Both the position numbers and the translations under genes were made by a program. Positions 1 through 64,000 of a stretch of 64,000 bases of DNA are shown in pieces (within the stretch, counting starts at the first letter, position 1; every line of letters begins with the position of its first letter). The stretch is from positions 1,716,501 through 1,780,500 of the forward strand of contig CP002098.1 in assembly GCA_000145985.1 (NCBI GenBank), written 5' to 3'. Below the pieces are notes generated by a model. It saw nothing but the letters and a program-made list of their open reading frames with translations. It was not told where the DNA came from and did not search any database. This DNA is from Ignisphaera aggregans DSM 17230. GTDB taxonomy: Archaea > Thermoproteota > Thermoprotei_A > Sulfolobales > Ignisphaeraceae.

Positions 1-108
1 ACAATATTCCAAACAATATTTCAATTGCCCTTTCTAATCTTTCAGCTTTATTATCTTATTATTATCTTAGAAGAAACTAGATACCGCTAATTCATTAAAT
101 ATTTTAAT

Positions 109-1029
109 CTATATAATATATGGATGGCGTAGGGCATTAATCTTAAAAAATGCTTCCCTAAGTCCATCTCTATTTATAGTAGGTCTTAGGAATGGTTTTA
201 GGTCTATACCATTTCTAGCTAGTATACATGGTTTAAGAATTCCATCAGCTGAAAGTCTAATCCTATTGCAGTTTCTACAAAATTGTCTATTTCCTAACCA
301 TCTGACAAGCTCTATTTCAATTCCGTTATATAGAACATATACAGGTCGTGCATGTATATCTCTTATATATTTCTTTACAGCTATAGACTCAATGTATTTC
401 TCAATAGTTTCTAACGATATATAGTATTTACTAAAAATATTCCTTGGAATGGTTATAGGTTCTAATTCTATAAATCTAATCTTTATATTTCCATTAAATC
501 TTGATGCAAATTTTATAAACTCTAGATATTCATCATCATTAATATTCTTCAAAACAACAATATTTATTGTTAATGGGGTTAAACCTACATCTAATGCTTT
601 TTTGATACCATCTAAAACTATTTCAAGTGAGTCTATCCCTGTTATATATCTATACTTCTCTCTCGATAACGAGGGGATGCTAACATTAATCCTTTTAAGA
701 CCTGCTTCAACAAGCTTCTCTGCTAAGATATGTAGAAAATATCCGTTTGTAGTCATCGATAAATCCTTTGGCTTTAACGAAGCTATTGATGATACTATCT
801 CAATAATATCACGCCTTACTAATGGTTCACCACCTGTTATTTTAAACTCATTGATTCCAAGTTCCATGGCTATTTCTGCAATAGATCTAATTTCATTGGC
901 ATTCAAAAACTCCTTATGTCGATACACCCCCCAGCCCTCCATATGACAGTAGACACAGTGATAATTACATTCATGGGTAACACTAATCCTTAGATTCCTT
1001 AAGATTCTTCCGAAGTTATCTATAAGCAA
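109..1029 (-). CDS. moaA: GTP 3',8-cyclase MoaA (radical SAM, molybdopterin synthesis)
   Basis: This radical SAM enzyme carries out the first step of molybdopterin/tungstopterin synthesis, turning GTP into 3',8-cyclo-7,8-dihydro-GTP. The N-terminal SAM cluster motif CNYHCVYC is at residues 21-28 and the SAM-binding GGEP motif at 66-69. The second, GTP-side cluster is supplied by C251, C254 and C268 (CRNCNRIRL, then KPC). Both iron-sulfur sites are therefore present in a 306-residue protein, close to the usual family length. The gene stands alone and is divergent from the next gene across about 135 bases. No other moa gene lies in the window. The cofactor probably serves tungsten enzymes, but that is inference from the lifestyle of such organisms. 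Confidence 0.93.
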   Translation of the reverse strand: MLIDNFGRILRNLRISVTHECNYHCVYCHMEGWGVYRHKEFLNANEIRSIAEIAMELGINEFKITGGEPLVRRDIIEIVSSIASLKPKDLSMTTNGYFLHILAEKLVEAGLKRINVSIPSLSREKYRYITGIDSLEIVLDGIKKALDVGLTPLTINIVVLKNINDDEYLEFIKFASRFNGNIKIRFIELEPITIPRNIFSKYYISLETIEKYIESIAVKKYIRDIHARPVYVLYNGIEIELVRWLGNRQFCRNCNRIRLSADGILKPCILARNGIDLKPFLRPTINRDGLREAFFKINALRHPYII

Positions 1030-1164
1030 TAGATTTCAACCTTTATAGCATCATTCCTATGTTTAGCCTCATCTAGACATTAGCTAGGATAATAATCTGA
1101 AAATATAAATCTTCCTAAAATGACAAAATACTTATAACATTTGTTATCATTAGTGATAACTGTT

Positions 1165-2475
1165 ATGAAGATATGTCTAGCTCTGGTATATGCAAAGGAT
1201 AATAGATATACTGTAAATATTTTGAAAGCTGCAATAGAATACAAAGTACCTAATGTAGTAGTGTATACAGTTAGATGGGATGAGGACTATGATATTATTC
1301 AAAAAATTGCTATTCTAAATGAGAAATGTGAAAAGATGTTAATAGGATTTACATTTATGAGTACACAACTAATGTCTATAATTGACTATATAAAAATGAT
1401 AAGAAGGGTATTCCCAAATGCCATTCTAATAGCTGGTGGACCGCATGCCTCTGGAGACCCTCTTGGAACATTAACTAATCTTGGCTTTGATCTAGTAGTC
1501 TATGGCGAGGGTGAGGATACTATGATTGAGATACTTTCATCGATAATCAATGGTGGTGATCCATATGTCTGTGGAACAGCATATATAGATGGTGGTAAAA
1601 TGATAGTTAAGAAGAGATCTAGATATGTAGATCTAGATCAATATCCTCCCTTTCCATATTGGAGAAATACATTTAATCCTATAGAGATAATGCGTGGATG
1701 TTCAGCATCCTGCTATTTTTGCCAGGTTACATATCTCTATGGAGTTCCAAGATATAGAAGCATAGAGAGGATAGTATATTACAGTGAAATAATGTTGTCT
1801 TCAGGACTGAAAGATCTTAGATTTATAGCGCCAAACTCCCTCGGATATGGTAGTAGCAATGGTATTAAACCAGATAGTAAGGTCTTAGATCTTCTACATC
1901 AATTGAGGCTGTTAGCGAATAGATATGGGGGAAGAATATTTTTTGGTACGTTCCCTAGTGAGGTAAGACCTGATTCTGTTGAGGAAGATTTTATTAGGGA
2001 AATAAGAAGGTTTGTTGATAATAAGAGGATTATAGTAGGTGCCCAAAGTGGTTCCAATAGAATATTAAAAATTATACATAGGGGACATACATCAGAAGAT
2101 ATAGTAAATGCTGTACAAATCCTTACAAAATATGGCTTTGAGGTTGATATAGACTTGATTTTCGGCTTTCCATTTGAGACTAAGGATGATATAGAGGAGA
2201 CTATGAAGCTTATAGAGAAACTGAAAGAATATAGAACAAGATTTCATCTACATACCTTTATACCATTGCCAGGTACACCATTCATTAAGTTATTACCTTC
2301 ACCAATAGATGATGCTTTAAAGCATAGATTATATAAATTAATTGGTGAGGGGAGAGCCTATGGATACTGGATATCCCAGGAAAAACTATCGAAAGAGATT
2401 ATTGAATTAGTAAGGAAAAATATTATATTTGATCTAGAGAAAAACTATAGAAATGCTAAGATGCACCTTTGCTAG
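1165..2475 (+). CDS. B12-binding domain / radical SAM protein
   Basis: The product has an N-terminal cobalamin-binding-like Rossmann domain (about residues 1-125, including the segment GFDLVVYGEGEDT) followed by a radical SAM domain with motif RGCSASCYFC near residues 177-186. The family is found in methanogens and other archaea and its substrate is generally unknown, so I name no reaction. An upstream in-frame TTG at 1141 would add eight residues. I prefer the ATG at 1165, because a TATA-like TTATAA at 1133-1138 would place transcription start near 1160, giving an almost leaderless mRNA. The last 20 bases overlap the convergent gene that follows. Confidence 0.82.
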   Translation: MKICLALVYAKDNRYTVNILKAAIEYKVPNVVVYTVRWDEDYDIIQKIAILNEKCEKMLIGFTFMSTQLMSIIDYIKMIRRVFPNAILIAGGPHASGDPLGTLTNLGFDLVVYGEGEDTMIEILSSIINGGDPYVCGTAYIDGGKMIVKKRSRYVDLDQYPPFPYWRNTFNPIEIMRGCSASCYFCQVTYLYGVPRYRSIERIVYYSEIMLSSGLKDLRFIAPNSLGYGSSNGIKPDSKVLDLLHQLRLLANRYGGRIFFGTFPSEVRPDSVEEDFIREIRRFVDNKRIIVGAQSGSNRILKIIHRGHTSEDIVNAVQILTKYGFEVDIDLIFGFPFETKDDIEETMKLIEKLKEYRTRFHLHTFIPLPGTPFIKLLPSPIDDALKHRLYKLIGEGRAYGYWISQEKLSKEIIELVRKNIIFDLEKNYRNAKMHLC

Positions 2476-2701
2476 TACTAGCAAATGCTTTAGATCTCAT
2501 ATACTCTTCAACTATCACTAGAATACCTGCTATAATTAGATATAGTCCTACAAGCCATGATATTAGTGCTGGTAGCACTATTACTAATATCCCAAATATT
2601 AGCATTAAAATCCCTATGCCTATTCTAGGCAAGCTAATTCCAAAATATTTCTTAAGAACTTCTTCTATCGATTTCTCTACTTTTCCAGACATTCTAACCA
2701 C
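2456..2701 (-). CDS. Small two-helix membrane protein (DUF3096-like)
   Basis: This is an 81-residue protein with a charged N-terminus and two closely spaced hydrophobic helices (about residues 26-47 and 48-66), rich in Gly, Ile and Leu. It resembles the short DUF3096-type membrane proteins, whose function is not known. Its 3' end overlaps the 3' end of the convergent radical SAM gene by 20 bases. An internal Met at residue 4 is an equally plausible start. No partner gene suggests a role. Confidence 0.6.
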   Translation of the reverse strand: MVRMSGKVEKSIEEVLKKYFGISLPRIGIGILMLIFGILVIVLPALISWLVGLYLIIAGILVIVEEYMRSKAFASTSKGAS

Positions 2702-2842
2702 CTAAATAGAGGTATCTTATTAATAGTCCTAATATAGAGACCTAAATATAGTTTTCGTTTATAGCCGATGTATAGTAGGTTTGTTAATAAAATAATATTA
2801 AGATAATTTTAGCTACATTAAAAATGTTTATTGTATGCTGTT

Positions 2843-3073
2843 CTATTCAACTACTATAGATCCTGTTGGACATGAGGCTGCCGCATTCTTTGATGGTTCT
2901 ACAAGGTTGTCAGGTATTTCTCCAACACTCTCTGTTTCTGTATCTGACTTTCTATAGGGATCTCTTATTCTTGTCTTTCCTGTTGCTGGATCTAGCTCAA
3001 ATACATCTGGTACTAGTGCCCAACATACTCCACAGGCTATACAGGTCTCCTTATTTACCTTAACTTGTGCCAT
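2843..3073 (-). CDS. Ferredoxin, single [4Fe-4S] cluster
   Basis: This small 76-residue electron carrier has cluster ligands C11, C14 and C17 in CIACGVC and C68 in SCPTG. It lacks the second set of cysteines found in two-cluster ferredoxins, so it should hold one [4Fe-4S] cluster, like the Thermotoga and Pyrococcus type. An acidic middle segment with a short insertion separates the two halves. The gene is monocistronic, with open intergenic sequence on both sides. It probably donates or accepts electrons for oxidoreductases encoded elsewhere. Confidence 0.9.
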   Translation of the reverse strand: MAQVKVNKETCIACGVCWALVPDVFELDPATGKTRIRDPYRKSDTETESVGEIPDNLVEPSKNAAASCPTGSIVVE

Positions 3074-3186
3074 ACAGATCCCTTGCTATAAGGATTGTAA
3101 AGAAAATTTAAGCTTTGCTAACATAAATATTCCTTACAGTAGCTAGAATATTACTTAATCCATGAATTTTTATAAATATCATTGGG

Positions 3187-3241
3187 ATGATGTAGCTTTA
3201 GGCCGTAGCAGTTGAATGGTGAGAATGCCCCTACCCTCTGA
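3187..3241 (+). ncRNA. Candidate C/D box guide sRNA
   Basis: The intergenic stretch holds a C box ATGATGT (3187-3193), a C'-like box GTGAGAA (3219-3225), then exactly 12 bases TGCCCCTACCCT and a D box CTGA (3238-3241). The D' box is poor (TTGA at 3212-3215), and the C to D' spacing is longer than usual, so this is the weakest of the guide RNA candidates here. The D guide would pair with AGGGTAGGGGCA, which resembles the conserved GGGTAGGGG segment of 23S rRNA. That target is from memory and unverified. Confidence 0.45.
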
Positions 3242-3439
3242 CCAAGAAAATTATTACATAATGATATTTTATCGTCTTAGCTCCATATTCTATTCTAAGT
3301 TTGTTAGGAACCCTATATAATTTATGAAATAGATATAGAATTCAGTATTAAGAAGCTTAATAAAGATAGAATTCTATCGTTTAGAATATTCAGAATAGCA
3401 AGCTATTGTAAAGAAACAATTAGATATTCTGAAGAATAT

Positions 3440-4675
3440 TTATTGTCTAAGAGTTATTTGATGTATCGATGATACATCTATAAAGCTTCTTGAGGATGTC
3501 CTTAGCCATGGTATTCTTATTGGTATTAACGCTATTAGAGCTATTATGCCTTGGAAAATCCAGTTTAGAGGTGCTAAAACTACTACTTTATCTCTATAGC
3601 CATTGATTATTATATATATTGGAGCTAATGATATAGATACTAGCTCTATTTTAGCAATGGTAATGGTAATTGATGGTATTTCTACAAATAGAGATAGGGA
3701 TACTATTAGTAGTGATATGAAGGGTGCCATAAGAGCTATCGGTTGTAGGTAAGCCATAACTAAAGCTATTTTTGTTCTACACCTTAAAACCTTCCTATAT
3801 TTTATAACTACATCTTTTAGACACTGAAGAGATCCTCTATACCATCGAACTCTCTGTTTAACATAGCTAGATAACGTTGATGGAGCTCCCTCATAAACAA
3901 TACTATCAAGTAGTGCAATTCTTCTCCCATACTGATATGCCTTAATAGATAGATAGGCATCTTCAGCCAATACCTCAGGAAAACCACCTATCATGTTTAG
4001 AAACTCCATTGAGAGAGCAAGACCCTCACCACTTACAAGAGGAACTCTAATTAACTTTGTAAGCCCTGGTAGCCCTACATTATACCAGAGCATAGTGTCT
4101 ATATACGATAGTTTACCTATTACTGAATTACTAATTCTATAGACCTTTGTACCAACAATAGAATAACCATTCTTTATCAGTTTAGACACCTTATAGATAT
4201 ATCTATCGTCATAGATAGTATCTCCTGCATCTAGAACAATCACAACATCATATCTTCCAGAGATATTCTTTAACAAATTATTCATAGCATGTGCCTTACC
4301 TCTACGAGAACCTTTATTGATGAATATAGTTGTTTTAAATCCCACATCTGTTAGGATACCTATGGATTCTTTAACAATATTGTAAGTCTCAATATCATTG
4401 TTCTCCAATATTATAAAGATATCGAGGTTATCCTTGGGATACTTTTGTCTGGCTATGCTTTGAAAAGTTCTTCTTATAGACTCTCTATCTTCTCTATAGA
4501 AGGGTAGGAGAATAGCTACTAAGGAAGTCTCTGGATTATTTGGATTCTTATTATTTTCAATCTTTATCCATACCTGCTCCTTTAAGTTACGAATAACACT
4601 ATAGAGTGATGGAATTCCATAGACAAAAGAGAGAACTATTATAGTGGTAGGTATATACCATATGAGCGCAAACAC
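3440..4675 (-). CDS. Family 2 glycosyltransferase, membrane-embedded
   Basis: The product is a processive-type GT2 enzyme. It has an N-terminal membrane helix, a cytoplasmic GT-A domain, and at least three C-terminal helices (about residues 300-390). Catalytic hallmarks are the nucleotide-sugar acidic motif VLDAGD, the acid motif AEDAYLS, and the QRVRW motif typical of synthases and ceramide glucosyltransferase-like enzymes. It transfers sugar from an activated donor to a lipid or growing glycan, and the acceptor cannot be told from sequence. At 411 residues it is a normal length. A kinase-like gene lies 67 bases upstream on the same strand, so co-transcription is possible. Confidence 0.85.
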   Translation of the reverse strand: MFALIWYIPTTIIVLSFVYGIPSLYSVIRNLKEQVWIKIENNKNPNNPETSLVAILLPFYREDRESIRRTFQSIARQKYPKDNLDIFIILENNDIETYNIVKESIGILTDVGFKTTIFINKGSRRGKAHAMNNLLKNISGRYDVVIVLDAGDTIYDDRYIYKVSKLIKNGYSIVGTKVYRISNSVIGKLSYIDTMLWYNVGLPGLTKLIRVPLVSGEGLALSMEFLNMIGGFPEVLAEDAYLSIKAYQYGRRIALLDSIVYEGAPSTLSSYVKQRVRWYRGSLQCLKDVVIKYRKVLRCRTKIALVMAYLQPIALMAPFISLLIVSLSLFVEIPSITITIAKIELVSISLAPIYIIINGYRDKVVVLAPLNWIFQGIIALIALIPIRIPWLRTSSRSFIDVSSIHQITLRQ

Positions 4676-4742
4676 ATTAGCACACCTAGATCTAGATTAG
4701 AATTAAGTGGTAGCTAAACAAAAACTTTTATGAGACTTTCAA

Positions 4743-5558
4743 CTATTGGCCTAAAATCACATCTATTATTCTATTAGCCATCTCTCTCCTCTCCTCATTA
4801 CTCCCTCTTTTATACATAGTAGCATATAGTAAGAGAGTTTTTCTATGGTTATAACCTAGATCTATTATCTCATACACATACTTATCCCCTATCTTTCCAT
4901 TCAATATAAAACTTAGTACCCTAGGCAAATTATTAGAGTTCTTCCTAATTCTTGCAGATTCTAAATCAATGATATATACATTCCTTGGATCATCACATCT
5001 AACTACTATTTGTTTTAATGGATTTCTAATCTCTTCTACATCTATTCCTCTAATATCTAGCTTGTAAAATAACTCTATTAAACTTATTAACAATATCCTT
5101 AATCTCTGGCTATCAATGTTATTACTGATATAATCCCTTAATATATATCCGTCTATGTATTCTCTTACAATAAAATTATCGGTATAGTCATATACTCTTG
5201 GAATACCATTAACATCTTCAGCAAGTTTCATTATTAATGCCTCTTGTCTTAAGCTATCTCTCTTAGAATCTATTCTCCTTATCTTTAGAGCTACATATCC
5301 ATATAAATTGTGGTAAGCTAGTGTTACTATCCCTGCGTGTCCTTTTCCAATAACACTAAGCTTTCCTATCTTAATTGATCCATAATTAAAAATAGCTTTA
5401 ATTCCAAGACTTTTTACTTCTTCTAATCTTTTTGAACACTCTTGTGATAAGGGGTTTGGATAACATAGAATTTTATCTAGATCAGCATCATTAACTACAT
5501 CAAATTGATTGAGATGTCTACAAAATATCATTTGATTTTGTATTCCATAGCCTTTCAT
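4743..5558 (-). CDS. Predicted archaeal Ser/Thr protein kinase (COG2112-like)
   Basis: This is a 271-residue protein-kinase-fold protein. It has a glycine loop IGKGHAGIV (about 70-78), a candidate ATP-anchoring lysine K92 in VALKIR, a hinge-like VREYIDGY, and a metal-binding-type DLE (D198) in place of DFG in IIDLESARI. The usual HRD catalytic loop is not recognisable, so activity is uncertain. It resembles the small archaeal predicted kinases grouped in COG2112. A GT2 gene follows on the same strand. About 65 N-terminal residues before the kinase core have no recognised domain. Confidence 0.7.
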   Translation of the reverse strand: MKGYGIQNQMIFCRHLNQFDVVNDADLDKILCYPNPLSQECSKRLEEVKSLGIKAIFNYGSIKIGKLSVIGKGHAGIVTLAYHNLYGYVALKIRRIDSKRDSLRQEALIMKLAEDVNGIPRVYDYTDNFIVREYIDGYILRDYISNNIDSQRLRILLISLIELFYKLDIRGIDVEEIRNPLKQIVVRCDDPRNVYIIDLESARIRKNSNNLPRVLSFILNGKIGDKYVYEIIDLGYNHRKTLLLYATMYKRGSNEERREMANRIIDVILGQ

Positions 5559-5758
5559 AATCCTTTATAATCACCTTCTACCTAAAGCTTTACTATTTAT
5601 GATTTATGATAAAGTAGATGTTTATAAGTTCTCTATATAGCATATCATCCTTGCGCTAAATGTCAACAATCGTAATAGGGATGAGACTTACACCATATAC
5701 CCCTGTGAAGAGCTCTGGATAGGGTGATGATGGTTTTGGAAAACTTTGTCATCTATAG
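5559..5758. other. Intergenic stretch upstream of the kinase-like gene
   Basis: These 200 bases contain no convincing gene. A perfect C-box heptamer GTGATGA occurs at 5720-5726, but no D box follows at guide distance, so I do not call a guide RNA. The part next to 5558 should contain the promoter of the kinase-like gene. Confidence 0.4.
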
Positions 5759-5992
5759 CTAAGGATCAATCAATCTCTTATAATCTGCTCTACACCTCTC
5801 TAGAGATATACTCTTTAAGCTATGTAGAATTTTATTCATAATCCTTCTACCTAGATTATGAGGTCTATAGATTCTATATCCTTGAACTATTAAGCAAAAC
5901 ATCTTCAAAGAAATATTATCTAAAATAGCTTTTAACTCTATCAAATCTAAAGTTATTATTGTTTGCAGAGGTGTACTACTATAATGTATCAA
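5759..5992 (-). CDS. Possible small hypothetical protein
   Basis: This 77-codon frame uses AGA, AGG, ATA and GAG codons like its neighbours, and reads as a Leu/Ile/Arg-rich peptide ending in KRLIDP. Its proposed 5' end overlaps the start of valS on the other strand, so the true start may lie further inside, for example at the Met near residue 31. I recognise no family. It could be a real short gene, a relic, or chance, and no ribosome binding site decides the matter. Confidence 0.3.
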   Translation of the reverse strand: MIHYSSTPLQTIITLDLIELKAILDNISLKMFCLIVQGYRIYRPHNLGRRIMNKILHSLKSISLERCRADYKRLIDP

Positions 5993-8428
5993 TTTAAAGC
6001 AAAATTTAATGAGACTAGGTGGTCTATAGAGAAAGAGCTTGAGTTAGTGGAGCTATGGGAAAAGGAAGAGCTGTTCGATTTTGTTTATGATCCTCAGAAA
6101 CCTATACTAATAGTTGATACCCCACCTCCATATATCTCTGGTAAGCCACATGTAGGACAAGTGGCTCACTATGTACAGATAGACATGATTTCTAGAGCAT
6201 ATAGAATGCTTGGATACAATGTCCTAGTACCCTTCTACGGAGATAGAAATGGGCTTCCAGTTGAGATATTTGTTGAAAGAACATATAGAGTTAATCCACA
6301 TGAAATTGCTAAGAGTGTTGAAGGTAGAGAGAAGTTCCTTGAGTTATGTAAAAAACATCTTGATGAAGTAGAGAAAGAGTTTATTAAGATATGGAGACGC
6401 TTGGGTTGCTCCTTTATTTATTGGAAGGAGGGTACAGATAGCGAAGAGTATAGAAGGATAACACAGGAGACATTTATAGATATGTGGAATAAGGGTCTTA
6501 TCTATGAAGCTGAAAGACCTGTTATTTGGTGTCCTCGCTGTAAGACAACACTTGCTGAAGCAGAGATAGAGTATAAGGAGGAGGAATCCGATTTATACTA
6601 TATAAGATTTCCCTTGGTAGAAGGTTATGTAGTTATAGCAACTACTAGACCAGAGCTACTTGGTGCATGTTTAATCCTTGCCTATAACCCTAGTGATGAG
6701 AGGTATAAGCATCTTCAGGGTAAAAAGGCTAGAGTTCCACTTTATAACTACGAAGTTGATATAATTGAACATAAATCTGTTGATCCTAATTTCGGTACAG
6801 GTATAATGATGATATGTAGCTATGGTGATCAATCAGATGTTAGAATTATAAGAGATCTAGGGTTAAAACCAAGGATATTGATAGATGAGGATGGAAGATT
6901 TAATCAGGAGGCCGGGATAATAGCAGGTCTTAGAATTCAAGAAGCTAGGAAAAGAATTGCTGAGGAGCTACAGAGACAGGGCTATCTTGTAAAGATAGAA
7001 AGGATTAGGAGGAATGTACCTACATGTTGGAGATGTGGAACACCTGTAGAGTTCATTCATCATAGAGAGTATTTCCTTAAACAACTAGAATTTAAGGATA
7101 AGTTAAAAGAGATTGCATTAAGAATAAGATTTCTACCTGAAGAGCATAGAAAACGATTATTAGATTGGATAGACTCTATAGCTATGGACTGGCCAATATC
7201 GAAAAACAGATATTATGCTACAGAGATCCCGACATGGAAATGTAGCAAATGTGGCTCAGTGCTTATACCTAGTAAAGGAAGATATTATAGGCCATGGAAA
7301 GATCCACCACCATGGGATAGATGTCCTGTATGTGGAGCCCCTAAGGATTATCTAGTTGGAGAGACAAAGGTTTTTGATACATGGTTTGATTCCTCTATCT
7401 CCATACTATATGCTTCAGGAAAAACAAAGTATCCATATATTCATGATTTATATCTGAAGGGAGCTGTAGAAGCTTTGAGACCACAAGGATATGACATAAT
7501 AAGGACATGGCTTTACTATACATTATTAAGAATATATCTACTCTATGAAAAACCTGCCTTTACTGTTGTAAGGATCACTGGCATGGGTCTAGATGAAAAA
7601 GGTGAAGCTATGCATAAGAGTAAGGGGAATGTTATATATCCAGAACCATATATAGATAAATATGGTGCTGATGCATTTAGGTTTTGGTCTGCAGTAGCAG
7701 CAAAACTTGGTAGCGACTATAGATTCTCTGAACAACTACTGAGAACAGGGCTTCTATTTATAACAAAGCTACTAAATATTGCAAGATTTGTATCAATGTT
7801 CCCAGTAATCGATAGTGTAGAGACTCTATATCCTCTTGACAAAGCATTGCTATCTAAACTTAATGAGGTTATAGATATAGTTATTAATAGCTATAGGAAT
7901 ATGGATGTCTATGAAGCAACACAAACCCTGTATCACTTCACATGGGATATCTTTGCAGATCACTACATAGAGATGGTGAAACAACGAGCATATAACTTCA
8001 ACAACATATATAGTATCGAAGAACAAAAAAGTGCTTGGTATACTCTTCACACAACTCTAAAATACATACTACAAATGCTTGCACCAATAACGCCTTTTGT
8101 AACAGACTACATATGGAGGAAGTTATACTCAAAAGATACATCTATACATAGAGAATGTATGCCTAGAAAGATAGATAATATCGATAAAGAGATGTCAAGA
8201 CACTTAGACATTATTATTACTATAAATAGTTCTATATGGAGATATAAGAAATCTCAAAATCTTAAATTATCGGATAAGATACGTGCAACTCTATACATAC
8301 CTGAATACCTATCTCCATATGCAAAAGACTTAGAAATATTCCATGGAGTTACATCAGTAGTTATAGGAATGCCTAAAAGTGGGAATTATATTGAATTGAC
8401 AAAGAACGTATATTTAGAACTAGAGTAA
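5984..8428 (+). CDS. valS: Valyl-tRNA synthetase
   Basis: This class I aminoacyl-tRNA synthetase charges tRNA-Val. The HIGH-equivalent PPPYISGKPHVGQ lies near residue 43, the editing domain has ATTRPELL and the valyl-type GTGIMMICSYGDQSDV, and the KMSKS-equivalent is AMHKSKGNVIYP. Zinc-type CxxC pairs (CPRC, CWRC, CSKC, CPVC) are present. Starting at ATG 5984 gives 814 residues, the usual archaeal length. GAGGTG at 5968-5973 lies 10 bases ahead, so I reject the earlier TTG at 5963. IleRS and LeuRS are less likely, because the editing-domain motif and length fit ValRS. Confidence 0.94.
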   Translation: MYQFKAKFNETRWSIEKELELVELWEKEELFDFVYDPQKPILIVDTPPPYISGKPHVGQVAHYVQIDMISRAYRMLGYNVLVPFYGDRNGLPVEIFVERTYRVNPHEIAKSVEGREKFLELCKKHLDEVEKEFIKIWRRLGCSFIYWKEGTDSEEYRRITQETFIDMWNKGLIYEAERPVIWCPRCKTTLAEAEIEYKEEESDLYYIRFPLVEGYVVIATTRPELLGACLILAYNPSDERYKHLQGKKARVPLYNYEVDIIEHKSVDPNFGTGIMMICSYGDQSDVRIIRDLGLKPRILIDEDGRFNQEAGIIAGLRIQEARKRIAEELQRQGYLVKIERIRRNVPTCWRCGTPVEFIHHREYFLKQLEFKDKLKEIALRIRFLPEEHRKRLLDWIDSIAMDWPISKNRYYATEIPTWKCSKCGSVLIPSKGRYYRPWKDPPPWDRCPVCGAPKDYLVGETKVFDTWFDSSISILYASGKTKYPYIHDLYLKGAVEALRPQGYDIIRTWLYYTLLRIYLLYEKPAFTVVRITGMGLDEKGEAMHKSKGNVIYPEPYIDKYGADAFRFWSAVAAKLGSDYRFSEQLLRTGLLFITKLLNIARFVSMFPVIDSVETLYPLDKALLSKLNEVIDIVINSYRNMDVYEATQTLYHFTWDIFADHYIEMVKQRAYNFNNIYSIEEQKSAWYTLHTTLKYILQMLAPITPFVTDYIWRKLYSKDTSIHRECMPRKIDNIDKEMSRHLDIIITINSSIWRYKKSQNLKLSDKIRATLYIPEYLSPYAKDLEIFHGVTSVVIGMPKSGNYIELTKNVYLELE

Positions 8429-8589
8429 ATCATATAGCTGATAATCTCTTTATGAATAGCACCTATCAATGTCTTTCATATCTCTCTCATCTTAGCTTTT
8501 GCTCAACGATATAGGTATTATATTGTATGAAACTTATAAAACTTTGGAATTCTTCTTTAAAGAGTGAAGCCCTATAGCATAAGAGGTGA

Positions 8590-9117
8590 TTGTCATCGAT
8601 ATCCTTAATATTTTTAATAGATATAGCATTGAATGAGAGTTTTGGAATAATAAAAGCATTGAGAATAGCTCAAGAATGTAAAGCACATATAGTATCTCTA
8701 GACAGTAATAGAAATACTATATCATTATCATTGAAAGATCCTAGCTATGATGATATAAAATGTTTAAGTAGAATTGATGGTTATGTATCAATAGAACCTA
8801 GAATAATTATTAATCTGTGTAACCATAAGGTAGATCTCTTCAGCTTATTAAGAAATACCAATCTGAATTACAAACGTTTTTCTTCACTAGGAAGATTGAT
8901 ATGTTTTATAGAGTTAAAAAAGGGGGTTATAGCTATATGGAAAACATCGAAAGAATGTATCTTCCTTGGAAGATATCTGAATACAAAAAGGGTTTCACCT
9001 CCAATATCACCATCATCTTATACTGTTATTGGTAAATGGACGGAAGTTTTATCGATAATCGATACGTTATTGTCAGATTTAAATGAATTTATTCACCAGA
9101 TAGCTAGCTATTTATAA
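8590..9117 (+). CDS. Hypothetical protein, 175 aa
   Basis: I do not recognise this protein. It begins with a hydrophobic strand-like segment (SLIFLIDIAL), contains mixed alpha/beta-like sequence with several cysteines, and ends in a predicted helix. The start is uncertain. A good GAGGTGAT (8583-8590) directly abuts the TTG at 8590, which is too close for normal spacing. A start nearer 8599 (ATA) or the TTG at 8629 would space better. It lies between valS and an HD-domain gene on the same strand, with gaps of 161 and 83 bases. Confidence 0.5.
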   Translation: MSSISLIFLIDIALNESFGIIKALRIAQECKAHIVSLDSNRNTISLSLKDPSYDDIKCLSRIDGYVSIEPRIIINLCNHKVDLFSLLRNTNLNYKRFSSLGRLICFIELKKGVIAIWKTSKECIFLGRYLNTKRVSPPISPSSYTVIGKWTEVLSIIDTLLSDLNEFIHQIASYL

Positions 9118-9200
9118 AGATGTGAAACTTGGAATATTATGGTTTTAGAACTATTTAACATTTTAGAATCAGTGTGGATTCAGCAATCCTGGTGTAACTT

Positions 9201-9986
9201 ATGGTAACAATTTCACCAAATCTCGTCTATAAGCATCTTAGTAGCTCTCCACAGCTAAAATCTGCTTTCCAGCTAATCGAAGGTGACGATGAAATTGTAG
9301 AGTTATTAAGAATGAGTAATATTATGGCTGTAAGTAGATTGAGATACAATGACCATGGAATTGTTCATGCAAGAATAGTTGCTGGTACAGCTCTTGAGCT
9401 TGTCGATATACTCAATTCTAGTAATATAGTATTTACAACCCTTAGAGATGGAACTGCTAGAACTCTTGATGATATAAAGATTATCATGCTACTCTCTGCA
9501 TATTTTCATGATATTGGTAATTCTGTTCATAGAACACAACATGAGCTTATAGGAGTTATTATAGCTAAGGATATTATTCATAGAATTTTAAAAGATCTTG
9601 GCTATGATACTAAGAGAGCTATTGCTCTAAGACAAGAGATTCTACATAACATATATTCAACAGCTTATGATGTAAAATGTCTAACAATAGAATGCAGTAT
9701 TATTAAATTGAGTGATGGGCTTGATATGTCAGAGGGGAGAGCTAGAATTCCATACAGATTAGGAAAAATGGATATGCATGCTGTTTCAGCTCTAAGTATA
9801 AAATATGTAGATATTGAGAAGGGTGTAGAAAAACCAATTAAAATTATTGTTCATATGAGTGAAATAGCAGGTCTATTCCAGTTAGAAGAAGTATTGTTGC
9901 CGAAGATAAAGACGGGTTTACTTGAAGACTATATAGAGATTTTCATAGAGAATAATGGTAGATTGATAAAGTTCTATCCTTTATAG
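9201..9986 (+). CDS. HD-domain metal-dependent phosphohydrolase
   Basis: The product carries an HD-superfamily core: H52 and H56 in NDHGIVHA, the metal-binding doublet H103-D104 in YFHDIGNS, a further His in EILHNIY, and a final Asp in KLSDGLDMSEGR. Such proteins hydrolyse phosphate esters, often nucleotides, with divalent metals. The substrate here is unknown. The last 70 residues form a beta-rich tail without a recognised domain. A convergent JAMM-like gene ends 10 bases downstream. Confidence 0.8.
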   Translation: MVTISPNLVYKHLSSSPQLKSAFQLIEGDDEIVELLRMSNIMAVSRLRYNDHGIVHARIVAGTALELVDILNSSNIVFTTLRDGTARTLDDIKIIMLLSAYFHDIGNSVHRTQHELIGVIIAKDIIHRILKDLGYDTKRAIALRQEILHNIYSTAYDVKCLTIECSIIKLSDGLDMSEGRARIPYRLGKMDMHAVSALSIKYVDIEKGVEKPIKIIVHMSEIAGLFQLEEVLLPKIKTGLLEDYIEIFIENNGRLIKFYPL

Positions 9987-9996
9987 GATTTCCCCT

Positions 9997-10734
9997 CTAT
10001 ATACCATAATCTATTTTTATGTGCTTAAATCTATATTTCCTAAGTATATCTATGTCTATGACGCTATAGTTATTAGCTAATCTCATTAGATTGATATAGT
10101 CCTCTTCACCCATAACCCCAGATCTATATATACATAGATATCCATTTACGCTATAGACACATATTCCTATACCTCTATTAGAAAGAATATCTATTCCTGT
10201 TAATATATCGACTCTTGAAAATGCTGGATATATAGAATATGGATGTGTATGTGATAAAAAGATTGTATCAATAATTTTAGGGAACTTAACATTTTTCTCA
10301 AATCCCTGTAGTATAACTCCCTTCCCATCTCCTAGTAAAATTAATGCATATTCACTCTCACTAAATATCCTAGGAACTAGATAATTTGCAGTTAGCCCCA
10401 AACATCTTCTGTAAAGCTTCTCATAGATTTTATCAATATTATTTTGCACTCCTCTTCTACATCTAATATGGATCTCTATATCATTAATGTGCTCTATAGT
10501 ACTATGTTCACAATCACTATCTATATTAATCTCTATACTATCTATATTATCTAGTGAATCTAGTGATAATAGATTGTTTATCTCAATACCATTGATTATC
10601 TCTATGTTTAGTTCATCTATTGCTATCTCTATTGCATCTTCTATAACTAGTAAAAGTTTGAAGATTTTTGCAATATGTTTTGTTTCTTCATTCTCTATTA
10701 GATCACTATACCTAGGTATTACCATTATCAACAT
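9997..10734 (-). CDS. JAMM/MPN-like metalloprotease-fold protein
   Basis: The C-terminal half contains FLSHTHPYSIYPAFSRVDI, which places H162, H164, S173 and D176 close to the JAMM signature HxHP...SxxD. There is one extra residue between the second His and the Ser compared with common versions. JAMM proteins are zinc isopeptidases or deconjugases of ubiquitin-like proteins, or related hydrolases. The N-terminal 120 residues are Ile/Asp/Glu-rich and resemble nothing I know. An upstream catalytic Glu is not obvious. The gene starts 10 bases after the end of the carboxyltransferase gene on the same strand, so the two may be co-transcribed. Confidence 0.5.
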   Translation of the reverse strand: MLIMVIPRYSDLIENEETKHIAKIFKLLLVIEDAIEIAIDELNIEIINGIEINNLLSLDSLDNIDSIEINIDSDCEHSTIEHINDIEIHIRCRRGVQNNIDKIYEKLYRRCLGLTANYLVPRIFSESEYALILLGDGKGVILQGFEKNVKFPKIIDTIFLSHTHPYSIYPAFSRVDILTGIDILSNRGIGICVYSVNGYLCIYRSGVMGEEDYINLMRLANNYSVIDIDILRKYRFKHIKIDYGI

Positions 10735-10743
10735 CTTAAAACT

Positions 10744-12327
10744 TTATAAAGGTATTAAACCATGCTTCCTGGGAGGAGGTCTTATTCTTATCTCTCTCTT
10801 AGTCATTAGAAATTCTAGTGCTTTAATAAGTATTGGTCTTGTATGACTGGGCTCAATTATAGCGTCTATATATCCACGTGAAGCTGCATAGTATGGTGTT
10901 GCAATTCTCTCTCTATACTCCTCTGCTAATTTCTTTAAGAGTTCTTCCCTCTTAACAGGATCTTCTATTGATTGCAACTTTTTACGCCATATAACTTCAG
11001 CTGCTGCTTCAGGACCCATAACAGCTATTTCAGCTGTAGGCCATGCCACAACAAAATCTGCTCCCAGATGCCTCGATCCTAGTGCTATATATGCACCTCC
11101 ATATGCCTTTCTAACAATTACTGTTATCTTAGGTACTGTCGCTTCACTATATGCATAGATAATCTTAGCACCATGTCTTATTATCCCTCTATGCTCTTGG
11201 AAGGTTCCAGGTACAAATCCTGGTACATCGACAAAGGTTATTATTGGAATATTAAATGCATCACAGAATCTCACGAATCTAGCGATTTTATCAGAAGAGT
11301 CTATATCTAGAGCACCCATATAGTATAGAGGTTGGTTTGCTACAATACCTATAGAGTATCCATTTAGTCTTGCAAATCCTACAATAGCATTCTTAGCAAA
11401 GTCTCTATGAACTTCAAAGAAAGTATTCCTATCTACTACTCTCTCTATTATCTCATACATATTATACGGCTTAGAAGAGTCCTCCGGTACAACATTATTT
11501 AGTGCAGTATCTATTCTCTCAGGATCATCCATTGGTTGAACTCTTGGTGGAAGTTCCATGCTGTTAGACGGTAGATAGGATAGAAGTTTTTTCACAATCT
11601 CTATCGCCTCCTTCTCATTACTCGCAACAAAATGAGCTACCCCACTCTTCGACGCATGTACCTCTGGACCTCCAAGCTCCATCTCAGTTACTTCTTCACC
11701 TATAGCAGCTTTTACAACTCTTGGCCCAGTTATAAACATGTAGGAGATTTTATCAACCATTATTATAAAGTCCATTAATGCTGGTGAGTATACTGCTCCC
11801 CCTGCGCAAGGACCCATTATAACTGCTATTTGTGGTATAGCTCCAGATGCAGCAACATTCATATAAAAAATCTCTCCATATCCCCTGAGAGAATCTACAC
11901 CTTCTTGAATCCTTGCACCTCCAGAATCATTGAGAAATACTACCGGAACACCTACGGATAGAGCATACTGCATTGCCTTTACAATTTTTGCTGCATGCAT
12001 TTCACCAACAGATCCTCCCATAAAGGTGAAGTCCTGTGCTATAGCAACTATATTCCTACCATCAACTTTTCCAAATGCTGTTACGACACCATCGCCATAA
12101 GCCTTCCTCTCACTCATATCAAACTCTGTAGCTCTATGTGTAACAAACATATCTATCTCAATAAATCTGCCTCCATCAAACAAAAGCTCGAGTCTTTCAC
12201 GTGCAGTTAGCTTTCCTGCTGCATGCTGTTTATTTATAGCTTCTACTCCACCACCAAGTTTTGCTATTTCCATCATCTCCCTTAACTTTCTTATCTCACT
12301 TCTCTCATAACCAGATAGATCAGACAT
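10744..12327 (-). CDS. Acyl-CoA carboxylase / methylmalonyl-CoA decarboxylase carboxyltransferase subunit
   Basis: This 527-residue carboxyltransferase moves CO2 between biotin and an acyl-CoA (acetyl-, propionyl- or methylmalonyl-CoA). Both crotonase-fold halves are present. The first has GGRFIEIDMFVTH, LNDSGGARIQEG and the oxyanion glycines MGPCAGGAVYSP. The second has TFVDVPGFVPG and RKAYGGAYIA. The length is normal. It is divergently transcribed from the biotin carrier gene across 165 bases. No biotin carboxylase (AccC) or membrane decarboxylase subunit lies nearby, so carboxylase and decarboxylase roles cannot be separated from this window. Confidence 0.92.
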   Translation of the reverse strand: MSDLSGYERSEIRKLREMMEIAKLGGGVEAINKQHAAGKLTARERLELLFDGGRFIEIDMFVTHRATEFDMSERKAYGDGVVTAFGKVDGRNIVAIAQDFTFMGGSVGEMHAAKIVKAMQYALSVGVPVVFLNDSGGARIQEGVDSLRGYGEIFYMNVAASGAIPQIAVIMGPCAGGAVYSPALMDFIIMVDKISYMFITGPRVVKAAIGEEVTEMELGGPEVHASKSGVAHFVASNEKEAIEIVKKLLSYLPSNSMELPPRVQPMDDPERIDTALNNVVPEDSSKPYNMYEIIERVVDRNTFFEVHRDFAKNAIVGFARLNGYSIGIVANQPLYYMGALDIDSSDKIARFVRFCDAFNIPIITFVDVPGFVPGTFQEHRGIIRHGAKIIYAYSEATVPKITVIVRKAYGGAYIALGSRHLGADFVVAWPTAEIAVMGPEAAAEVIWRKKLQSIEDPVKREELLKKLAEEYRERIATPYYAASRGYIDAIIEPSHTRPILIKALEFLMTKREIRIRPPPRKHGLIPL

Positions 12328-12399
12328 ATATCCGTACCCATTGAATATTCATTAAAATCTTGATTAATTGGTTATTATATTTGATAGTAGTTGAAGGGG

Positions 12400-12406
12400 T
12401 TATAAA
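12400..12406 (+). promoter_or_regulatory. TATA-like box in the divergent carboxylase promoter region
   Basis: TTATAAA lies between the divergent carboxyltransferase and biotin carrier genes. It is 86 bases upstream of the carrier start, so a transcript from it would have a leader of about 60 bases. Other AT-rich candidates lie closer to the gene, so this assignment is tentative. Confidence 0.3.
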
Positions 12407-12492
12407 TCACTAACGCTTTATATCGTATTGAGTAATTAATAGCAACCCTTATTTATCTCAGAGAAAAATTAGGATGTAAAAGGTTAGCATTA

Positions 12493-12933
12493 ATGCCTCA
12501 GAAGATTGTAGTAGAATTCAAGAATCAGCGATATGAAGTGGAAATACTTGAGGAAAAAGAGGGTGTGATTAGGGTTAGAGTTGGAGATAGAGAATACATT
12601 GTATATCTACCACAGGAATCTACAGGATATAGATCATATCAACTGCTTATGGAAAAAGGTAGAGCTATAGAGAGCGCCAATAGACAGGCTGTTGAGGAGG
12701 AGCTGATACAGAGAAAAGAGGATAGATATATATATTCTGAGATCCCAGGGAGAATAGTTAAGTATATGGTTAATGAAGGGGATTATATAAGGGAGGGAGA
12801 TGTAATAGCGATTATTGAGTCTATGAAGATGGAAATAGAACTTCGAAGTAATAAGAGTGGGAGGATTAAAAAAATTCTTATTCCGAAGGGTTCCTTTGTT
12901 AACATTGGTCAACCATTGATTGAGCTTGGGTAA
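12493..12933 (+). CDS. Biotin carboxyl carrier protein
   Basis: This 146-residue protein carries the biotin that shuttles CO2 to the neighbouring carboxyltransferase. The C-terminal biotinyl domain (about 78-146) has IESMKMEIE with K112 as the biotinylated lysine; ESMKM replaces the usual EAMKM. The N-terminal 75 residues form a separate beta-rich domain and a charged linker. It is divergent from the carboxyltransferase gene, which supports a shared complex. The partner enzymes for ATP-dependent biotin carboxylation or for decarboxylation must be encoded elsewhere. Confidence 0.9.
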   Translation: MPQKIVVEFKNQRYEVEILEEKEGVIRVRVGDREYIVYLPQESTGYRSYQLLMEKGRAIESANRQAVEEELIQRKEDRYIYSEIPGRIVKYMVNEGDYIREGDVIAIIESMKMEIELRSNKSGRIKKILIPKGSFVNIGQPLIELG

Positions 12934-12936
12934 ATA

Positions 12937-13005
12937 CTACTTCTTCTTTTTCTCTTCTTTCTTCTCAGCTTTCTTTTCCTCCTTCTTCTCAGGCTTCTTC
13001 GACAT
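12937..13005 (-). CDS. Possible 22-residue Lys/Glu-rich micropeptide
   Basis: On the minus strand an ATG at 13005 is preceded by GGTGAC (13012-13017) at a six-base spacing. This opens a 22-codon frame reading MSKKPEKKEEKKAEK and continuing KKEEKKKK to a TAG. Almost every residue is Lys or Glu. Such tails occur on archaeal ribosomal proteins, but here nothing follows the tail. It sits three bases from the end of the convergent biotin carrier gene. The good ribosome binding site argues for translation, while the low complexity argues for caution. Confidence 0.4.
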   Translation of the reverse strand: MSKKPEKKEEKKAEKKEEKKKK

Positions 13006-13113
13006 TTCTATGTCACCAAGCATAATATGGTTAACTGTATAGAACTAAAACATTTGTTCAACAGACTATTAATACATATTAATAATTAGGATACTATTTC
13101 ATGATCTATGCCA

Positions 13114-13824
13114 CTATATAACATATAGATAGAGTAAGTTTGGATACTTATTCTTATTAATGAGATCTATACATTCTTTACTAATGTATATCGTTGCAAT
13201 ACCTATAACTGATATATCGTTCATATTTAGAATAGATATAATCTTAGATAACTTATCTTTCTCATTTATCATTAGATCAACTAAAAAGAATTTTTTATGT
13301 TGATGCAGACAGTCTCTAGGAATAAGTATATATTTTATTGATTGTTCTGTGGAAGAGTAGTACCAGAGAATCTTGACATTTTCCTCAACTATATTCCTAT
13401 TTACCAATGGTATGCATAATTCGCATCCCATCTCTATAGATATTGCTGTAGCTAATGGTATTGCTTCTTGAGATAGGCTAAATACATAGTCTATCTCCTC
13501 CTCACCAAGCCTTTCCTCTATTACTAAGGAATATAGTTCTATGAAACCTATATTTCTTGCAACATGTTGTGGCATATCTCTATATTTCTTAGCTATATCA
13601 TATAGTAGTTCATCTATAATTTTCTTTTCGCTAAGCTTATTCTTTATATCTTCTACAACTTCATCACTTGGTATACCTAGGAAATTTATGTATTTCCATA
13701 AACTTTGGAATGGAATATCGAGAATCTTTTCAAGATCTCTTAGACTATAGAAATAATTTAAAGCTCTCAATATTTTTATAATTCTTAGTTTTTCTGCTCG
13801 TCGTACTGAGGTAGTGCTAGACAT
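13114..13824 (-). CDS. HTH plus phosphoribosyltransferase-like regulator (GfcR/PurR-like)
   Basis: The N-terminal ~60 residues look like a helix-turn-helix (YFYSLRDLEKILDIPFQSLWKYI). They are followed by a region that fits the type I phosphoribosyltransferase fold. The PRPP-binding loop, normally VDDxxxTG, reads FFLVDLMINEKDKL here, so the acidic pair and glycine are lost and catalysis is unlikely. HTH-PRTase fusions act in archaea as ligand-sensing transcription regulators. The gene lies 45 bases downstream of deoxyhypusine synthase on the same strand. Target genes are unknown. Confidence 0.6.
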   Translation of the reverse strand: MSSTTSVRRAEKLRIIKILRALNYFYSLRDLEKILDIPFQSLWKYINFLGIPSDEVVEDIKNKLSEKKIIDELLYDIAKKYRDMPQHVARNIGFIELYSLVIEERLGEEEIDYVFSLSQEAIPLATAISIEMGCELCIPLVNRNIVEENVKILWYYSSTEQSIKYILIPRDCLHQHKKFFLVDLMINEKDKLSKIISILNMNDISVIGIATIYISKECIDLINKNKYPNLLYLYVI

Positions 13825-13869
13825 ATTAGTTCCGTCACTACCACTGTTTTCTGCTGATAAAAAATATTT

Positions 13870-14931
13870 TTATGTAACGTCTTTAAAAATCCAACTAAGA
13901 TCGGGAACATTCTTACGCTTTATACCTTCTTCAAGGATTGCATGTGCTATTAGTGGAAGAGCTATAGTTGCATCAACATATACAACTCTCTTCTTAGCCT
14001 TAGGAGCGACCTTGCCCCAGCTTACTGCTTCCTCAAGTGTAGCTCCTGATAAGCCTCCCCATTGTGGTGCATCTGTCGTTATCTGTACGACATATTCTAG
14101 TGGTTTATAGTAATCCTTTATTCCTTCTTTTTCTGCAATAATTGTTTGTGCTACTGTAACTAGATTGACATAGTCTTTAGGTACTCCACCTCCTATATAT
14201 ATAGCTGAAAGTTTTTCAGATCTCCTCCCAATCTCAACAATTTGATCAAAGTCTTTTACCATATCTAGAACAATATTATGTCCCCTTTCTCTAATAGCCA
14301 TGATAGCTGCAATACCATATCCACTATCAACTAGTGCTGGTGAGAAGACCGGTACCTTTTTCCTATATGCAGCGGCTACAATACTATCAATATTTCTTTC
14401 ATTTAAATATCTTCCAAATAGATATAAGAATTCTGCTGTTGAGTATATAGAACCCTTTGGTAATGTATATATGAACTCTTTTATTAGGTTCTCCATCTTT
14501 CTATAATTAAGTTCACTTGCATATACATCATAAAATCTATCTATCTTATACTTCAATAGTTCACTATCATCTACATAGGGACTCCCCTTATAATAACTAA
14601 ATCCCATAGCCTCATATATATCTTCAGATATATTAGCACCTGTAGATACAACAACATCTACATATCTATTCTCAATAAACCACTTGATAATTTTCCACAT
14701 ACCAGCAGTACTCATAGATCCTGCAAGACCTAAGAATATAGTTGTATTAGGTTCTTGAAGCATTTCAACGATTATCTTATATACTTCACCTAGGGCTCTC
14801 CCCTGATATGCTGTATCTGCCATATCCCTCAAAATCTCAGATATACTCCTACCTCTCACTTCTATAGTCTTCAATTTCTCTATTAGATATGGATTTGATT
14901 CCTCAACTACCTCTTTATCCATTTTAAACAC
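13870..14931 (-). CDS. dys: Deoxyhypusine synthase
   Basis: This enzyme transfers the aminobutyl group of spermidine to a lysine of aIF5A, the first step of hypusine formation. Diagnostic segments are FLGLAGSMSTAGM, STGANISEDIYEAMG, YIGGGVPKDYVN, DAPQWGGLSGAT and EEAVSWGKV. K307 in the last segment corresponds to the catalytic lysine that forms the enzyme-aminobutyl intermediate. At 353 residues the length is usual. The HTH-PRTase-like gene follows 45 bases downstream. Archaeal members can also act on other polyamines, so the natural donor is not certain. Confidence 0.93.
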   Translation of the reverse strand: MFKMDKEVVEESNPYLIEKLKTIEVRGRSISEILRDMADTAYQGRALGEVYKIIVEMLQEPNTTIFLGLAGSMSTAGMWKIIKWFIENRYVDVVVSTGANISEDIYEAMGFSYYKGSPYVDDSELLKYKIDRFYDVYASELNYRKMENLIKEFIYTLPKGSIYSTAEFLYLFGRYLNERNIDSIVAAAYRKKVPVFSPALVDSGYGIAAIMAIRERGHNIVLDMVKDFDQIVEIGRRSEKLSAIYIGGGVPKDYVNLVTVAQTIIAEKEGIKDYYKPLEYVVQITTDAPQWGGLSGATLEEAVSWGKVAPKAKKRVVYVDATIALPLIAHAILEEGIKRKNVPDLSWIFKDVT

Positions 14932-15013
14932 TTCAAGGCTTTAATCATATCTCTGGTTAAAAGCTTTAATCCTTTTACAACATTATATCAGTAAATGCTG
15001 GTGTAATGGTATA

Positions 15014-16573
15014 ATGAAAGATGTTGTATTTATGTTTGAGGTTCATCAGCCATATAGATTGAGAAGGGATATCAATATAAATATGATTAGAAAGGCTTTT
15101 GAAAGGAAACTAAATGTTGATTCACTTGAAGATCTATTATTTGACGAGGAACAGAATAGAGCAATATTAGAGAGAGTAGCTAGGAAATGCTATATACCTG
15201 CAACGAGAATACTTATAGATGTGAATAGAGAGCTTAAGAAACAAGGAAAGATGTTTAAGATTGCTCTTAGCATAAGCGGAACCTTATTAGAACAATCAAT
15301 TAAATGGAATAGAGCTATCATAGATATATTTAGTGAAGCTGTTGCAGAGGGATTTGTGGAACTTATTGATCAAACATATTACCATAGTCTTGCATCACTA
15401 TTTCCAACAAGTGATGAATTTATTGAGCAGTTAGCATATCATAGAGGGTTGATAAAGGATATATTTGGAGTAGAACCACAAGTTGCTGAAAATACAGAGT
15501 TTATATTCAATAACGATATTGCAAACATATTTGACAGACTCGGATATAAAGTTGTTTTAACAGAAGGTGTGGATCACATACTCGGCTGGAGAAGTCCTAA
15601 CTATGTATATAGAGCATGGAATTCTGATCTAAGAGTTCTTGTACGCAACTATAGATTAAGTGACGATATAGGATTCAGATTTTCGGATAGAAAATGGGAT
15701 CAGTATCCATTGACAAGCGATAAATATGCAGATTGGATTGCATCAACATCTGGAGATGTAATTTTTATAGCTATAGACTATGAAACCTTTGGCGAACATC
15801 ATGATCCTTCAACTGGTATATACGAGTTTCTAAGATGGCTACCTAGTAAGTTGATAGAAAGAGGAGTTAACGTTGAGTTTCCCTCTATTGCTGCTTTCAA
15901 CCATACACCAAAAGATTTCTATGATGTACCTCCATGGACAACTATAAGCTGGGCTGATGAAAGAGATCTCTCAGCATGGCTTGGAAATGAATTACAGAGA
16001 TCAGCTTTTGAGTTATATCTATATCTAGAGCCTTATGTTAAAGCTGTCGGAGGAGTATATCTCGATATTTGGAGAAAGCTTGGTTCTAGTGATCACTATT
16101 ACTATATGGCTACAAAAGGTGGGAGTGCTGGAGAAGTACATTCATATTTCTCTCCCTATAAAGATGTTGTAACTGCCTATAGAGTCTATATCGAGGCCCT
16201 AACTACTTTAGCTATGATGCTCTCTGAAACCATTATGAGCAATCCACAGAAGTATGCTATCCATATCACTGTTCCTCCATCGAGAGCATTCCATTTCTAT
16301 CTAGCTCCAGGTAAACCTCTTGGAGTTAAATGTAGAAATTTGCTAGAGCTTCTAGCCTCGTTACAGAGTGTGCCCATAGAATCAATAGTATATCATCTAA
16401 AGAGAGGAGATCTCTCAGCGTGGTTAAGAAATACTCTATTCCTAGATGATCTAGCTATGAAGTTAGATGAATTTGCTAAGTCTATGGAGTATAGGGAGAT
16501 GGTTAAACAGAGAGATGTTATTCGTGATAAAGTTATAGAAATTATTAAGCAAACACTATTTTACTCCACATAA
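15014..16573 (+). CDS. GH57 glycoside hydrolase (alpha-amylase-like)
   Basis: This is a 519-residue family GH57 retaining enzyme acting on alpha-glucans. It shows region 1 (FEVHQPYR, residues 8-15), the nucleophile region QVAENTEF (about 156-163) and the acid/base region FIAIDYETFGEHH with D255. There is no signal peptide, so it is probably intracellular. It starts 82 bases from the divergent deoxyhypusine synthase gene and is followed by a second GH57 gene. Likely roles are breakdown of starch or glycogen. Amylase versus 4-alpha-glucanotransferase activity cannot be fixed from sequence. Confidence 0.88.
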   Translation: MKDVVFMFEVHQPYRLRRDININMIRKAFERKLNVDSLEDLLFDEEQNRAILERVARKCYIPATRILIDVNRELKKQGKMFKIALSISGTLLEQSIKWNRAIIDIFSEAVAEGFVELIDQTYYHSLASLFPTSDEFIEQLAYHRGLIKDIFGVEPQVAENTEFIFNNDIANIFDRLGYKVVLTEGVDHILGWRSPNYVYRAWNSDLRVLVRNYRLSDDIGFRFSDRKWDQYPLTSDKYADWIASTSGDVIFIAIDYETFGEHHDPSTGIYEFLRWLPSKLIERGVNVEFPSIAAFNHTPKDFYDVPPWTTISWADERDLSAWLGNELQRSAFELYLYLEPYVKAVGGVYLDIWRKLGSSDHYYYMATKGGSAGEVHSYFSPYKDVVTAYRVYIEALTTLAMMLSETIMSNPQKYAIHITVPPSRAFHFYLAPGKPLGVKCRNLLELLASLQSVPIESIVYHLKRGDLSAWLRNTLFLDDLAMKLDEFAKSMEYREMVKQRDVIRDKVIEIIKQTLFYST

Positions 16574-16658
16574 ATAGTTATTATAGTTATTAAAGTATCT
16601 CACTTTTTATCTAGATCTAGATGTCGAACTAATGATTAGGCGGAAAGGTAAGTAGATT

Positions 16659-18227
16659 ATGGCTATATATATACTTCCAGATTCTGTCATTTACACTGTT
16701 GGTGATACAGCTAAGGTTAACGTCTCTATCAGAAAACCTGAGAAATGTCAGGATGAATCTGTAGAAATAGAGTTTAAAGCTATGACTAGAAACGATGTTG
16801 GAGGTATTGAGGTTTTTAGTAGTAAAGATGTTGTTAAAATGACAGGGAATTCTACTGATATAGTCTACACCTTTGATGTAAAACCTAGTGTAATACGTAT
16901 AACTAAGGAATATTCCATACTTTATATTGAGGCTACAGCTAAAATGTGTGACTATAAGGATAAGGATTCCACAATAGTGTATATATATCCAGAGACTAAA
17001 CATCTCGTAGATCTTGTCATTGTTTGGCATCATCATCAACCACCAAATTATCTTCCAAATGGGTTATATTTTGCTGATTATCCATTTAGATGGGTATGGT
17101 TTAATCTATTTGAGCCCTATACCACTGGAGGTCCTTACTATGTTCATGCAACTGTATACAAGATGTTTCCAAATGTTAAAACTACAGTACATCTCTCACC
17201 AAGTCTTTTAGCACAGTGGAGAAATGCTATAGAGAATGGATATGTTATGGAGAATGGGACAAAGATCTCTAAGGAGGATAAAACGATATCTATGATAGCC
17301 ACTACATTAAATATGTACAGAGAGTTGGCATCAAATGGTGTTATAGAGATTCTTACATCAGTTTATGCACATACTATTGCGGGATATGTTATAGATAGAC
17401 TTGGAATGGATGGAATTATCCGTGAAGAACTTGAAATAGGTAAGGAAACTACAAAAACAGTAATGGGGGTAGAACCTGTTGGTGTATGGACCCCTGAAAT
17501 GGCGTGGCATAATAGACTTACAGAGCTATATCACGATACTGGTATAAGGTATACAATATTATGTGGCAAGAGTCATTTTCCTAGAGCTATAGGAGATAGG
17601 GGAAGTCCATATGAGCTATATAGAATTGTATATGGGGGTAAATATATAAATATTCTATTTAGAGACCAAGAGATAAGTGATATTATAGGATTCAACAATA
17701 ATTTTCCTATGCTTAATATGGCTTTTGAGACTGCTAGAGATGTAGTTAGAAGGATTGTTTCTAGAAGGGGTATTGTGACAATAGCTCTTGATGGAGAGAA
17801 CTGGATGATATTCTCAAAGTATCCTAGTAATACCTATCCATTCCTCTACTATCTATACCAACTCATAGATAGTGCTCAGAGAAAAGGGTTTATAAGATGT
17901 CTACTTGGGAGAGATGTTGTAGAGATATATAGAGATAGGAGTAGGAAGCTAATCTATATATCTACAAATTCATGGATTAATGGATTTAGTAAGTGGGATG
18001 GAGAGATACCAGAACAAAAATATATGTGGTATGAAGTATCACGTGCATATGATATGATTAGACTTTATAGAGATGTCTATGGCGATAAAAATGGTGTTAA
18101 GAGAGCTAAATGGGCTTTATATCATGCAATAGATAGTGATTTTTGGTGGGCAGATTTCTGGAACCCTAGGGTAATTAAGGAATGGATTAACGAGGTATAT
18201 AGATCTCTTTATCTATATAGAGAATAG
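16659..18227 (+). CDS. GH57 glycoside hydrolase with N-terminal beta-domain (amylopullulanase-like)
   Basis: Residues 1-113 form a beta-rich accessory domain. A GH57 catalytic domain then begins at VIVWHHHQPPNYLP (HHHQPP at 124-129). The nucleophile region is GVWTPEMAW and the acid/base region IALDGENWM. The bulky aromatic C-terminal region (WWADFWNP) is typical of the family. No signal peptide is seen. It follows the first GH57 gene by 85 bases on the same strand, so the two probably act together on stored or imported alpha-glucan. It ends four bases before a convergent sugar nucleotidyltransferase gene. Confidence 0.87.
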   Translation: MAIYILPDSVIYTVGDTAKVNVSIRKPEKCQDESVEIEFKAMTRNDVGGIEVFSSKDVVKMTGNSTDIVYTFDVKPSVIRITKEYSILYIEATAKMCDYKDKDSTIVYIYPETKHLVDLVIVWHHHQPPNYLPNGLYFADYPFRWVWFNLFEPYTTGGPYYVHATVYKMFPNVKTTVHLSPSLLAQWRNAIENGYVMENGTKISKEDKTISMIATTLNMYRELASNGVIEILTSVYAHTIAGYVIDRLGMDGIIREELEIGKETTKTVMGVEPVGVWTPEMAWHNRLTELYHDTGIRYTILCGKSHFPRAIGDRGSPYELYRIVYGGKYINILFRDQEISDIIGFNNNFPMLNMAFETARDVVRRIVSRRGIVTIALDGENWMIFSKYPSNTYPFLYYLYQLIDSAQRKGFIRCLLGRDVVEIYRDRSRKLIYISTNSWINGFSKWDGEIPEQKYMWYEVSRAYDMIRLYRDVYGDKNGVKRAKWALYHAIDSDFWWADFWNPRVIKEWINEVYRSLYLYRE

Positions 18228-18231
18228 CTTT

Positions 18232-19464
18232 TCATGAATATATTAGGTTCTCTATATGAGCATCTCTAGGTATTTCTTTATGGGGCCATACCTTAGTATT
18301 AATTAGAATAACATTATCTTCTATAACAGTGTTATCACCTATTACACTATTTATTATCTTTACATTTCTTCCTATCTTAACATGTCTCCCAATAATGCTA
18401 TTCTCAATATGTGTCCTAGAACCTATTTTACATCTATCCATAATAACACTTCTAGTTATTGTTACATCATTATCTATAACACTATAGTTATCGATAACAA
18501 CATCTGATAATGATACCCCTTTACCTATCTTTACATGTCTACCTATTAGAATATCTCCATCGGTCTTTATATATCCATTCAATATATCGCTTAGGATTTC
18601 CTTATGAAGTTTCTCAGACTCTCTACTCTTTCCCTGAACCCTTACCCCTGGTGTAAGAGGCTTTGCCTCTAGATCTTCTGGAGATAAGGTTTTAAGTAGA
18701 TAGAATGTTGCTTCAAGATATCTCTCAGGAGTTCCAATATCAAACCAATAACCATTTAATATATATGCATATACCCTCTGTGTTAACTCTATCGCTAGTG
18801 GTATTATATGTTGTCCAAAATCCATCATCCCCTTATATCTCATCTCCTTTACAAGATCCATACATAGGAATTCTCTAAACTCTTCAGAGAGTAGATATAT
18901 ACCTGTATTTATATATCTACTTGGAGCTTCCTTAGGATTTCTTGGTTTTTCTACAAATCTTTTAATTCTATAGTCTTTCTCAATATCTGCTACACCAAAA
19001 TGAACCAGCTCCTCCTCTCTATCAAGGTATTTTACAGCTATACTCATAAACGAATTATTACTTGCATGAAATCTCCAGAAGTCTTTTAGATCTATATCAA
19101 AGAGTAGATCTCCCTGAACTACGAGAACAGGTTCATTAATATCGTAGTAGTCCATGATTATTCTAACACTATCAGCATTCCCAACGCTATCCTCATTAGG
19201 CTGAAAACGTATTCTAACATCTGGAAGATTATACTTAGCCCTAATCTTTAAACCCTCACCAAAATAGTCATAAACCTCTTTATAGTTAATATATCCACTA
19301 ACACCCATATAGAATTCCTTTATACCCTGACGAGCAAGTTTAACAATTGTAAACTCTATTAATGGTCTATTAAGAAATCTTACAAGAGCTTTAGAAGTTT
19401 CAATAGTGAGAGGTCTTAGTCTTGTTCCATATCCACCTAATGGAATTATTGTTTTTCTGAGCAT
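18232..19464 (-). CDS. Sugar-1-phosphate nucleotidyltransferase with beta-helix tail
   Basis: The N-terminal Rossmann-like domain has the nucleotide motif LGGYGTRLRPLT, then VVQGDLLFDIDL and FVEKPRNPKEA, which are hallmarks of NTP:sugar-1-phosphate transferases. From about residue 300 the protein has hexapeptide-repeat sequence (left-handed beta-helix). The product is an NDP-sugar. With GalT and GalK just upstream on the same strand, UTP:glucose-1-phosphate uridylyltransferase is the most economical role. Mannose-1-phosphate guanylyltransferase or a relaxed-specificity archaeal enzyme is also possible. About 105 bases separate it from galT. Confidence 0.85.
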   Translation of the reverse strand: MLRKTIIPLGGYGTRLRPLTIETSKALVRFLNRPLIEFTIVKLARQGIKEFYMGVSGYINYKEVYDYFGEGLKIRAKYNLPDVRIRFQPNEDSVGNADSVRIIMDYYDINEPVLVVQGDLLFDIDLKDFWRFHASNNSFMSIAVKYLDREEELVHFGVADIEKDYRIKRFVEKPRNPKEAPSRYINTGIYLLSEEFREFLCMDLVKEMRYKGMMDFGQHIIPLAIELTQRVYAYILNGYWFDIGTPERYLEATFYLLKTLSPEDLEAKPLTPGVRVQGKSRESEKLHKEILSDILNGYIKTDGDILIGRHVKIGKGVSLSDVVIDNYSVIDNDVTITRSVIMDRCKIGSRTHIENSIIGRHVKIGRNVKIINSVIGDNTVIEDNVILINTKVWPHKEIPRDAHIENLIYS

Positions 19465-19570
19465 AAATCCACCATATAATAGTATGCTCTAAAGATTTAT
19501 ATACTTAATGTGATATTGATTCATATACTGATAATCTCTATATCGAGATCTTGATATTTAATGCCATATT

Positions 19571-20548
19571 CTATTGACTTAAACTACATTTTCTATCAAT
19601 GGCATTTCTAAGTATTTCTGCAGCTTCCTCTGGAGTACTATCATAGGTAAAATTACCTCCTCCTGTCTCCATACCTGCTGCAAATTTCTGTTTTCCTATA
19701 GTTCTATATATACCATATATCTCTATATGGAAGTGATAGAAATAGTAATTACCATGTATAGGTGCTTGATGCATAACTAATATATATGGCATTGGATTCT
19801 CAAATATATTCTTAAGACCACATAGAACTATTTTTAATGTTTGTGCTAATAATGTAATATCATTGTTGTTTAAATCTCTCAGTGTTTGGATATGTCTATA
19901 TGGATATATATGTACTTCAAAGGGCCAATGTGCATAGTACGGTATGAATGCTATCCATGAACTATTACTATATACTATTCTTTCCCTATCCTCCAGCTCA
20001 GTCTTAATAATATTACAGAATATGCATTGCTTCTTAGTTTGGTAGTATTTATTAGAGTTAACAAGTTCTCTAAATACCTTGACAGGTATGAATGGTAATA
20101 TATATATCTGTGAATGTGGATGCGTCAATGAAACACCGATTTCTCTACCCTTATTTCTAAAGAATAGGAAGTATACTAGTCTTTTGTCAGTAGATTCCTC
20201 AATAAATTTATCTCTTACCATATGAATAACTTTAGATATCTCCTCTACACTCAAATCACTAATATCATCAAGATCATGTTTAGGTGTTTCTATAACTACA
20301 TAGCATTTGCCATAAGAGTATGAAGAATTGTAAAACCTATGTCTATAGGGCTCTAAGGGTTCTTCTGATAGCATGGGATATCTATTCTTTAGTATTAATA
20401 CATCCCATCCATAGCCTGTTTCTGGAGCTCCTGGACAAAATGGACAGAAGTCCTTTGGTTGCCATGGCCTCGATTCTCTGATGTTTGATACCATTACCCA
20501 TTCTCCAAGTATAGGATCCCATCTCAGTTCCTGAACTTGTTTCTTCAT
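19571..20548 (-). CDS. galT: Galactose-1-phosphate uridylyltransferase
   Basis: This HIT-superfamily enzyme exchanges UMP between UDP-glucose and galactose-1-phosphate in the Leloir pathway. It has a zinc-type CPFC motif near residue 34, the second zinc-side segment PFEVHIYP, the active-site motif THPHSQIYILP (a Ser where many have Gly), and the late HFHIEIYG. At 325 residues it is of normal length. Its start lies three bases from the end of galK on the same strand, indicating an operon. A UDP-galactose epimerase is not present in the window. Confidence 0.92.
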   Translation of the reverse strand: MKKQVQELRWDPILGEWVMVSNIRESRPWQPKDFCPFCPGAPETGYGWDVLILKNRYPMLSEEPLEPYRHRFYNSSYSYGKCYVVIETPKHDLDDISDLSVEEISKVIHMVRDKFIEESTDKRLVYFLFFRNKGREIGVSLTHPHSQIYILPFIPVKVFRELVNSNKYYQTKKQCIFCNIIKTELEDRERIVYSNSSWIAFIPYYAHWPFEVHIYPYRHIQTLRDLNNNDITLLAQTLKIVLCGLKNIFENPMPYILVMHQAPIHGNYYFYHFHIEIYGIYRTIGKQKFAAGMETGGGNFTYDSTPEEAAEILRNAIDRKCSLSQ

Positions 20549-20551
20549 AGC

Positions 20552-21805
20552 TTATACCTCATGTGCATATACTCCTCTATCTATAGATACTATCCAACCA
20601 ATTGGTGCACAACATCTCTTTATAGCATCAACTATCTTATTAGCATTATCATAGTTATTGGCTAGACCTATAACTGAGCCTCCTAATCCAGCTCCAGAGA
20701 GTTTTGCTCCATAGGCACCATGTTTAATCATATTTGATACAATTTCATCTAGCTGTGGAAGACTTACATCATAGAGTTGACTTAGTAGTTTATGCTGATA
20801 CGTCATTATAAGTCCTATGAGTCTTAAATCCCAGTCTTCATATTGTAGCATATCTTCAATTTCTTTGGGCTCCACCTGTATTATTTGAGAAAGTTTTTCA
20901 CTTGATGGTTTTTCTCCCAGTAATATCTTTATCGCTTCTATTGTAGATCTATGCATATATATAGTAAATACTATTCTCTTAGCTGAAATGGGATCTATTT
21001 TATCTAGATATGGTCTTATCTCATCCTCTTCTATCTCATCCCATCTAGGCTCCCAATATCTATATCCAAGTTTATCCCTTAGAGATTTTGGTATATCTAG
21101 TGAAAGTAAATGCTGAAGTCCTCTCTCTATCTCTTGTTGTCTCTTTGGATGTATATCTGCTGTAGAATGTCTTATGCCAGAGTCTATAACTATGAATACA
21201 CCCTTACTAAAGTTTATCTCAGTAACATTATATGGAGGTCTAGTGTTTATAACTATAACCCCTCCAAAAGCTGATGCATATTGATCGAGTCTACCACATG
21301 GTATTCCCATAATTCTATTCTCAGCTTCAAATGCTAATTCAGCTATATCCTTTCTCGATAAACCTAGCTTTAATAGCTCATTTATAGCTCCTATAACAGA
21401 TACCTCTAGAGCTGCACTACTACCAAGACCAGATGCTATAGGAACTTCACTATCAATATATAGTGAGAGTCCGGGAATATCATATCCATGTCTCTTTAGA
21501 GCTATTATAGATGCTCTTATATAATCTCCAAACCATTTACCACCCCTCAGCTCTATCTCTGTTTTCCTAAAATGATCAAATAGTTGTAGTGTATTGGAAT
21601 AGACGTGGAAATCTCCATCATCTGAAAATCCTATAGCTGTATATGTCCTTAGATTTGTTGCTATTGATACTACGGGCAATCCTTTATAATCTTGATGTGT
21701 ATTTAGAAAATCTAGTCTACCAGGTGCAGAGACTATAGCTAGAGGATTTTTATTGAATATCTTTTTATAGCTATTCTTAATGACTTCTACATTCATTTTT
21801 ATCAC
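20552..21805 (-). CDS. galK: GHMP kinase, probable galactokinase
   Basis: This GHMP-superfamily kinase has motif 1 APGRLDFLNTHQDYKG, the ATP-binding motif PIASGLGSSAALEVS and motif 3 AKLSGAGLGG. Classical galactokinases read GExTDYxxG in the first motif. Here it is NTHQDYKG, a variant that leaves some doubt about the exact sugar. Tight coupling to galT (three-base gap) supports galactose as substrate. At 417 residues it is slightly longer than bacterial GalK. Other sugar kinases of the family remain possible. Confidence 0.83.
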   Translation of the reverse strand: MIKMNVEVIKNSYKKIFNKNPLAIVSAPGRLDFLNTHQDYKGLPVVSIATNLRTYTAIGFSDDGDFHVYSNTLQLFDHFRKTEIELRGGKWFGDYIRASIIALKRHGYDIPGLSLYIDSEVPIASGLGSSAALEVSVIGAINELLKLGLSRKDIAELAFEAENRIMGIPCGRLDQYASAFGGVIVINTRPPYNVTEINFSKGVFIVIDSGIRHSTADIHPKRQQEIERGLQHLLSLDIPKSLRDKLGYRYWEPRWDEIEEDEIRPYLDKIDPISAKRIVFTIYMHRSTIEAIKILLGEKPSSEKLSQIIQVEPKEIEDMLQYEDWDLRLIGLIMTYQHKLLSQLYDVSLPQLDEIVSNMIKHGAYGAKLSGAGLGGSVIGLANNYDNANKIVDAIKRCCAPIGWIVSIDRGVYAHEV

Positions 21806-21834
21806 TATAATCGTATTATAATTCTAATGGAAAC

Positions 21835-22728
21835 CTATTTCTGTTTTTCGCACATAATATTCTGCTCCCTTAAATAGTTGATCAGAGATAACACTGCAAA
21901 TATTGCTTCCTCTGTTCTAACACTTTCAACTCCTTGCCTAGGTATAAAGTTAATTATATATCTAGAGTATCTATATATATCTATACCTTCGTTCACAGCA
22001 ATTTCATCTATATCGAGTCTAGGTCCTCCAAACACTATAACAATCCTTTTATCTCCACTAAGAATATCCTTTATCTCACTCTCTAGGCAGTATAGAGGTT
22101 GTCCTTTTTTAGATGCTCCTATAACTATATAGCTATTCTTTATCGAGTATTCAAGCATTTCCTTCATAGACTTAAATCTATATACCTTATAGCCCCAGTA
22201 TATATCGATCTCCTTTTCATCAACTATATCAACTATATATACATCTCTCTGCTCCCTGACTATCTTAACTGTTACTCTAGATCCCCTAGGAATGTATCTT
22301 CCATATGCAACACCTTTTTTATCAAGCCCTATATCTATAATACTTCTAATATCATTTGAATCTATAACTACACCCTCCCTAAGATTTGTATTAAAAATCT
22401 CTCTCCTTACATGGTGAGGTGTTTTTAGTGGTGGTAATAATCCTACATATCTTAGAGATGGTTTATATGGGACGAGTTTCCTCCTTAGGTATGGAGGTAT
22501 TTCTAGATATGATAGTAGTTCATATATATAATTAAGATTCTCCTCACTGTCATCCATATAGATGAATATCTCTTCAACTCTAAATATCGCTGATGCTCTT
22601 CCTATATACCCTATCTTTCTTACCTTTTCTCTAGGATCTGGAGACTCTGATACTATAGAAGATGGTATTGCTATTGATATATATGGCTTAGTTCTATATG
22701 GATATACATATTCTTCTAGCATTAGCAT
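21835..22728 (-). CDS. SPOUT-fold RNA methyltransferase (COG2106 / C9orf114-like)
   Basis: The C-terminal half has the knotted SPOUT signature: IVIVFGGPRLDIDEIAVNE and later INFIPRQGVESVRTEEAI, which bind SAM. The middle (about residues 125-180) contains a small beta-barrel (GLDKKGVAYGRYIPRG, VTVKIV) that is likely RNA-binding. This arrangement matches the archaeal and eukaryotic COG2106 family. The RNA target is unknown, with rRNA or tRNA likely. It lies 29 bases upstream of galK on the same strand. Genes on its other side include tRNA-Tyr and a tRNA methyltransferase. Confidence 0.82.
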   Translation of the reverse strand: MLMLEEYVYPYRTKPYISIAIPSSIVSESPDPREKVRKIGYIGRASAIFRVEEIFIYMDDSEENLNYIYELLSYLEIPPYLRRKLVPYKPSLRYVGLLPPLKTPHHVRREIFNTNLREGVVIDSNDIRSIIDIGLDKKGVAYGRYIPRGSRVTVKIVREQRDVYIVDIVDEKEIDIYWGYKVYRFKSMKEMLEYSIKNSYIVIGASKKGQPLYCLESEIKDILSGDKRIVIVFGGPRLDIDEIAVNEGIDIYRYSRYIINFIPRQGVESVRTEEAIFAVLSLINYLREQNIMCEKQK

Positions 22729-22830
22729 CAGCTAGTAGTATATTGTATTCAATATATAGCTAGGAATTGTGATAAATATTTATTTATGCGAAAAATATTT
22801 AGTACTTTGTAGACAGACTATCTATTAGAG

Positions 22831-22924
22831 CCCGCCGTAGCTCAGCGGCAGAGCGCCCGGCTGTAGTGAGGCGGGCGCCTATATAGAAACCGGGTGGTCG
22901 GGGGTTCAAGTCCCCCCGGCGGGA
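22831..22924 (+). tRNA. tRNA-Tyr (GUA) with a 22-nt intron
   Basis: The acceptor stem CCCGCCG/CGGCGGG starts with C1-G72 and has discriminator A73, both identity features of archaeal tRNA-Tyr. The anticodon stem CCCGG/CCGGG encloses CTGTAG followed by a 22-base intron (22867-22888) and A38, the canonical 37/38 site. T arm GGGGG/CCCCC with TTCAAGT is intact. CCA is not encoded. The Trm5-family gene begins 40 bases downstream. Confidence 0.93.
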
Positions 22925-22964
22925 CTAATAATTCATTGCTGTTATTCAATAAGGTGAAAATGGT

Positions 22965-23813
22965 ATTCCACTGCTACGTGATATAGCTAGAGAGATTCTT
23001 GGTGATAGCTATGCTTCTATTATTTGGAAGAGGATAGAGATTATAGGTGATATAGCTGTTATTAGAAAGCCTTTTGGTATTGATATTGATATTCTTAGGA
23101 GACTAGGTATAGAGATGCTAAATCGTTTGAAGTATGTAAAGAGTGTTTGGCTTGCTGTAACCCCTGTGGAGGGTGATTATAGAACTAGAGAGTATATTCA
23201 TTTAGCTGGTGAGTATAGGAGTGAAACTGTGTATAGGGAGCATGGATGTAGTTTTCTTTTAGATATAACTAAGGTCTATATATCTCCTGTTCTTAGCTAT
23301 GACCATATGAGGATAGCTAAGCTAGTTATAGAGGGTGAGAAGATATTGAATATGTTTGCAGGTTTTGGAGGGTATAGTATTGTTGTATCAAGATATGCAA
23401 AACCTTCATATACACTATCTATTGATATAAATCCTTATGCTGTTAAGTATATGAGGATTAATATAGAGCTTAATAGAGTTGAAGCTATAAATGATGTTAT
23501 TGAGGGTGATGCTCTAACAATTGCAGATGGACTTAGATGTTGTTTTGATAGAATATTAATGCCCCTGCCAGAGCTTGTCTATAGAGCCATAGATAAATCA
23601 ATTGATTTAGTGAAAAATAATGGTTTTATACATCCCCATATATTTATCAATGCAAATAATAGAAGAGAAGCATTTGAAAAAGCTTCTAAAACACTTTTAG
23701 AATATATAGAGAGATATAGAGTTATTGGAAGAGTGATGGGGGGTCATGTAATAAGAAGTATAGCTCCTAGAAAATACCATGTCACTATAGATATACAGAT
23801 TATAAAGAACTAA
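22965..23813 (+). CDS. Trm5/Taw2-family tRNA methyltransferase (position 37 purine)
   Basis: This class I SAM methyltransferase modifies G37 of tRNA (m1G) or its wyosine derivatives. It has ILNMFAGFGGYSI (SAM loop), LSIDINPYAVKYM and the catalytic-type MPLPELVYRA. The first ATG (23115) would remove the N-terminal domain, but 50 more in-frame codons upstream read IIGDIAVIRKPFG, which matches the family's N-terminal domain. An in-frame TAA at 22950 limits the frame. AAGGTGA at 22951-22957 lies seven bases before ATT 22965, the best-spaced start. A one-base error near ATG 22960 is the alternative. Confidence 0.75.
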   Translation: MPLLRDIAREILGDSYASIIWKRIEIIGDIAVIRKPFGIDIDILRRLGIEMLNRLKYVKSVWLAVTPVEGDYRTREYIHLAGEYRSETVYREHGCSFLLDITKVYISPVLSYDHMRIAKLVIEGEKILNMFAGFGGYSIVVSRYAKPSYTLSIDINPYAVKYMRINIELNRVEAINDVIEGDALTIADGLRCCFDRILMPLPELVYRAIDKSIDLVKNNGFIHPHIFINANNRREAFEKASKTLLEYIERYRVIGRVMGGHVIRSIAPRKYHVTIDIQIIKN

Positions 23814-23824
23814 TCATTTTAGGG

Positions 23825-23875
23825 ATGATGAAGGAGGTGATCACATGAAAAGATGGTGAGAGATCAACCATCTGA
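23825..23875 (+). ncRNA. C/D box guide sRNA A (guides match both ends of 16S rRNA)
   Basis: The order is C box ATGATGA (23825-23831), a 13-base guide, D' ATGA (23845-23848), a four-base spacer, C' ATGGTGA (23853-23859), a 12-base guide, and D box CTGA (23872-23875). This is the compact archaeal architecture. The D' guide contains AGGAGGTGATC, an 11-base complement of the 16S 3' end GATCACCTCCT. The D guide GAGATCAACCAT contains an 8-base complement of GGTTGATC near the 16S 5' end. The gene starts 11 bases after the trm5 stop codon. Confidence 0.72.
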
Positions 23876-23888
23876 CTACAAAGAATTA

Positions 23889-23937
23889 TCAGCCCATGGA
23901 AATAACATCACAGTTCAGATCCTGCCGATAACATCAT
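23889..23937 (-). ncRNA. C/D box guide sRNA B (guide matches 16S rRNA 5' end)
   Basis: On the minus strand the order is C box ATGATGT (23931-23937), 12-base guide TATCGGCAGGAT, D' CTGA (23915-23918), three-base spacer, C' GTGATGT (23905-23911), 12-base guide TATTTCCATGGG, and D box CTGA (23889-23892). The 12/3/12 spacing is textbook. The D' guide is complementary over nine bases to ATCCTGCCG of the conserved archaeal 16S 5' end (GGTTGATCCTGCCGG). It should direct 2'-O-methylation of the U in AUCC(U)GCCG. The target of the other guide is not known to me. Confidence 0.85.
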
Positions 23938-23970
23938 CTTAACACTACAGACTATATAGAACTAAACCAC

Positions 23971-23980
23971 ATTTATATAT
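23971..23980 (-). promoter_or_regulatory. TATA box for guide sRNA B
   Basis: The minus strand reads ATATATAAAT here. Its centre lies about 38 bases before the C box of guide sRNA B, which predicts a transcript start near 23949 and a short leader of about ten bases before the C box, as expected for an independently transcribed guide RNA. Confidence 0.5.
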
Positions 23981-24004
23981 CTTATAAACTAATAGTAAAG
24001 CTAT

Positions 24005-24052
24005 TCAGACTCGGGTTCTATCATCATATATCAGAAGCGGACCTAACATCAC
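24005..24052 (-). ncRNA. C/D box guide sRNA C
   Basis: On the minus strand the order is C box GTGATGT (24046-24052), 11-base guide TAGGTCCGCTT, D' CTGA (24031-24034), three-base spacer TAT, C' ATGATGA (24021-24027), 12-base guide TAGAACCCGAGT, and D box CTGA (24005-24008). All four boxes fit and the spacing is regular. The D guide pairs with ACTCGGGTTCTA, whose core CGGGTTC resembles tRNA T arms, and the D' guide pairs with AAGCGGACCTA. I cannot assign targets without rRNA and tRNA sequences. Confidence 0.83.
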
Positions 24053-24077
24053 AACCATTGATAAGAAAAACACAGCT

Positions 24078-24087
24078 TAATAAACCT
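24078..24087. promoter_or_regulatory. Possible shared TATA element between guide sRNA C and tRNA-Arg
   Basis: TTAATAAACC is TATA-like on both strands (minus strand GGTTTATTAA). On the plus strand its centre is about 25 bases before tRNA-Arg, and on the minus strand it lies about 30 bases before the C box of guide sRNA C. One element could therefore serve both divergent RNA genes. Confidence 0.35.
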
Positions 24088-24107
24088 TAGAGAAACATTC
24101 TTAACAA

Positions 24108-24183
24108 GGGCCCGTAGCTCAGCCAGGACTAGAGCGCCGGCCTTCGGAGCCGGTGGTCGGGGGTTCAAATCCCCTCGGGCCCG
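24108..24183 (+). tRNA. tRNA-Arg (UCG)
   Basis: Acceptor stem GGGCCCG/CGGGCCC, D stem GCTC/GAGC, anticodon stem CCGGC/GCCGG with loop CTTCGGA (anticodon TCG, reading CGA) and a T arm with TTCAAAT give a complete cloverleaf. Discriminator is G at 24183, and CCA follows at 24184-24186, so the 3' end is probably encoded. No intron is seen. The accessory island begins just downstream. Confidence 0.94.
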
Positions 24184-24432
24184 CCATATATAAAATCCCC
24201 ACCATAGACATCCCTTGGCATTTAGGGAAATATATTGGGAAATTAGTAACAATCGCTTCATTTAAAATCCCGGTTGATACTACTAGATATATGCCGTCCT
24301 ACAATAAGACTAATATTCACTAGCCTAGAGACTAGCATCACATTATTTCTACTCTATAGAATTGGAGATGAGTTGAAGATTAGGAGATTAAGGAGAGAGT
24401 GAAGATAGTAAGTCTTCAACCGCCTCCTACAG

Positions 24433-26763
24433 TTAACCTCTATCAGCAACTCCGTGTGACTCTATTAACTGGCAAAGCAACCTTATGCCTCGTGGGAGTT
24501 TTTCAACTTCATCTTTACGTAGCTTATTTCCAAGGATTGTCTTCATTAGAGCTAGCTCATCACTACCGATTCCTTTGTAGCTTCCTTCGATAGCTTGTCT
24601 TGCTTTCTCTCTCGCTGATTCTATATTACCTGTGAGGTAGTCTAAGACGGCTTCTTCCCAAAAGAGGTCGCCTTTTACCATGTCCGAGAATTTGTTTCTT
24701 TTTGCTTCCTCCAGCTTGGTCTTAGCTGCCTCAAGATCTCCTTCTAGTATTGAGGTAAATATGGAGAGGGGTGAGGCCTGGGCTTTGATGGTATCCCCTA
24801 GATCGCCGGGTAGCAGGTCTGAGACTTCCTCTATTTCTTCGAGTGTCCTCTTTAAATCGTTTATTTTACCCATGTAGGCTTGAATAACGCCTATATGGAC
24901 TAATCCGACTGCGTAATTACCGAGATCATCTTTCTCTAATTCAAGCTGGGCTTCCCTTATCGAATTATCTAGTGCCCTCTCAATGTCGTTTTCATAGAAT
25001 GCCAGTATTGTATCGCTTGCAAGTATAGTTGGTTCTATTTCCTTCTTCAGTTCGGGTGGTAGCCTCTGGAATAAGGATTTTGATTCCTCTAATAGCTTTC
25101 TTCCTTCGTCCAAATTTCCGATCTTCATGAGCATGCCTGCTAGTAGAGCTGCGACTCTCGTATATAGAAACTTGTTGACTCTCAAGCTAACCAGGTGCTT
25201 TTTTATTATATCAACACCCTTTCGGAGGTCTATTTCATTAGTTGTGATTTCTACTAGTGCTTTTTCTACTGCGAGTAGAGATTCCTGTTGCGCCGTTAGA
25301 CCTTCACAGCGCTGGAGTTTCTCGAGTATGCTATGGTAGAGGTCGAAACAGCAAGTCATCCAGCTCGAACCGTGAAGAAGACGTTTCTCTATAATTGGGA
25401 TGGCATCTTTTATAAGACAGTTATCGGCCATTAGTAGAAGACCGTGCATTCTTTGCTTGATATCCGGGTGCTGGTTAAGTGCAGAAGCTATCAGTTTTAC
25501 CAAGTGCCTTAGTCTCGATGTGTTTGCAACTTTGGGGAGCCCCCCTATCATCTCTCTAACCTTAACATCTTCATCAAGTATCTCTATGAGGCCTAATCTT
25601 TCGAGCAAGTTTAAGCGCTTTAAACAAGCAGTTTGTCTTAGGGAGAGTATATTGCAAAGTATTTCGATAGGAAGTACCCCACCACCAGCTATTAACAGTT
25701 CAAGTATGAGCTTGCTGTTCTCATCTATTATCCCTCCAATTTCCGACTCATAGTATGATGCCACAACTCTGTTTATACATTCTGTTAGAGATAGTCCCGT
25801 TGACTTATACAAGTTTATTATGCCATGTATGAGGAGCGGTATCCCTCCACTTAGCTCGGTTATTCGCAAGATGTCATGCTGAGATAAATTAATGCTCAAA
25901 TCCTTTGAGAGCTTCCTCGTTAGCTCCATTGCTTCATTGAGAGGAAGTGGCTTGACCTCTATGTCCAGTACTTTTCCTTTCCAGTAAGGAAGTTCCTTCT
26001 CTTTAAACCTCGATATTATGAAAACCCTCGCAGGGTATTCGATTTTCTCAACCAGGGATAATACGTATTCCTTGACCTGCTTATTGACGTCGTGGAAGTC
26101 GTCGAATACCAGAACCATCGAATGTTCGTTTAAGAGGTTAGCAAGGGTATGGATATCGCTATTCATTATGGTCCTGGCATCGAGGTCTGTTATGGTTGAA
26201 ATGAGGAGTGCCAGCTTTAGTTTAAGTGTCTCAGCTGTGTCAGATGCAATGGGTACATACCAGTATACTGGGTCTCTCTCCCTATAGCGCTTGATGTACC
26301 AGGCAACTAGGCTCGATTTTCCAATCCCAGGGAGCCCCCATAAATGTATTATTGGGACGTTGGATGAGTGTATAGCGTATAGTTCTTCTTCCCTGCCAAC
26401 CAGTTCTTTGCATTCTGGTATCACTGTCTTCCTTAGCCTGATGATCTCCCTATATTTTTCCCCCTCCGATAATGATACTTCTAGGGCCCCTCTATCAAAC
26501 CTAATGCTGAATTCTTTTATATTTAACTCATATACTTTAACATTTTTGTCTCCAACCCTCTTCCAGAAACCCCTTACTACCCCCAATTGCTCAAGGAACT
26601 TGAGACGCCTTGAAATAGAAGATTCATCCAGATTGAGAACATTGGCGATTTCCCTGGTGTAAGAGGGTTTTATGCTTAATAACAATAGAATTTGGATATT
26701 TATTTTATTTTTTATAGAATTAATTATGATGTCAAGTCTCTCTGATTCCGACGACTGTGCCAA
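24433..26763 (-). CDS. Winged-helix STAND ATPase with TPR-like C-terminus
   Basis: This 776-residue protein has an N-terminal winged helix (about 12-80; SYTREIANVLNLDESSISRR). A STAND/NACHT-type ATPase core follows, with Walker A GLPGIGKSS (143-151), Walker B MVLVFDDFHD (216-225), sensor-like FIISRF and the GxP motif ELSGGIPLL. A second winged-helix-like segment follows, and the C-terminal half is helical, like TPR repeats. The layout is that of MalT-like signal-dependent regulators, though some STAND proteins act in phage defence. It lies downstream of two surface-protein genes on the same strand. GC appears higher than in flanking genes, suggesting transfer. Confidence 0.78.
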   Translation of the reverse strand: MAQSSESERLDIIINSIKNKINIQILLLLSIKPSYTREIANVLNLDESSISRRLKFLEQLGVVRGFWKRVGDKNVKVYELNIKEFSIRFDRGALEVSLSEGEKYREIIRLRKTVIPECKELVGREEELYAIHSSNVPIIHLWGLPGIGKSSLVAWYIKRYRERDPVYWYVPIASDTAETLKLKLALLISTITDLDARTIMNSDIHTLANLLNEHSMVLVFDDFHDVNKQVKEYVLSLVEKIEYPARVFIISRFKEKELPYWKGKVLDIEVKPLPLNEAMELTRKLSKDLSINLSQHDILRITELSGGIPLLIHGIINLYKSTGLSLTECINRVVASYYESEIGGIIDENSKLILELLIAGGGVLPIEILCNILSLRQTACLKRLNLLERLGLIEILDEDVKVREMIGGLPKVANTSRLRHLVKLIASALNQHPDIKQRMHGLLLMADNCLIKDAIPIIEKRLLHGSSWMTCCFDLYHSILEKLQRCEGLTAQQESLLAVEKALVEITTNEIDLRKGVDIIKKHLVSLRVNKFLYTRVAALLAGMLMKIGNLDEGRKLLEESKSLFQRLPPELKKEIEPTILASDTILAFYENDIERALDNSIREAQLELEKDDLGNYAVGLVHIGVIQAYMGKINDLKRTLEEIEEVSDLLPGDLGDTIKAQASPLSIFTSILEGDLEAAKTKLEEAKRNKFSDMVKGDLFWEEAVLDYLTGNIESAREKARQAIEGSYKGIGSDELALMKTILGNKLRKDEVEKLPRGIRLLCQLIESHGVADRG

Positions 26764-27037
26764 CAGCTTTAACCCCGTGAGAGTGCTGGGGGCTCAACCA
26801 CTATATATTCTAGAGAGCTATAAAAACTTTCAACTAACATACATATAAGATAAAACAAACCTTGATATCAATAGTAACGGTTTCTGTTATGGATGCTCCA
26901 TTCTCAGCCCAGTAAATATCGGCATTTCATCTTTAGGATAAACCTAGCCAATTCTTCGACACCTTGCAAAGCAGTAAAAAAAGTTTTTGAAAGGGTTAAC
27001 GCTCCTAGTTGGTCATAGCCTACGTCTCATCCACGTT

Positions 27038-27796
27038 TTATTCACTCTCGCTAGACACTGGTGGAGGAGGATTTTGTTGGCTCTCTGAGCGCTTCTTCAG
27101 AATTACTATATTTTTTCTCTTTTTCACATTAGGTACAGCCACCATTACTCCTCCAATAATCATTAGGGCTATGCCTGCATATAGCATGGTACCATTAGAC
27201 GTCCCAGGACTGACGTTGAGCTTGTAGGATACCTTCCCTTCATCCTCATCATATTTAATGTTCTCTGCTTTAGCGGGCAGGTTTACAGTCAGAGTTTCCA
27301 TGATTTTGTAGTTTTCTCCCGCACCATAGACATGTGTAAAGACAAGTGTATTTCCGTGCTGAGTAGTGAGAGTCATTTTTTCATTTGGTCTTCTACCCGG
27401 TTCTGCTATTTCAAACTCCCACAAACCGTTGCCCTTGTATACTGCGGCTCCCAGCAAAGTATATGTCATTGTTAGCTTGTTATTAACTTCATCGAGGTTT
27501 ATGCTGAGATTTTCTATTTGTTCAGGAGTAGCCCTCGGTCTTAGCTCTCTCACGAAAGTTGATATTGGATTATAGACTTGCTTAAACACTACGAACGCTT
27601 GAGCACTGAACTTTATCTCCTCTCTCACATACGCTATGCCATTGTCTGACACATTTACGGTCATCATACCCTCTATTTCAAATACTGTGGGGGGCTGCAT
27701 CTGCGCGTAGGAGACAACACTAACAAGAGCTACAAACAGCAATATTATAGGTAATGCTATTCCCAAAACTTTCTTACACTTGAACATATCGCTCAC
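27038..27796 (-). CDS. Secreted, C-terminally anchored protein of unknown function
   Basis: This 252-residue protein has an N-terminal signal segment (about residues 9-32, ending VVSYAQ), an extracellular beta-rich body (FEIEGMMTVNVSDNGIAYV onward), and a C-terminal membrane helix (MLYAGIALMIIGGVMVAVP) followed by a basic stretch and a PPPP-containing tail. I recognise no enzyme domain. It starts three bases after the end of the transglutaminase-like gene, so the two are almost certainly one operon and probably work together at the cell surface. An alternative view is that it stores or presents a substrate for that enzyme. Confidence 0.65.
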   Translation of the reverse strand: MSDMFKCKKVLGIALPIILLFVALVSVVSYAQMQPPTVFEIEGMMTVNVSDNGIAYVREEIKFSAQAFVVFKQVYNPISTFVRELRPRATPEQIENLSINLDEVNNKLTMTYTLLGAAVYKGNGLWEFEIAEPGRRPNEKMTLTTQHGNTLVFTHVYGAGENYKIMETLTVNLPAKAENIKYDEDEGKVSYKLNVSPGTSNGTMLYAGIALMIIGGVMVAVPNVKKRKNIVILKKRSESQQNPPPPVSSESE

Positions 27797-27799
27797 CCC

Positions 27800-29539
27800 T
27801 CAACCCCCTATTTGAAATGTTTGAACAATTTGATCCATAGCAACTATCGTATCCTGGCTAACAGCTACTTGACTAATAATGTAGATTACTGCTAAACCAT
27901 ACCCTTGCACATTCGTGTAGCGTGCTACTGCCATGTCTCCTGTACCAAGTTTATATATAACGACCTCTGCTGGAATATTTCCTAGGGCACCATTGGGATT
28001 ATCTGTTGTCACTTGATATCCATTGAAGTATTCGTTGAAGACCGACTCCATGCCGGATCTTATATTGTTACCGGTGAGACTTTGACTCCATATTATTGCT
28101 ATTAAGACCGTATCATCCGGACTGTACACGTCTACCTCATAACCATTTTCATAAGCCAGCTCCTCAGCCTCCCAGTCCACGGGTACGCTGATAGACCAAG
28201 GTAGATCGCCATAGGGATTCACAATCTTTTTCATGTTGGCTGGGGGCTGTGGCTGGGGTTGGGGTTGTGGCTGCGGTGGTTGAGGTTGAGGTGGCTGAGG
28301 CTGCGGTTGAGGTTGCGGCTGGGGTTGGGGCTGAGGCTGTGGAGCTGCTCCTCCCTCTTGTCCTCCGCCTGGTACTTGTCCTTCCCCTGCTCCTCCTCCA
28401 ATGCCAGGCATAGCGTATCCCCACTGTTCTAAAACGTTAGGTGGTACTTCCGGTAGTTCAGGTGGTACTATTCCAGATGTTTGTGCTTCAACAACATCTA
28501 ATATGACGTGTGGGCCTTGGAAAGCTTCTTGAACTACTCTGAAACCCGTTTCAACAGCTTGCTGGAAACTGACCTTATCTCCTAGAGTGGTGCTCTCGAT
28601 TGGCAGGAGTTGCCCACTTGGGAGCACTATTATGGGTATCGCGTGTCCTGGCATGAGAACTATGTAAGCTTTTAAGTTTTGACTCATTGCCACAGCAGCG
28701 AGGAGTATTGAGGTGTCTATGCATGTACCACTCCTATCCCGGATCACGTCTCTAGGGTATTTAATCCATTGAGAATCTTTACCTGACCAGAATGCATCGG
28801 ATTCTGTTTGGTATGTAATCCCGTTATATACGCTGAAGATCCACACTGCTTCAAGGAATGCGAGCGCCTCTCGATCGTTTAATGCCGCACCTGCACCTGC
28901 ACCTGTTAGCTTATTCGCCATAGCCGCATATCTTTCTACCACTGGGTCTTTCGGTGTGACCCACGCGGCTAATAGTTGATAGTTGCTGACTAAATCTTGA
29001 AAGCTCCCAGTGTTCTCTTCCGGCGGTAGACCCGAGAATATGAAATCGCGGCTTCCAAGTATGTTTATAGGTTTTGTTTTTGTTTCAGTAACTGGTTCGC
29101 CGTCTGATTTCGTCTTGTATTCTATTTTTACATAGAGTTTTCCTGGTGTAGCGGTCTGAAGGTTTGGCGGTTGTAAGAGTATGGGATAGTATAGGTCTAC
29201 TATTGCTCCACCTGGAGGAATTAGCTTATATTCCTTTGGTTCACTCCAGTCTGTTAGACCTTCGATTTTATAAGTTATTTTAACATCGTATAATGGGCCT
29301 GTTCCACTGTTTTTAATGACTGTTTTAGCTACCCAGTACCCTAGGCTTGGATTCCCATAAACTTTGTAAACCGCTGTCATGAAACTATCTATACTATATA
29401 CTTTAGCCTCCAACCGTCCTTCTCCCCCTCCTCCAGCCATGGTTGGCAGTGCTACTGGTAATGCTACCAGAACTATTCCTAATATGAGAATTACTATTCC
29501 TATAATTGAAAATATTTTAACACTCTTCTCTCTAGGCAA
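27800..29539 (-). CDS. Surface transglutaminase-like protein with Pro-Gln linker
   Basis: The 579-residue product has an N-terminal anchor helix (about 9-34) and a CARDB/Ig-like beta region (about 45-165). A transglutaminase-like domain follows with candidate triad C273 (RSGTCIDTS), H299 (MPGHAIP) and an acidic residue near E315 (LLPIEST). A low-complexity (PQ)n linker occupies about residues 394-435, and a C-terminal domain (SISVPVDWEAEEL) resembles lipoprotein or PsbP-like surface domains. Such domains are cysteine peptidases or cross-linkers. The active site faces outward if the N-terminus is an anchor. GC is higher than in flanking genes. Confidence 0.72.
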   Translation of the reverse strand: MPREKSVKIFSIIGIVILILGIVLVALPVALPTMAGGGGEGRLEAKVYSIDSFMTAVYKVYGNPSLGYWVAKTVIKNSGTGPLYDVKITYKIEGLTDWSEPKEYKLIPPGGAIVDLYYPILLQPPNLQTATPGKLYVKIEYKTKSDGEPVTETKTKPINILGSRDFIFSGLPPEENTGSFQDLVSNYQLLAAWVTPKDPVVERYAAMANKLTGAGAGAALNDREALAFLEAVWIFSVYNGITYQTESDAFWSGKDSQWIKYPRDVIRDRSGTCIDTSILLAAVAMSQNLKAYIVLMPGHAIPIIVLPSGQLLPIESTTLGDKVSFQQAVETGFRVVQEAFQGPHVILDVVEAQTSGIVPPELPEVPPNVLEQWGYAMPGIGGGAGEGQVPGGGQEGGAAPQPQPQPQPQPQPQPQPPQPQPPQPQPQPQPQPPANMKKIVNPYGDLPWSISVPVDWEAEELAYENGYEVDVYSPDDTVLIAIIWSQSLTGNNIRSGMESVFNEYFNGYQVTTDNPNGALGNIPAEVVIYKLGTGDMAVARYTNVQGYGLAVIYIISQVAVSQDTIVAMDQIVQTFQIGG

Positions 29540-30044
29540 ATCCCATTCACCTAGCCACCTTGGAATACTTCGGTTGACAGAAGAGGTATTGTTGAAGAGG
29601 TATTTAAAGATTTGGTTTGATGTTTAATGTCAAACCCGGTTGCAATGATTCAGTATTAGTATAGGTATAAAATTGTTAATTTCTTGAAAAAGATTATTTT
29701 CTAAGAACTCTTTGAGCAGATTTAACCATATCCAAAAACAACTATAGGATAACACTACAATTTCCTTTCGCAAGCTTTAGCTTCTTCCTAACAATTATGC
29801 GGTTAAAGGATTTGTTTACCAACAATAATCTCCAGCCAGTCTTTGAGAGTGGCTGATAGAATATGTGGGATATAGTCTGGCTGGAATCATCATACTGTTC
29901 TACTCCCTTACACTCTCCATTATTCAAGTCTAGGATGAATCTCTGTTAGCACCTTCCTCAGATTCTACTCTAAAAAGAATATGCCACATCCATCCCTTAC
30001 CAGCACACCGATAAAATCCCTAAGCCTCCCCCAAACACTTCTCA
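29540..30044. other. Intergenic stretch within the island
   Basis: About 500 bases lie between the transglutaminase-like gene and the antitoxin relic. A 61-codon minus-strand frame at 29742-29927 has no recognisable family and no clear ribosome binding site. The bases next to 29540 should contain the promoter of the surface-protein operon. I see no other structure. Confidence 0.4.
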
Positions 30045-30161
30045 TTATCCTAATCCTAACCTCCTTCCCTTCCTGAGACCTACAGGCTCTAGCGGCTTTA
30101 GCACACCTTTTTCATACCTCACTCCCACAGCTTTGGATAGCCCTTGCACCCATAACAGCAT
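30045..30161 (-). pseudogene. Relic of an AF2212-like antitoxin (VapB type)
   Basis: A 38-codon frame reads LSKAVGVRYEKGVLKPLEP and then runs into a changed, Arg/Gly-rich end and a stop. The intact antitoxin at 31605-31841 reads LSKAVRVRYEKGVLKPLEP at the same position and is twice as long. DNA similarity continues past the 5' end of both genes up to a tRNA 3'-half-like sequence. This is therefore a truncated duplicate. No matching toxin remains next to it. Confidence 0.75.
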
Positions 30162-30295
30162 ATAGCTTCACGAGACAATCGGTCTTTTCTATAAGCAGTG
30201 TCTCCAGAATATCACCAATGGTATATCGAAGGATAATCATTCTTGAGAAATATTTCCGGTTAATTGTCTCTGTCGGAAACATGGTCTATTTTTTC

Positions 30296-30345
30296 CTGGC
30301 CTTCTAAGCCAATGGTCTGGGGTTCGAATCCCCTCGGGTCCACCA
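30296..30345 (+). pseudogene. tRNA-Arg(UCU)-like 3' half, possible attachment-site remnant
   Basis: The sequence has an anticodon arm CTGGC-CTTCTAA-GCCAA (anticodon TCT), a T arm GGGG-TTCGAAT-CCCC, 3' acceptor strand CGGGTCC, A73 and CCA. No 5' half (expected GGACCCG) precedes it. Three-prime tRNA halves commonly mark integration of archaeal plasmids and viruses. It differs from the intact tRNA-Arg(UCG) at 24108, so the donor tRNA gene lies elsewhere. Confidence 0.65.
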
Positions 30346-30473
30346 CACCTCAACAATCCCAAGTAGTAGTATTTACTCATTATAGAGTATGGGGTTATAA
30401 AATAATGACATACTAGAGATAATACGCTATGTTTATAAAACGCATCCTATTGATATGGAATCCACACCTAGTT

Positions 30474-31137
30474 TTAATGTAAATGGTAGCTCCTATATGG
30501 GTGGCAAGACCCGTATAATTCCCCTAGATTAAATCCTGTGTGAGTAACTATGGCTAGCAGAAGAGATCCTATTTGCCTGTGTAGATATCCAGCTATTACA
30601 TCCATAGAGAATGTTGCAACTAAGATGAAGGTTTGCTGAGTTATCGACATACTATAGAAAGACAACATATGCATAAACAAGAAGAGTGCAGCCAATACGA
30701 TTATTGTGAGCCATGAATTTACACCCTGTCTAAGCATGTACCTGAGAAGAAGTCCCTAAATAATGTTTCCTCACATGCAGGGGTAGAGCAATAAGGAAGT
30801 ACTGGATAGGGTTCTGCTCTATTCCTGGTATAGGTGACTTGAACTACTCCAAATTAGTTATGTAGAGCTTTGCATATGCTAGCAAGGATGCTATGTGGAT
30901 AGCCGCCATGAATACTATAAACAACGAGTCCGACTGCATGCGAACCTTAGGTATACTCTTCTCGCAAAACATACCTTACGAAAACCAATGACAACAAAAT
31001 GAAGAGCTGCTACATAACTACAGTACTTGTTAAAGACGCATTAGTCACAGAGGCGAGTGCCATAAAAGTTAAGGCACTCAAAGCAAAGACAGTAAATAAC
31101 ATCAGGACACCTTTAATAATGTAGAGGGCTTCATGAC
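30474..31137 (-). pseudogene. Broken CPBP (CAAX/Abi) intramembrane protease
   Basis: All three active-site motifs of the CPBP family are still readable, but in different frames. EETLFR (30755-30772) is in one frame. FLFMH (FxxxH) and THTGFN (HxxxN) are in the 87-codon frame at 30474-30737. Near 30740 a one-base loss separates RDFF from the following RYMLRQG-like sequence. Further upstream, hydrophobic segments such as FTVFALSALTF are interrupted by stops. The gene is non-functional. In bacteria and archaea such proteases act in bacteriocin immunity or abortive infection. Confidence 0.7.
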
Positions 31138-31218
31138 GGGTCTATTCATTTTATGGGATAACTTTGAGCCATGGTACTCTCTTAAAGTCCTCGTCGAAGG
31201 TGAGAATAGTGTTTATAC

Positions 31219-31608
31219 CTAGTATTTACACGTTAGAGCTGTGATCGCATCTCTGGGTGCTAGTTTATAGTCGTTCATTGTGTTAATTATTTGGCTTGGT
31301 TGTGCCTCGAAATCTGCTACTACTTTTACATGTAATTCTTCTAGCAACGAGACAAACTTATCTAGACTTTCTTTTGCGAAGGCTATACCTTTACTTCTAA
31401 CGAGTCTTCTTAGGTCATAAGCTCTCCTTATATTGTACTTACTCATTGCCTCCCTCCTTATAATGAAGTGAAGCACTTCATCCACAACTCCGATACTAGT
31501 TGCTAAAAGCAAATATTTGTCTAGGAGCTCCTCTGCCTCAGAGGCTCGACCACCCTCATAAAGTAGTTGAATGAACATGTTAGAGTCTACAAAGACATAT
31601 TCTCTCAT
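31219..31608 (-). CDS. PIN-domain toxin VapC-like
   Basis: This PIN-domain ribonuclease toxin begins MREYVFVDSNMFIQLL, where the Asp of VDSN is the first metal ligand. Acidic positions continue in VVDEVLHF and in the late APRDAITALT. I start it at 31608, where ATG overlaps the antitoxin stop as ATGA. The Met at 31620 is an alternative. About 129 residues is normal for the family. Translational coupling with the upstream antitoxin gene supports a type II toxin-antitoxin pair. The RNA target is unknown. Confidence 0.85.
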   Translation of the reverse strand: MREYVFVDSNMFIQLLYEGGRASEAEELLDKYLLLATSIGVVDEVLHFIIRREAMSKYNIRRAYDLRRLVRSKGIAFAKESLDKFVSLLEELHVKVVADFEAQPSQIINTMNDYKLAPRDAITALTCKY

Positions 31609-31841
31609 AATGGCTCCCACTCTGCCTCGGCCAGCAGCTCCTCTATCTCCTCCTCGGTAGCCTTACCTAATATACCACGATATTTTCTAAGAATTCTTCT
31701 CCTCTCCTCACCGATTGGGATAAGTACAGCAATCCTCTCTTCACCCTCTTGGAGGTCGACAGGCTCTAGAGGTTTAAGCACACCCTTCTCATATCTCACT
31801 CTTACAGCTTTAGACAACTCTCCTACACCTGTATCAAGCAT
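31605..31841 (-). CDS. AF2212-like antitoxin (VapB type)
   Basis: The short protein reads KAVRVRYEKGVLKPLEPVDL followed by EGEERIAVLIP, which is the signature of the archaeal AF2212/DUF104 antitoxin family. The C-terminal half is acidic and helical (TEEEIEELLAEAEW), as expected for toxin binding. An internal TTG at 31817 (giving SKAVRVRYE directly) is an alternative start and fits family length. It overlaps vapC by ATGA. A truncated duplicate lies at 30045-30161. Confidence 0.83.
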   Translation of the reverse strand: MLDTGVGELSKAVRVRYEKGVLKPLEPVDLQEGEERIAVLIPIGEERRRILRKYRGILGKATEEEIEELLAEAEWEPL

Positions 31842-31970
31842 AGCTCCACAAGCTAATTAGTCTTTCCCTACAAGGTGTTTCCAGACCATCATAGTAGATT
31901 TCATAGCCGATAATCATTCTTGAGGGGGTGTTTCCAGTTTATGGTTTCCATCGGAAACACAACTTTTATA

Positions 31971-32023
31971 TCCTCGGCCTTCAGAGTCTGGGGTCTGAGG
32001 TTCGAACCCCATAGGTCTGTCAC
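31971..32023 (+). repeat. Degenerate tRNA 3'-half-like copy, paired with the one at 30296
   Basis: TCCTCGGCCTTCAGAG and GAGGTTCGAACCCC recall an anticodon arm and T arm, but the acceptor part is decayed and CCA is lost. The sequence before it, including TCGGAAACA, matches the region before the better-preserved half at 30296. Each copy lies beyond the 5' end of an antitoxin gene or relic, so this is the second member of a duplicated unit of roughly 300 bases. Confidence 0.55.
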
Positions 32024-32621
32024 AAACTCTTCAAATAATTGTTTTATGATGAACATAGAATTTTTGTAGTCTTCACTTAGTGCCAGGGTTTATATATGGG
32101 TAGGAATAGAACATTGTATACTTGGTGTTGAACATATGCTTGAAGTTCTTCGTAGTCTGGGGCTTTGGAATGACATCTTCTGAAGCAGTTAGAGGGTGTG
32201 AGGATGAGAGTAGTTTGTTGATGAGAAGAACATTAGAGGTGTTAGAGTAAAAACTCTTAATAAAGACTCAACACTTCAGTTTGTGGAACTGTGAGGTGTA
32301 TATATCGCTTTGTTTGAGAACGAATTGTAGAACTCCATTATGATAATATTATGTAGCTTCTAGCAGATTAGTAAGTGGTATGTATAATTATGACTCATAT
32401 ATGGATAGATATATAGCTGAAGGATCTGTTGAGGATTCATCATTCACGTGATAAAGCTTCGTGGAATGTGGATGAGGCTAATGATTCCATACCTATGGTC
32501 AGCCAGACCACAGGTATTCTTAGTGCGGCCCAGAAACACTTCGGTAGGTATATGGGTTAGAGGGTATAAAGAGTATTTAAGCTAAACAGTTTACCTATTA
32601 TAGAGATAGGCTGTAGATCAT
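32024..32621. other. Intergenic stretch with a possible 43-codon ORF
   Basis: Nearly 600 bases lie between the VapBC region and the first HepT gene. A plus-strand frame from TTG 32429 to TAG 32558 reads RIHHSRDKASWNVDEAN and ends FGRYMG. It may be a gene fragment, but I recognise no family. Interrupted coding-like stretches around 32100-32260 also suggest decay. Confidence 0.3.
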
Positions 32622-33044
32622 ATGGATAGGGATAGAATTGCAAGGCTTTTGGAAGAGATTAGGGGGTCTCTCAAAGTGGTTGAGGAGATCGCCTCGTATG
32701 ATCTGAACAAGTTTTTAGCTGATGTTAGAAATAGATATACATTACGTCTCAGTATAGTGGAGATTACTGAAGCAGCTACATCAATAGGATTGCACATACT
32801 TCGTGAATACTTCAATGAAGGTGCTGAAGGATATATCAATGTGTTTAGAGCGTTATTGGGGCACGGGGTGCTGTCAAGTGATGTTGGTGAGGGGATGATT
32901 AGATTGGTTAGGCTGAGGAATCTTATTATACATAGGTACTGGGAAGTTGATGATATAAGGATGTATAGGGAGGTCAAGGAGGAAGGTATTAAATTGATAA
33001 AGAGGTTTATTGAGGAGGTTGAAAGGTATGTCTCTAGAGCTTGA
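32622..33044 (+). CDS. HEPN toxin HepT (DUF86-like)
   Basis: This 140-residue helical HEPN protein has the RNase motif RNLIIHRY (Rx4HxY) near residues 107-114. In HepT/MntA systems this toxin cleaves RNA and is silenced when the antitoxin AMPylates the Tyr of this motif. The next gene, a minimal nucleotidyltransferase, overlaps its end by 17 bases and is the cognate antitoxin. The length and motif are complete, so it should be active. A second, inverted module follows. Confidence 0.85.
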   Translation: MDRDRIARLLEEIRGSLKVVEEIASYDLNKFLADVRNRYTLRLSIVEITEAATSIGLHILREYFNEGAEGYINVFRALLGHGVLSSDVGEGMIRLVRLRNLIIHRYWEVDDIRMYREVKEEGIKLIKRFIEEVERYVSRA

Positions 33045-33453
33045 AGAGAGAGAACGCTTCAGATTCTTCAGACTGAGCCCTCGGGAGAAAGAGAAGCTCG
33101 TAGAGAAGCTTAGAGACGAGCTCGGCAAGCGCAGAGAAGTTGTGTTGGCCGTAGTCTTCGGATCCTTCTTGAAGGACTATCCATTCAGGGATATAGATGT
33201 AGCTATATACGCTGTGCCTCTGGAGGACTCCTTGGACTATAAGCTAAGGCTTGAAGATGAGCTTGAGAAGGTGATTGGCTACCCCATTGATATTGCAGTA
33301 CTCAACGAAGCTCCTCCATGGTTTGTGAAGAAGGTGCTAGAGGAGGGGAGACCAATAGTTGAGAAGCAGCCATTGCTGTTAGAGAAGCTATATCTGAAGG
33401 CAGTAGACGAAGAGCAAGTATTTAGTAAGAGGATGGTCCAAGGAGACCAGTAG
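33028..33453 (+). CDS. MntA-like nucleotidyltransferase antitoxin
   Basis: This minimal nucleotidyltransferase has VVFGSFLKDYPFRDIDVAIY, giving the GSx8DxD active site. MntA proteins AMPylate the partner HepT. I start it at ATG 33028, because GAGGAGGT at 33012-33019 lies eight bases ahead; an upstream TTG at 33010 is rejected. The start lies within the hepT coding end, so translation is coupled. The C-terminal tail after residue ~115 is charged and not conserved in the second copy. Confidence 0.83.
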   Translation: MSLELEERERFRFFRLSPREKEKLVEKLRDELGKRREVVLAVVFGSFLKDYPFRDIDVAIYAVPLEDSLDYKLRLEDELEKVIGYPIDIAVLNEAPPWFVKKVLEEGRPIVEKQPLLLEKLYLKAVDEEQVFSKRMVQGDQ

Positions 33454-33515
33454 AGTATTTAGAGTATATGTCTTGTATACTTTGACTCCTGCCTCACCTC
33501 CACATATCTTCCATC

Positions 33516-33896
33516 CTATTTATCTTCACTCATTATGATCAGTTCATCTAGGGTTTGTATGAGCATTGCTTCATAGAGTCCCGACTCCTCTATTATGGGT
33601 AGACCTTTGGTTAACACCTTGAGTCTAAACCTTGGTGATAGGAATTGTAGAGGTGCTACATCTATAGGAATATCAAGCTTCTCCTCAAGTCTCATCCCAA
33701 TCTCTAGAACTCTATCAAGGTCTTGTGGATCCTCAAGATATATCGCAATATCTATATCTCTAAAGCTCTCCGCCTCAATGAAGCTGCCGAAGAGTATTGC
33801 TAGTCTGATACCCTCGGCTTGGAGGACTTCCCTAAGCTTTTCTATAACCTTTCTCTTCTCCTCTTGATCCATCCTATAGTATCTGAATTTATACAT
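33516..33896 (-). CDS. MntA-like nucleotidyltransferase antitoxin, second module
   Basis: The active-site segment LAILFGSFIEAESFRDIDIA has the same GSx8DxD spacing as the other module's antitoxin. The rest is similar in layout (EEKLDIPIDVAPL, KGLPIIEE) but clearly diverged. The start overlaps the end of the upstream hepT by eight bases, as expected for a coupled pair. The two modules are convergent, with 62 bases between their stop codons. Confidence 0.82.
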   Translation of the reverse strand: MYKFRYYRMDQEEKRKVIEKLREVLQAEGIRLAILFGSFIEAESFRDIDIAIYLEDPQDLDRVLEIGMRLEEKLDIPIDVAPLQFLSPRFRLKVLTKGLPIIEESGLYEAMLIQTLDELIIMSEDK

Positions 33897-34320
33897 TGCC
33901 TAGAAGCCTCTCCAACCCCTCAATGAAGCTGTACACAGCTTTGAAACCCCTCTTAATACTGTTATAGATCTTCTCATCATCTATAACCCAGTACCTATGA
34001 ACTAAGAGGTTCCTGAGCCTCAAAAGCTTTATAAGCTCATCGCATTCATCAATAGTCAGCAGACCTGCATCTCTTAGAATCGTTAAGGCGTGGATAGGGG
34101 TCTCAGGCGCTCTATTATATACTCTCTTAGCTAAGTGTATAGCTAGGGCCATCAGAGCTTCAGCTAGCGTCACTAAGAGGTATCTAACAGCATATCTCTC
34201 AACACTGCTAAGCTCTTCAAAAGGTTTGCTAGAAGTATAGCTAAGGATTTCAGTTATAGTTGAGTTGATATCTGCTATGAGCTTACCCACATACTCTTTA
34301 TCAATGTCCCTCAAACCCAT
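33889..34320 (-). CDS. HEPN toxin HepT, second module
   Basis: This HEPN protein of 143 residues has LLRLRNLLVHRYWVIDD, matching the Rx4HxY motif and the following acidic pair of the first HepT (LRLRNLIIHRYWEVDD, from 32622). The N-terminal half (SVERYAVRYLLVTLAEALMA) is the usual helical hairpin. It precedes its antitoxin on the minus strand. The protein is diverged enough from the first module that the pairs are probably insulated from each other, but this is inference. Confidence 0.84.
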   Translation of the reverse strand: MGLRDIDKEYVGKLIADINSTITEILSYTSSKPFEELSSVERYAVRYLLVTLAEALMALAIHLAKRVYNRAPETPIHALTILRDAGLLTIDECDELIKLLRLRNLLVHRYWVIDDEKIYNSIKRGFKAVYSFIEGLERLLGNV

Positions 34321-34474
34321 TAGAGCATCAACCAGTTATCCCAAATGTTTAAGACTCTAAGAGTTTAATTCCTTAATCCTCAATTAATGTATTCATGAAG
34401 AGATCCGATTTGGGTTGGAAGCTCATTCGGATGGCGTCTTTAGAACCTAAGTAATGTGAGGATATTTTTGGGTG

Positions 34475-34618
34475 ATGGTTGAGAATAGTCTTAGAGATAG
34501 GTTAAAGGATATTGGAATTTTGAGTAGATTTGATGATGAGGATCTAGAGGTATTGAAGGGACACGAACCTCTTGCTTTTCCTAGACACCTAGAAGAAAAT
34601 CCTTGTATCCCAAATTAA
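34475..34618 (+). CDS. Possible 47-residue remnant ORF
   Basis: An ATG frame reads MVENSLRDRLKDIGILSRFD and continues DEDLEVLKGHEPLAFPRHLE to TAA. Codon use is like real genes here. The N-terminus resembles short archaeal helical proteins such as the PaREP1/HEPN group, but it ends too early, so it may be a fragment. The surrounding bases 34321-34776 hold nothing else I can identify. Confidence 0.3.
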   Translation: MVENSLRDRLKDIGILSRFDDEDLEVLKGHEPLAFPRHLEENPCIPN

Positions 34619-34776
34619 TCATTATTATTACGCTCTCCCAGTGCTCCAAGCCCTAAAATATGTTTGTATTCCTTGTATCTAGATTATAAGGATTCAACTT
34701 AGTAATCTTGGCCATGATCATAGCTATACGAAAAATGTGTATATAGTATTGTATTTGTTATGGGTTTAGTCTAAAA

Positions 34777-37700
34777 TTAGTTGACAATCAATATTTCATA
34801 CCATATTGTTCCATATTCATGGATAAGATGTATTGTTCTATATCTATCTGATGGTGTAACTGGAAGAGCTTTTGTCTTAAAACCTATGTTGTTGAGAGCC
34901 CAAACATTTATATCTTCCTGCATTTTTACTGTAATCTCTATGTCTAGACCTTCGACTAGTGTTGGTGGATATCCCCATCTACCATAATTAGTTATTTTTC
35001 CTTCGAACCGTGGTATTGTTTCAAGCCCCGGTGTAAAGGTTACAATAGCTCTCTGCGTATCATAGTCATAGAGTTTTTCATTTGTATTTGCTGTAACTCC
35101 ATAGGCTATCACAATTATTTTTCTTGCATTCTCAAAGCTATCTCCATCTACAACATGTAGTGCTACTGTACCCCATCCATCTAGTAGTGTATTGCCAACC
35201 CTAATCTTAATTAATCCAAAATCAAACTCTCTGTTACCTATAAACCCTGTTATGACTATACTTCTAGATGTATTGACTATAAAGACACCTCTATCGGGTA
35301 TCGAAACATCCCAGATGATCTCTCCTGTATCAGATCTATATACATTGTTCACACCAACTATATCTGATTTTTGTGTTTGAATTGATGCTTCTTGTGGTTT
35401 AGGTGAATGGTCTGTAACCATAGCTACTCCATTCATTAGACTTTGTATGGGGTTAAGCCCAGCAAAACGTCCATCTGGTAAGTTCCATGATGATACCTTC
35501 ATCTTCGATATCAAGTCTATTTCATCCTCTTTTGATAGATATCCCAAAACAATGTTCTTGGATGGAGCTATATCTCCTCTTACAAACAACATATAGGCTG
35601 TTATCAATGAGGCCATCTTTGTTGGGTGCTGATCTATATCAAAGAAACCTCTTATACGCTTTGAATCCCAGTCTCTATTGTCTGACCCATAGCTAAAGAA
35701 TATGATGGCATCCCAATCCTGTAGAGCTGCATATGACAATAGTATTATAGCTGTTTCACCATCAAATAGATTTGGTGCTGGGTGGTTATATTCAGAGACT
35801 GTGAATGGTTTCCCATAAACACGTTTTAATGCGAGCCACGGTATGGTACTTCCAATGGGATTGTTAACCATAGGTGTGTTATATACATACCAGTTTACTG
35901 GATCCCATGATGCCCCAGGAAACTGTGGATGTTGCCAATATGCATGGGCGTCAACTACATCGAGCATCGAGAGTATGTTTGGAGTTCCACATCCAACTAT
36001 AGTTCCTATTATAAGTGCCTTGACCTTGAGCTCCTCTTTCAAGAATCTATACATCTCCATATAATAGCTATACTCGAGATTCCACAGAAATTCTATCCAG
36101 TCACGTCTAGCACTTAAGGTTCTAGCTCCATATTCATCCAGTGTAAATATCTTTATATTTCCAGCCTCTAGTGATTCTCCATCTCTAAGACCAAACCCAT
36201 TAAAAATCTTCATAGAGAATCCAGTAAAGTAATACACATTTAGATTTGAGCCAAGTCCAGAGATATCTAGTCTAGCATTATCATCTGCTGAACTTGTAGT
36301 CAGATATAGATCATACTTCTTCCACTCTCTACCAATATTAATGGTTACAATCTGGGATAGAGCGTTCCAAGGTTCGTGAGCCTGTCTAATACATACAGTT
36401 ATACTGGTTTCCTTATCTGCTTTAGCCCAAAACGAAATATAGTATGTTTCACCCTCTCTAACTCTGATCCCAGGATAATTGAATTGGATATGCCATGGCT
36501 CACCAGTTTGAAGAACTCTTACAACAAGACTTCTACCGCTAACCCCTGCCGGTGTTTCATTTGAAAAACTCCACCTGGCTTTAGCAGGAGAATGCATTTC
36601 TAGGATCCATCCATATATGTTTTGAAATCCTTCAAGTTCTAAACCTGTTGGAGGTCCTTGTGAAAAATCTCCATTTCTAAGTACTTCATCTCCATATACA
36701 GCTCCTGTGCCTCCCCATGCATTCAATAGGTTATCTGTAGAATTATACTTCTGCTTGAGATATGCATTCCATTTCTCTTGTAAAACATTTTTAAATACTT
36801 GTGGCATTCTATCTATTACACCATCAAGCCATGAATGGATAAGCCCATTTTCATTTATAATCTCTATAAATGCTATGGCCGGGTCCTCAGCATATGTAAG
36901 ACCTGTATATGGATTTCTATGTAGTAGTAGTTTCCTTGCATACTCTTTCTGTAGATCTAATACAGGTTCGTAGAAATACCCCAACACATGCTGATCCTTC
37001 CATTCCATCATATCTATCTCTCTAGGTAGTCCATCCACTGATGAAAATTTCCTTGATACTAAGAGATTAAGATCTATGTATATACCACTCTCCTTAAGTT
37101 TATATATAAAGTAATCCAATCTATCAAGAGCCTCTTTATTTATGTTTCTTGTTCCTGGAGGAGAAAATATATTGAAATTGAGCCATGGAGCCTCTAGATG
37201 ATGAAATCTCACTAGATTTACACCAAATTTAGCTAACCGTGCAGCAATTCTATCAGCTTGCTCCTTTGTGGGAAACGCTGCTCCACCAGCTATATTAACC
37301 CCTAAGAACCTAATTCTCTTACCACCAACATATAGATGGCCATCTGAACCCACATAAACATATCCATATTTTCCAGCAGGTTTATCAAGATATCTAGAAA
37401 GATCTATTTCAGAGCTTGTTGAGTCATCCCATGGAAGATAAAATTGAAAAAGCCTCGATGGAGGAGTCTGTGTTGGTGTAGTAGCATATTGGGGTGTTAA
37501 TGTAGTAGTCATTGTCATAACCTGAGTTACTGTAGATGTTAATGTAGTTGGTGTTATAAATGTTATAGGTGTTGCAACAGATGTTGTAGTAGTTTTTGTT
37601 AATGTCTCTGTATAGATATGTGTAGATGTTAATGTATATGTATATATTGATATAGATGTTATAGTTGTTGTATACCTTATCGTAGATGTTACTGTTACGG

Positions 37701-37794
37701 TCGTTGTATGTGGACTCCAAAAATATGGTAGTATTATGCTGAGAATAATTGATGCAACTATTATGGATATAACAACTATTTTCTCATATCTAAT
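34777..37794 (-). CDS. Cell-surface clan GH-A glycoside hydrolase (cellulase/beta-galactosidase-like) with carbohydrate-binding module
   Basis: The catalytic barrel begins IRFLGVNIAGGAAFP, with acid/base Glu in EIINENGLIH and nucleophile Glu in FTVSEYNHPAPN, both clan GH-A hallmarks. A CBM4/9-like domain (GETYYISFWAKADKETSITV) is inserted in the middle. The first ATG (37518) misses 92 in-frame codons that encode a membrane anchor (IVVISIIVASIILSIILPYF) and a Thr-rich linker. Only ATT 37794, after GGTGATC, or ATG 37787 with one extra A in an A-run, would include them. It faces the outside and probably feeds the transporter that follows. Confidence 0.75.
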   Translation of the reverse strand: MRYEKIVVISIIVASIILSIILPYFWSPHTTTVTVTSTIRYTTTITSISIYTYTLTSTHIYTETLTKTTTTSVATPITFITPTTLTSTVTQVMTMTTTLTPQYATTPTQTPPSRLFQFYLPWDDSTSSEIDLSRYLDKPAGKYGYVYVGSDGHLYVGGKRIRFLGVNIAGGAAFPTKEQADRIAARLAKFGVNLVRFHHLEAPWLNFNIFSPPGTRNINKEALDRLDYFIYKLKESGIYIDLNLLVSRKFSSVDGLPREIDMMEWKDQHVLGYFYEPVLDLQKEYARKLLLHRNPYTGLTYAEDPAIAFIEIINENGLIHSWLDGVIDRMPQVFKNVLQEKWNAYLKQKYNSTDNLLNAWGGTGAVYGDEVLRNGDFSQGPPTGLELEGFQNIYGWILEMHSPAKARWSFSNETPAGVSGRSLVVRVLQTGEPWHIQFNYPGIRVREGETYYISFWAKADKETSITVCIRQAHEPWNALSQIVTINIGREWKKYDLYLTTSSADDNARLDISGLGSNLNVYYFTGFSMKIFNGFGLRDGESLEAGNIKIFTLDEYGARTLSARRDWIEFLWNLEYSYYMEMYRFLKEELKVKALIIGTIVGCGTPNILSMLDVVDAHAYWQHPQFPGASWDPVNWYVYNTPMVNNPIGSTIPWLALKRVYGKPFTVSEYNHPAPNLFDGETAIILLSYAALQDWDAIIFFSYGSDNRDWDSKRIRGFFDIDQHPTKMASLITAYMLFVRGDIAPSKNIVLGYLSKEDEIDLISKMKVSSWNLPDGRFAGLNPIQSLMNGVAMVTDHSPKPQEASIQTQKSDIVGVNNVYRSDTGEIIWDVSIPDRGVFIVNTSRSIVITGFIGNREFDFGLIKIRVGNTLLDGWGTVALHVVDGDSFENARKIIVIAYGVTANTNEKLYDYDTQRAIVTFTPGLETIPRFEGKITNYGRWGYPPTLVEGLDIEITVKMQEDINVWALNNIGFKTKALPVTPSDRYRTIHLIHEYGTIWYEILIVN

Positions 37795-38075
37795 CTTGGA
37801 TCACCTAATAAACTTTATTTCTATCTAATATTTAAGTATTTAGAGAGCATGGTAATTATTAGGTTTGGATAGATATTCTTTATAATTCTATTATAGTATT
37901 TACAAGTTTTCAGGATGCTAAGACCTTTAACAGAACTTCATAATATATAGAGTCTAAGTAATACCTCTGAGATAAATGACTATACCTAGTATCAAAACAT
38001 TTGTTGAGCATATCTCTGTTCATTTAACTTAGGAACAAAAATATAGGATGGAGTTGATAAAAAAGTTTATTGAGA

Positions 38076-40118
38076 TTACTTCTTCTTTGGTATAAAGTAT
38101 CCTATTACGAATCCTACTATTAGTAGAACTACCGCTAGAACTACTGTTATAGTCCAGTCAGTTACTGTTACAGTTGATGTTGTTGTAACAGTTGATGTTG
38201 TAGCCATAGTCACTGTTCTTTCAACCGTAGTAGTTACTGTTACCGTAGTTGGGGATGGTATAGGTGTTGGAGTTGGAGATGGAGTGGGTGTTGGCGTAGG
38301 TGTTGGGGATGGGGTGGGTGTGGGTGCACCCACAGGTCTTAGGTTAAGCAATACTAGGAGTCCGCCGTGCTGCCATTGTCCATTCCAGATTATTGGTACT
38401 CCATATGGATTGTTTTCATTTGGCCATCCAGTCCAGTATTTCTCTGAGGCTAGGAACCAGTAGCCGTTGTACCATAGTGGTAGTGCTGGCATCTCCTCTA
38501 GTAGTATCTTCTGAATATCTCTCATTACCTGCTTGATTTGATCTTTGTGTAGTTCTGGATGTAGATTACCTAGCTTCTGTATGAGATCTCTAAGCTGTGG
38601 ATTGTTGTATCTACCTAGATTGCCTACCCATATACCGGGTGGCCATCTTCCATAGGCCCAGTACAGTAGAGTGTATGGCGATGGTGCTGCAAAGCTTCCA
38701 AAGTTATTGATAGCAGCATCATATTCACCAGAGTCTATCAATTGGGCATAGGCTCCAAAGTCTGGGAACTGTGCTTCTGCATAGATACCAACTTCTCTTA
38801 GATTGTTGGCTATTATAATGATGGAGAACATCCAGTCAGTCCATCCATATGGAACTATGATGCTTATTCTAAGAGGTTTGCCGTCAGGCATCTCTCTCCA
38901 TCCATCACCATTAACATCTTTATACCCTGCTTCATCCAATAACCTCTTAGCTATCTCAGGATTATAGGTATAACCATATTGACTTATGAGATCCTCAGCT
39001 AGATACTCCTTCCAATATGGTAATAAGCCTACAGGATTAGATTTTACTACTACACCTCCTTCAAATGCGCCAGATAGTATTTGATCAACATTTATAGCGA
39101 AGTATAGAGCCTTTCTGAAGTTGGGATCGTTGAACGGTGGTTTCTCTGTATTGACAAATAGGAATGCTACATTTGCAGATAGATAGTATGGAAAGTCTCT
39201 ATAGTATGCTACAGCAAGTCCCTTCTTAACCATATCTGGACCTCCAGGAATATAGAAGCAGCTCCAGTCTAGCTCTCCTGAACCTAGCATGTTAGCAGCT
39301 ACCTGGTTGCTATAGACAACGACACCCTTTATATATTTAGGTGCTGGTAGTGATCCTGTAAATGGATAACTCTTAACATTCTTACCCCACCAATTATCTA
39401 CTCTCTCCATGATGAAGTAGTCCTGGCCTATCTCTATAAGTCTATACATACCACTACCAACAATATTCCTAAAGTCTGCATTCTCTGCCACAGCAGGCCA
39501 TTTGGATGTATCTGTAAGCTCTGATCCATAACTATCGACAAGAGACTTCAATACGTGTTCAGGTAGTATTGGTGCTGAGTAGAACTGGTATAGTAGATCT
39601 CCATAGTTTGGATTTGTGGAATTGAGATGTATTCTAACGGTCTTATCATCAACAACCTCTACACTAGTAATATAGTTAGCCATACCAGCCCAAGCAACAG
39701 TTGTAACTTTCTTTGGCACATACTCAAATGTGAACTTGACATCACTAGCGGTTACAGGCTTACCATCCCACCATGTTGCTTCAGGTCTGATCTTTATCTC
39801 AACTGTATAGTCGTCGATCCATTTAGGTAGATCTGCAGCAAGCCATGGGACAAACCTCTGACCCTCAGGCTTAATGGGTATCCAGATATATAGAGGCTCA
39901 TATATTAGTCCAACAATACCTGAATTTGAACCACCATAGTTAAGAACATTCCAGATGTTTGGAGGCATTGACCAATAAGCTCCACCAATTATAAGCGTTT
40001 GCTCCCTAGGATATTTCTGTGCATGGACTACTGGAGGTATACCAACACTTAATATCAACATTGATACTATGGAGACTAGTGCTAATAGATTTACAAAGGT
40101 CTTTCTAGTTGAAACCAT
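38076..40118 (-). CDS. Surface-anchored ABC transporter solute-binding protein (family 5)
   Basis: This 680-residue extracytoplasmic binding protein of the dipeptide/oligosaccharide class has an N-terminal signal (about 10-34, ending VVHAQ) and a family 5 body (ATWWDGKPVTASDVKFTFEY, FRKALYFAINVDQIL). A Pro/Thr/Ser linker of PTPTPSPTPT repeats follows, then a C-terminal membrane helix (VVLAVVLLIVGFVIGYFIP) with KKK. C-terminal anchors are common in archaeal sugar-binding proteins of this class. Permease and ATPase genes lie just upstream, and a glycosidase gene downstream, pointing to oligosaccharide rather than peptide uptake. It appears to have its own promoter. Confidence 0.9.
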   Translation of the reverse strand: MVSTRKTFVNLLALVSIVSMLILSVGIPPVVHAQKYPREQTLIIGGAYWSMPPNIWNVLNYGGSNSGIVGLIYEPLYIWIPIKPEGQRFVPWLAADLPKWIDDYTVEIKIRPEATWWDGKPVTASDVKFTFEYVPKKVTTVAWAGMANYITSVEVVDDKTVRIHLNSTNPNYGDLLYQFYSAPILPEHVLKSLVDSYGSELTDTSKWPAVAENADFRNIVGSGMYRLIEIGQDYFIMERVDNWWGKNVKSYPFTGSLPAPKYIKGVVVYSNQVAANMLGSGELDWSCFYIPGGPDMVKKGLAVAYYRDFPYYLSANVAFLFVNTEKPPFNDPNFRKALYFAINVDQILSGAFEGGVVVKSNPVGLLPYWKEYLAEDLISQYGYTYNPEIAKRLLDEAGYKDVNGDGWREMPDGKPLRISIIVPYGWTDWMFSIIIIANNLREVGIYAEAQFPDFGAYAQLIDSGEYDAAINNFGSFAAPSPYTLLYWAYGRWPPGIWVGNLGRYNNPQLRDLIQKLGNLHPELHKDQIKQVMRDIQKILLEEMPALPLWYNGYWFLASEKYWTGWPNENNPYGVPIIWNGQWQHGGLLVLLNLRPVGAPTPTPSPTPTPTPTPSPTPTPIPSPTTVTVTTTVERTVTMATTSTVTTTSTVTVTDWTITVVLAVVLLIVGFVIGYFIPKKK

Positions 40119-40160
40119 TAATACACACCCAATTCCACACTACTAGAGTGTAAAGGGTTG

Positions 40161-40171
40161 GGATATATAAG
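40161..40171 (-). promoter_or_regulatory. TATA box of the solute-binding protein gene
   Basis: The minus strand reads CTTATATATCC, centred about 48 bases before the ATG at 40118. This predicts transcription start near 40140 and a 20-25 base leader containing the GGGTGTG ribosome-binding sequence. It lies in a 270-base gap, so the binding protein can be expressed apart from the transporter genes. Confidence 0.5.
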
Positions 40172-40392
40172 TTTTAATGAGCTTTTGAATATAACAGTTC
40201 TTCTAAGTTTTCTCTCAATGTCTTTCTACATCAACATTATTAAGCATTAAATAATGACGAAATATGGATTTCAACCAATAATAACACATACTAATCTCAA
40301 AAACACTAAATACATCAATATTAAGTATTAGTGAAGATATATAGCAAAAATGACATAGGATTAAAATATTATCCTAGGCTAAAACTATTCAA

Positions 40393-41367
40393 TCAATGTT
40401 TCTCTGTATAAAGCCAACATTTCACACGTGATTTGCCTGTATCTATATATGGAGGCTCCTGTCGTCTACATATATCCATAGCTTGTGGACATCTATCAAC
40501 AAAGATACAGCCTATGCCTCTAGCTCCTAGCTCTATGGATCCTACACTATATTCTAGCTTACTCTCCCACTTCTTATCTATCCTAGGTATAGACTTTGCT
40601 AACATTTGTGTGTATGGATGCAATGGCTCAGAAAGTATTTCTGCAGAGCCCTCTTCAACTATCTGACCTCTATAGAGTACGACAACCCTATCGCTAACAT
40701 ATCTTGTAAGGCCTAGGTCATGACCTATTATAGCAAAGGATATGCCTTCGCTCTCTTTTAGATCTATGAATATGTTTAAAATATCTATTCTTGTAGAGGC
40801 ATCTACCATGGATACAGGCTCATCAGCTATTATAACCTCTGGCTTTACAAGTAGTGCTCGTGCTATAGATAATCTCTGAAGCTGTCCACCACTAAATTCA
40901 TGTGGATATTTGCCAATGACATCTGACATACTTAGTCCTACCTTCTCTATGGTGAGACCGATTTCTCTATCTATATCTTGTAATGACGTTATTGGATAAT
41001 AGTTCTTCATAACATCTCTTAATACATCTAATACCCTTCTCCTAGGATTAAAACTTGCATAGGGATCCTGGAATACCCCTTGAACCTTCCTATAATATTC
41101 CTTAAGACCTTTAGAGCCTCTATATTCCTTAATATCTCTTCCTCTATAAAGTATTCTGCCAGATGTTGGTTCATATATCTTTAGTATTAGCCTAGCTATA
41201 GTAGATTTACCACTTCCTGATTCACCAAGAATTCCAAGGATTTCTCCTTCTCTAATATCCATATTTACTCTATCTACAGCCTTTATCATTGTTTTACCAA
41301 GTAGCCCAAGTTTAAATATTTTTGAAACATTTTCAAGTCTTATAATAGGTTCACTCATGTGGATCAC
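40393..41367 (-). CDS. Opp/Dpp-type ABC transporter ATPase (OppF-like)
   Basis: This ATPase has Walker A GESGSGKST, signature SGGQLQR, Walker B VIIADEPVSMVD and the switch His in IIGHD. The C-terminal oligopeptide-transporter extension carries a Cys cluster (CIFVDRCPQAMDICRR ... CW), probably binding iron-sulfur or metal as in other Opp/Dpp ATPases. The start overlaps the end of the OppD-like gene by four bases (ATGA), so the two are coupled. It powers import together with OppD, OppB and OppC. Confidence 0.92.
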   Translation of the reverse strand: MIHMSEPIIRLENVSKIFKLGLLGKTMIKAVDRVNMDIREGEILGILGESGSGKSTIARLILKIYEPTSGRILYRGRDIKEYRGSKGLKEYYRKVQGVFQDPYASFNPRRRVLDVLRDVMKNYYPITSLQDIDREIGLTIEKVGLSMSDVIGKYPHEFSGGQLQRLSIARALLVKPEVIIADEPVSMVDASTRIDILNIFIDLKESEGISFAIIGHDLGLTRYVSDRVVVLYRGQIVEEGSAEILSEPLHPYTQMLAKSIPRIDKKWESKLEYSVGSIELGARGIGCIFVDRCPQAMDICRRQEPPYIDTGKSRVKCWLYTEKH

Positions 41368-42332
41368 CTTCTAGTGTGTAACCAACATGCAACGAAATGA
41401 CCTGGTTCAATCTCTAGTAGTGGTGGTTCTTCTTTTCTACATATATCCATTGCAAAGGGGCATCTAGGATGAAATCTACATCCAGGTGGAGGATTGAATA
41501 GACTTGGCGGTGTTCCTGCTAATCCAGATAGCTTAGAAATCTTATAGGACTGTTCTATCGTTGGAATAGACTTTATCAGCATACTAGTATATGGATGCAG
41601 AGGAGATTTTAATACTGTCTCTAGAGATCCTACCTCTACTATCTTTCCAGCATACATCGTTGCTATTCTATCTGCAATCTGCCTAATGGATGCAATATCA
41701 TGTGTTATAAACATGAGTGAACCTACTATCTTTTGATCTACTAGATCTCTAAACAACTCTAGTACATATCTCTGTGTAACTACATCTAAAGCTGATGTAG
41801 GCTCATCAGCTATTAGCAAATCTGGGTTGAAAAGTGTTGAAATAGCTATAACTACACGTTGCCTCATACCACCTGAAAGCTCTATTGGATACATATCGAG
41901 TACTTTTGATGGTAGATTAACTAGCTTAAGCCTTTCAGTAAACATTTCTATAAGCTTCTCATGATCTATACCCTTATCATTTGCCAGATCTTTAAGGAAT
42001 GTTCTTATCTTCTTAATTGCGGGTAAGGCATCCATTACATACTGGGGGATGAGAGCTATGTGTTTGAGTAAAATCTCCTTTCTTTTCCTATTATCAATCT
42101 CTGTAAGCTCTATTGTTTCAATTAGTTTCGCTGAACCACCTACTATAAACATTGGTGGTTTAGGTAGTACAAGGGATTGTGCCATGGTTGATTTACCACA
42201 ACCACTTTCACCAATAACACCTACAACCTCTCCCCGTTTAATCTCTAGATCTACACCATCAACTGCTTTAACAACTCCGCTAAATGTCTTATAATAGACC
42301 TTATATTTCTCAAGCTTTAGAACCTTACTCAT
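41364..42332 (-). CDS. Opp/Dpp-type ABC transporter ATPase (OppD-like)
   Basis: The second ATPase of the importer has Walker A GESGCGKST, signature LSGGMRQR, Walker B LLIADEPTSALD and FITHD. The C-terminal extension has the FNPPPGCRFHPRCPFAMDIC cluster typical of OppD/DppD. It begins four bases after the OppC-like gene ends and overlaps the OppF-like gene by four bases. Length (322 residues) is normal. Crenarchaea use this class for both peptides and oligosaccharides, and the neighbouring glycosidase favours sugars. Confidence 0.92.
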   Translation of the reverse strand: MSKVLKLEKYKVYYKTFSGVVKAVDGVDLEIKRGEVVGVIGESGCGKSTMAQSLVLPKPPMFIVGGSAKLIETIELTEIDNRKRKEILLKHIALIPQYVMDALPAIKKIRTFLKDLANDKGIDHEKLIEMFTERLKLVNLPSKVLDMYPIELSGGMRQRVVIAISTLFNPDLLIADEPTSALDVVTQRYVLELFRDLVDQKIVGSLMFITHDIASIRQIADRIATMYAGKIVEVGSLETVLKSPLHPYTSMLIKSIPTIEQSYKISKLSGLAGTPPSLFNPPPGCRFHPRCPFAMDICRKEEPPLLEIEPGHFVACWLHTRR

Positions 42333-42336
42333 ATAT

Positions 42337-43458
42337 CTACACCTTTCTTAGCCTTGGGTTAAAAACTTCTTCTAGAGCTAAAACCAATAGATAGAGTGAT
42401 GCTATCATAGCAACTATTATTGCTCCAGGTATAAACAATGACCACCAGTTACCAGTCCAATGTTCACCTAGCATAAGATATTGATTTATTCTTGCAAATA
42501 GAGACCACTCAGCTGCCTTTATCCCTAGGAATTCCAGAGTAACTACTGTTCCTAGAGCATTTGCCAACTGTATTACAAACACAAGTAGTATATATGATGC
42601 TATATTTGGAAGAATATCCTTGACTATTATCTTTATAGCTGAATTACCGCTTAGTCTAGATACAGCTACAAACTCACTTGACTTTAGAGCTAGGACTTGT
42701 GCTCTAACAGCTCTTGCAGTCCAGTGCCATGAGAGAGCTCCTATTGCAAGACCTAGAAATGCGATGTTCTGAGCCTCTCTACCTACAGCTCCTCCACCAA
42801 CAACATAGAAGAGACCTATAATCAGCATTAGGAATATTGTTGGTATAGCTATCAACACATTTGTTATTCCATCAATTACAACATCAGCCCAGCCACCTAG
42901 ATAGCCGGCTAATAGACCTAGCAATGTACCTATAAAGGTTGCTATAACAGCTGCTATAGCTCCAACACTAAGTGAGACTCTTAGACCATAGACTGTAGAT
43001 GAAAATACATCAATACCCTGCTTATCTATACCAAATGGAAACTCTAGTGAGGGTGGTTGTGATCGTAAACTAGCTTCAACAATCTTTTTATTAGGATCTT
43101 CACACTCAACGCGATATATAGGTCTAGTATATATTGTAGCCAAATAGCCCTCACTCTTACATTTCTCAGCAGTTGCATTGGCCTCAGCATCGGAAGACAC
43201 TGTATATGTAATCTTAAGATCTTTTACCATGATATCTCCTGGCTTAAGGCCATATTTATTCATAAGCTCCTCAACAGTAGCATTAACCTCTGAAACACTG
43301 ACAATACTAACAATCTTTACGTTTTCCTGAGGTCCATACTTTGCTATTAGAGGTCCTATAATAGCTAACATAACGACGAATATCGCTATACCTAAACATA
43401 TCCAGAATCTGATGTTTCTCTTAAGCAATAGCCACACAATACTCTTCTCTTTATCCAT
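42337..43458 (-). CDS. ABC transporter permease (OppC-like) with an extra extracellular insertion
   Basis: This inner permease has an N-terminal helix (about 17-37) and, from about residue 150, the usual binding-protein-dependent permease core with the coupling segment AVRAQVLALKSSEFVAVSRL. Between them is an insertion of roughly 80-90 residues (SEVNATVEELMNKYGLKPGD, then KCKSEGYLATIYTRP and a lone Cys) predicted to face outside. This makes the protein longer than common OppC (373 against about 300 residues). The gene sits between OppB and OppD genes with gaps of two to four bases. Confidence 0.9.
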   Translation of the reverse strand: MDKEKSIVWLLLKRNIRFWICLGIAIFVVMLAIIGPLIAKYGPQENVKIVSIVSVSEVNATVEELMNKYGLKPGDIMVKDLKITYTVSSDAEANATAEKCKSEGYLATIYTRPIYRVECEDPNKKIVEASLRSQPPSLEFPFGIDKQGIDVFSSTVYGLRVSLSVGAIAAVIATFIGTLLGLLAGYLGGWADVVIDGITNVLIAIPTIFLMLIIGLFYVVGGGAVGREAQNIAFLGLAIGALSWHWTARAVRAQVLALKSSEFVAVSRLSGNSAIKIIVKDILPNIASYILLVFVIQLANALGTVVTLEFLGIKAAEWSLFARINQYLMLGEHWTGNWWSLFIPGAIIVAMIASLYLLVLALEEVFNPRLRKV

Positions 43459-43460
43459 AT

Positions 43461-44474
43461 CTATACACCTACCACACCAAGCCTTATCCTAGGATCTATC
43501 AAGGCATATACTAGATCTACAAGGAAGTTTGCTGCAATAGCCATAAGGGTATAGATCACTGCTATCGCCTGTATTAGGAATACATCTCTATAGTTTATTG
43601 CATAGATTAGTAGAATGCCTGCACCGGGATAGTTGAATACTGATGATATCACTATACCTGCTACTATCATTGTACCTAGCTGTATACCCAAACCCGATAT
43701 CTGTGGATTTAATGCATATCTAAATGCATATGATGCAACTCTTCTATCTGAAAATCCTAGGGATTCCATATATCTTGCATAGTTAGATTCCATCTCATAT
43801 ATCATAAGAGTCCTCATACCTGATGCCCATCCACCCATACTTACAAGTAACATAGATAGGAAGGGTAGTGTATAGGCATTGATAAATCTTGTAAATGTAG
43901 TCCAGCTAGGACTCCCTAAAAAGGCCTCTATATCGGTACTTGTTATTGTTGGTGTAAATACTGGATTTACAACACCTAGTAGATATCCTAGTAGTAGACC
44001 CATAAGGAAGTAGGGTATTGATGTCAAGATATAGATAATAGGTACTAGTGCTTTATCCAGTCTTCTATATCTAGCAGCTAATGCCCCAATCCAATTCCCT
44101 AAAAACCAGCTGACAATAGTCACCGGAACCAGTAGCAAAATATCATTTCTCAACCTAACAATTATTGTTCCTAAAATATTCTCACCCACCATCGTACTTA
44201 CACCGAAGTATCCTCTAAACAGATTATACCAATACACAAGGTATTGCTCCAATGGCGGTCTATCGAGCCCAAGCCTATGTCTATACATCTCAGTTAGATT
44301 TCGAACTACCTCTGGAGGTAGCTGAACCCCCGGCGTCATTACAACACGTGATATTGCCATCAGTGCTGGATCTCCTGGAGCAAGCCTAATTAGAGCCCAT
44401 ATAATTGTATTAGCAACAATAAACACTATTAAATATAGTAAAGCTCTTTTCACTATATAAATCCTTAATGACAT
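43461..44474 (-). CDS. ABC transporter permease (OppB-like)
   Basis: First gene of the transporter operon. This 337-residue permease has an N-terminal helix (about 9-29), the APGDPALM segment typical of OppB, five more helices and the coupling loop ESNYARYMESLGFSDRRV. The gap to the OppC-like gene is two bases. AGGTGT lies nine bases ahead of the ATG. Together with OppC it forms the membrane channel for the solute delivered by the binding protein at 38076. Confidence 0.92.
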   Translation of the reverse strand: MSLRIYIVKRALLYLIVFIVANTIIWALIRLAPGDPALMAISRVVMTPGVQLPPEVVRNLTEMYRHRLGLDRPPLEQYLVYWYNLFRGYFGVSTMVGENILGTIIVRLRNDILLLVPVTIVSWFLGNWIGALAARYRRLDKALVPIIYILTSIPYFLMGLLLGYLLGVVNPVFTPTITSTDIEAFLGSPSWTTFTRFINAYTLPFLSMLLVSMGGWASGMRTLMIYEMESNYARYMESLGFSDRRVASYAFRYALNPQISGLGIQLGTMIVAGIVISSVFNYPGAGILLIYAINYRDVFLIQAIAVIYTLMAIAANFLVDLVYALIDPRIRLGVVGV

Positions 44475-44983
44475 TACAATTACACCTAAGCCTAGCTAAA
44501 ACTACAACTACGTTTTACAATACAAGAGGTTAAAAAAGTTATTACATCTCTTTCTGTATAAAAACTCTCTTAATCTGATTATTATTGATATATTTGAATT
44601 CTTAAAATATCTGAAATTTTTAACCTTGTTGAAATAATTATTATGCTTTTCTTCAATATCTAGCTATTATCTATATGTTAATACTTATAACTATAATATG
44701 GGATGTAGAACATAAAGTTTAATATCATTATGACTCCTTGAACCTAATATTATCTCTATGTACTATTCCCAAATATTCTGAACCTCCCTAGATGCCTTAG
44801 CTCTAATCTAATCCTTATGCCCTCTTAAGAAATAATACAAAAATAGAGAAATTGCTAAGAAACTTGAAATCTTCATCTAGATATTGAGAGATTTTATAGA
44901 ATGCAAAACAGCTATAACATAAGAATATCCAGATGATGCTCGATGAAGTGTTATATATCTACTTGTATAGCCATATCTAGTCA
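44475..44983. other. Divergent intergenic region between the transporter operon and the ThuA-like gene
   Basis: About 510 AT-rich bases contain the promoters of both divergent units. TTATATATC near 44951 is a plausible TATA element for the ThuA-like gene. I see no RNA gene, although isolated CTGA and GATGATG strings occur; they are not arranged as a guide RNA. Confidence 0.4.
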
Positions 44984-44992
44984 GTGAATACT

Positions 44993-45655
44993 ATGAGAAA
45001 GGTGTTTGTGTTTACGTATACCGCTGGCTATAGGCATAGCTATATATCTACAGCTATAGAGGTTTTAACAAGACTTGGTATAGAGTCAAAGTTTTTTGAT
45101 GTGCATGTATCTGAGGATATAGGGGATTTTAATGAGAATATTCTTAGCGGTGTAGATGCATTGCTGTTTCTAACGTCTGGCGAGATTCCTTTTAGTGAGA
45201 GGCAGAAGGAGATGTTAATAGATTTTGTTAGGGGTGGTGGAGGCTTTATAGGTGTTCATAATGCTACAGATACACTATATAGTTTTCCTGAATACGGTGA
45301 GATGATTGGTGGATACTTCTATATGCATCCATGGACACAGGAGGTATATATAGTTGTAGAAGATCATTTCCATCCAGCTACACAACACCTTCCCCACATA
45401 TTTAAGGTATTCGACGAGATATATATCTTTAGAAACTTCGCCAGGAACAAAACACATGTCTTGTTAAGACTCGATACAAACTTTATAGATATGGCAAAAG
45501 CGCCTAGAGATATAGACTATTTCCCATTGGCATGGTGCCACAGCTATGGCTCAGGAAAAGTATTCTATACAGCCCTAGGACACTTCACATATATATGGAG
45601 ATCGCAATGGTTCCAAAAACACCTCTTAGGAGGAATCAAATGGGTTTTAGAATGA
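44993..45655 (+). CDS. ThuA-like (trehalose utilisation) protein
   Basis: The product has the flavodoxin/class I amidotransferase-like fold of the ThuA family: VFVFTYTAGYRHS at the N-terminus, VDALLFLTSGEIPFSERQ, DFVRGGGGFIGVHNATDT and the late VFYTALGHFTYIW. In bacteria ThuA acts in trehalose or other disaccharide catabolism, with unclear chemistry. The site next to the transporter operon suggests sugar use here as well. I choose ATG 44993, giving MRKVFVF, over the GTG nine bases earlier. Confidence 0.85.
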   Translation: MRKVFVFTYTAGYRHSYISTAIEVLTRLGIESKFFDVHVSEDIGDFNENILSGVDALLFLTSGEIPFSERQKEMLIDFVRGGGGFIGVHNATDTLYSFPEYGEMIGGYFYMHPWTQEVYIVVEDHFHPATQHLPHIFKVFDEIYIFRNFARNKTHVLLRLDTNFIDMAKAPRDIDYFPLAWCHSYGSGKVFYTALGHFTYIWRSQWFQKHLLGGIKWVLE

Positions 45656-46056
45656 CCTTATTTTTCCCAGATAGAAATATTGTTTTAGCCTAAAAGTTAT
45701 AATTCAAGGTATAGAGAGATGTGGTAGAGTATATCAGTTCCATGCAAACCCATAGAAGCTACAAAAATCTTATCAAAAGACCTATAAACACTATAACTAT
45801 GAGTATAGCTATATCTCTAAAACTCACATTAGACATCCATACACATAGATCTAACCATCATACTGCTAATTTATATTGTTTCTATCCTAGCTCTTCACAT
45901 GAATATTATTGTAATATAGCAATTCTATTGTAAGTAATATGTAATATCAGGTTAAGATAATGCCAACAATAGAAATAGATACTTCCACAAGGATACCGAT
46001 AAAATGTGTTAATGGTTTAATGCTAAATACATTGTTTTGCTATGGATGATAAGGGT
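45656..46056. other. Intergenic stretch
   Basis: About 400 bases between the convergent ThuA-like and thioesterase genes. A 70-codon frame at 45721-45933 is His/Ser/Tyr-rich with codon use unlike real genes here. I see no RNA gene, repeat or promoter of note. Confidence 0.4.
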
Positions 46057-46434
46057 CTAGCTTTTTGCTTTCTCCAGAAACTTTTCTCTATCAACTATAA
46101 ATCTTTCGTGAATTCCATAGCCTATCAACCTATTTCCCATCCATACCTCAGCCCAATACACAAGTCTCCTGCCATCGACGTGGAGGAGAGTTGCTCTAAC
46201 CTCTATCTCTGCACCCTTAGGTGCAGGGTTGATATGGTATACATCTATATGTGTACCTACTGTCGTTAGATTTTGTGGGAGGTTTTCATCTGCTATCAAC
46301 CTACATGTCTCTTCGATGAAGAGTATCATTGAAGGTGTTGATAGAACCTCTACACCTCCAGACCCAAGATGCTTAGCTGTATGTTGCTCTGTAACTACAT
46401 ACCTTCTACTAAGCTTTGCACCGCATTGGAGCAT
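46057..46434 (-). CDS. Hotdog thioesterase (FlK/COG5496-like)
   Basis: A 125-residue single hotdog domain. The catalytic-type Thr in VLSTPSM, Glu in FIEETC and His in VGTHIDVYHINPAPKG correspond to the Thr-Glu-His set of fluoroacetyl-CoA thioesterase-like proteins. It should hydrolyse a small acyl-CoA, with unknown natural substrate. Length is normal. It is divergent from the following membrane-protein gene across about 80 bases. Confidence 0.82.
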   Translation of the reverse strand: MLQCGAKLSRRYVVTEQHTAKHLGSGGVEVLSTPSMILFIEETCRLIADENLPQNLTTVGTHIDVYHINPAPKGAEIEVRATLLHVDGRRLVYWAEVWMGNRLIGYGIHERFIVDREKFLEKAKS

Positions 46435-46515
46435 ATCTATTCACCTAAAGCTATGTTGTTCACAGAAAAATTAATAACGTTTTAAAGAAGAAGTTATATT
46501 AGGGATATAAACCTA

Positions 46516-47031
46516 ATGTTGATAGATATAACAACAGTTATATCTTCACTAGTTGCACAATTGCCTCTCATAGCTATAGCTATACTAATCCTCATTCTAT
46601 ATATCGAGAGAAGGTTAAAACCTATTGAATCTAGAATCGAGGAATACTCTAGAAGTTTAAATACATTGATAGACTTCAACGAGGTTATGTTATCTATACA
46701 AATCTCTAGAGGACTCATAACAGATGCTGAGTATAGAGCACTAACAGTATTGCTATCTAGTGCAAGACCTATATACAAAAGCAAGTATTATACTAAGGAG
46801 GTCTATGAAAAACTTGGTCTGTTGCTTAAGAAGAGCCCTGATGAGATTACATGGGACGACGTCTTCGAGCTTGAGAAGATATACGATCTACTACTAAAAG
46901 AGGCTATAGAATCAAAGAGAGATGACCTGGCTAGATATGCAGGAAAACTAAAAGCCCTTATAGCAATAGCAAAAGGATTGTTATTAAGAAGAGGAGTATT
47001 ACCACCACCAAAAAGAGATGAACAGATATAG
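46516..47031 (+). CDS. Single-helix membrane protein with coiled coil
   Basis: This 171-residue protein has one N-terminal transmembrane helix (about 6-28, LVAQLPLIAIAILILILYI), then a charged coiled coil (ERRLKPIESRIEEYSRSL) and a helical C-terminal domain ending in a basic, Pro-rich tail. I recognise no family or catalytic motif. It is probably a cytoplasm-facing anchored scaffold, but there is no supporting context. Confidence 0.6.
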   Translation: MLIDITTVISSLVAQLPLIAIAILILILYIERRLKPIESRIEEYSRSLNTLIDFNEVMLSIQISRGLITDAEYRALTVLLSSARPIYKSKYYTKEVYEKLGLLLKKSPDEITWDDVFELEKIYDLLLKEAIESKRDDLARYAGKLKALIAIAKGLLLRRGVLPPPKRDEQI

Positions 47032-47226
47032 CCATACTTTCATACATATCCCAAGACCTCCAAACAAAATCTCAACACAAATATGTTTGCTATAAACAAT
47101 ACTTACTAATATTGAGTTCAGAACCTTCTCTAAGGAAAATCAATCCATAGATAAAGCTCTTCACACAACAATCAAATATTTATACCAATCAAAGATCCTC
47201 AGATTTTGAGAGATAGAGTATTACAA

Positions 47227-47626
47227 CTAGAGTAGTAGTGATGCACCAACAACCTTAACACCTTCCCTAGGGTCTAAAACTATTCCATATTTATCCATAG
47301 TACCTGAACCTATGACTAACTCTGCAAAGATATCCTCCTACCACCAACCTCAATCTCCTTAACAAAACTATCTACAATAAACATGGTCTCAGGAAACTCA
47401 AAACTGTCTATAACAATTGTGATTTGAACATATTTATCAACCTCTATATGCATACCAATGATCCAGTAAAGCTTAAGCAGCCTGGAGAGCCTTTGTCAAG
47501 AGGTGCCAAAGCTATTTTCAAAGAAATCACGTCTAACATAGTAACCCCAGAACCACTATCAAATAACGCTAAACACTCAACCTCTCTATCCATAAACCTA
47601 ATCCTCACATTCCTTATAGTACGCAC
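47227..47626 (-). pseudogene. Frameshifted retropepsin-like aspartic protease (clan AA)
   Basis: The active-site segment ECLALFDSGSGVTMLD is that of single-domain clan AA aspartic proteases. After SPGC the frame is lost and continues one base over as LKLYWIIGMHIEVDKYVQI. A second shift near 47320 leads to ELVIGSGTMDKYGIVLDP, the family's C-terminal segment. The start codon is GTG at 47626. Two single-base breaks in about 400 bases mean a pseudogene or sequencing errors. The first codons look healthy. Confidence 0.65.
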
Positions 47627-47723
47627 TATATTAACCTAGGCCAGTATAAACCAAAGCAGATTAATAAATATTGTGAGGATCATAGAATCATTGTCAAACA
47701 ACGTCTTCCTATACTCAATAACA

Positions 47724-48992
47724 TCAAAACCTCTCTACAACACGTTTTATGAGACTTACCTCCTCCTCGATAATATCTCTCCACGGCCTAAGCCTAGGAG
47801 CCTCAACATCAACCTTATCACGAGACAAGATATCTATAGCCTCACTAGCCATAGCATCCATATCAAGCTCCCTAACAATCCTAATACCCTCAAAACCCTT
47901 GTAGTATATATCTATAGCAGGTATATCATATGCAACAACAGGTGTACCAAGAAGAAAACTTTCTGCAACAGCATATGGAAAAGCATCTACATGACTTGGA
48001 TAAAGCATAAGCTTTGCCTCTCTAACAATCCTAAACCTCTCCTCCCTAGAAACAAAACCAGTAAAAACAACCTTATCACCAATACCAAGCCTCTTAGCAA
48101 ACCTAAGGAATTTACTAGCCCTGCTACCATGTATACCTCCCGTGATGACCAATCTACAATTGTTGTAACGCTTCACGATATCCCTAAATACTAGAAATGC
48201 TTCGACAATACCCTTTGTAGCTGTAGGTCTACCACCAAAAACTACATAGCCTTTCTTCTCTCTGTACCTGTTGCGAATGATGTTAATCAAATTGAGATCC
48301 TGTTCATCCAATGAAACACCTGGATCCATACATATAGCTCTACCTGAAGACTCCAATCCAGATTCAACACATATAGCTCTGCTAATACCAATAATGAAGC
48401 TGTATTTATGTAAAATTTGCATAATATTGCGAATAACCAACATCTCTGACATGTCATGATGTAGCTGAGCCAAAAACTTCCAAATGCTATATTTACCATA
48501 TATACAATTATAATAGAGCTTAAACGCTAAATACAATGTTTTTTGTCTATTTTTAGAAACATAGAAGGGAGGTAATTGCAATATTGCTATAGATGTTTTT
48601 TCTGTTTTTGACGCAATGAAATACGCGATCCATAGAGCATCCCATGTCTCATGGAATGACAAAACAGCATCAATATTACGTGGATACTTTTTCAAATCTA
48701 TACCTATGAAAATTTTAGGTATGGCCAAATGCAACAATGTTTGCATACGTCTTACAACAATATTTTTGGAGTAATATTTCAGGAAATCAATGATTTTAAC
48801 ATCTCTAGTCTTTAGCAATGAAAGTGTGGAGAAGTCATAGACATCATAATCGGTTGGAGGTATGAGTAGATACGGATAGATACCATAAGAAGGGTATTCA
48901 ATCAATGATTTTAGAGCTCTATAACTACCACCACCTTCTTTTGGAAATGGACGTACAACAACAAGCAGTTTTAAGGGGTCTTTCACTACCAT
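47724..48992 (-). CDS. GT-B glycosyltransferase (GT4-like)
   Basis: This 422-residue glycosyltransferase has a C-terminal GT4 donor domain: YVVFGGRPTATKGIVEA, LVITGG, VVFTGFVSREERFRIV and the E(x7)E-type motif DAFPYAVAESFLLGTPVV. It moves a sugar from a nucleotide donor to a surface glycan or lipid carrier. It is the last of a minus-strand cluster of glycan genes, 19 bases after the next glycosyltransferase. Donor and acceptor cannot be assigned. Confidence 0.87.
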   Translation of the reverse strand: MVVKDPLKLLVVVRPFPKEGGGSYRALKSLIEYPSYGIYPYLLIPPTDYDVYDFSTLSLLKTRDVKIIDFLKYYSKNIVVRRMQTLLHLAIPKIFIGIDLKKYPRNIDAVLSFHETWDALWIAYFIASKTEKTSIAILQLPPFYVSKNRQKTLYLAFKLYYNCIYGKYSIWKFLAQLHHDMSEMLVIRNIMQILHKYSFIIGISRAICVESGLESSGRAICMDPGVSLDEQDLNLINIIRNRYREKKGYVVFGGRPTATKGIVEAFLVFRDIVKRYNNCRLVITGGIHGSRASKFLRFAKRLGIGDKVVFTGFVSREERFRIVREAKLMLYPSHVDAFPYAVAESFLLGTPVVAYDIPAIDIYYKGFEGIRIVRELDMDAMASEAIDILSRDKVDVEAPRLRPWRDIIEEEVSLIKRVVERF

Positions 48993-49011
48993 TATATATC
49001 CCTATATACTA

Positions 49012-50007
49012 TTATGATGTTTTTATTATCTTAAGCAATTTATCTATACTGTTCAGAGTTATATCTAAAAGTTTTCTATATGTGGCCTCATCTATTTTTG
49101 TATCTCTGGCCATGTTTATGGCATGTATAATGCTTTCAGGATTTTTATGGTTATAGAAAATTGCATAGTCTTTGAATATTTTTTCTAGGGTTCTAGTTTT
49201 GTTTACTATCAATGGTTTTCTAAATGCTACTGCTTCCCATGCAGACATTAGGAGTGTATATTCTCTCTTTGTACCTGTTATAACTGCTTTTGCTTTGCAT
49301 AGAAGCTTATAGTATTCATCCATAGGTAGATATCCAGTAAAGATTATTCTGTTAGACCCATACCTGTCTCTCAAATTCTTCCTTCTCCTCCAGTCTCCTG
49401 TTACATAAAGCTTTATATCAAGATCACTTCTTGATATAGTGCTCAAAACCTCTTCCAGGGGCTCGTCAGGAGCGTAGGAAGCTGGAAACACTATGCAGTC
49501 TTCAGACTCTTTACACATATCTGCTTGTTCTACTATTAGAGGCCATGGATCATAAACGACTATGGTCTTATCTCTAAGGCTTCTAGGTATCAACTCTGTT
49601 ATATCATCATTATGAACCAAAATATTATCACAATACTTAAGAAAGAATCTGAATGGCTTGTTCAAAACCCAGGACTTTATATCGTTATAGACAAGAAAAC
49701 TTGTATGGATATCTACAATCAGTCTGTATCCATAGAATCTTTTCAATATAGTTAGAACAGCTAGCAATGGGCCGGGAGGTAGCTGAGCCACAATTACTCT
49801 AGGTCTATACCTATCTATATATCTCATGGTCCTATATGCAAGGTCTATATATGTTATAGAGCCCTTGAATAAAACATATTCGCACTTTGTATACTTTGAC
49901 AAAAGTTCTGTTCTTCTTGAAAGCTTCCTCCATGCGATAAAAACACATTTAATTGAGGGCTGTGGATATATCATTTTGGATCCGTCCATAGATATCTGGT
50001 TCAGCAT
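49012..50007 (-). CDS. GT-B glycosyltransferase (GT4-like), 331 aa
   Basis: This shorter GT-B protein has the acceptor-side segment RPRVIVAQLPPGPLLAVLTI and a donor-side domain with CIVFPASYAPDEPLEEVLST, IIFTGYLPMDEYYKLLCKA and SAWEAVAFRKPLIVNKT. The last motif is the nucleotide-binding E region in a diverged form. Its position in the cluster, between two other glycosyltransferases, supports a role in the same surface polysaccharide or N-glycan pathway. Confidence 0.8.
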   Translation of the reverse strand: MLNQISMDGSKMIYPQPSIKCVFIAWRKLSRRTELLSKYTKCEYVLFKGSITYIDLAYRTMRYIDRYRPRVIVAQLPPGPLLAVLTILKRFYGYRLIVDIHTSFLVYNDIKSWVLNKPFRFFLKYCDNILVHNDDITELIPRSLRDKTIVVYDPWPLIVEQADMCKESEDCIVFPASYAPDEPLEEVLSTISRSDLDIKLYVTGDWRRRKNLRDRYGSNRIIFTGYLPMDEYYKLLCKAKAVITGTKREYTLLMSAWEAVAFRKPLIVNKTRTLEKIFKDYAIFYNHKNPESIIHAINMARDTKIDEATYRKLLDITLNSIDKLLKIIKTS

Positions 50008-50080
50008 TATTAGCGCTTCATTATATTACTGTACTATTAATGAATAACTTTCATAGTTTTGTTAATAATGCTATTTTGTC

Positions 50081-51298
50081 CTACCTATATAATGTCTCAA
50101 TGTATATAATTTTGTGAAGTTTTGCTACAATATCGAATCTGGTTATATTAGCATACTTGCATAACTTGATTTGCAAGTCTTTGTAAATGCTTTCATCCAT
50201 GAGTCTTAGGATGACATTTTTAATGGATTCTACTGGATTCTGTATATCGAAGAATGCAATTGCATCTTCATATAATTCAAACTCGCCATGTTTTGGAGCT
50301 ATTATAGGCTTACAATAGGTCATTGCATCATGAAGTACACCACTTCCAGTTAGTGATGCAGTGTAGTAAGGTAGAACTATAATATCAGCTTGAAGAAGTA
50401 GTAATGCTAATTCACATTCATTAAGATACCTCTCTATTATAATTACATTTTGTGTTGTCTTAGCAAGGTTTCTTATGATATTTAACCATCTCTTTCCTGC
50501 TTCAGTCTGTGGAGATCCTGCTATGATATACATCACTTTTTCATTAAGCTCTTTTGAGGCTACAGCTTCTATGACCCAATCATAACGTTTAGAAGGTCTT
50601 ATAAGTCCGGGTGTTATAATTATCTTCTTATCACGAAATCTATTCCTTAATTCTAGAATCTCACTCTCATGTGGTGTACAGAGAGTGTTGATATTAGCAT
50701 ATCTTGGCGCAGGAGTTCCATGAGGAATTATTTTGACTTTACTGTATTTAGTGTATGTGCCTTTCATATTTCTAGGTGTATGAATTATTACTTTATGAGC
50801 CAAATTATTTATGATGAATGTAATAAGCACATGGATTACCAGTCTTATAGGTATTGATAGTAAATACATAATAGCTTTAGTCTTAGAAAATTCAAGAAGT
50901 CTTCTGGTTTCCCTAAGATATGATTTGATTAAAAGCAATGGTTCATAGGCTGTATGTAATGTAACCACAATTTTTAGTCCTAGCAATCTCAATAATGGTA
51001 ACACAAAGGCTATTGAGGCTCCTTTGGGAAGAGCATATATACCATATTCATGTTGTATATGTATAAGTCTTACATCGTATTTCCTTGAAAAATATCTGAT
51101 GGTATTAAGTAATAAGATTGGAGCCTTGAACCCGTAATGCTTGAAAGTAGGTACCTTAACAACATGTACCCCCAATCTTGTTAGTTCGTTTATCAGATTT
51201 TCAGAGTATCTTCTAACACCACATTTGCTATGATCAAAACTTGAAACCATGATTATTTGTATATTTTCACATGCTAAGGACGACTCTATATTACTCAT
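50081..51298 (-). CDS. GT-B glycosyltransferase (GT4-like), 405 aa
   Basis: The donor domain has IITPGLIRPSKRYDWVIEAV, VMYIIAGSPQTEAGKRWL and LTGSGVLHDAMTYCKPIIAP. The acceptor side begins IQIIMVSSFDHSKCGVRRYS. A hydrophobic stretch near residues 155-180 suggests membrane association. It is the most upstream intact glycosyltransferase of the cluster. The gap to the next gene is 73 bases. Confidence 0.85.
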   Translation of the reverse strand: MSNIESSLACENIQIIMVSSFDHSKCGVRRYSENLINELTRLGVHVVKVPTFKHYGFKAPILLLNTIRYFSRKYDVRLIHIQHEYGIYALPKGASIAFVLPLLRLLGLKIVVTLHTAYEPLLLIKSYLRETRRLLEFSKTKAIMYLLSIPIRLVIHVLITFIINNLAHKVIIHTPRNMKGTYTKYSKVKIIPHGTPAPRYANINTLCTPHESEILELRNRFRDKKIIITPGLIRPSKRYDWVIEAVASKELNEKVMYIIAGSPQTEAGKRWLNIIRNLAKTTQNVIIIERYLNECELALLLLQADIIVLPYYTASLTGSGVLHDAMTYCKPIIAPKHGEFELYEDAIAFFDIQNPVESIKNVILRLMDESIYKDLQIKLCKYANITRFDIVAKLHKIIYIETLYR

Positions 51299-51441
51299 CC
51301 AATTTCACCTTATTGATATGAAGACATGGTTTACCTTCATTATGAGCTAAACGAATCTCCATATAAAAATCGTGCTGGATATGTGCTGAAGGATGTGATT
51401 TTATCACGTTATAGCTTCACAATATTTGAAATTAATATTGT

Positions 51442-52374
51442 CTACTCAAAAGCTAGTATTTTAGTAGCATATATATATCCTATGAACATGTGTGGGTTTT
51501 CTGCATGTGGGTTGTAGCTGTATTTTGATTTTGTACATCTTGTTCTGAATCCTGTTTTCTTTAGTTTTTCTACAATGTTTTTATAGCCATAGTGATACTC
51601 TATCATTATCTCATCGAATTTTCTAAGCGTTTCATTATCAGAACACATAATCGCTTCGTATTCGCATCCCTCACAATCTATTTTCAGGGTTGCGTTTTTC
51701 TATTCCTAGGCTTCTATCTATGTTGTCAAGGGTTGTTATCTTTACTTTAACACCATCTGAATAATGCTTCAGATCTCTTCCACTGATAGCTTTGTTGTCT
51801 CTTGGTAGCATAACTTCATGTTCTTTGCAGCCTATACCCATGTTGAACAGCGTGATTTTGTTTTCAAGGTTTAGCAACTTGATGTAGTGTTTAGCTAGTT
51901 CGTAATGTGATGGATATGGCTCATATGCATAGACATGTTTTGCACCTCTTAAAGCAAAGTATATAGCTGTATCACCAACAAATGCACCTATATCCACAAC
52001 AACCCTATCTTCAACGTTTAGCGGTCTATATATCTCTTTAATGAAGATTTCATAGAAATTAGGTATAACTACTTCTAACCCCCATCTTTTCTAAACACCT
52101 CAGCATAATATTCATAGAGAAACTCTCTAAAGATTCTACGGTATTCGTCAGCATTACCTATATAATATCTTCTACCATTTCTAAATACAATCTCCACACT
52201 TTTAGCAAAACCCAATCTAAATAAAGCTACCTCATGCCAATTTCTCACAAATCTAACTATATTTTTGAAGCCTTCTATTTTTGAAGATATTGATTTCCCT
52301 AGCAATGCATAGTAATAGTAGAGAACATTCATATTTTCTCTAGGGTTTATAGAGCTCATAGCCCCACTCTCCAC
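51442..52374 (-). pseudogene. FkbM-family methyltransferase, split by two homopolymer frameshifts
   Basis: Three consecutive frames join into one FkbM-type SAM methyltransferase. The first (52374-52075) ends FRKDGG and then stops in a run of five G. With one more G it would continue LEVVIPNFYEIF into VVVDIGAFVGDTAIYFALRG (SAM loop). The second break is in a run of five A near 51690. With one fewer A the frame continues ATLKIDCEGCEYEAIM, the family hallmark. Everything else is intact over about 310 codons. Both breaks sit in homopolymers, so assembly error is as likely as true inactivation. Confidence 0.75.
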
Positions 52375-52500
52375 TAGATGGTTATTGTTTTGATATAGAA
52401 TTTAAGATTTAGATATGGTTGGCGATCATATAGCTATATTATTCATAGAGATGTGCAATGTATTGGAATTGATGTGTCTGGTCTGTTTTGGTTGTGGTGC

Positions 52501-53466
52501 TCATTGTATTTGTTTCTTTTTGTATATGAGAATTATTATTGCTAGTATTGCTATTACTGTTGTACATATAGCTACAGGTATCGCTATATCTATTGGTGGA
52601 AGAGCTTGTTTCTTTGTGTATAGTTGGAATGCATTTGGATAGTTTGTATATAGCGCTATGGCTGTTACAGCTGTTGTCTCTATATTTGGGTCTCCTACAA
52701 GGTTTAGGTCATTGTCATAGCTTGTTATTACTCCTCCATTCTTTATGAATCTATGTATATTGTTTTCTATCCATATAGCTATATCATCTTTTTCTCCCAT
52801 GGTTTTTGAGATGAAATAGTATAGAGATAGTTTATATGTGTCGTATATATCTGTAGCGTTATATGCTTTGTCTGCAAATCCTTTTCCACTCCACATCTTC
52901 TTCACCTCCTCTATATACCCCCTAGCCTTCTCAATATCCCCATTCTTCAGAAGCTGTAGTGCTGCAAGCATCAGCATATCTGCATATCTATTCCAATCAG
53001 GTAGCGTTGTATTGCTCGGTATATCTGCATATATAGTTATTGTTTCATTGTCTACAGTCTTTTTATCTAGAGTAAGCCTCTCTACAGCTCTAGGTGGATA
53101 AGGGATGTCGTGTAGAAGCATAACCTCAAATCTACCGCCATACTCATGATTATATTCATTTAGGAAAGCCTCTATCTTGGGCACAATACTACTGTTACAC
53201 ATCTTTAGAATTGCTAAAGCTATGGAATTGGTATTGGTGTAACACCTATCCCTCTCGATATTTGGGCTCTCCCTCAAACAACCCGTACCATCGCCAAAAT
53301 CTATATATAGACCCTCGAGAAATCTACAGATGGAGATAATTTCGTGGCTAGTTGGCTGAGGGTTTATAGCTATAGAACCTCTATCCCTATCTATATAGCT
53401 ATAGAGAAGTATCGCTATAGATGTTAATAGCAATGTAGATAGAAGAATAATAATATGTTTCTTCAT
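52501..53466 (-). CDS. Secreted, doubly anchored helical protein of unknown function
   Basis: The 321-residue protein has an N-terminal membrane segment (about 4-24), an extracellular domain with helical repeats reminiscent of alpha/alpha-toroid proteins (TNTNSIALAILKMCNSS, IETTAVTAIALYTNYP), and a C-terminal helix (VAICTTVIAILAIIILIY) followed by KKKQ. Six or so cysteines may form disulfides. No catalytic motif is clear. It is followed upstream by the coiled-coil gene 21 bases away on the same strand. Confidence 0.6.
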   Translation of the reverse strand: MKKHIIILLSTLLLTSIAILLYSYIDRDRGSIAINPQPTSHEIISICRFLEGLYIDFGDGTGCLRESPNIERDRCYTNTNSIALAILKMCNSSIVPKIEAFLNEYNHEYGGRFEVMLLHDIPYPPRAVERLTLDKKTVDNETITIYADIPSNTTLPDWNRYADMLMLAALQLLKNGDIEKARGYIEEVKKMWSGKGFADKAYNATDIYDTYKLSLYYFISKTMGEKDDIAIWIENNIHRFIKNGGVITSYDNDLNLVGDPNIETTAVTAIALYTNYPNAFQLYTKKQALPPIDIAIPVAICTTVIAILAIIILIYKKKQIQ

Positions 53467-53487
53467 AGAGATGCCAATGGTTTAAGG

Positions 53488-54318
53488 CTACAGTTTAAGC
53501 TTTGTTAACTCTTTATCAGATTTTATGAGCCATATACCCATCTTCTCAGCTTCTATTGGATCTCCAACAAATTTTAAGCAGTATAGAACAGGTATTGTTC
53601 TACCTCTAAATATCTCTGGTTTTATCTTTCTAGCTTCCTCAATTCTACTCAAAAGTCTCTTCAAGGTCTTTATAGAGGCTCTGACCTTTGCATCACCTAT
53701 AATTGTAAAGCTATCTGTAGAGCCATAGATATCAAACTCATATCTCTCATCAATCCTAATATCAGTTATCTGTATAGAAATACCATATTTTGAGAAAAGC
53801 CATGCAACAGCATCTCGAGCCTCATCCTCAATAGATATCGATATATGATCCAAAGTCCTCTCAATTCTCTGAATCCTCATAAGCATCTTTCTAAAATCCT
53901 CTCTAAGCCTCTTAATCTCCTCCTCATGTCTATCAAGTCTATTCACAATAATCTCAAACCTTCTATCAACAGCCTCAAACCTTTTATCTATAGCCTCAAA
54001 TCTCTTCTCAAATAACTGAATAGCTCTATTGAAATCCTCTCTAAGCTTTGCTAACTCCATATCGTATCTCTCAAACCCTTTTATCATATCTTCTCTAAGT
54101 CTAGCCAACTCTATATCATGTCTCTCAAATCCTTTAACCATATCCTCTCTAAGTTTTGCAATCTCCTCCCAAATCCTCTTAAGCCCCTCCTCATGTCTAT
54201 CAAGCCTCCTAAGAATCTCTCCCAAACCTATAAGACCAGCTACAGCATATCTAAACTCTGTATCCTCCTCCAAAAGCTTCAACAACCTTGCCCTAAGCTC
54301 AGCTGTCTCTATAGACAT
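53488..54318 (-). CDS. Coiled-coil protein with PD-(D/E)XK nuclease-like domain (DUF3782-like)
   Basis: Residues ~25-165 form a long coiled coil built from near-repeats such as LREDMVKGFERHDIELA and LREDMIKGFERYDMELA. The C-terminal ~110 residues contain EFDIYGSTDSFTIIGDAKVRA, which fits the (D/E)xD...DAK core of PD-(D/E)XK nuclease-like folds. The family is common in archaea, often in several copies, and its function is unknown. The repeated heptads may vary in number between strains. No toxin or methylase partner lies next to it. Confidence 0.72.
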   Translation of the reverse strand: MSIETAELRARLLKLLEEDTEFRYAVAGLIGLGEILRRLDRHEEGLKRIWEEIAKLREDMVKGFERHDIELARLREDMIKGFERYDMELAKLREDFNRAIQLFEKRFEAIDKRFEAVDRRFEIIVNRLDRHEEEIKRLREDFRKMLMRIQRIERTLDHISISIEDEARDAVAWLFSKYGISIQITDIRIDERYEFDIYGSTDSFTIIGDAKVRASIKTLKRLLSRIEEARKIKPEIFRGRTIPVLYCLKFVGDPIEAEKMGIWLIKSDKELTKLKL

Positions 54319-54871
54319 TATACTCCAACCCTATATATCTAGAAAACCCTATAAAGAGTTATATATCTATAGCATGTCTCTAGAATACAAATTGGATAAT
54401 CTAAATAGCTCTTAATTGTTTAGGTAATGATATTGTTTATAGATTAATCCCTATACCATAGTCAGCTATGTTGACGATATGGGAAACGATATCTACCTAC
54501 TTTAAGAGACTTGGTATAGAAGAGTACTCTGGATAGAGTTCTTAGCGAAGCTATAGAGAGCATCAAGCCATTTAAGAAATAGATGTATCTTGACAATAAC
54601 ATCGTCAAAAATACCTCACTACAGCAATACATTTAGATATATATTCTCATCTGCATCAGACTTCGGCATGGCTGGAAAATGCCAGAGCAAAACCAGGAAA
54701 ATGTTTTATATATGTGATGATGAAGAGAATGATTATAGAAATGTTATTTCCATAGATAGAAGCTGTGATAGTATTGAGAAAACACTTCTATATATTCCAC
54801 CTAGACATATCTTTATACTTTCTTTACTATGGATACCAAATTTTAGGTCTCGATAAATAGTGTTTACAGAA
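54319..54871. other. Intergenic stretch with possible gene remnants
   Basis: About 550 bases separate the coiled-coil gene from the pilus operon. An 88-codon frame at 54590-54856 and short coding-like stretches near 54480-54590 could be gene remnants, but none has a recognisable domain or a good ribosome binding site. I see no RNA gene here. Confidence 0.35.
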
Positions 54872-57316
54872 TTATTTTGGTTTACTAGGTAGTTTTCTCC
54901 ATGTTTTATATATTGCCAATATTAATATAGATATCATAGCGATTATATAGCCTAGTGATGAACTAGATACACCAAGGTATTGTGGTGGATACACAGGTAT
55001 CGTATACGTTATTGTTGAAGTTCCAATGACTGTTGTTTCTATCTTTTGTGGTGGTTGATCAAAGTTCTTTATATAGCCATATCTTGTTATCCCCCCTGAT
55101 GAGAACTCAATTATCCAATACTCATAGGGTTCAGAAGGTCTTCCTATAAAGTTCATCTGACCCACCTGCACAGTAGTTGTCTTTGGACTAATTACGGTTG
55201 ATGTCCATGTCTTAAGATTATAGTTGTAAATCCATCTGGTTATCTTGTATGTTATAGTCTTGATTAAATCCTCGCCATAGTACATGAAATAGACATCAAT
55301 CTTACCGACATAAGCTGGAGCAGGAACACCAACTACAACGATATCAAAGTCAAAACCTATAGCATCTACAAAGTATGGAACTTGTGTTGCTGGACACATA
55401 GGAACAGCTGTTACCCTCAATGGACATTTAGCTAACGTAGCAGTTCTATAGATATCTAAGTAGCTTAATACTAGAATGTATTCATAATCTAGCCAGAATA
55501 ATCCACCTTCAACAAAGACCAATGAATACCAATGATGACGAGTATTGACAAACAGCGATGGAGCAATGAAGACCACATTTGCATTGAGAGGAACATTTGT
55601 GAGGAAAGCATATGTGACCCCAGCTCTATTGAACGTTCTTACAGTTGCTGTTGTGTACGTGCCTATTAACGTTACAACAGGTCGATAAGCACTTGTAGTT
55701 ATTGTAGACATTGTAGTTGGATACCTAAAAACTACAGCTGAACCCTTGTAAAGGTCTGGTATATAGCCAATGTAGTCGATAATGTGCCCAGTAACATAGG
55801 TTGGATCCACCACTGCCACAGTTGTAAATCTGAACAGAACATCACCTACAACCCTTCCATTCCAGTCTGTAAACACCCATTGAATAGGATGCAAAGCTAT
55901 ATATCTTGGATTAGTGGTATAACGAGTAGCGACTAGATTACCAACTACATTCATATATTTTAGCCCTGTAACATTTGCCCAGACACCTTTGCCTACAGGT
56001 GTTAGAGAGAAGTAAACAGTTCCAGATGTTTCTTCTGATGGAATAGTGGCATATGTATATGTTATACTCATTTGACCAGGATAGTAGTAGATTGTTGCTG
56101 TTGTTGGTGTAACATATCTCTCATAGAAATTACGCCATAGACCCACCACTGTTAATGTTTGTGAAGTTGTTGGGGGAGAAGCTTGGTTTCTAACGATAGG
56201 TATGTATAGGATAGACCTAGCCAATGGGATGTTAAGTCCATATGTAGCATTGGGACCTGCATATATAGTACCAATTGCTAGAGTGCCATCTGACCGCATC
56301 GTGTAATTCGTAAACAACACAGGACTCCTTAAACCTGTAACAAAGATTCTGACAAATACTGTCTGATCAAGAGGTTCTAACTTTACTGGATAGGTCAGTG
56401 CATACACCCTATATAGGACATTGTAGCTTGAGACATAGGCGTAGTAAATATCTGCTCTATAAACCACAGTTCCTGTATAGCCATCAAAAAGTCTGAAAGG
56501 CACACCATCAACTACAAGCACATGATAATCGCTCAATGTTGTTACATTTATCGGATTATAGCTTTCACCATCCAGATAAGCTGAGACTATCTGAGGAAAA
56601 CCACTGATATAGTTTGCAACAACTGTTAGGTTTCTCTTAGAGGAACCAGCATAATATATCGTTGCATTGCCTTGAGTATACACCATAGCTGTTGGAATAT
56701 CAGGCAGAAAAGGTTTTAGCTGATAGATAATTCGCCCAAATGGTCTTTCTCTATTATAATATTCATAAACTTCTCCATAGATTAGTATTTCACCATAAGC
56801 ATACATTGATGTGATGACATCATGACTACTAACATATATTTGTAGAGGAGATGATGATATTTTAAGCTTAATGTTACTAGGGATGTTATTTATATACATA
56901 TATTCATTACAGAACAAATTTTGAAATACTGTTATAACACATATTCTATCTATTATATCATTAAAATTGTCATTTAGCTCAAAATATTTCAGATCTATAA
57001 CCATACTATGTCCAATAGATAAATCTAAATTCCTATAAGAATTATTTAAAATTTTTATAAACAACCTCTGTCCATAGAATATTAAAAAACCTTGTATTCT
57101 TGAATTCCCATCCCATTGATTGATAACAAGAACCTTATTTCTATCACCTTCATATGGCCATATCACAACAAGCTTCTCTTTACTCTTCATTATATCTATA
57201 ACTTGAGATCTTCCTATATTCTCTATATATCTAGCCCAATTTATTGCTAGAGATGCTATTAGTATTATGACCATGGTTAAAACCACGGTAGCTATATATT
57301 CTCCCTGACCCCTCAT
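54872..57316 (-). CDS. Giant pilin-like surface protein
   Basis: The 814-residue protein opens with RGQGEYIATVVLTMVIILIA, a prepilin-like charged start followed by a hydrophobic helix. It continues as a very long, Tyr/Thr/Val-rich beta-type ectodomain, and ends with a membrane helix (LGYIIAMISILILAIY) and basic residues. Pilins are normally 120-250 residues, so this may be a pilus-tip adhesin or a membrane-anchored partner. It is last in a tight operon behind two small pilins and the platform protein, with a three-base gap. Confidence 0.65.
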   Translation of the reverse strand: MRGQGEYIATVVLTMVIILIASLAINWARYIENIGRSQVIDIMKSKEKLVVIWPYEGDRNKVLVINQWDGNSRIQGFLIFYGQRLFIKILNNSYRNLDLSIGHSMVIDLKYFELNDNFNDIIDRICVITVFQNLFCNEYMYINNIPSNIKLKISSSPLQIYVSSHDVITSMYAYGEILIYGEVYEYYNRERPFGRIIYQLKPFLPDIPTAMVYTQGNATIYYAGSSKRNLTVVANYISGFPQIVSAYLDGESYNPINVTTLSDYHVLVVDGVPFRLFDGYTGTVVYRADIYYAYVSSYNVLYRVYALTYPVKLEPLDQTVFVRIFVTGLRSPVLFTNYTMRSDGTLAIGTIYAGPNATYGLNIPLARSILYIPIVRNQASPPTTSQTLTVVGLWRNFYERYVTPTTATIYYYPGQMSITYTYATIPSEETSGTVYFSLTPVGKGVWANVTGLKYMNVVGNLVATRYTTNPRYIALHPIQWVFTDWNGRVVGDVLFRFTTVAVVDPTYVTGHIIDYIGYIPDLYKGSAVVFRYPTTMSTITTSAYRPVVTLIGTYTTATVRTFNRAGVTYAFLTNVPLNANVVFIAPSLFVNTRHHWYSLVFVEGGLFWLDYEYILVLSYLDIYRTATLAKCPLRVTAVPMCPATQVPYFVDAIGFDFDIVVVGVPAPAYVGKIDVYFMYYGEDLIKTITYKITRWIYNYNLKTWTSTVISPKTTTVQVGQMNFIGRPSEPYEYWIIEFSSGGITRYGYIKNFDQPPQKIETTVIGTSTITYTIPVYPPQYLGVSSSSLGYIIAMISILILAIYKTWRKLPSKPK

Positions 57317-57319
57317 ACA

Positions 57320-57823
57320 CTATCCCACTATAACAGATCTAAAATCCTTATACAAAACCTTCATCCTCACACTCTTTTCACATGATATACATTCAACATA
57401 GATAATTCTAGACTTTATAGGGTTACACATAAACCAATCTATAGTACTATTAGTTTTCGAGCATCCAATAACATTTAGCGAGTATGGCGAAAAGCTATAG
57501 TTTATTATAGAGCCATTCTCAAGATATATCCCTAGCGAAATATTATAGCCTAGACTATTATAAGCAAAACATATATATCCACTTTCATTGACGGAAACGG
57601 AAATGTTATAGCAAGTCAGTGTCATTTCTATAGGGCTATCTCTAGGAGTTGATATGCTAAAAATATTGTGAGTATACATATAGAGCCCCATCCCAATAAT
57701 AACACTTATAGCAACAATTATAGCCATACCAACAAGAGATGAAACACCGTGTCTAATTCCAGGTTCTTTTCTAGAGAGGTAATAAAAAATAGATTTGATG
57801 TATATAGACATCGCACGAGACAC
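57320..57823 (-). CDS. Type IV pilin-like protein 2
   Basis: This 167-residue protein has the segment RHGVSSLVGMAIIVAISVII, a prepilin peptidase-type cleavage context followed by a hydrophobic helix. The N-terminal leader is unusually long, about 28 residues. The remaining ectodomain is small, with several Cys (LTCYNIS, CFAY, VIGCSKT) that may form disulfides. It lies two bases after pilin 1 and three before the giant pilin-like gene. Confidence 0.72.
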   Translation of the reverse strand: MSRAMSIYIKSIFYYLSRKEPGIRHGVSSLVGMAIIVAISVIIGMGLYMYTHNIFSISTPRDSPIEMTLTCYNISVSVNESGYICFAYNSLGYNISLGIYLENGSIINYSFSPYSLNVIGCSKTNSTIDWFMCNPIKSRIIYVECISCEKSVRMKVLYKDFRSVIVG

Positions 57824-57825
57824 CT

Positions 57826-58329
57826 CTAGTATATGGTTCCAGTAGCCGAAGCAGCAGCAATACCACCATCAATATATCTAGCCATAACCGATACCATAAT
57901 TCTCTGACCAACCTTAAATCCACTATTAAATACCTTTATGGGTAGCGAGAACTCTTGACCTGGCTGTATAGGATAGCTGCATTCTAACGTATTGGTACTT
58001 TGATGCGATGATGAACAAATCTCTTCTCTGGTGCTATTAACCTTGATGCCTTTTGCGTTTTCGACTTCTACGGAGATGCTAAAGTTTTCAATGTTTTTAG
58101 ATCCAAGATTCTTTACATTGATTATCATTACTGCTTCGTTACTTGTTAATAGTGTTGCTGAAGATATTGATACTGCTATTTTTTGTTGTTGCAGTGAGGT
58201 GTTTAGGAAGCTTGGTAGAAATGCATAGAATGCTATGCCGATAGCTATTGTTATAGCTAATCCTAGTACTAGGGCTAGGAGCTCACTTATACCTTTTCTA
58301 TATATATGTGATCTCATTTCACTTCCCAT
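57826..58329 (-). CDS. Type IV pilin-like protein 1
   Basis: The leader ends in RKG, followed by ISELLALVLGLAITIAIGI, a textbook archaeal class III prepilin arrangement recognised by PibD-type peptidase. The ectodomain (about 120 residues) reads as an Ig-like beta domain (MIINVKNLGSKNIENFSISV). The length of 167 residues is typical for a major pilin. It follows the TadC/ArlJ-like gene by 27 bases. Confidence 0.8.
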   Translation of the reverse strand: MGSEMRSHIYRKGISELLALVLGLAITIAIGIAFYAFLPSFLNTSLQQQKIAVSISSATLLTSNEAVMIINVKNLGSKNIENFSISVEVENAKGIKVNSTREEICSSSHQSTNTLECSYPIQPGQEFSLPIKVFNSGFKVGQRIMVSVMARYIDGGIAAASATGTIY

Positions 58330-58356
58330 ATTATCAAGAATTTAAAAAGTGTCTAG

Positions 58357-60105
58357 CTATACCCGTATCAATGATATTGATGCCATACTTAATAATAGGA
58401 ATGCTATACTTCTTGGCTCGAAGATTGGAAGTGCTCTTCTTATTACAGTTGAAACAATTGCATAGCACAGTGTTGATACCATTATAAGTAGATGAATAGC
58501 GTCTAGAGGAAGGGATGTAAACATTGAGTAGAGTGGGTATATATTGTTCCAAACCCATACAATTATAAAAGTATTTGCAAGTGCAAATATGTCAAAGAAT
58601 GTTGCCATCTTTTTTATGTTATCCTCAAAAACCTTTGATCTATTGATATATTCATATAGCTCCTGAAAAACATCTATACTCCCACCACCAGATTCATGTA
58701 TAAGTCCAAGAGTGAAGAGAGTAAATTTGAATAGAAATGGCGCTTTCTCCCTGCCGACAATATCTATAATGTTATGACCGTTCTCCACCAGTTTAACGAT
58801 ATATCTAATTCTTTCAGCTGTAACCTTTCTCACCATTTTACTATTAGCTATATATTCAAGTGCTCTTGGAATTGTAAGACCAGCCCTTCTAAGTTCAATT
58901 ATATTCCTAAGTATTTCAATACTATCTGTATCCAGAATATCGTATTCTCTAATCCTTAGATATAGCCTAAAGCTAAGTGCTATAGCAAATAGCCATCCAA
59001 TAACAATTGAATATATACCCACATATCTATATAGAGCTAGAGAAGTTATAGAGAGAACTATAAATGAATATATGGGAGTTCTACTATCTATTGCTATAGG
59101 CATCTTAGGTCTAAGACTATATGAAATAGCTATAAGCATAGGTGTAGATATTATTGCTATTAATACAATGAGCTGTATATTCATAAATATAGCAACGCTC
59201 AATGAGATTAACGGTAGTATTACATATATAGCCATAGCCAGTTGGCCAAGTATTGAAAGAGCTCTCTCCATAAACATTCTTAGGCTTAGTTCTCCATACA
59301 TCATCTCTTCCTCAAGTTTTGTCCTAAGCCATGTATATATATCACCCCCACCTCTAAGCTTAGAAGAATATCCAGCTAAAATCTTTGCAAACCTCTTACT
59401 GGGGGTGATATCAGATCGGTGAATCATTGCATCGATATGTGATACGTAGTAAAGCTTTGAATCTCTATCAATAACTCTTAGCTCTTGTGTTATCGCAGGT
59501 AGTATAGATGCCCTCTTTAAACGAGTTATAAGAAAACCTATATTAGATCCCACACTCTCTATAACTAGGAGAAGAACTAGAAACCATCTCAATTCCCTCT
59601 CTATACCCTTCTCATGCATATGTATATCGATAAAAGGCTTTACAAAAAGTATAATTAGAAGAGAGAGGGGTAGCAATGACAATAGGGATAGATATGTATA
59701 CCCCGTCATAATACCTATAATTATCATACCAAATGATACAGAAGTTAAAAGCAACGTTATATGAATACCTCTATAAAAGAATTTTGTTGATGACAATTTA
59801 AGACTTCTAACAATATATAGACGATACATATTAATAAATTCCTTCGCAAAGTCTATAGACCATGAAGCTATAGCTGGTATCAATACAATGCTACAAATAT
59901 ATGATACATAGATGGATAGCAACATAAAATTGTTGAAGAGATCAAAGATACTAGTTATCCTAACTCTATCTATATTTAGAACCAATACAATAGTCTCAGC
60001 AATTAAAACAGCTATTGAAACTACTAATCCAAGTATATGTTCAAATAAACTAAAATCACCATGGCTAAAACCATCCATAGACTTAGTATTGCCCCTCAAA
60101 ACCAT
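58357..60105 (-). CDS. Pilus assembly platform protein (TadC/ArlJ-like, T2SF domains)
   Basis: A 582-residue polytopic membrane protein with two T2SF-type regions. The first is around residues 230-300 (YSSKLRGGGDIYTWLRTKLE) and the second around 430-530 (EILRNIIELRRAGLTIPRAL, LIHESGGGSIDVFQELYEYI). Paired T2SF domains and 8-10 helices are typical of archaeal pilus or archaellum platforms. The cognate secretion ATPase is not in the window. It is the first gene of a four-gene operon with two pilins and a giant pilin-like protein. Confidence 0.82.
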   Translation of the reverse strand: MVLRGNTKSMDGFSHGDFSLFEHILGLVVSIAVLIAETIVLVLNIDRVRITSIFDLFNNFMLLSIYVSYICSIVLIPAIASWSIDFAKEFINMYRLYIVRSLKLSSTKFFYRGIHITLLLTSVSFGMIIIGIMTGYTYLSLLSLLPLSLLIILFVKPFIDIHMHEKGIERELRWFLVLLLVIESVGSNIGFLITRLKRASILPAITQELRVIDRDSKLYYVSHIDAMIHRSDITPSKRFAKILAGYSSKLRGGGDIYTWLRTKLEEEMMYGELSLRMFMERALSILGQLAMAIYVILPLISLSVAIFMNIQLIVLIAIISTPMLIAISYSLRPKMPIAIDSRTPIYSFIVLSITSLALYRYVGIYSIVIGWLFAIALSFRLYLRIREYDILDTDSIEILRNIIELRRAGLTIPRALEYIANSKMVRKVTAERIRYIVKLVENGHNIIDIVGREKAPFLFKFTLFTLGLIHESGGGSIDVFQELYEYINRSKVFEDNIKKMATFFDIFALANTFIIVWVWNNIYPLYSMFTSLPLDAIHLLIMVSTLCYAIVSTVIRRALPIFEPRSIAFLLLSMASISLIRV

Positions 60106-60152
60106 TTATATATCCCAAAATACCATATAGTTATAAAGTGCTCCAAGAAAAT

Positions 60153-60202
60153 GTGATGAAAGCTAGATTATCTGATTGAATGATGAACGGTTTCTGGTCT
60201 GA
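60153..60202 (+). ncRNA. C/D box guide sRNA D
   Basis: The order is C box GTGATGA (60153-60159), 12-base guide AAGCTAGATTAT, D' CTGA (60172-60175), four-base spacer, C' ATGATGA (60180-60186), 12-base guide ACGGTTTCTGGT, and D box CTGA (60199-60202). All four boxes are perfect consensus and both guides are exactly 12 bases. A TATA-like run (CATATAGTTATAAAG) lies just upstream. Predicted targets are ATAATCTAGCTT and ACCAGAAACCGT, and I cannot place them in rRNA from memory. Confidence 0.9.
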
Positions 60203-60271
60203 AGAACTATAGTATTTAGGAGATCTTACACTGGGTTGAATACTATTATAGAATTAGAGGTAAGAGGGTGG

Positions 60272-60345
60272 CGCCGCGGCCGGGATTTGAACCCGGGTCA
60301 CGGGCTCGACAGGCCCGCATAATGGCCTGGCTATACTACCGCGGC
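60272..60345 (-). tRNA. tRNA-Asp (GUC)
   Basis: On the minus strand: acceptor GCCGCGG/CCGCGGC, discriminator G73, and CCA encoded at 60271-60269. The anticodon stem CGGGC/GCCCG encloses CTGTCGA (anticodon GTC). The T arm is CCGGG-TTCAAAT-CCCGG. The cloverleaf is complete and there is no intron. Confidence 0.95.
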
Positions 60346-60376
60346 GCTAATTAAAGTGTATTAGGGTTGACACTTA

Positions 60377-60395
60377 TAAGCTTACAATAAGCTTA
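60377..60395. promoter_or_regulatory. Paired palindrome TAAGCTTA-CAA-TAAGCTTA, possible operator
   Basis: Two copies of the self-complementary octamer TAAGCTTA are separated by CAA, so their centres are 11 bases apart, about one turn of DNA. They directly follow and overlap a TATA-like ACTTATAAG and lie 39-57 bases upstream of the DHH phosphoesterase start. This placement fits a repressor or activator site, but no regulator is known. Confidence 0.4.
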
Positions 60396-60433
60396 TCGAT
60401 TTAGAGCTCTTTTGAGGTGTTGGTGATGGTGTT

Positions 60434-61462
60434 TTGAGTGATTGTATATGTGTGATTGGGGATTGGGATGCTGATGGTATGGTGTCTGTAGCCGAGATTG
60501 TCTATGCCCAAGAGTTTTTAGGGCTTTATCCGGCTAGGGGTAAGCGTCCTACTTGTATATTTCCCTCAACACCAAATACTATTAATCTTTTGGTAAAGCC
60601 TATAATTGATAGAGGATGTGAATATCTATTAATTCTCGATATAGCCTATAGCCATAGAGTACAGGAATTCATAAATAGAGTTAGAGAGAAATCGATTAAT
60701 GTTATATATATAGACCACCACCTCTCATCAATTATAAATTCTCATGCAATTGAAAAAATAGCCTACGAATCTTTTATAGGAAAAGCACCTACAGCTGTAC
60801 TTGTATATCACCTACTTAGCTCCCTAGGTATAAACCTTACTGATAGGCTAAAAGCATTCATTAGCTCTATATCAAGATTAGAGCATGGAAATGTTAGAAG
60901 AGGTGGATATAATATAAATAAGCGTTTAATTGATATAGTTGCAAATCTCTCTAGATATGTTTCACAGAAAAAGGATAGAGAGCTTTGGGAAAGAATAGTT
61001 AGATGGCTTAGCTCTCCATTACCATCAATAGCATTACCATTCTCAACAGAGATATATAAGTTAGTAAAGATAGAGGATAGTAGTGATCTAAAGATATTTG
61101 CAAGTGAAATAGCGATAGAGGCTAAAAGGATATTCAATCTAAGATTCATAGATCTAAGATCTCGAAAAGTAAATTACCGTGTATCAGCTATAGCTTCAGC
61201 ACTATACAGAATCTTTAGAATGCCTATAGCTATCCTCATAAAGAATTCTAAGGGACGTGAACTAATAGTTATAAAGTCACGTGATACTACTGCATATACA
61301 ATAGCATTAGAACTATATAGAAGGGGTATAGCAGTAGATCTCATGGGCCATCAAACTCTTGCTATAGCATTAATAAAAAGCAATACTCCAACAACAGTCA
61401 TTACCAATACTCTAAGAGAGATAATGATTAGTCATATGGGTAGTGGGCCCGCCGGGACTTGA
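60434..61462 (+). CDS. DHH-family phosphoesterase (RecJ-like)
   Basis: The N-terminal DHH domain has VIGDWDADGMVS (residues ~6-17), LLILDIAYSH and the signature YIDHHLS. A later HGN segment (LEHGNVRRGG) and a C-terminal DHHA1-like region follow. Such proteins are manganese-dependent nucleases or phosphodiesterases related to RecJ/Cdc45 or oligonucleotide hydrolases. The start is a TTG with GGTGATG upstream. At 342 residues it is shorter than archaeal RecJ nucleases. Its last 19 bases overlap the convergent tRNA-Pro gene. Confidence 0.82.
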   Translation: MSDCICVIGDWDADGMVSVAEIVYAQEFLGLYPARGKRPTCIFPSTPNTINLLVKPIIDRGCEYLLILDIAYSHRVQEFINRVREKSINVIYIDHHLSSIINSHAIEKIAYESFIGKAPTAVLVYHLLSSLGINLTDRLKAFISSISRLEHGNVRRGGYNINKRLIDIVANLSRYVSQKKDRELWERIVRWLSSPLPSIALPFSTEIYKLVKIEDSSDLKIFASEIAIEAKRIFNLRFIDLRSRKVNYRVSAIASALYRIFRMPIAILIKNSKGRELIVIKSRDTTAYTIALELYRRGIAVDLMGHQTLAIALIKSNTPTTVITNTLREIMISHMGSGPAGT

Positions 61463-61553
61463 ACCCGGGACCACGGGGATCTCCGCCAAAAGGTCCCGAG
61501 TCGGGCACCTTATTAGGTGTACCCCGCATCCTACCAAGCTAGACGACGGGCCC
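61444..61553 (-). tRNA. tRNA-Pro (CGG) with two introns
   Basis: The minus strand has acceptor GGGCCCG/CGGGCCC with A73, the proline-like GTCTAGC...GGTAGGAT D arm, anticodon stem CGGGG/CCCCG and T arm CCGGG-TTCAAGT-CCCGG. The anticodon region fits after removal of a 21-base intron (61500-61520; between T32 and T33, supported by a CGGG/CCCG helix with three-base bulges) and a 15-base intron near 37/38 (about 61480-61494). The spliced loop reads TTCGGG plus A or T. Exact intron ends are my reconstruction. Confidence 0.8.
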
Positions 61554-61634
61554 ACAGCCAATATGGTATATCTCTTCAGAAATATAAACCTTGTTAAAAA
61601 ATCATATCTTGAAATAGCCTAAGAGGGAAGCTTA

Positions 61635-62342
61635 TTGAGGTATATATTAGAGCCAATATCAAAGCGTATTGCTGGAGACATAACACTTTCAGAGGATCCA
61701 AGTCAAGCTCTTAGAAAATGGCGTGAGATATTTAATGTTACACAGAGTGATCTTGCTAAGAAAATGGATATAGCTCCAAGTGTATTGAGTGATTATGAAC
61801 GTGGGAGGAGGCAACCAGGTACAAAATTCATTAAAAAATTTGTGGAGGCTTTGATAAAGATAGATGAGGAAAGGGGATATCCGGTAATAAGGAGACTTGC
61901 AGGTAATCTAATAAATTTTGGAAATGCTATTCTAGATCTAAAGGAGTTCTCCAGACCTATATCTCTAGATACATTAGTTGAAATTGTTGAGGGAATAATA
62001 GTTAATAGCATATTTGAAGTAAAGAACATCTATGGCTATACTGTAGTAGATAGCATTGAAAGTATATTAAATATGAGTGGCTATGACTATCTATATTTAA
62101 TGGGATTTACAAGTGAGAGAGCAATAATTTTTACAAATGTTGGAAGAGGAAGATCGCCAATGATAGCTATAAGAGTTTCTTTCCTCAAACCAGCAACAGT
62201 TGTTGTATATGGACCGAGACGATCTATAGATCCTCTAGCTATAGAGATTGCAAATAGAGAGAGAATACCGCTAATAATATCAACAGCACAAAGCCTTGAA
62301 AACTTATTGTCAAACCTCAGAGAATATGTAGCAACACTATAG
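61635..62342 (+). CDS. Archaeal XRE-type HTH transcription regulator
   Basis: Residues ~30-80 form an XRE helix-turn-helix (WREIFNVTQSDLAKKMDIAP, VLSDYERGRRQPG). The rest (about 150 residues) is an alpha/beta domain with DYLYLMGFTSERAIIFTNVG and a final nucleotide-like segment, as in a widespread archaeal family of predicted regulators. Start is TTG at 61635. Ligand and targets are unknown. It is followed by the Elf1-like gene on the same strand. Confidence 0.82.
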   Translation: MRYILEPISKRIAGDITLSEDPSQALRKWREIFNVTQSDLAKKMDIAPSVLSDYERGRRQPGTKFIKKFVEALIKIDEERGYPVIRRLAGNLINFGNAILDLKEFSRPISLDTLVEIVEGIIVNSIFEVKNIYGYTVVDSIESILNMSGYDYLYLMGFTSERAIIFTNVGRGRSPMIAIRVSFLKPATVVVYGPRRSIDPLAIEIANRERIPLIISTAQSLENLLSNLREYVATL

Positions 62343-62419
62343 CTCTAGGCTCTAGTATGAAATTCACTAATATATAAATATTTCTTTAGCTATAGATAAA
62401 ACAGCAGAGGTGTAAATAT

Positions 62420-62806
62420 TTGGCAAGAAGGAGAAGCAAATGGAGAAAAACAGCAGCAGTTATGAAGAAATTGATGCAAGAGGCTAGAAAGGTTAGGGTT
62501 AAAGAAAGTTTAAGACAGTGCCCCATATGTGGAAACCCCAATAGCTTTTCAATAGAGATAGAAATAGATAAAGAAAGTGGGAGAAAAAGCGCCCACATAA
62601 TGTGTGCAAATTGTCACTTTGAATACTCCATGCAGAATCTTCCAGCTATAGCTGACGAATTCTGGGTATACTCAAAGGTTTTAGACATGATACAAAAAGA
62701 GACTATCAAACCAATAGAGAGAGCATCACAAGAAGTATCAGCTGTGTCAACGGAGGAGAAAACTGAGGAGGAAACCGAAATAACTCTTGAAGAGGAAACT
62801 GTATAG
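62420..62806 (+). CDS. Elf1-like transcription elongation factor
   Basis: This small zinc-ribbon protein has a basic N-terminus (ARRRSKWRKTAAVMKKLM), then CPICGNPNSFSIEIEI and IMCANCHFEY giving two Cys pairs for one zinc, and an acidic C-terminal tail (TEEKTEEETEITLEEET). This is the Elf1 layout; in eukaryotes Elf1 assists RNA polymerase II through chromatin. The start is TTG, with GAGGTG eight bases ahead. It lies downstream of the XRE regulator gene. Confidence 0.85.
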   Translation: MARRRSKWRKTAAVMKKLMQEARKVRVKESLRQCPICGNPNSFSIEIEIDKESGRKSAHIMCANCHFEYSMQNLPAIADEFWVYSKVLDMIQKETIKPIERASQEVSAVSTEEKTEEETEITLEEETV

Positions 62807-62845
62807 GAACTATGCGACGGTTAATAGATATAATCACATTATACT

Positions 62846-63955
62846 TTATTGAGAATAGCTATAAGATGTTTTATAAAGGAGATCATATCTTTTTAGTGCT
62901 TCTATAATAAGCTTATCGATACCAATACCTTGAAGTGCACTTATCTCTAAATCTACATTATATCCATAGCTATTTAATAATTTTCTACAGTAGTCAAGTC
63001 TCTTACCATCAACTTTATCTATCTTATTGAATACAACTAGAATCTTCTCCTTACCAACAATAGTTAAAACAGTCCTTAGAACATCTATCTGCTGATCAAT
63101 TGAATAATAAGCATCTATTGAAGGATCTATAAGATATAGTACTACCGACTGTAGAGTCCTTAGTGCTGCTATTGCTCTTCGCTCAATATCGTTCATCTCA
63201 CTTAACGGTCTATCTAATATACCTGGGGTATCCATTATCTGAATCCTAGTTGAACCTAAATCTAGATGACCAAGAATAACATTCTTTGTTGTAAAAGGAT
63301 ATGGAGATATCTTTGGCTTGGCTGATGATATTTTACTAACTAGTGTTGATTTACCTACTTGTGGCATTCCAGCTATTATGAATAATGGAGATGAAGTATC
63401 AATACATGGTGTTTCTTTTACTATCTTAGCAATGTCTTTCGTTATATATAGATGTTTTACGTTACGTTTAACAATAGATAATACCCTACCTACAAATTCC
63501 CTTGAATATGTCTTTGCCTCAGAAACACTACTGCTATCAAGTATCTTATTTCTATACTCCCTCCACAACCTACTAATGATTTTTATGGCTTTAACAGCTT
63601 CATCTATAACAGTATTATAAAGACCTTTAGAAGCTATATCTATAATCTCTCCATAGAAAGCTGGTAGAGACTCTTTTCTAGGAGCTCTAGCAATACTAGA
63701 AAGACTTGTTGACACAATTTGAAATGTTTTCTCTGCTTTTAACATATATCTAAACTTTCTCACCTCCTCACTACCTTTAGAATATATAGATTCTGGAACC
63801 TTTACCTTCTCCACATATGCTTGTAAAACTCTATACCTTAGAGATTGATAATCAAGAGGATTAATCTTCAATAAATCCTCGAGACAGTAGTACTGATTAT
63901 TCAGTGGTCGTGGTTCTGTCATCCTTAACTCCACACCGCGGGACTCGCTCATCAT
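62846..63955 (-). CDS. Archaeal NOG1-like GTPase
   Basis: About 160 N-terminal helical residues (NOG1 N-terminal type) are followed by a GTPase domain: G1 GMPQVGKST, G2-side PFTTKNVILGH, G3 DTPGILDRP, G4 NKIDK and G5-like SALQGIG. NOG1 proteins act in large-subunit ribosome assembly. At 369 residues it fits archaeal members, which lack the long eukaryotic C-terminus. The gene is convergent with the Elf1-like gene, 39 bases away. Confidence 0.88.
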   Translation of the reverse strand: MMSESRGVELRMTEPRPLNNQYYCLEDLLKINPLDYQSLRYRVLQAYVEKVKVPESIYSKGSEEVRKFRYMLKAEKTFQIVSTSLSSIARAPRKESLPAFYGEIIDIASKGLYNTVIDEAVKAIKIISRLWREYRNKILDSSSVSEAKTYSREFVGRVLSIVKRNVKHLYITKDIAKIVKETPCIDTSSPLFIIAGMPQVGKSTLVSKISSAKPKISPYPFTTKNVILGHLDLGSTRIQIMDTPGILDRPLSEMNDIERRAIAALRTLQSVVLYLIDPSIDAYYSIDQQIDVLRTVLTIVGKEKILVVFNKIDKVDGKRLDYCRKLLNSYGYNVDLEISALQGIGIDKLIIEALKRYDLLYKTSYSYSQ

Positions 63956-64000
63956 CTAAACCTTATAGCTGAATACACACCTATAACAATTTGCTGAAGC

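Follow-up and report, generated by a model that had tools for sequence, protein, structure and literature searches.

The window, the 64,000-nucleotide stretch of Ignisphaera aggregans DSM 17230 DNA analysed here, contains a dual-guide C/D box sRNA gene, sRNA A, with a complete C/D/C'/D' anatomy as read from the sequence. From 5' to 3' it runs C box, D' guide, D' box, the tetranucleotide AAAG, C' box, D guide and D box (Table 1), and every box and guide position given in the original prediction was found in the sequence. Under a 12-nt spacing rule, CATG at 23844 is an alternative D' box. The gene starts 12 nt past the stop codon that ends a TRM5/TYW2-type methyltransferase gene, which is an ordinary context: many archaeal sRNA genes overlap a neighbouring gene or sit within 25 nt of one (PMC7994747). 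sRNA A has the terminal boxes of an archaeal dual-guide C/D box sRNA and internal boxes with guides of ~12 nt, and against the 16S rRNA of the same genus its guides form at least 8 bp abutting box D or D' in keeping with the N+5 rule. In a search of Rfam, nothing apart from tRNAs matched at the gathering level; at relaxed thresholds sRNA A reached 11-15 bits against C/D families, far under their gathering scores, which does not bear on class membership because these families differ by guide. We regard sRNA A as real and conserved; it adds a new RNA to a known class, that of C/D box sRNAs, and its pair of predicted targets is unusual.

Table 1. Coordinates of the features at the sRNA A locus, as positions in the window.
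Feature	Position	Strand	Basis or remark
TRM5/TYW2-type methyltransferase gene	23115..23813		stop codon 23811..23813
sRNA A, C box to D box	23825..23875	+	box anatomy; orthologs; alignment
C box of sRNA A, ATGATGA	23825..23831	+	TGATGA invariant in 14 aligned orthologs
D' guide, AGGAGGTGATCAC, 13 nt	23832..23844	+	11 bp to 16S 3' end GAUCACCUCCU
D' box, ATGA, degenerate	23845..23848	+	not conserved between orthologs
C' box, ATGGTGA	23853..23859	+	sequence reading and alignment (C' partly invariant)
D guide, GAGATCAACCAT, 12 nt	23860..23871	+	8 bp to 16S 5' end GGUUGAUC
D box, CTGA	23872..23875	+	invariant in alignment
sRNA B, convergent C/D box sRNA	23889..23938	-	snoPyro_CD 33 bits, gathering score 45
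Probable third C/D box sRNA	24005..24052	-	GTGATG..CTGA..ATGATGA..CTGA

A second C/D box sRNA, sRNA B, is convergent to sRNA A, and the same convergent arrangement recurs in seven further family members (G001, G002, G003, G005, G006, G007 and G142). sRNA B carries a D' guide, TTATCGGCAGGAT, with a match to AUCCUGCCG at the 16S 5' end and a D guide, TTATTTCCATGGG, with a match to 16S CCAUGGAAGU, located ~35 nt past AUCCUGCCG. These matches were equalled by 22/300 and 140/300 shuffled guides, respectively, and are weaker when a single sequence is considered, but the guide cores of sRNA B are conserved. At the 16S 5' end A (by its D guide) and B (by its D' guide) cover overlapping bases, which we take to belong to helix 1 and the pseudoknot strand. 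Because of this overlap, A and B would not be bound there on one molecule together, and either of them, once bound, is predicted to exclude helix 1 and the pseudoknot strand.

Pairing with the two ends of 16S rRNA

The 16S gene of I. aggregans itself was not recovered from the searched assembly (G000; one contig, 1,875,953 bases, 99.84% complete) with a covariance model, a 3'-end pattern or 3.2 kb of a relative's rRNA region, and is probably masked there, and the targets were read on the 16S genes of same-genus genomes. All four such genes contain CCGGTTGATCC and CTGGATCACCTCCT exactly, the 5' end reading ...CCGGTTGATCCTGCCGG... and the 3' end reading ...CTGGATCACCTCCT. On these genes the D' guide forms 11 bp with GAUCACCUCCU, a duplex that includes the anti-Shine-Dalgarno, stops at the mature 16S 3' end and has a predicted energy of -20.2 kcal/mol. 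When the D' guide was scanned over a same-genus rRNA region, the 16S 3' end was the top site with a score of 28 against 18 for the runner-up, and no shuffled guide (0/300) equalled it, in agreement with the original prediction that this 11-base complementarity is improbable by chance. The D guide forms the predicted 8 bp with GGUUGAUC at the 16S 5' end (-12.8 kcal/mol), ~1.5 kb from the other site. Stronger matches elsewhere in rRNA, which had been named as grounds for doubt, were absent for the D' guide; for the D guide the 16S 5' end ranked first in one same-genus genome and second in another. Shuffled D guides did as well at this site in 85 of 300 cases, and thus the 8-mer match is not significant when judged on one sequence alone.

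Comparison of orthologs gave a different picture of the shorter match. Among 13 orthologous loci, mean pairwise identity was 1.00 for the 10-nt D' core and 0.96 for the 8-nt D core, compared with 0.28 and 0.26 in the 30 nt on the upstream and downstream sides, respectively, and 0.35 immediately past the D' core. The invariant alignment columns comprise TGATGA of the C box, GGAGGTGATC, part of C', most of GATCAACC and CTGA. An exception in the D core, GATTAACC, keeps pairing through G-U, and the D' guide of G001, AGGAGGTGAACCAG, pairs with CTGGATCACCTCCT with one internal mismatch. Both guides occur together in 12 of the 18 genomes of the window's family (f1), or 13 counting G001; G140 carries the 5'-end guide alone, and no convincing match was found in four of the 18, some of which are incomplete genomes. 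Since the D core is 96% identical against 26-28% in the flanks, the 8-bp match is not a chance one, and the caution that it might be, justified on a single sequence, does not hold across orthologs. Conservation of both guide cores between flanks at the random level indicates that the two guides are under selection for pairing with the two 16S ends.

The two pairings differ in how precisely they are positioned for modification. The register of the D guide is exact, with AACC-NN-CTGA in all 14 aligned sequences, and by the N+5 rule it targets the first U of GGUUGAUC in every one of them, a residue that presumably corresponds to about U13 in E. coli numbering. Because this register is invariant, 2'-O-methylation at the first U of GGUUGAUC by the D guide is likely. 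The D' boxes in the window's family are degenerate and lie 1-5 nt past GATC, and in several Ignisphaera-type sequences a good D' box is either missing or 4-5 nt distant. The D' box ATGA of the window would direct modification to the U before CACC, the residue originally proposed, whereas the 12-nt spacing and the canonical D' boxes of families f2 and f4 (GGAGGTGATC-N-CTGA) would direct it to the C following that U. Methylation at the 16S 3' end by the D' guide is uncertain because the D' box is poor. As the D' register drifts and the 10 pairing bases do not, selection probably acts more strictly on the anti-Shine-Dalgarno pairing than on a methyl group at this place. Conserved pairing with an unconserved register would be expected of a clamp or mask and not of plain methylation, although a relaxed D' requirement in this clade is another possible cause of the drifting register.

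The two guides in other families

To follow each guide by itself, the C box joined to the anti-Shine-Dalgarno guide was searched as the pattern TGATGAN{0,5}GGAGGTGATC, which was present in 35 of the 229 class genomes, nearly all in f1, f2 and f4, compared with 2 matches in total for the reversed pattern. The 5'-end guide GATCAACCGGCTGA was present in 44/229 class genomes with 0 matches of the reversed control; 30 of the 44 belong to family f9, which has 40 genomes. Six f9 loci were read, and in these the 5'-end guide forms the C'-D half of a C/D RNA whose D' guides are different, and it is lengthened to GGATCAACCGG, a perfect complement of the 16S 5' end. At two f9 loci (L120 and L121, in G108 and G107) GGATCAACCGG|CTGA occurs in a C/D RNA with a AAAATTAATT-type D' guide, directly followed by another convergent C/D-like element.

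In f2 and f4 the anti-Shine-Dalgarno D' guide is often coupled to other D guides. The usual D guide in f2, GGATGCAACCG, needs a one-base bulge to pair with the 16S 5' end (-14.9 kcal/mol), its other ungapped rRNA targets were weak, and other members of f2 and f4 have unrelated D guides. A compensatory change in f2 16S rRNA that would fit GGATGCAACCG was looked for and not seen; f2 16S mostly retains CCGGTTGATCC. At one f4 locus (L004, in G015) the 16S 5' end is CCGCTTGATCCTGGCGG, in which a compensatory helix 1 change breaks the match to GATCAACC, and two further f4 genomes (G038 and G039) carry the anti-Shine-Dalgarno guide with a different D guide.

Only the window's family and some f2 genomes yielded the two-ended combination. 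A scan of 84,980 species for both guides in one RNA returned 15 loci, all in related MAGs, two of them labelled Ignisphaera, and some of these are f2 loci with the bulged guide GATGCAACCG. Elsewhere in the phylum the dual-guide signature gave three extra matches that were judged to be chance; two of them, in family f40, resemble by eye one conserved coding sequence. Each guide thus also occurs independently of the other, and their combination is lineage-specific and retained where present. The original interpretation of a C/D guide RNA with both guides maintained against the 16S ends stands, but a conserved need for holding the two ends together is made less likely, because outside the window's family the two guides are mostly on separate RNAs.

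Possible roles of sRNA A

We consider it probable that sRNA A acts in an ordinary C/D RNP that methylates the residue near U13, with the anti-Shine-Dalgarno guide serving partly as a clamp or mask. From what is observed, namely the arrangement of its boxes, its complementarity to the 16S rRNA of relatives, and its conserved guides and D-box register, we infer its transcription, RNP assembly, methylation, and masking or tethering. The C/D and C'/D' motifs would recruit L7Ae, Nop5 and fibrillarin, the D guide would pair with GGUUGAUC of pre-16S rRNA and lead to a 2'-O-methyl group on its first U, and the D' guide would pair with GAUCACCUCCU and may direct methylation of the C or U directly 5' of ACCUCC. 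The bound RNP would prevent the 16S 5' end from entering helix 1 or the central pseudoknot and would cover the anti-Shine-Dalgarno up to the mature 3' end, and both 16S ends would be held or masked until the RNP is released. Tethering or masking by sRNA A is a reasonable hypothesis.

The two guides could instead be independent methylation guides that came to share one RNA by the chances of sRNA evolution, the pairing of the ends having no function of its own, a reading that we judge nearly as likely to be right as wrong. Archaeal sRNAs swap guides (PMC7994747, PMC4644070), and the two guides are separable modules because each is found with other partners, the 5'-end guide with other D' guides in f9 and the anti-Shine-Dalgarno guide with other D guides in f2 and f4. 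Independence does not account for the combination being kept in 12 of 18 family genomes (13 with G001) and in two f2 genomes, and plain methylation fails to explain why the D' register drifts though the pairing does not. The latter pattern, an invariant D' pairing without an invariant methylation register, is what would be expected of an assembly clamp resembling U3, which would keep the 5' end from helix 1 and the pseudoknot and mask the anti-Shine-Dalgarno and the 3' cleavage site until late in assembly, methylation being secondary. The end of the D' duplex at the mature 3' end fits such a clamp, as does the overlap of the A D guide and the B D' guide with the presumed helix 1 and pseudoknot-strand bases. 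Long-range sRNA chaperones have also been proposed for archaea (PMC4644070, Table 3). We nevertheless find a dedicated clamp doubtful, as the combination is absent from most archaea and even from most relatives, and U3 differs in its 5' ETS contacts and architecture. An extended version would make the system an archaeal functional counterpart of U3, in which convergent A and B jointly cover the 16S 5' end so that neither helix 1 nor the central pseudoknot can form, and the second guide of A clamps and masks the anti-Shine-Dalgarno and the 3' cleavage site, coupling 5' and 3' maturation before mRNA contact; this we think unlikely.

Two further readings concern the Shine-Dalgarno-like character of the D' guide. 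As a perfect Shine-Dalgarno mimic, the mature RNA could bind the anti-Shine-Dalgarno of finished 30S subunits and damp Shine-Dalgarno-dependent translation, and a Sulfolobus solfataricus RNA with a pseudo-Shine-Dalgarno has been seen bound to the 30S anti-Shine-Dalgarno (PMC11698992). Such a decoy would leave the conserved 5'-end guide and the extension of the pairing to AUC unexplained, and the sRNA should sit in an RNP with its guide channel occupied, making this role quite improbable. The element could also be an ideal Shine-Dalgarno, AAGGAGGTGATC, placed a few bases ahead of the ATG of a tiny open reading frame in the window (ATG AAA AGA TGG TGA, encoding MKRW, 23845-23859), in which case the locus would be an mRNA start or encode a leader peptide instead of a guide RNA. 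This reading was rejected as extremely improbable: neither the ATG nor the four-codon frame is conserved in orthologs, whereas the C box, C', D guide and CTGA are, and no longer frame runs on from it.

Relation to known RNAs and neighbouring sRNAs

The two ends of mature 16S rRNA share no common helix; in pre-rRNA they are joined by the leader/trailer stem. Dual-guide C/D sRNAs with distant targets have been proposed as long-range chaperones by Dennis et al. 2015 (PMC4644070), and those of its Table 3 (Nanoarchaeum equitans sR15/sR17 and others) resemble sRNA A in having C/D/C'/D' boxes and two guides with far-apart rRNA targets. Unlike sRNA A, none of the 15 rows of that table joins the 16S 5' end to the 3' end or the anti-Shine-Dalgarno; a further difference is that the guides of A are conserved over several genera and its D' register is not. 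Eukaryotic U3 snoRNA likewise forms a C/D-type RNP and likewise pairs at the 5' end of small-subunit rRNA, its box A binding the 18S 5' end and the pseudoknot region (PMC8339473). It is a much longer RNA that makes contacts in the 5' ETS and directs no methylation, whereas sRNA A, at ~55 nt and with canonical guide spacing, leaves no room for a U3-type 5' domain and is complementary to the 3' end too. A 2021 review states that archaea have no known U3 and no known processing snoRNPs of the non-modifying kind (PMC8339473), and a literature search that stopped short of the main subscription papers found no report of an sRNA on an archaeal anti-Shine-Dalgarno. As a short conserved RNA with guides for exactly those two places, sRNA A makes it testable how archaea time the central pseudoknot and shield the anti-Shine-Dalgarno while the ribosome is assembled. 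sRNA A is also a case of guide pairing conserved more strictly than methylation register.

Among the neighbouring RNAs, sRNA B can be compared with sR1 of Sulfolobus acidocaldarius, which we take to target 16S U52. In the 16S 5' domain the D guide of sRNA B is directed at the U of GCCAUGG, which is probably this U52 site; sRNA B differs in that its other guide is directed at AUCCUGCCG at the extreme 5' end and in being convergent to sRNA A. The guides of the probable third sRNA in the window, TTAGGTCCGCTT and GATAGAACCCGAGT, have weak rRNA matches, with 40/300 and 190/300 shuffles as good. At two other loci (L019 and L020, in G011 and G138) a different convergent C/D sRNA lies beside sRNA A with the guides AATTACTCCCGG and AACTTGCCCGA / AACTTACCCAA; this second guide presumably looks like antisense to a conserved GGGTAAGTT stretch of 23S rRNA.

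Follow-up and report, generated by a model that had tools for sequence, protein, structure and literature searches.

The infC gene of Escherichia coli, which encodes initiation factor IF3, is naturally translated from an AUU start codon. Common gene callers such as Prodigal consider ATG, GTG and TTG only. In infC, as at the Ignisphaera aggregans glycosidase gene described here, AUU follows a Shine–Dalgarno motif; infC is, however, bacterial and autoregulatory, and nothing at the glycosidase hints at initiation-factor regulation. For archaea, the accessible part of a review (PMC7531240) names AUG, GUG and UUG only, and describes Shine–Dalgarno-led initiation in a related crenarchaeon of the kind proposed for the glycosidase. 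According to work cited in the available text of a study of aIF1 (PMC6237735), in Sulfolobus this factor promotes discrimination against non-canonical starts. Switches of prokaryotic start codons from AUG to CUG and from AUG to AUU numbered two and one, respectively, out of 61,358 in the portion seen of PMC5622118. In PMC3261824, which curates the purine genes of archaea, purF starts are reported to be miscalled, and the accessible sections make no mention of unusual purQ starts. A literature search by title and abstract opening, to which subscription journals were mostly outside, found no report of AUU, AUA, AUC, ACG or CUG starts in archaea. A crenarchaeal parallel is the fucosidase gene fucA1 of Saccharolobus solfataricus, likewise a glycosidase whose full frame is hidden from gene callers (PMC8211752, as far as available); in contrast to fucA1, the glycosidase has no slippery heptamer and lies in one open frame, which needs only a start.

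The window, i.e. the whole stretch of 64,000 bases analysed, corresponds to bases 1716501–1780500 of the closed 1,875,953-base I. aggregans genome. The glycosidase frame on the minus strand opens past TGA 37803–37801 and was read uninterrupted to the stop at 34777. Features are listed in window positions.

37831–37836, minus strand: CTTAAA, possible TATA box (weak, by pattern), 42 bases before ATT
37799–37806, minus strand: AGGTGATC, 8-base Shine–Dalgarno match (GGTGATC at 37805–37799, plus 37806)
37792–37794, minus strand: ATT, proposed start codon by frame and spacing, 6 bases after GGTGA
37785–37787, minus strand: ATG, out of frame (MRK-stop by frame reading), 13 bases after GGTGA
37723–37779, minus strand: hydrophobic anchor, residues 6–24 (IVVISIIVASIILSIILPY), mean hydropathy 2.77 over 19 residues
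37516–37518, minus strand: first in-frame canonical ATG by frame reading, within the Thr-rich linker
37453–37722, minus strand: Thr-rich linker by composition, residues 25–114, 42% Thr
36850–36852, minus strand: E315 of an invariant N-E pair (alignment of homologues), which we take from GH clan A to be the likely acid/base
36262–36687, minus strand: CBM_4_9 carbohydrate-binding domain (Pfam), inside the catalytic region
35791–35793, minus strand: E668 in a conserved SEYNHP stretch (alignment of homologues), presumably the nucleophile
34777–37794, minus strand: whole reading frame from ATT, 1005 amino acids plus stop

The segment 37800–37519 is open and continuous with the catalytic frame, and contains no ATG, GTG or TTG before ATG 37518, so that conserved protein sequence is reached from the upstream in-frame stop without a canonical start. 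An earlier note on this DNA had described an uninterrupted start-less frame with an anchor and a Thr-rich linker, and this was borne out, with 94 sense codons preceding the first canonical start. More than 60 such codons were found in only 3 of 338 long frames (464 kb sample), one of the three being an antisense shadow frame; in a larger sample (720 frames, 864 kb), 14 frames had at least 60 start-less codons and, among those listed, most were shadow-like. L028 18613 and similar long antisense frames were discarded as genes and treated as shadow frames. The N-terminus of 92 codons given in the note is exact when counted from ATT 37794 to ATG 37518, and GGTGATC is present ahead of the ATT as it claimed. 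Its interval of 37518–37805 covers the coding stretch, but the outer end (37801–37805) consists of the stop and part of the Shine–Dalgarno motif and is noncoding.

The protein read from ATT has a hydrophobic segment close to its N-terminus that is, from its length, sufficient for a predicted membrane span. An AlphaFold model of the 1005-residue protein, poor overall (mean pLDDT 47.4), has a helix at residues 4–24. When the protein is read from ATG 37518, its peak 19-residue hydropathy is 1.65, too low for an anchor, versus 2.77 in the extension; the last 22 of the 90 linker residues fall from this ATG onward. Five homologous proteins were found, namely one paralogue in I. aggregans (51% identity in matched parts) and four proteins in three other Ignisphaera genomes, so that homologues were present in 3 of the 10 congeners searched, one of which had two. 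All five have an N-terminal hydrophobic segment and four also have the Thr-rich linker. In these four (the paralogue, L008, L009 and L010) the hydrophobic peak is 2.34–3.22 and precedes a linker of 90–97 residues with 29–42% Thr, which is followed, as in the glycosidase, by an LFxFxxPW stretch. The fifth, L012, has a signal-like segment without a long linker. Homologues found more widely amounted to 19 loci, mostly bacterial. The hidden N-terminus is considered real because the paralogue and the congener homologues have this anchor and linker at the corresponding position; judged by these alignments, the upstream extension is part of the protein, and the proposal of the earlier note gains comparative support. 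The 10 congeners searched contained no close orthologue of the glycosidase, which leaves its start codon without direct comparison. The composition and hydropathy of the extension predict a membrane-anchored, outward-facing enzyme located at the cell surface.

A Pfam search of the glycosidase reached no catalytic glycosidase family. A profile match to GH5 endo-beta-mannanases (PDB 3pz9 and others) was obtained with a best E of 8.5e-08 over profile positions 168–325, about 160 positions. The invariant N-E pair is common to these enzymes and the glycosidase; the I. aggregans enzyme differs from them in that only part of it matches and CBM_4_9 is inserted. By alignment, CBM_4_9 is not present in the paralogue or the congener homologues. 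From these matches we infer a GH5/mannanase-like catalytic region and, with it, the substrate.

The spacing from GGTGA to ATG in sampled frames of the genome was maximal at 4–7 bases (7, 12, 5 and 4 cases). ATT 37794 is in frame at spacing 6, within this peak, and follows an 8-base match whose 3′ end (AGGTGATC) is 4 bases from the ATT. Both strands of 864 kb contained 13 copies of AGGTGATC, i.e. approximately 7.5e-6 per base and strand, and the chance expectation for a copy at the proper spacing (4–7) was approximately 3e-5 per start site. Among in-frame non-canonical pre-start codons of the 720 frames, the motif match at spacing 6 was longest for ATT 37794, at 8 bases. AGGTGATC is assumed to pair with the anti-Shine–Dalgarno sequence. 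Since the 16S 3′ end with the anti-Shine–Dalgarno was not found in the I. aggregans genome sequence by pattern search or with Rfam RF01959, the motif is identified by its enrichment ahead of starts and by the general form of the anti-Shine–Dalgarno sequence. Genome-wide, GGTGATN(4-6)ATT was not enriched (80 versus 84 in the reversed control), and in the 720 frames a 6-base motif accompanied near-cognate codons scarcely more often than other codons; near-cognate starts must therefore be rare in the genome. A TATA box was barely enriched ahead of other Shine–Dalgarno genes, and CTTAAA was not used as evidence.

Translation of the glycosidase probably begins at the near-cognate ATT 37794, which would imply use of AUU in vivo. 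The 30S subunit would be positioned by the strong motif AGGTGATC, and AUU would be recognized in the P site by the initiator tRNA. The product, M-RYEKIVVISIIVASIILSIILPYFW, would comprise an N-terminal signal anchor, the 90-residue Thr-rich linker and the GH5/mannanase-like region with its inserted CBM_4_9. The nascent anchor would target the product to the membrane and leave the linker and catalytic part on the outer side.

The earlier note had offered two starts, ATT 37794 and, with a one-base break, ATG 37787; the former is better supported by spacing, frame and the purQ parallels described below, and the latter less so. A start at ATG 37787 would require that the reference or the strain breaks frame by one base in the short A-run behind it; the protein would then begin MRKIVV. 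This reading is unlikely, although an ATG does exist there and loses its frame immediately. It lies 13 bases from GGTGA, a spacing that is unusual but not impossible: of the 34 start-associated copies of AGGTGAT or GAGGTGA, two 7-base motifs that may overlap, only 3 were at 11 bases or more. The A-run consists of only four A, and the reference, produced from 454 and Illumina data at 94.5x with a stated error of less than 1 in 100,000, was Illumina-polished (PMC3035270, accessible text). In favour of a break, the same source reports 79 pseudogenes among genes called with Prodigal and GenePRIMP, and the genome has other genes in which a motif-supported start is soon followed by an apparent one-base break:

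L019 near 7286, minus strand: MFS-like transporter
L026 near 4177, minus strand: exported protein
L103 near 7673, minus strand: PLP enzyme resembling threonine synthase
L103 12149, plus strand: probable phosphoglycerate dehydrogenase

These breaks are reference errors or real disruptions, and are the best argument for ATG 37787. Less probable still is a programmed −1 frameshift from the same ATG, as published for the crenarchaeal glycosidase fucA1, where the site is a heptamer A-AAA-AAT with a stem-loop (PMC8211752, part seen); we regard it as very improbable here, where ATG 37787 is followed just by AGAAAATAG, which does not have the form X-XXY-YYZ, and where the shift would have to occur no more than 3 codons from the start.

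The same protein would result if the true codon at 37794 were ATG or another canonical codon and ATT a substitution error or clone mutation. ATT is one base from ATG and its spacing is ideal, but substitution errors are rare in a finished genome of 94.5x (PMC3035270, as available) and near-cognate purQ starts recur across many independent assemblies, which makes this explanation improbable. Loss of the original start, with an unanchored, cytoplasmic enzyme now made from ATG 37518, is rated slightly lower again and has little to recommend it beyond that ATG being the first canonical start and the choice of a standard caller: it falls within the Thr-rich linker, its best motif is only 4 bases at the wrong spacing, the upstream frame retains anchor and linker without a stop, and the segment is retained in homologues.

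The purQ gene of I. aggregans (L088:2598; G000:C1:222598; PF13507) has CTG 6 bases after GAGGTGA, with an in-frame TGA directly ahead of the CTG and 24 codons without a canonical start. The order of Ignisphaera, which we take to include Ignicoccus and Sulfolobaceae as well, was surveyed for purQ in 147 genomes, 58 of which gave a match. The start regions of all 58 were read (L147–L218) and the start columns tabulated by hand. Among the loci read, L161/L201, L192/L223 and L195/L226 were each counted once as the same genomic place, and L258 was left out as the motif was not found. The codons in the start column were TTG (18), GTG (10), ATG (10), CTG (5), ACG (5), ATC (4), ATA (3), ATT (1) and doubtful CTG (2; L178 and L202). 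Canonical codons thus accounted for 38 of 58 and CTG, ATA, ATC, ATT or ACG for 20, the two ambiguous loci included, nearly all after the same motif. Whereas switches to CUG or AUU are almost nil in the accessible data of PMC5622118, near-cognates occupy 18 to 20 of 58 purQ columns in this one archaeal order.

At 34 of the 58 loci an in-frame TGA within xGTGA lies 7–11 codons ahead of the conserved K-FPG stretch. The codon at spacing 6 was ATG or differed from it by one mismatch in 30 of these 34, compared with 3, 3, 9 and 17 of 34 in columns −2, −1, +1 and +2; the four exceptions had TTG two codons further downstream. At 11 of the 58 loci the interval from the stop to the conserved stretch is free of canonical codons, so that a near-cognate is strictly forced (CTG 2, ATA 2, ATT 1, ATC 2, ACG 4), and at 7 further loci a canonical codon stands 2–6 codons downstream of the near-cognate. 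As a control, 200 genomes of the phylum were searched, of which 136 gave a match; 118 of these lay outside the order. From the 118, 42 loci were read, comprising the 22 best-scoring and 20 chosen by hand, which is not a random sample; ATG, GTG or TTG was present within 12 codons before the motif in 41 of 41 readable loci, and the remaining one of the 42 lacked the motif.

An error in a single assembly cannot explain the purQ pattern of near-cognates at a fixed distance from the motif across the order. Fusion by frameshift from purS is an unlikely cause, because it would not confine the column to near-cognates of ATG. Sequence reading showed that purS and purQ overlap in the order, with the purS stop just inside purQ, and purQ may be translationally coupled to purS. 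The analogy is imperfect for this reason, as the glycosidase is separated from its upstream neighbour by about 270 bases. On the purQ counts, near-cognate starts in this lineage seem genuine and not the product of reference errors. Initiation in the order may well be permissive, with AUA, AUU, AUC, ACG and CUG serving as evolutionarily stable starts of conserved genes such as purQ and the glycosidase as an uncoupled example.

Should near-cognate starts prove normal in the order, annotation would systematically lack N-termini, along with membrane anchors and catalytic residues. For purQ, where the conserved KFPGTNCD stretch often precedes the next canonical codon, the annotated enzyme would then be truncated. 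Start-codon stringency, as set by aIF1, initiator tRNA and Shine–Dalgarno strength, would become testable in natural archaeal genes, sister species offering ATG, GTG, ATA, CTG or ACG at one purQ column.

Further I. aggregans genes with a conserved N-terminus upstream of any canonical start were found in the same survey. A molybdopterin oxidoreductase (PF00384; L024:12168, G000:C1:1057168) has ATA at the position where ATG stands in L129 and L131; an ATT one codon earlier is an alternative. A Trm5/TYW2-like methyltransferase (PF02475; window 22965–23810, plus strand) has ATT in the position occupied by TTG in L118, the spacing from GGTGA being 7 bases in each. For this gene, an out-of-frame ATG just upstream makes a frame break a serious alternative. 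The gene sits just downstream of an apparent tRNA gene.

The upstream neighbour of the glycosidase (38076–40118, minus strand) encodes an SBP_bac_5 binding protein that itself possesses a Thr/Pro-rich linker, as well as a C-terminal hydrophobic segment; past this gene lie ABC transporter genes, named from sequence. Their proximity is consistent with uptake of breakdown products. On the other side, at window 32622–34320, two adjacent, convergent HepT-like/nucleotidyltransferase pairs were observed, which are probable toxin–antitoxin modules.
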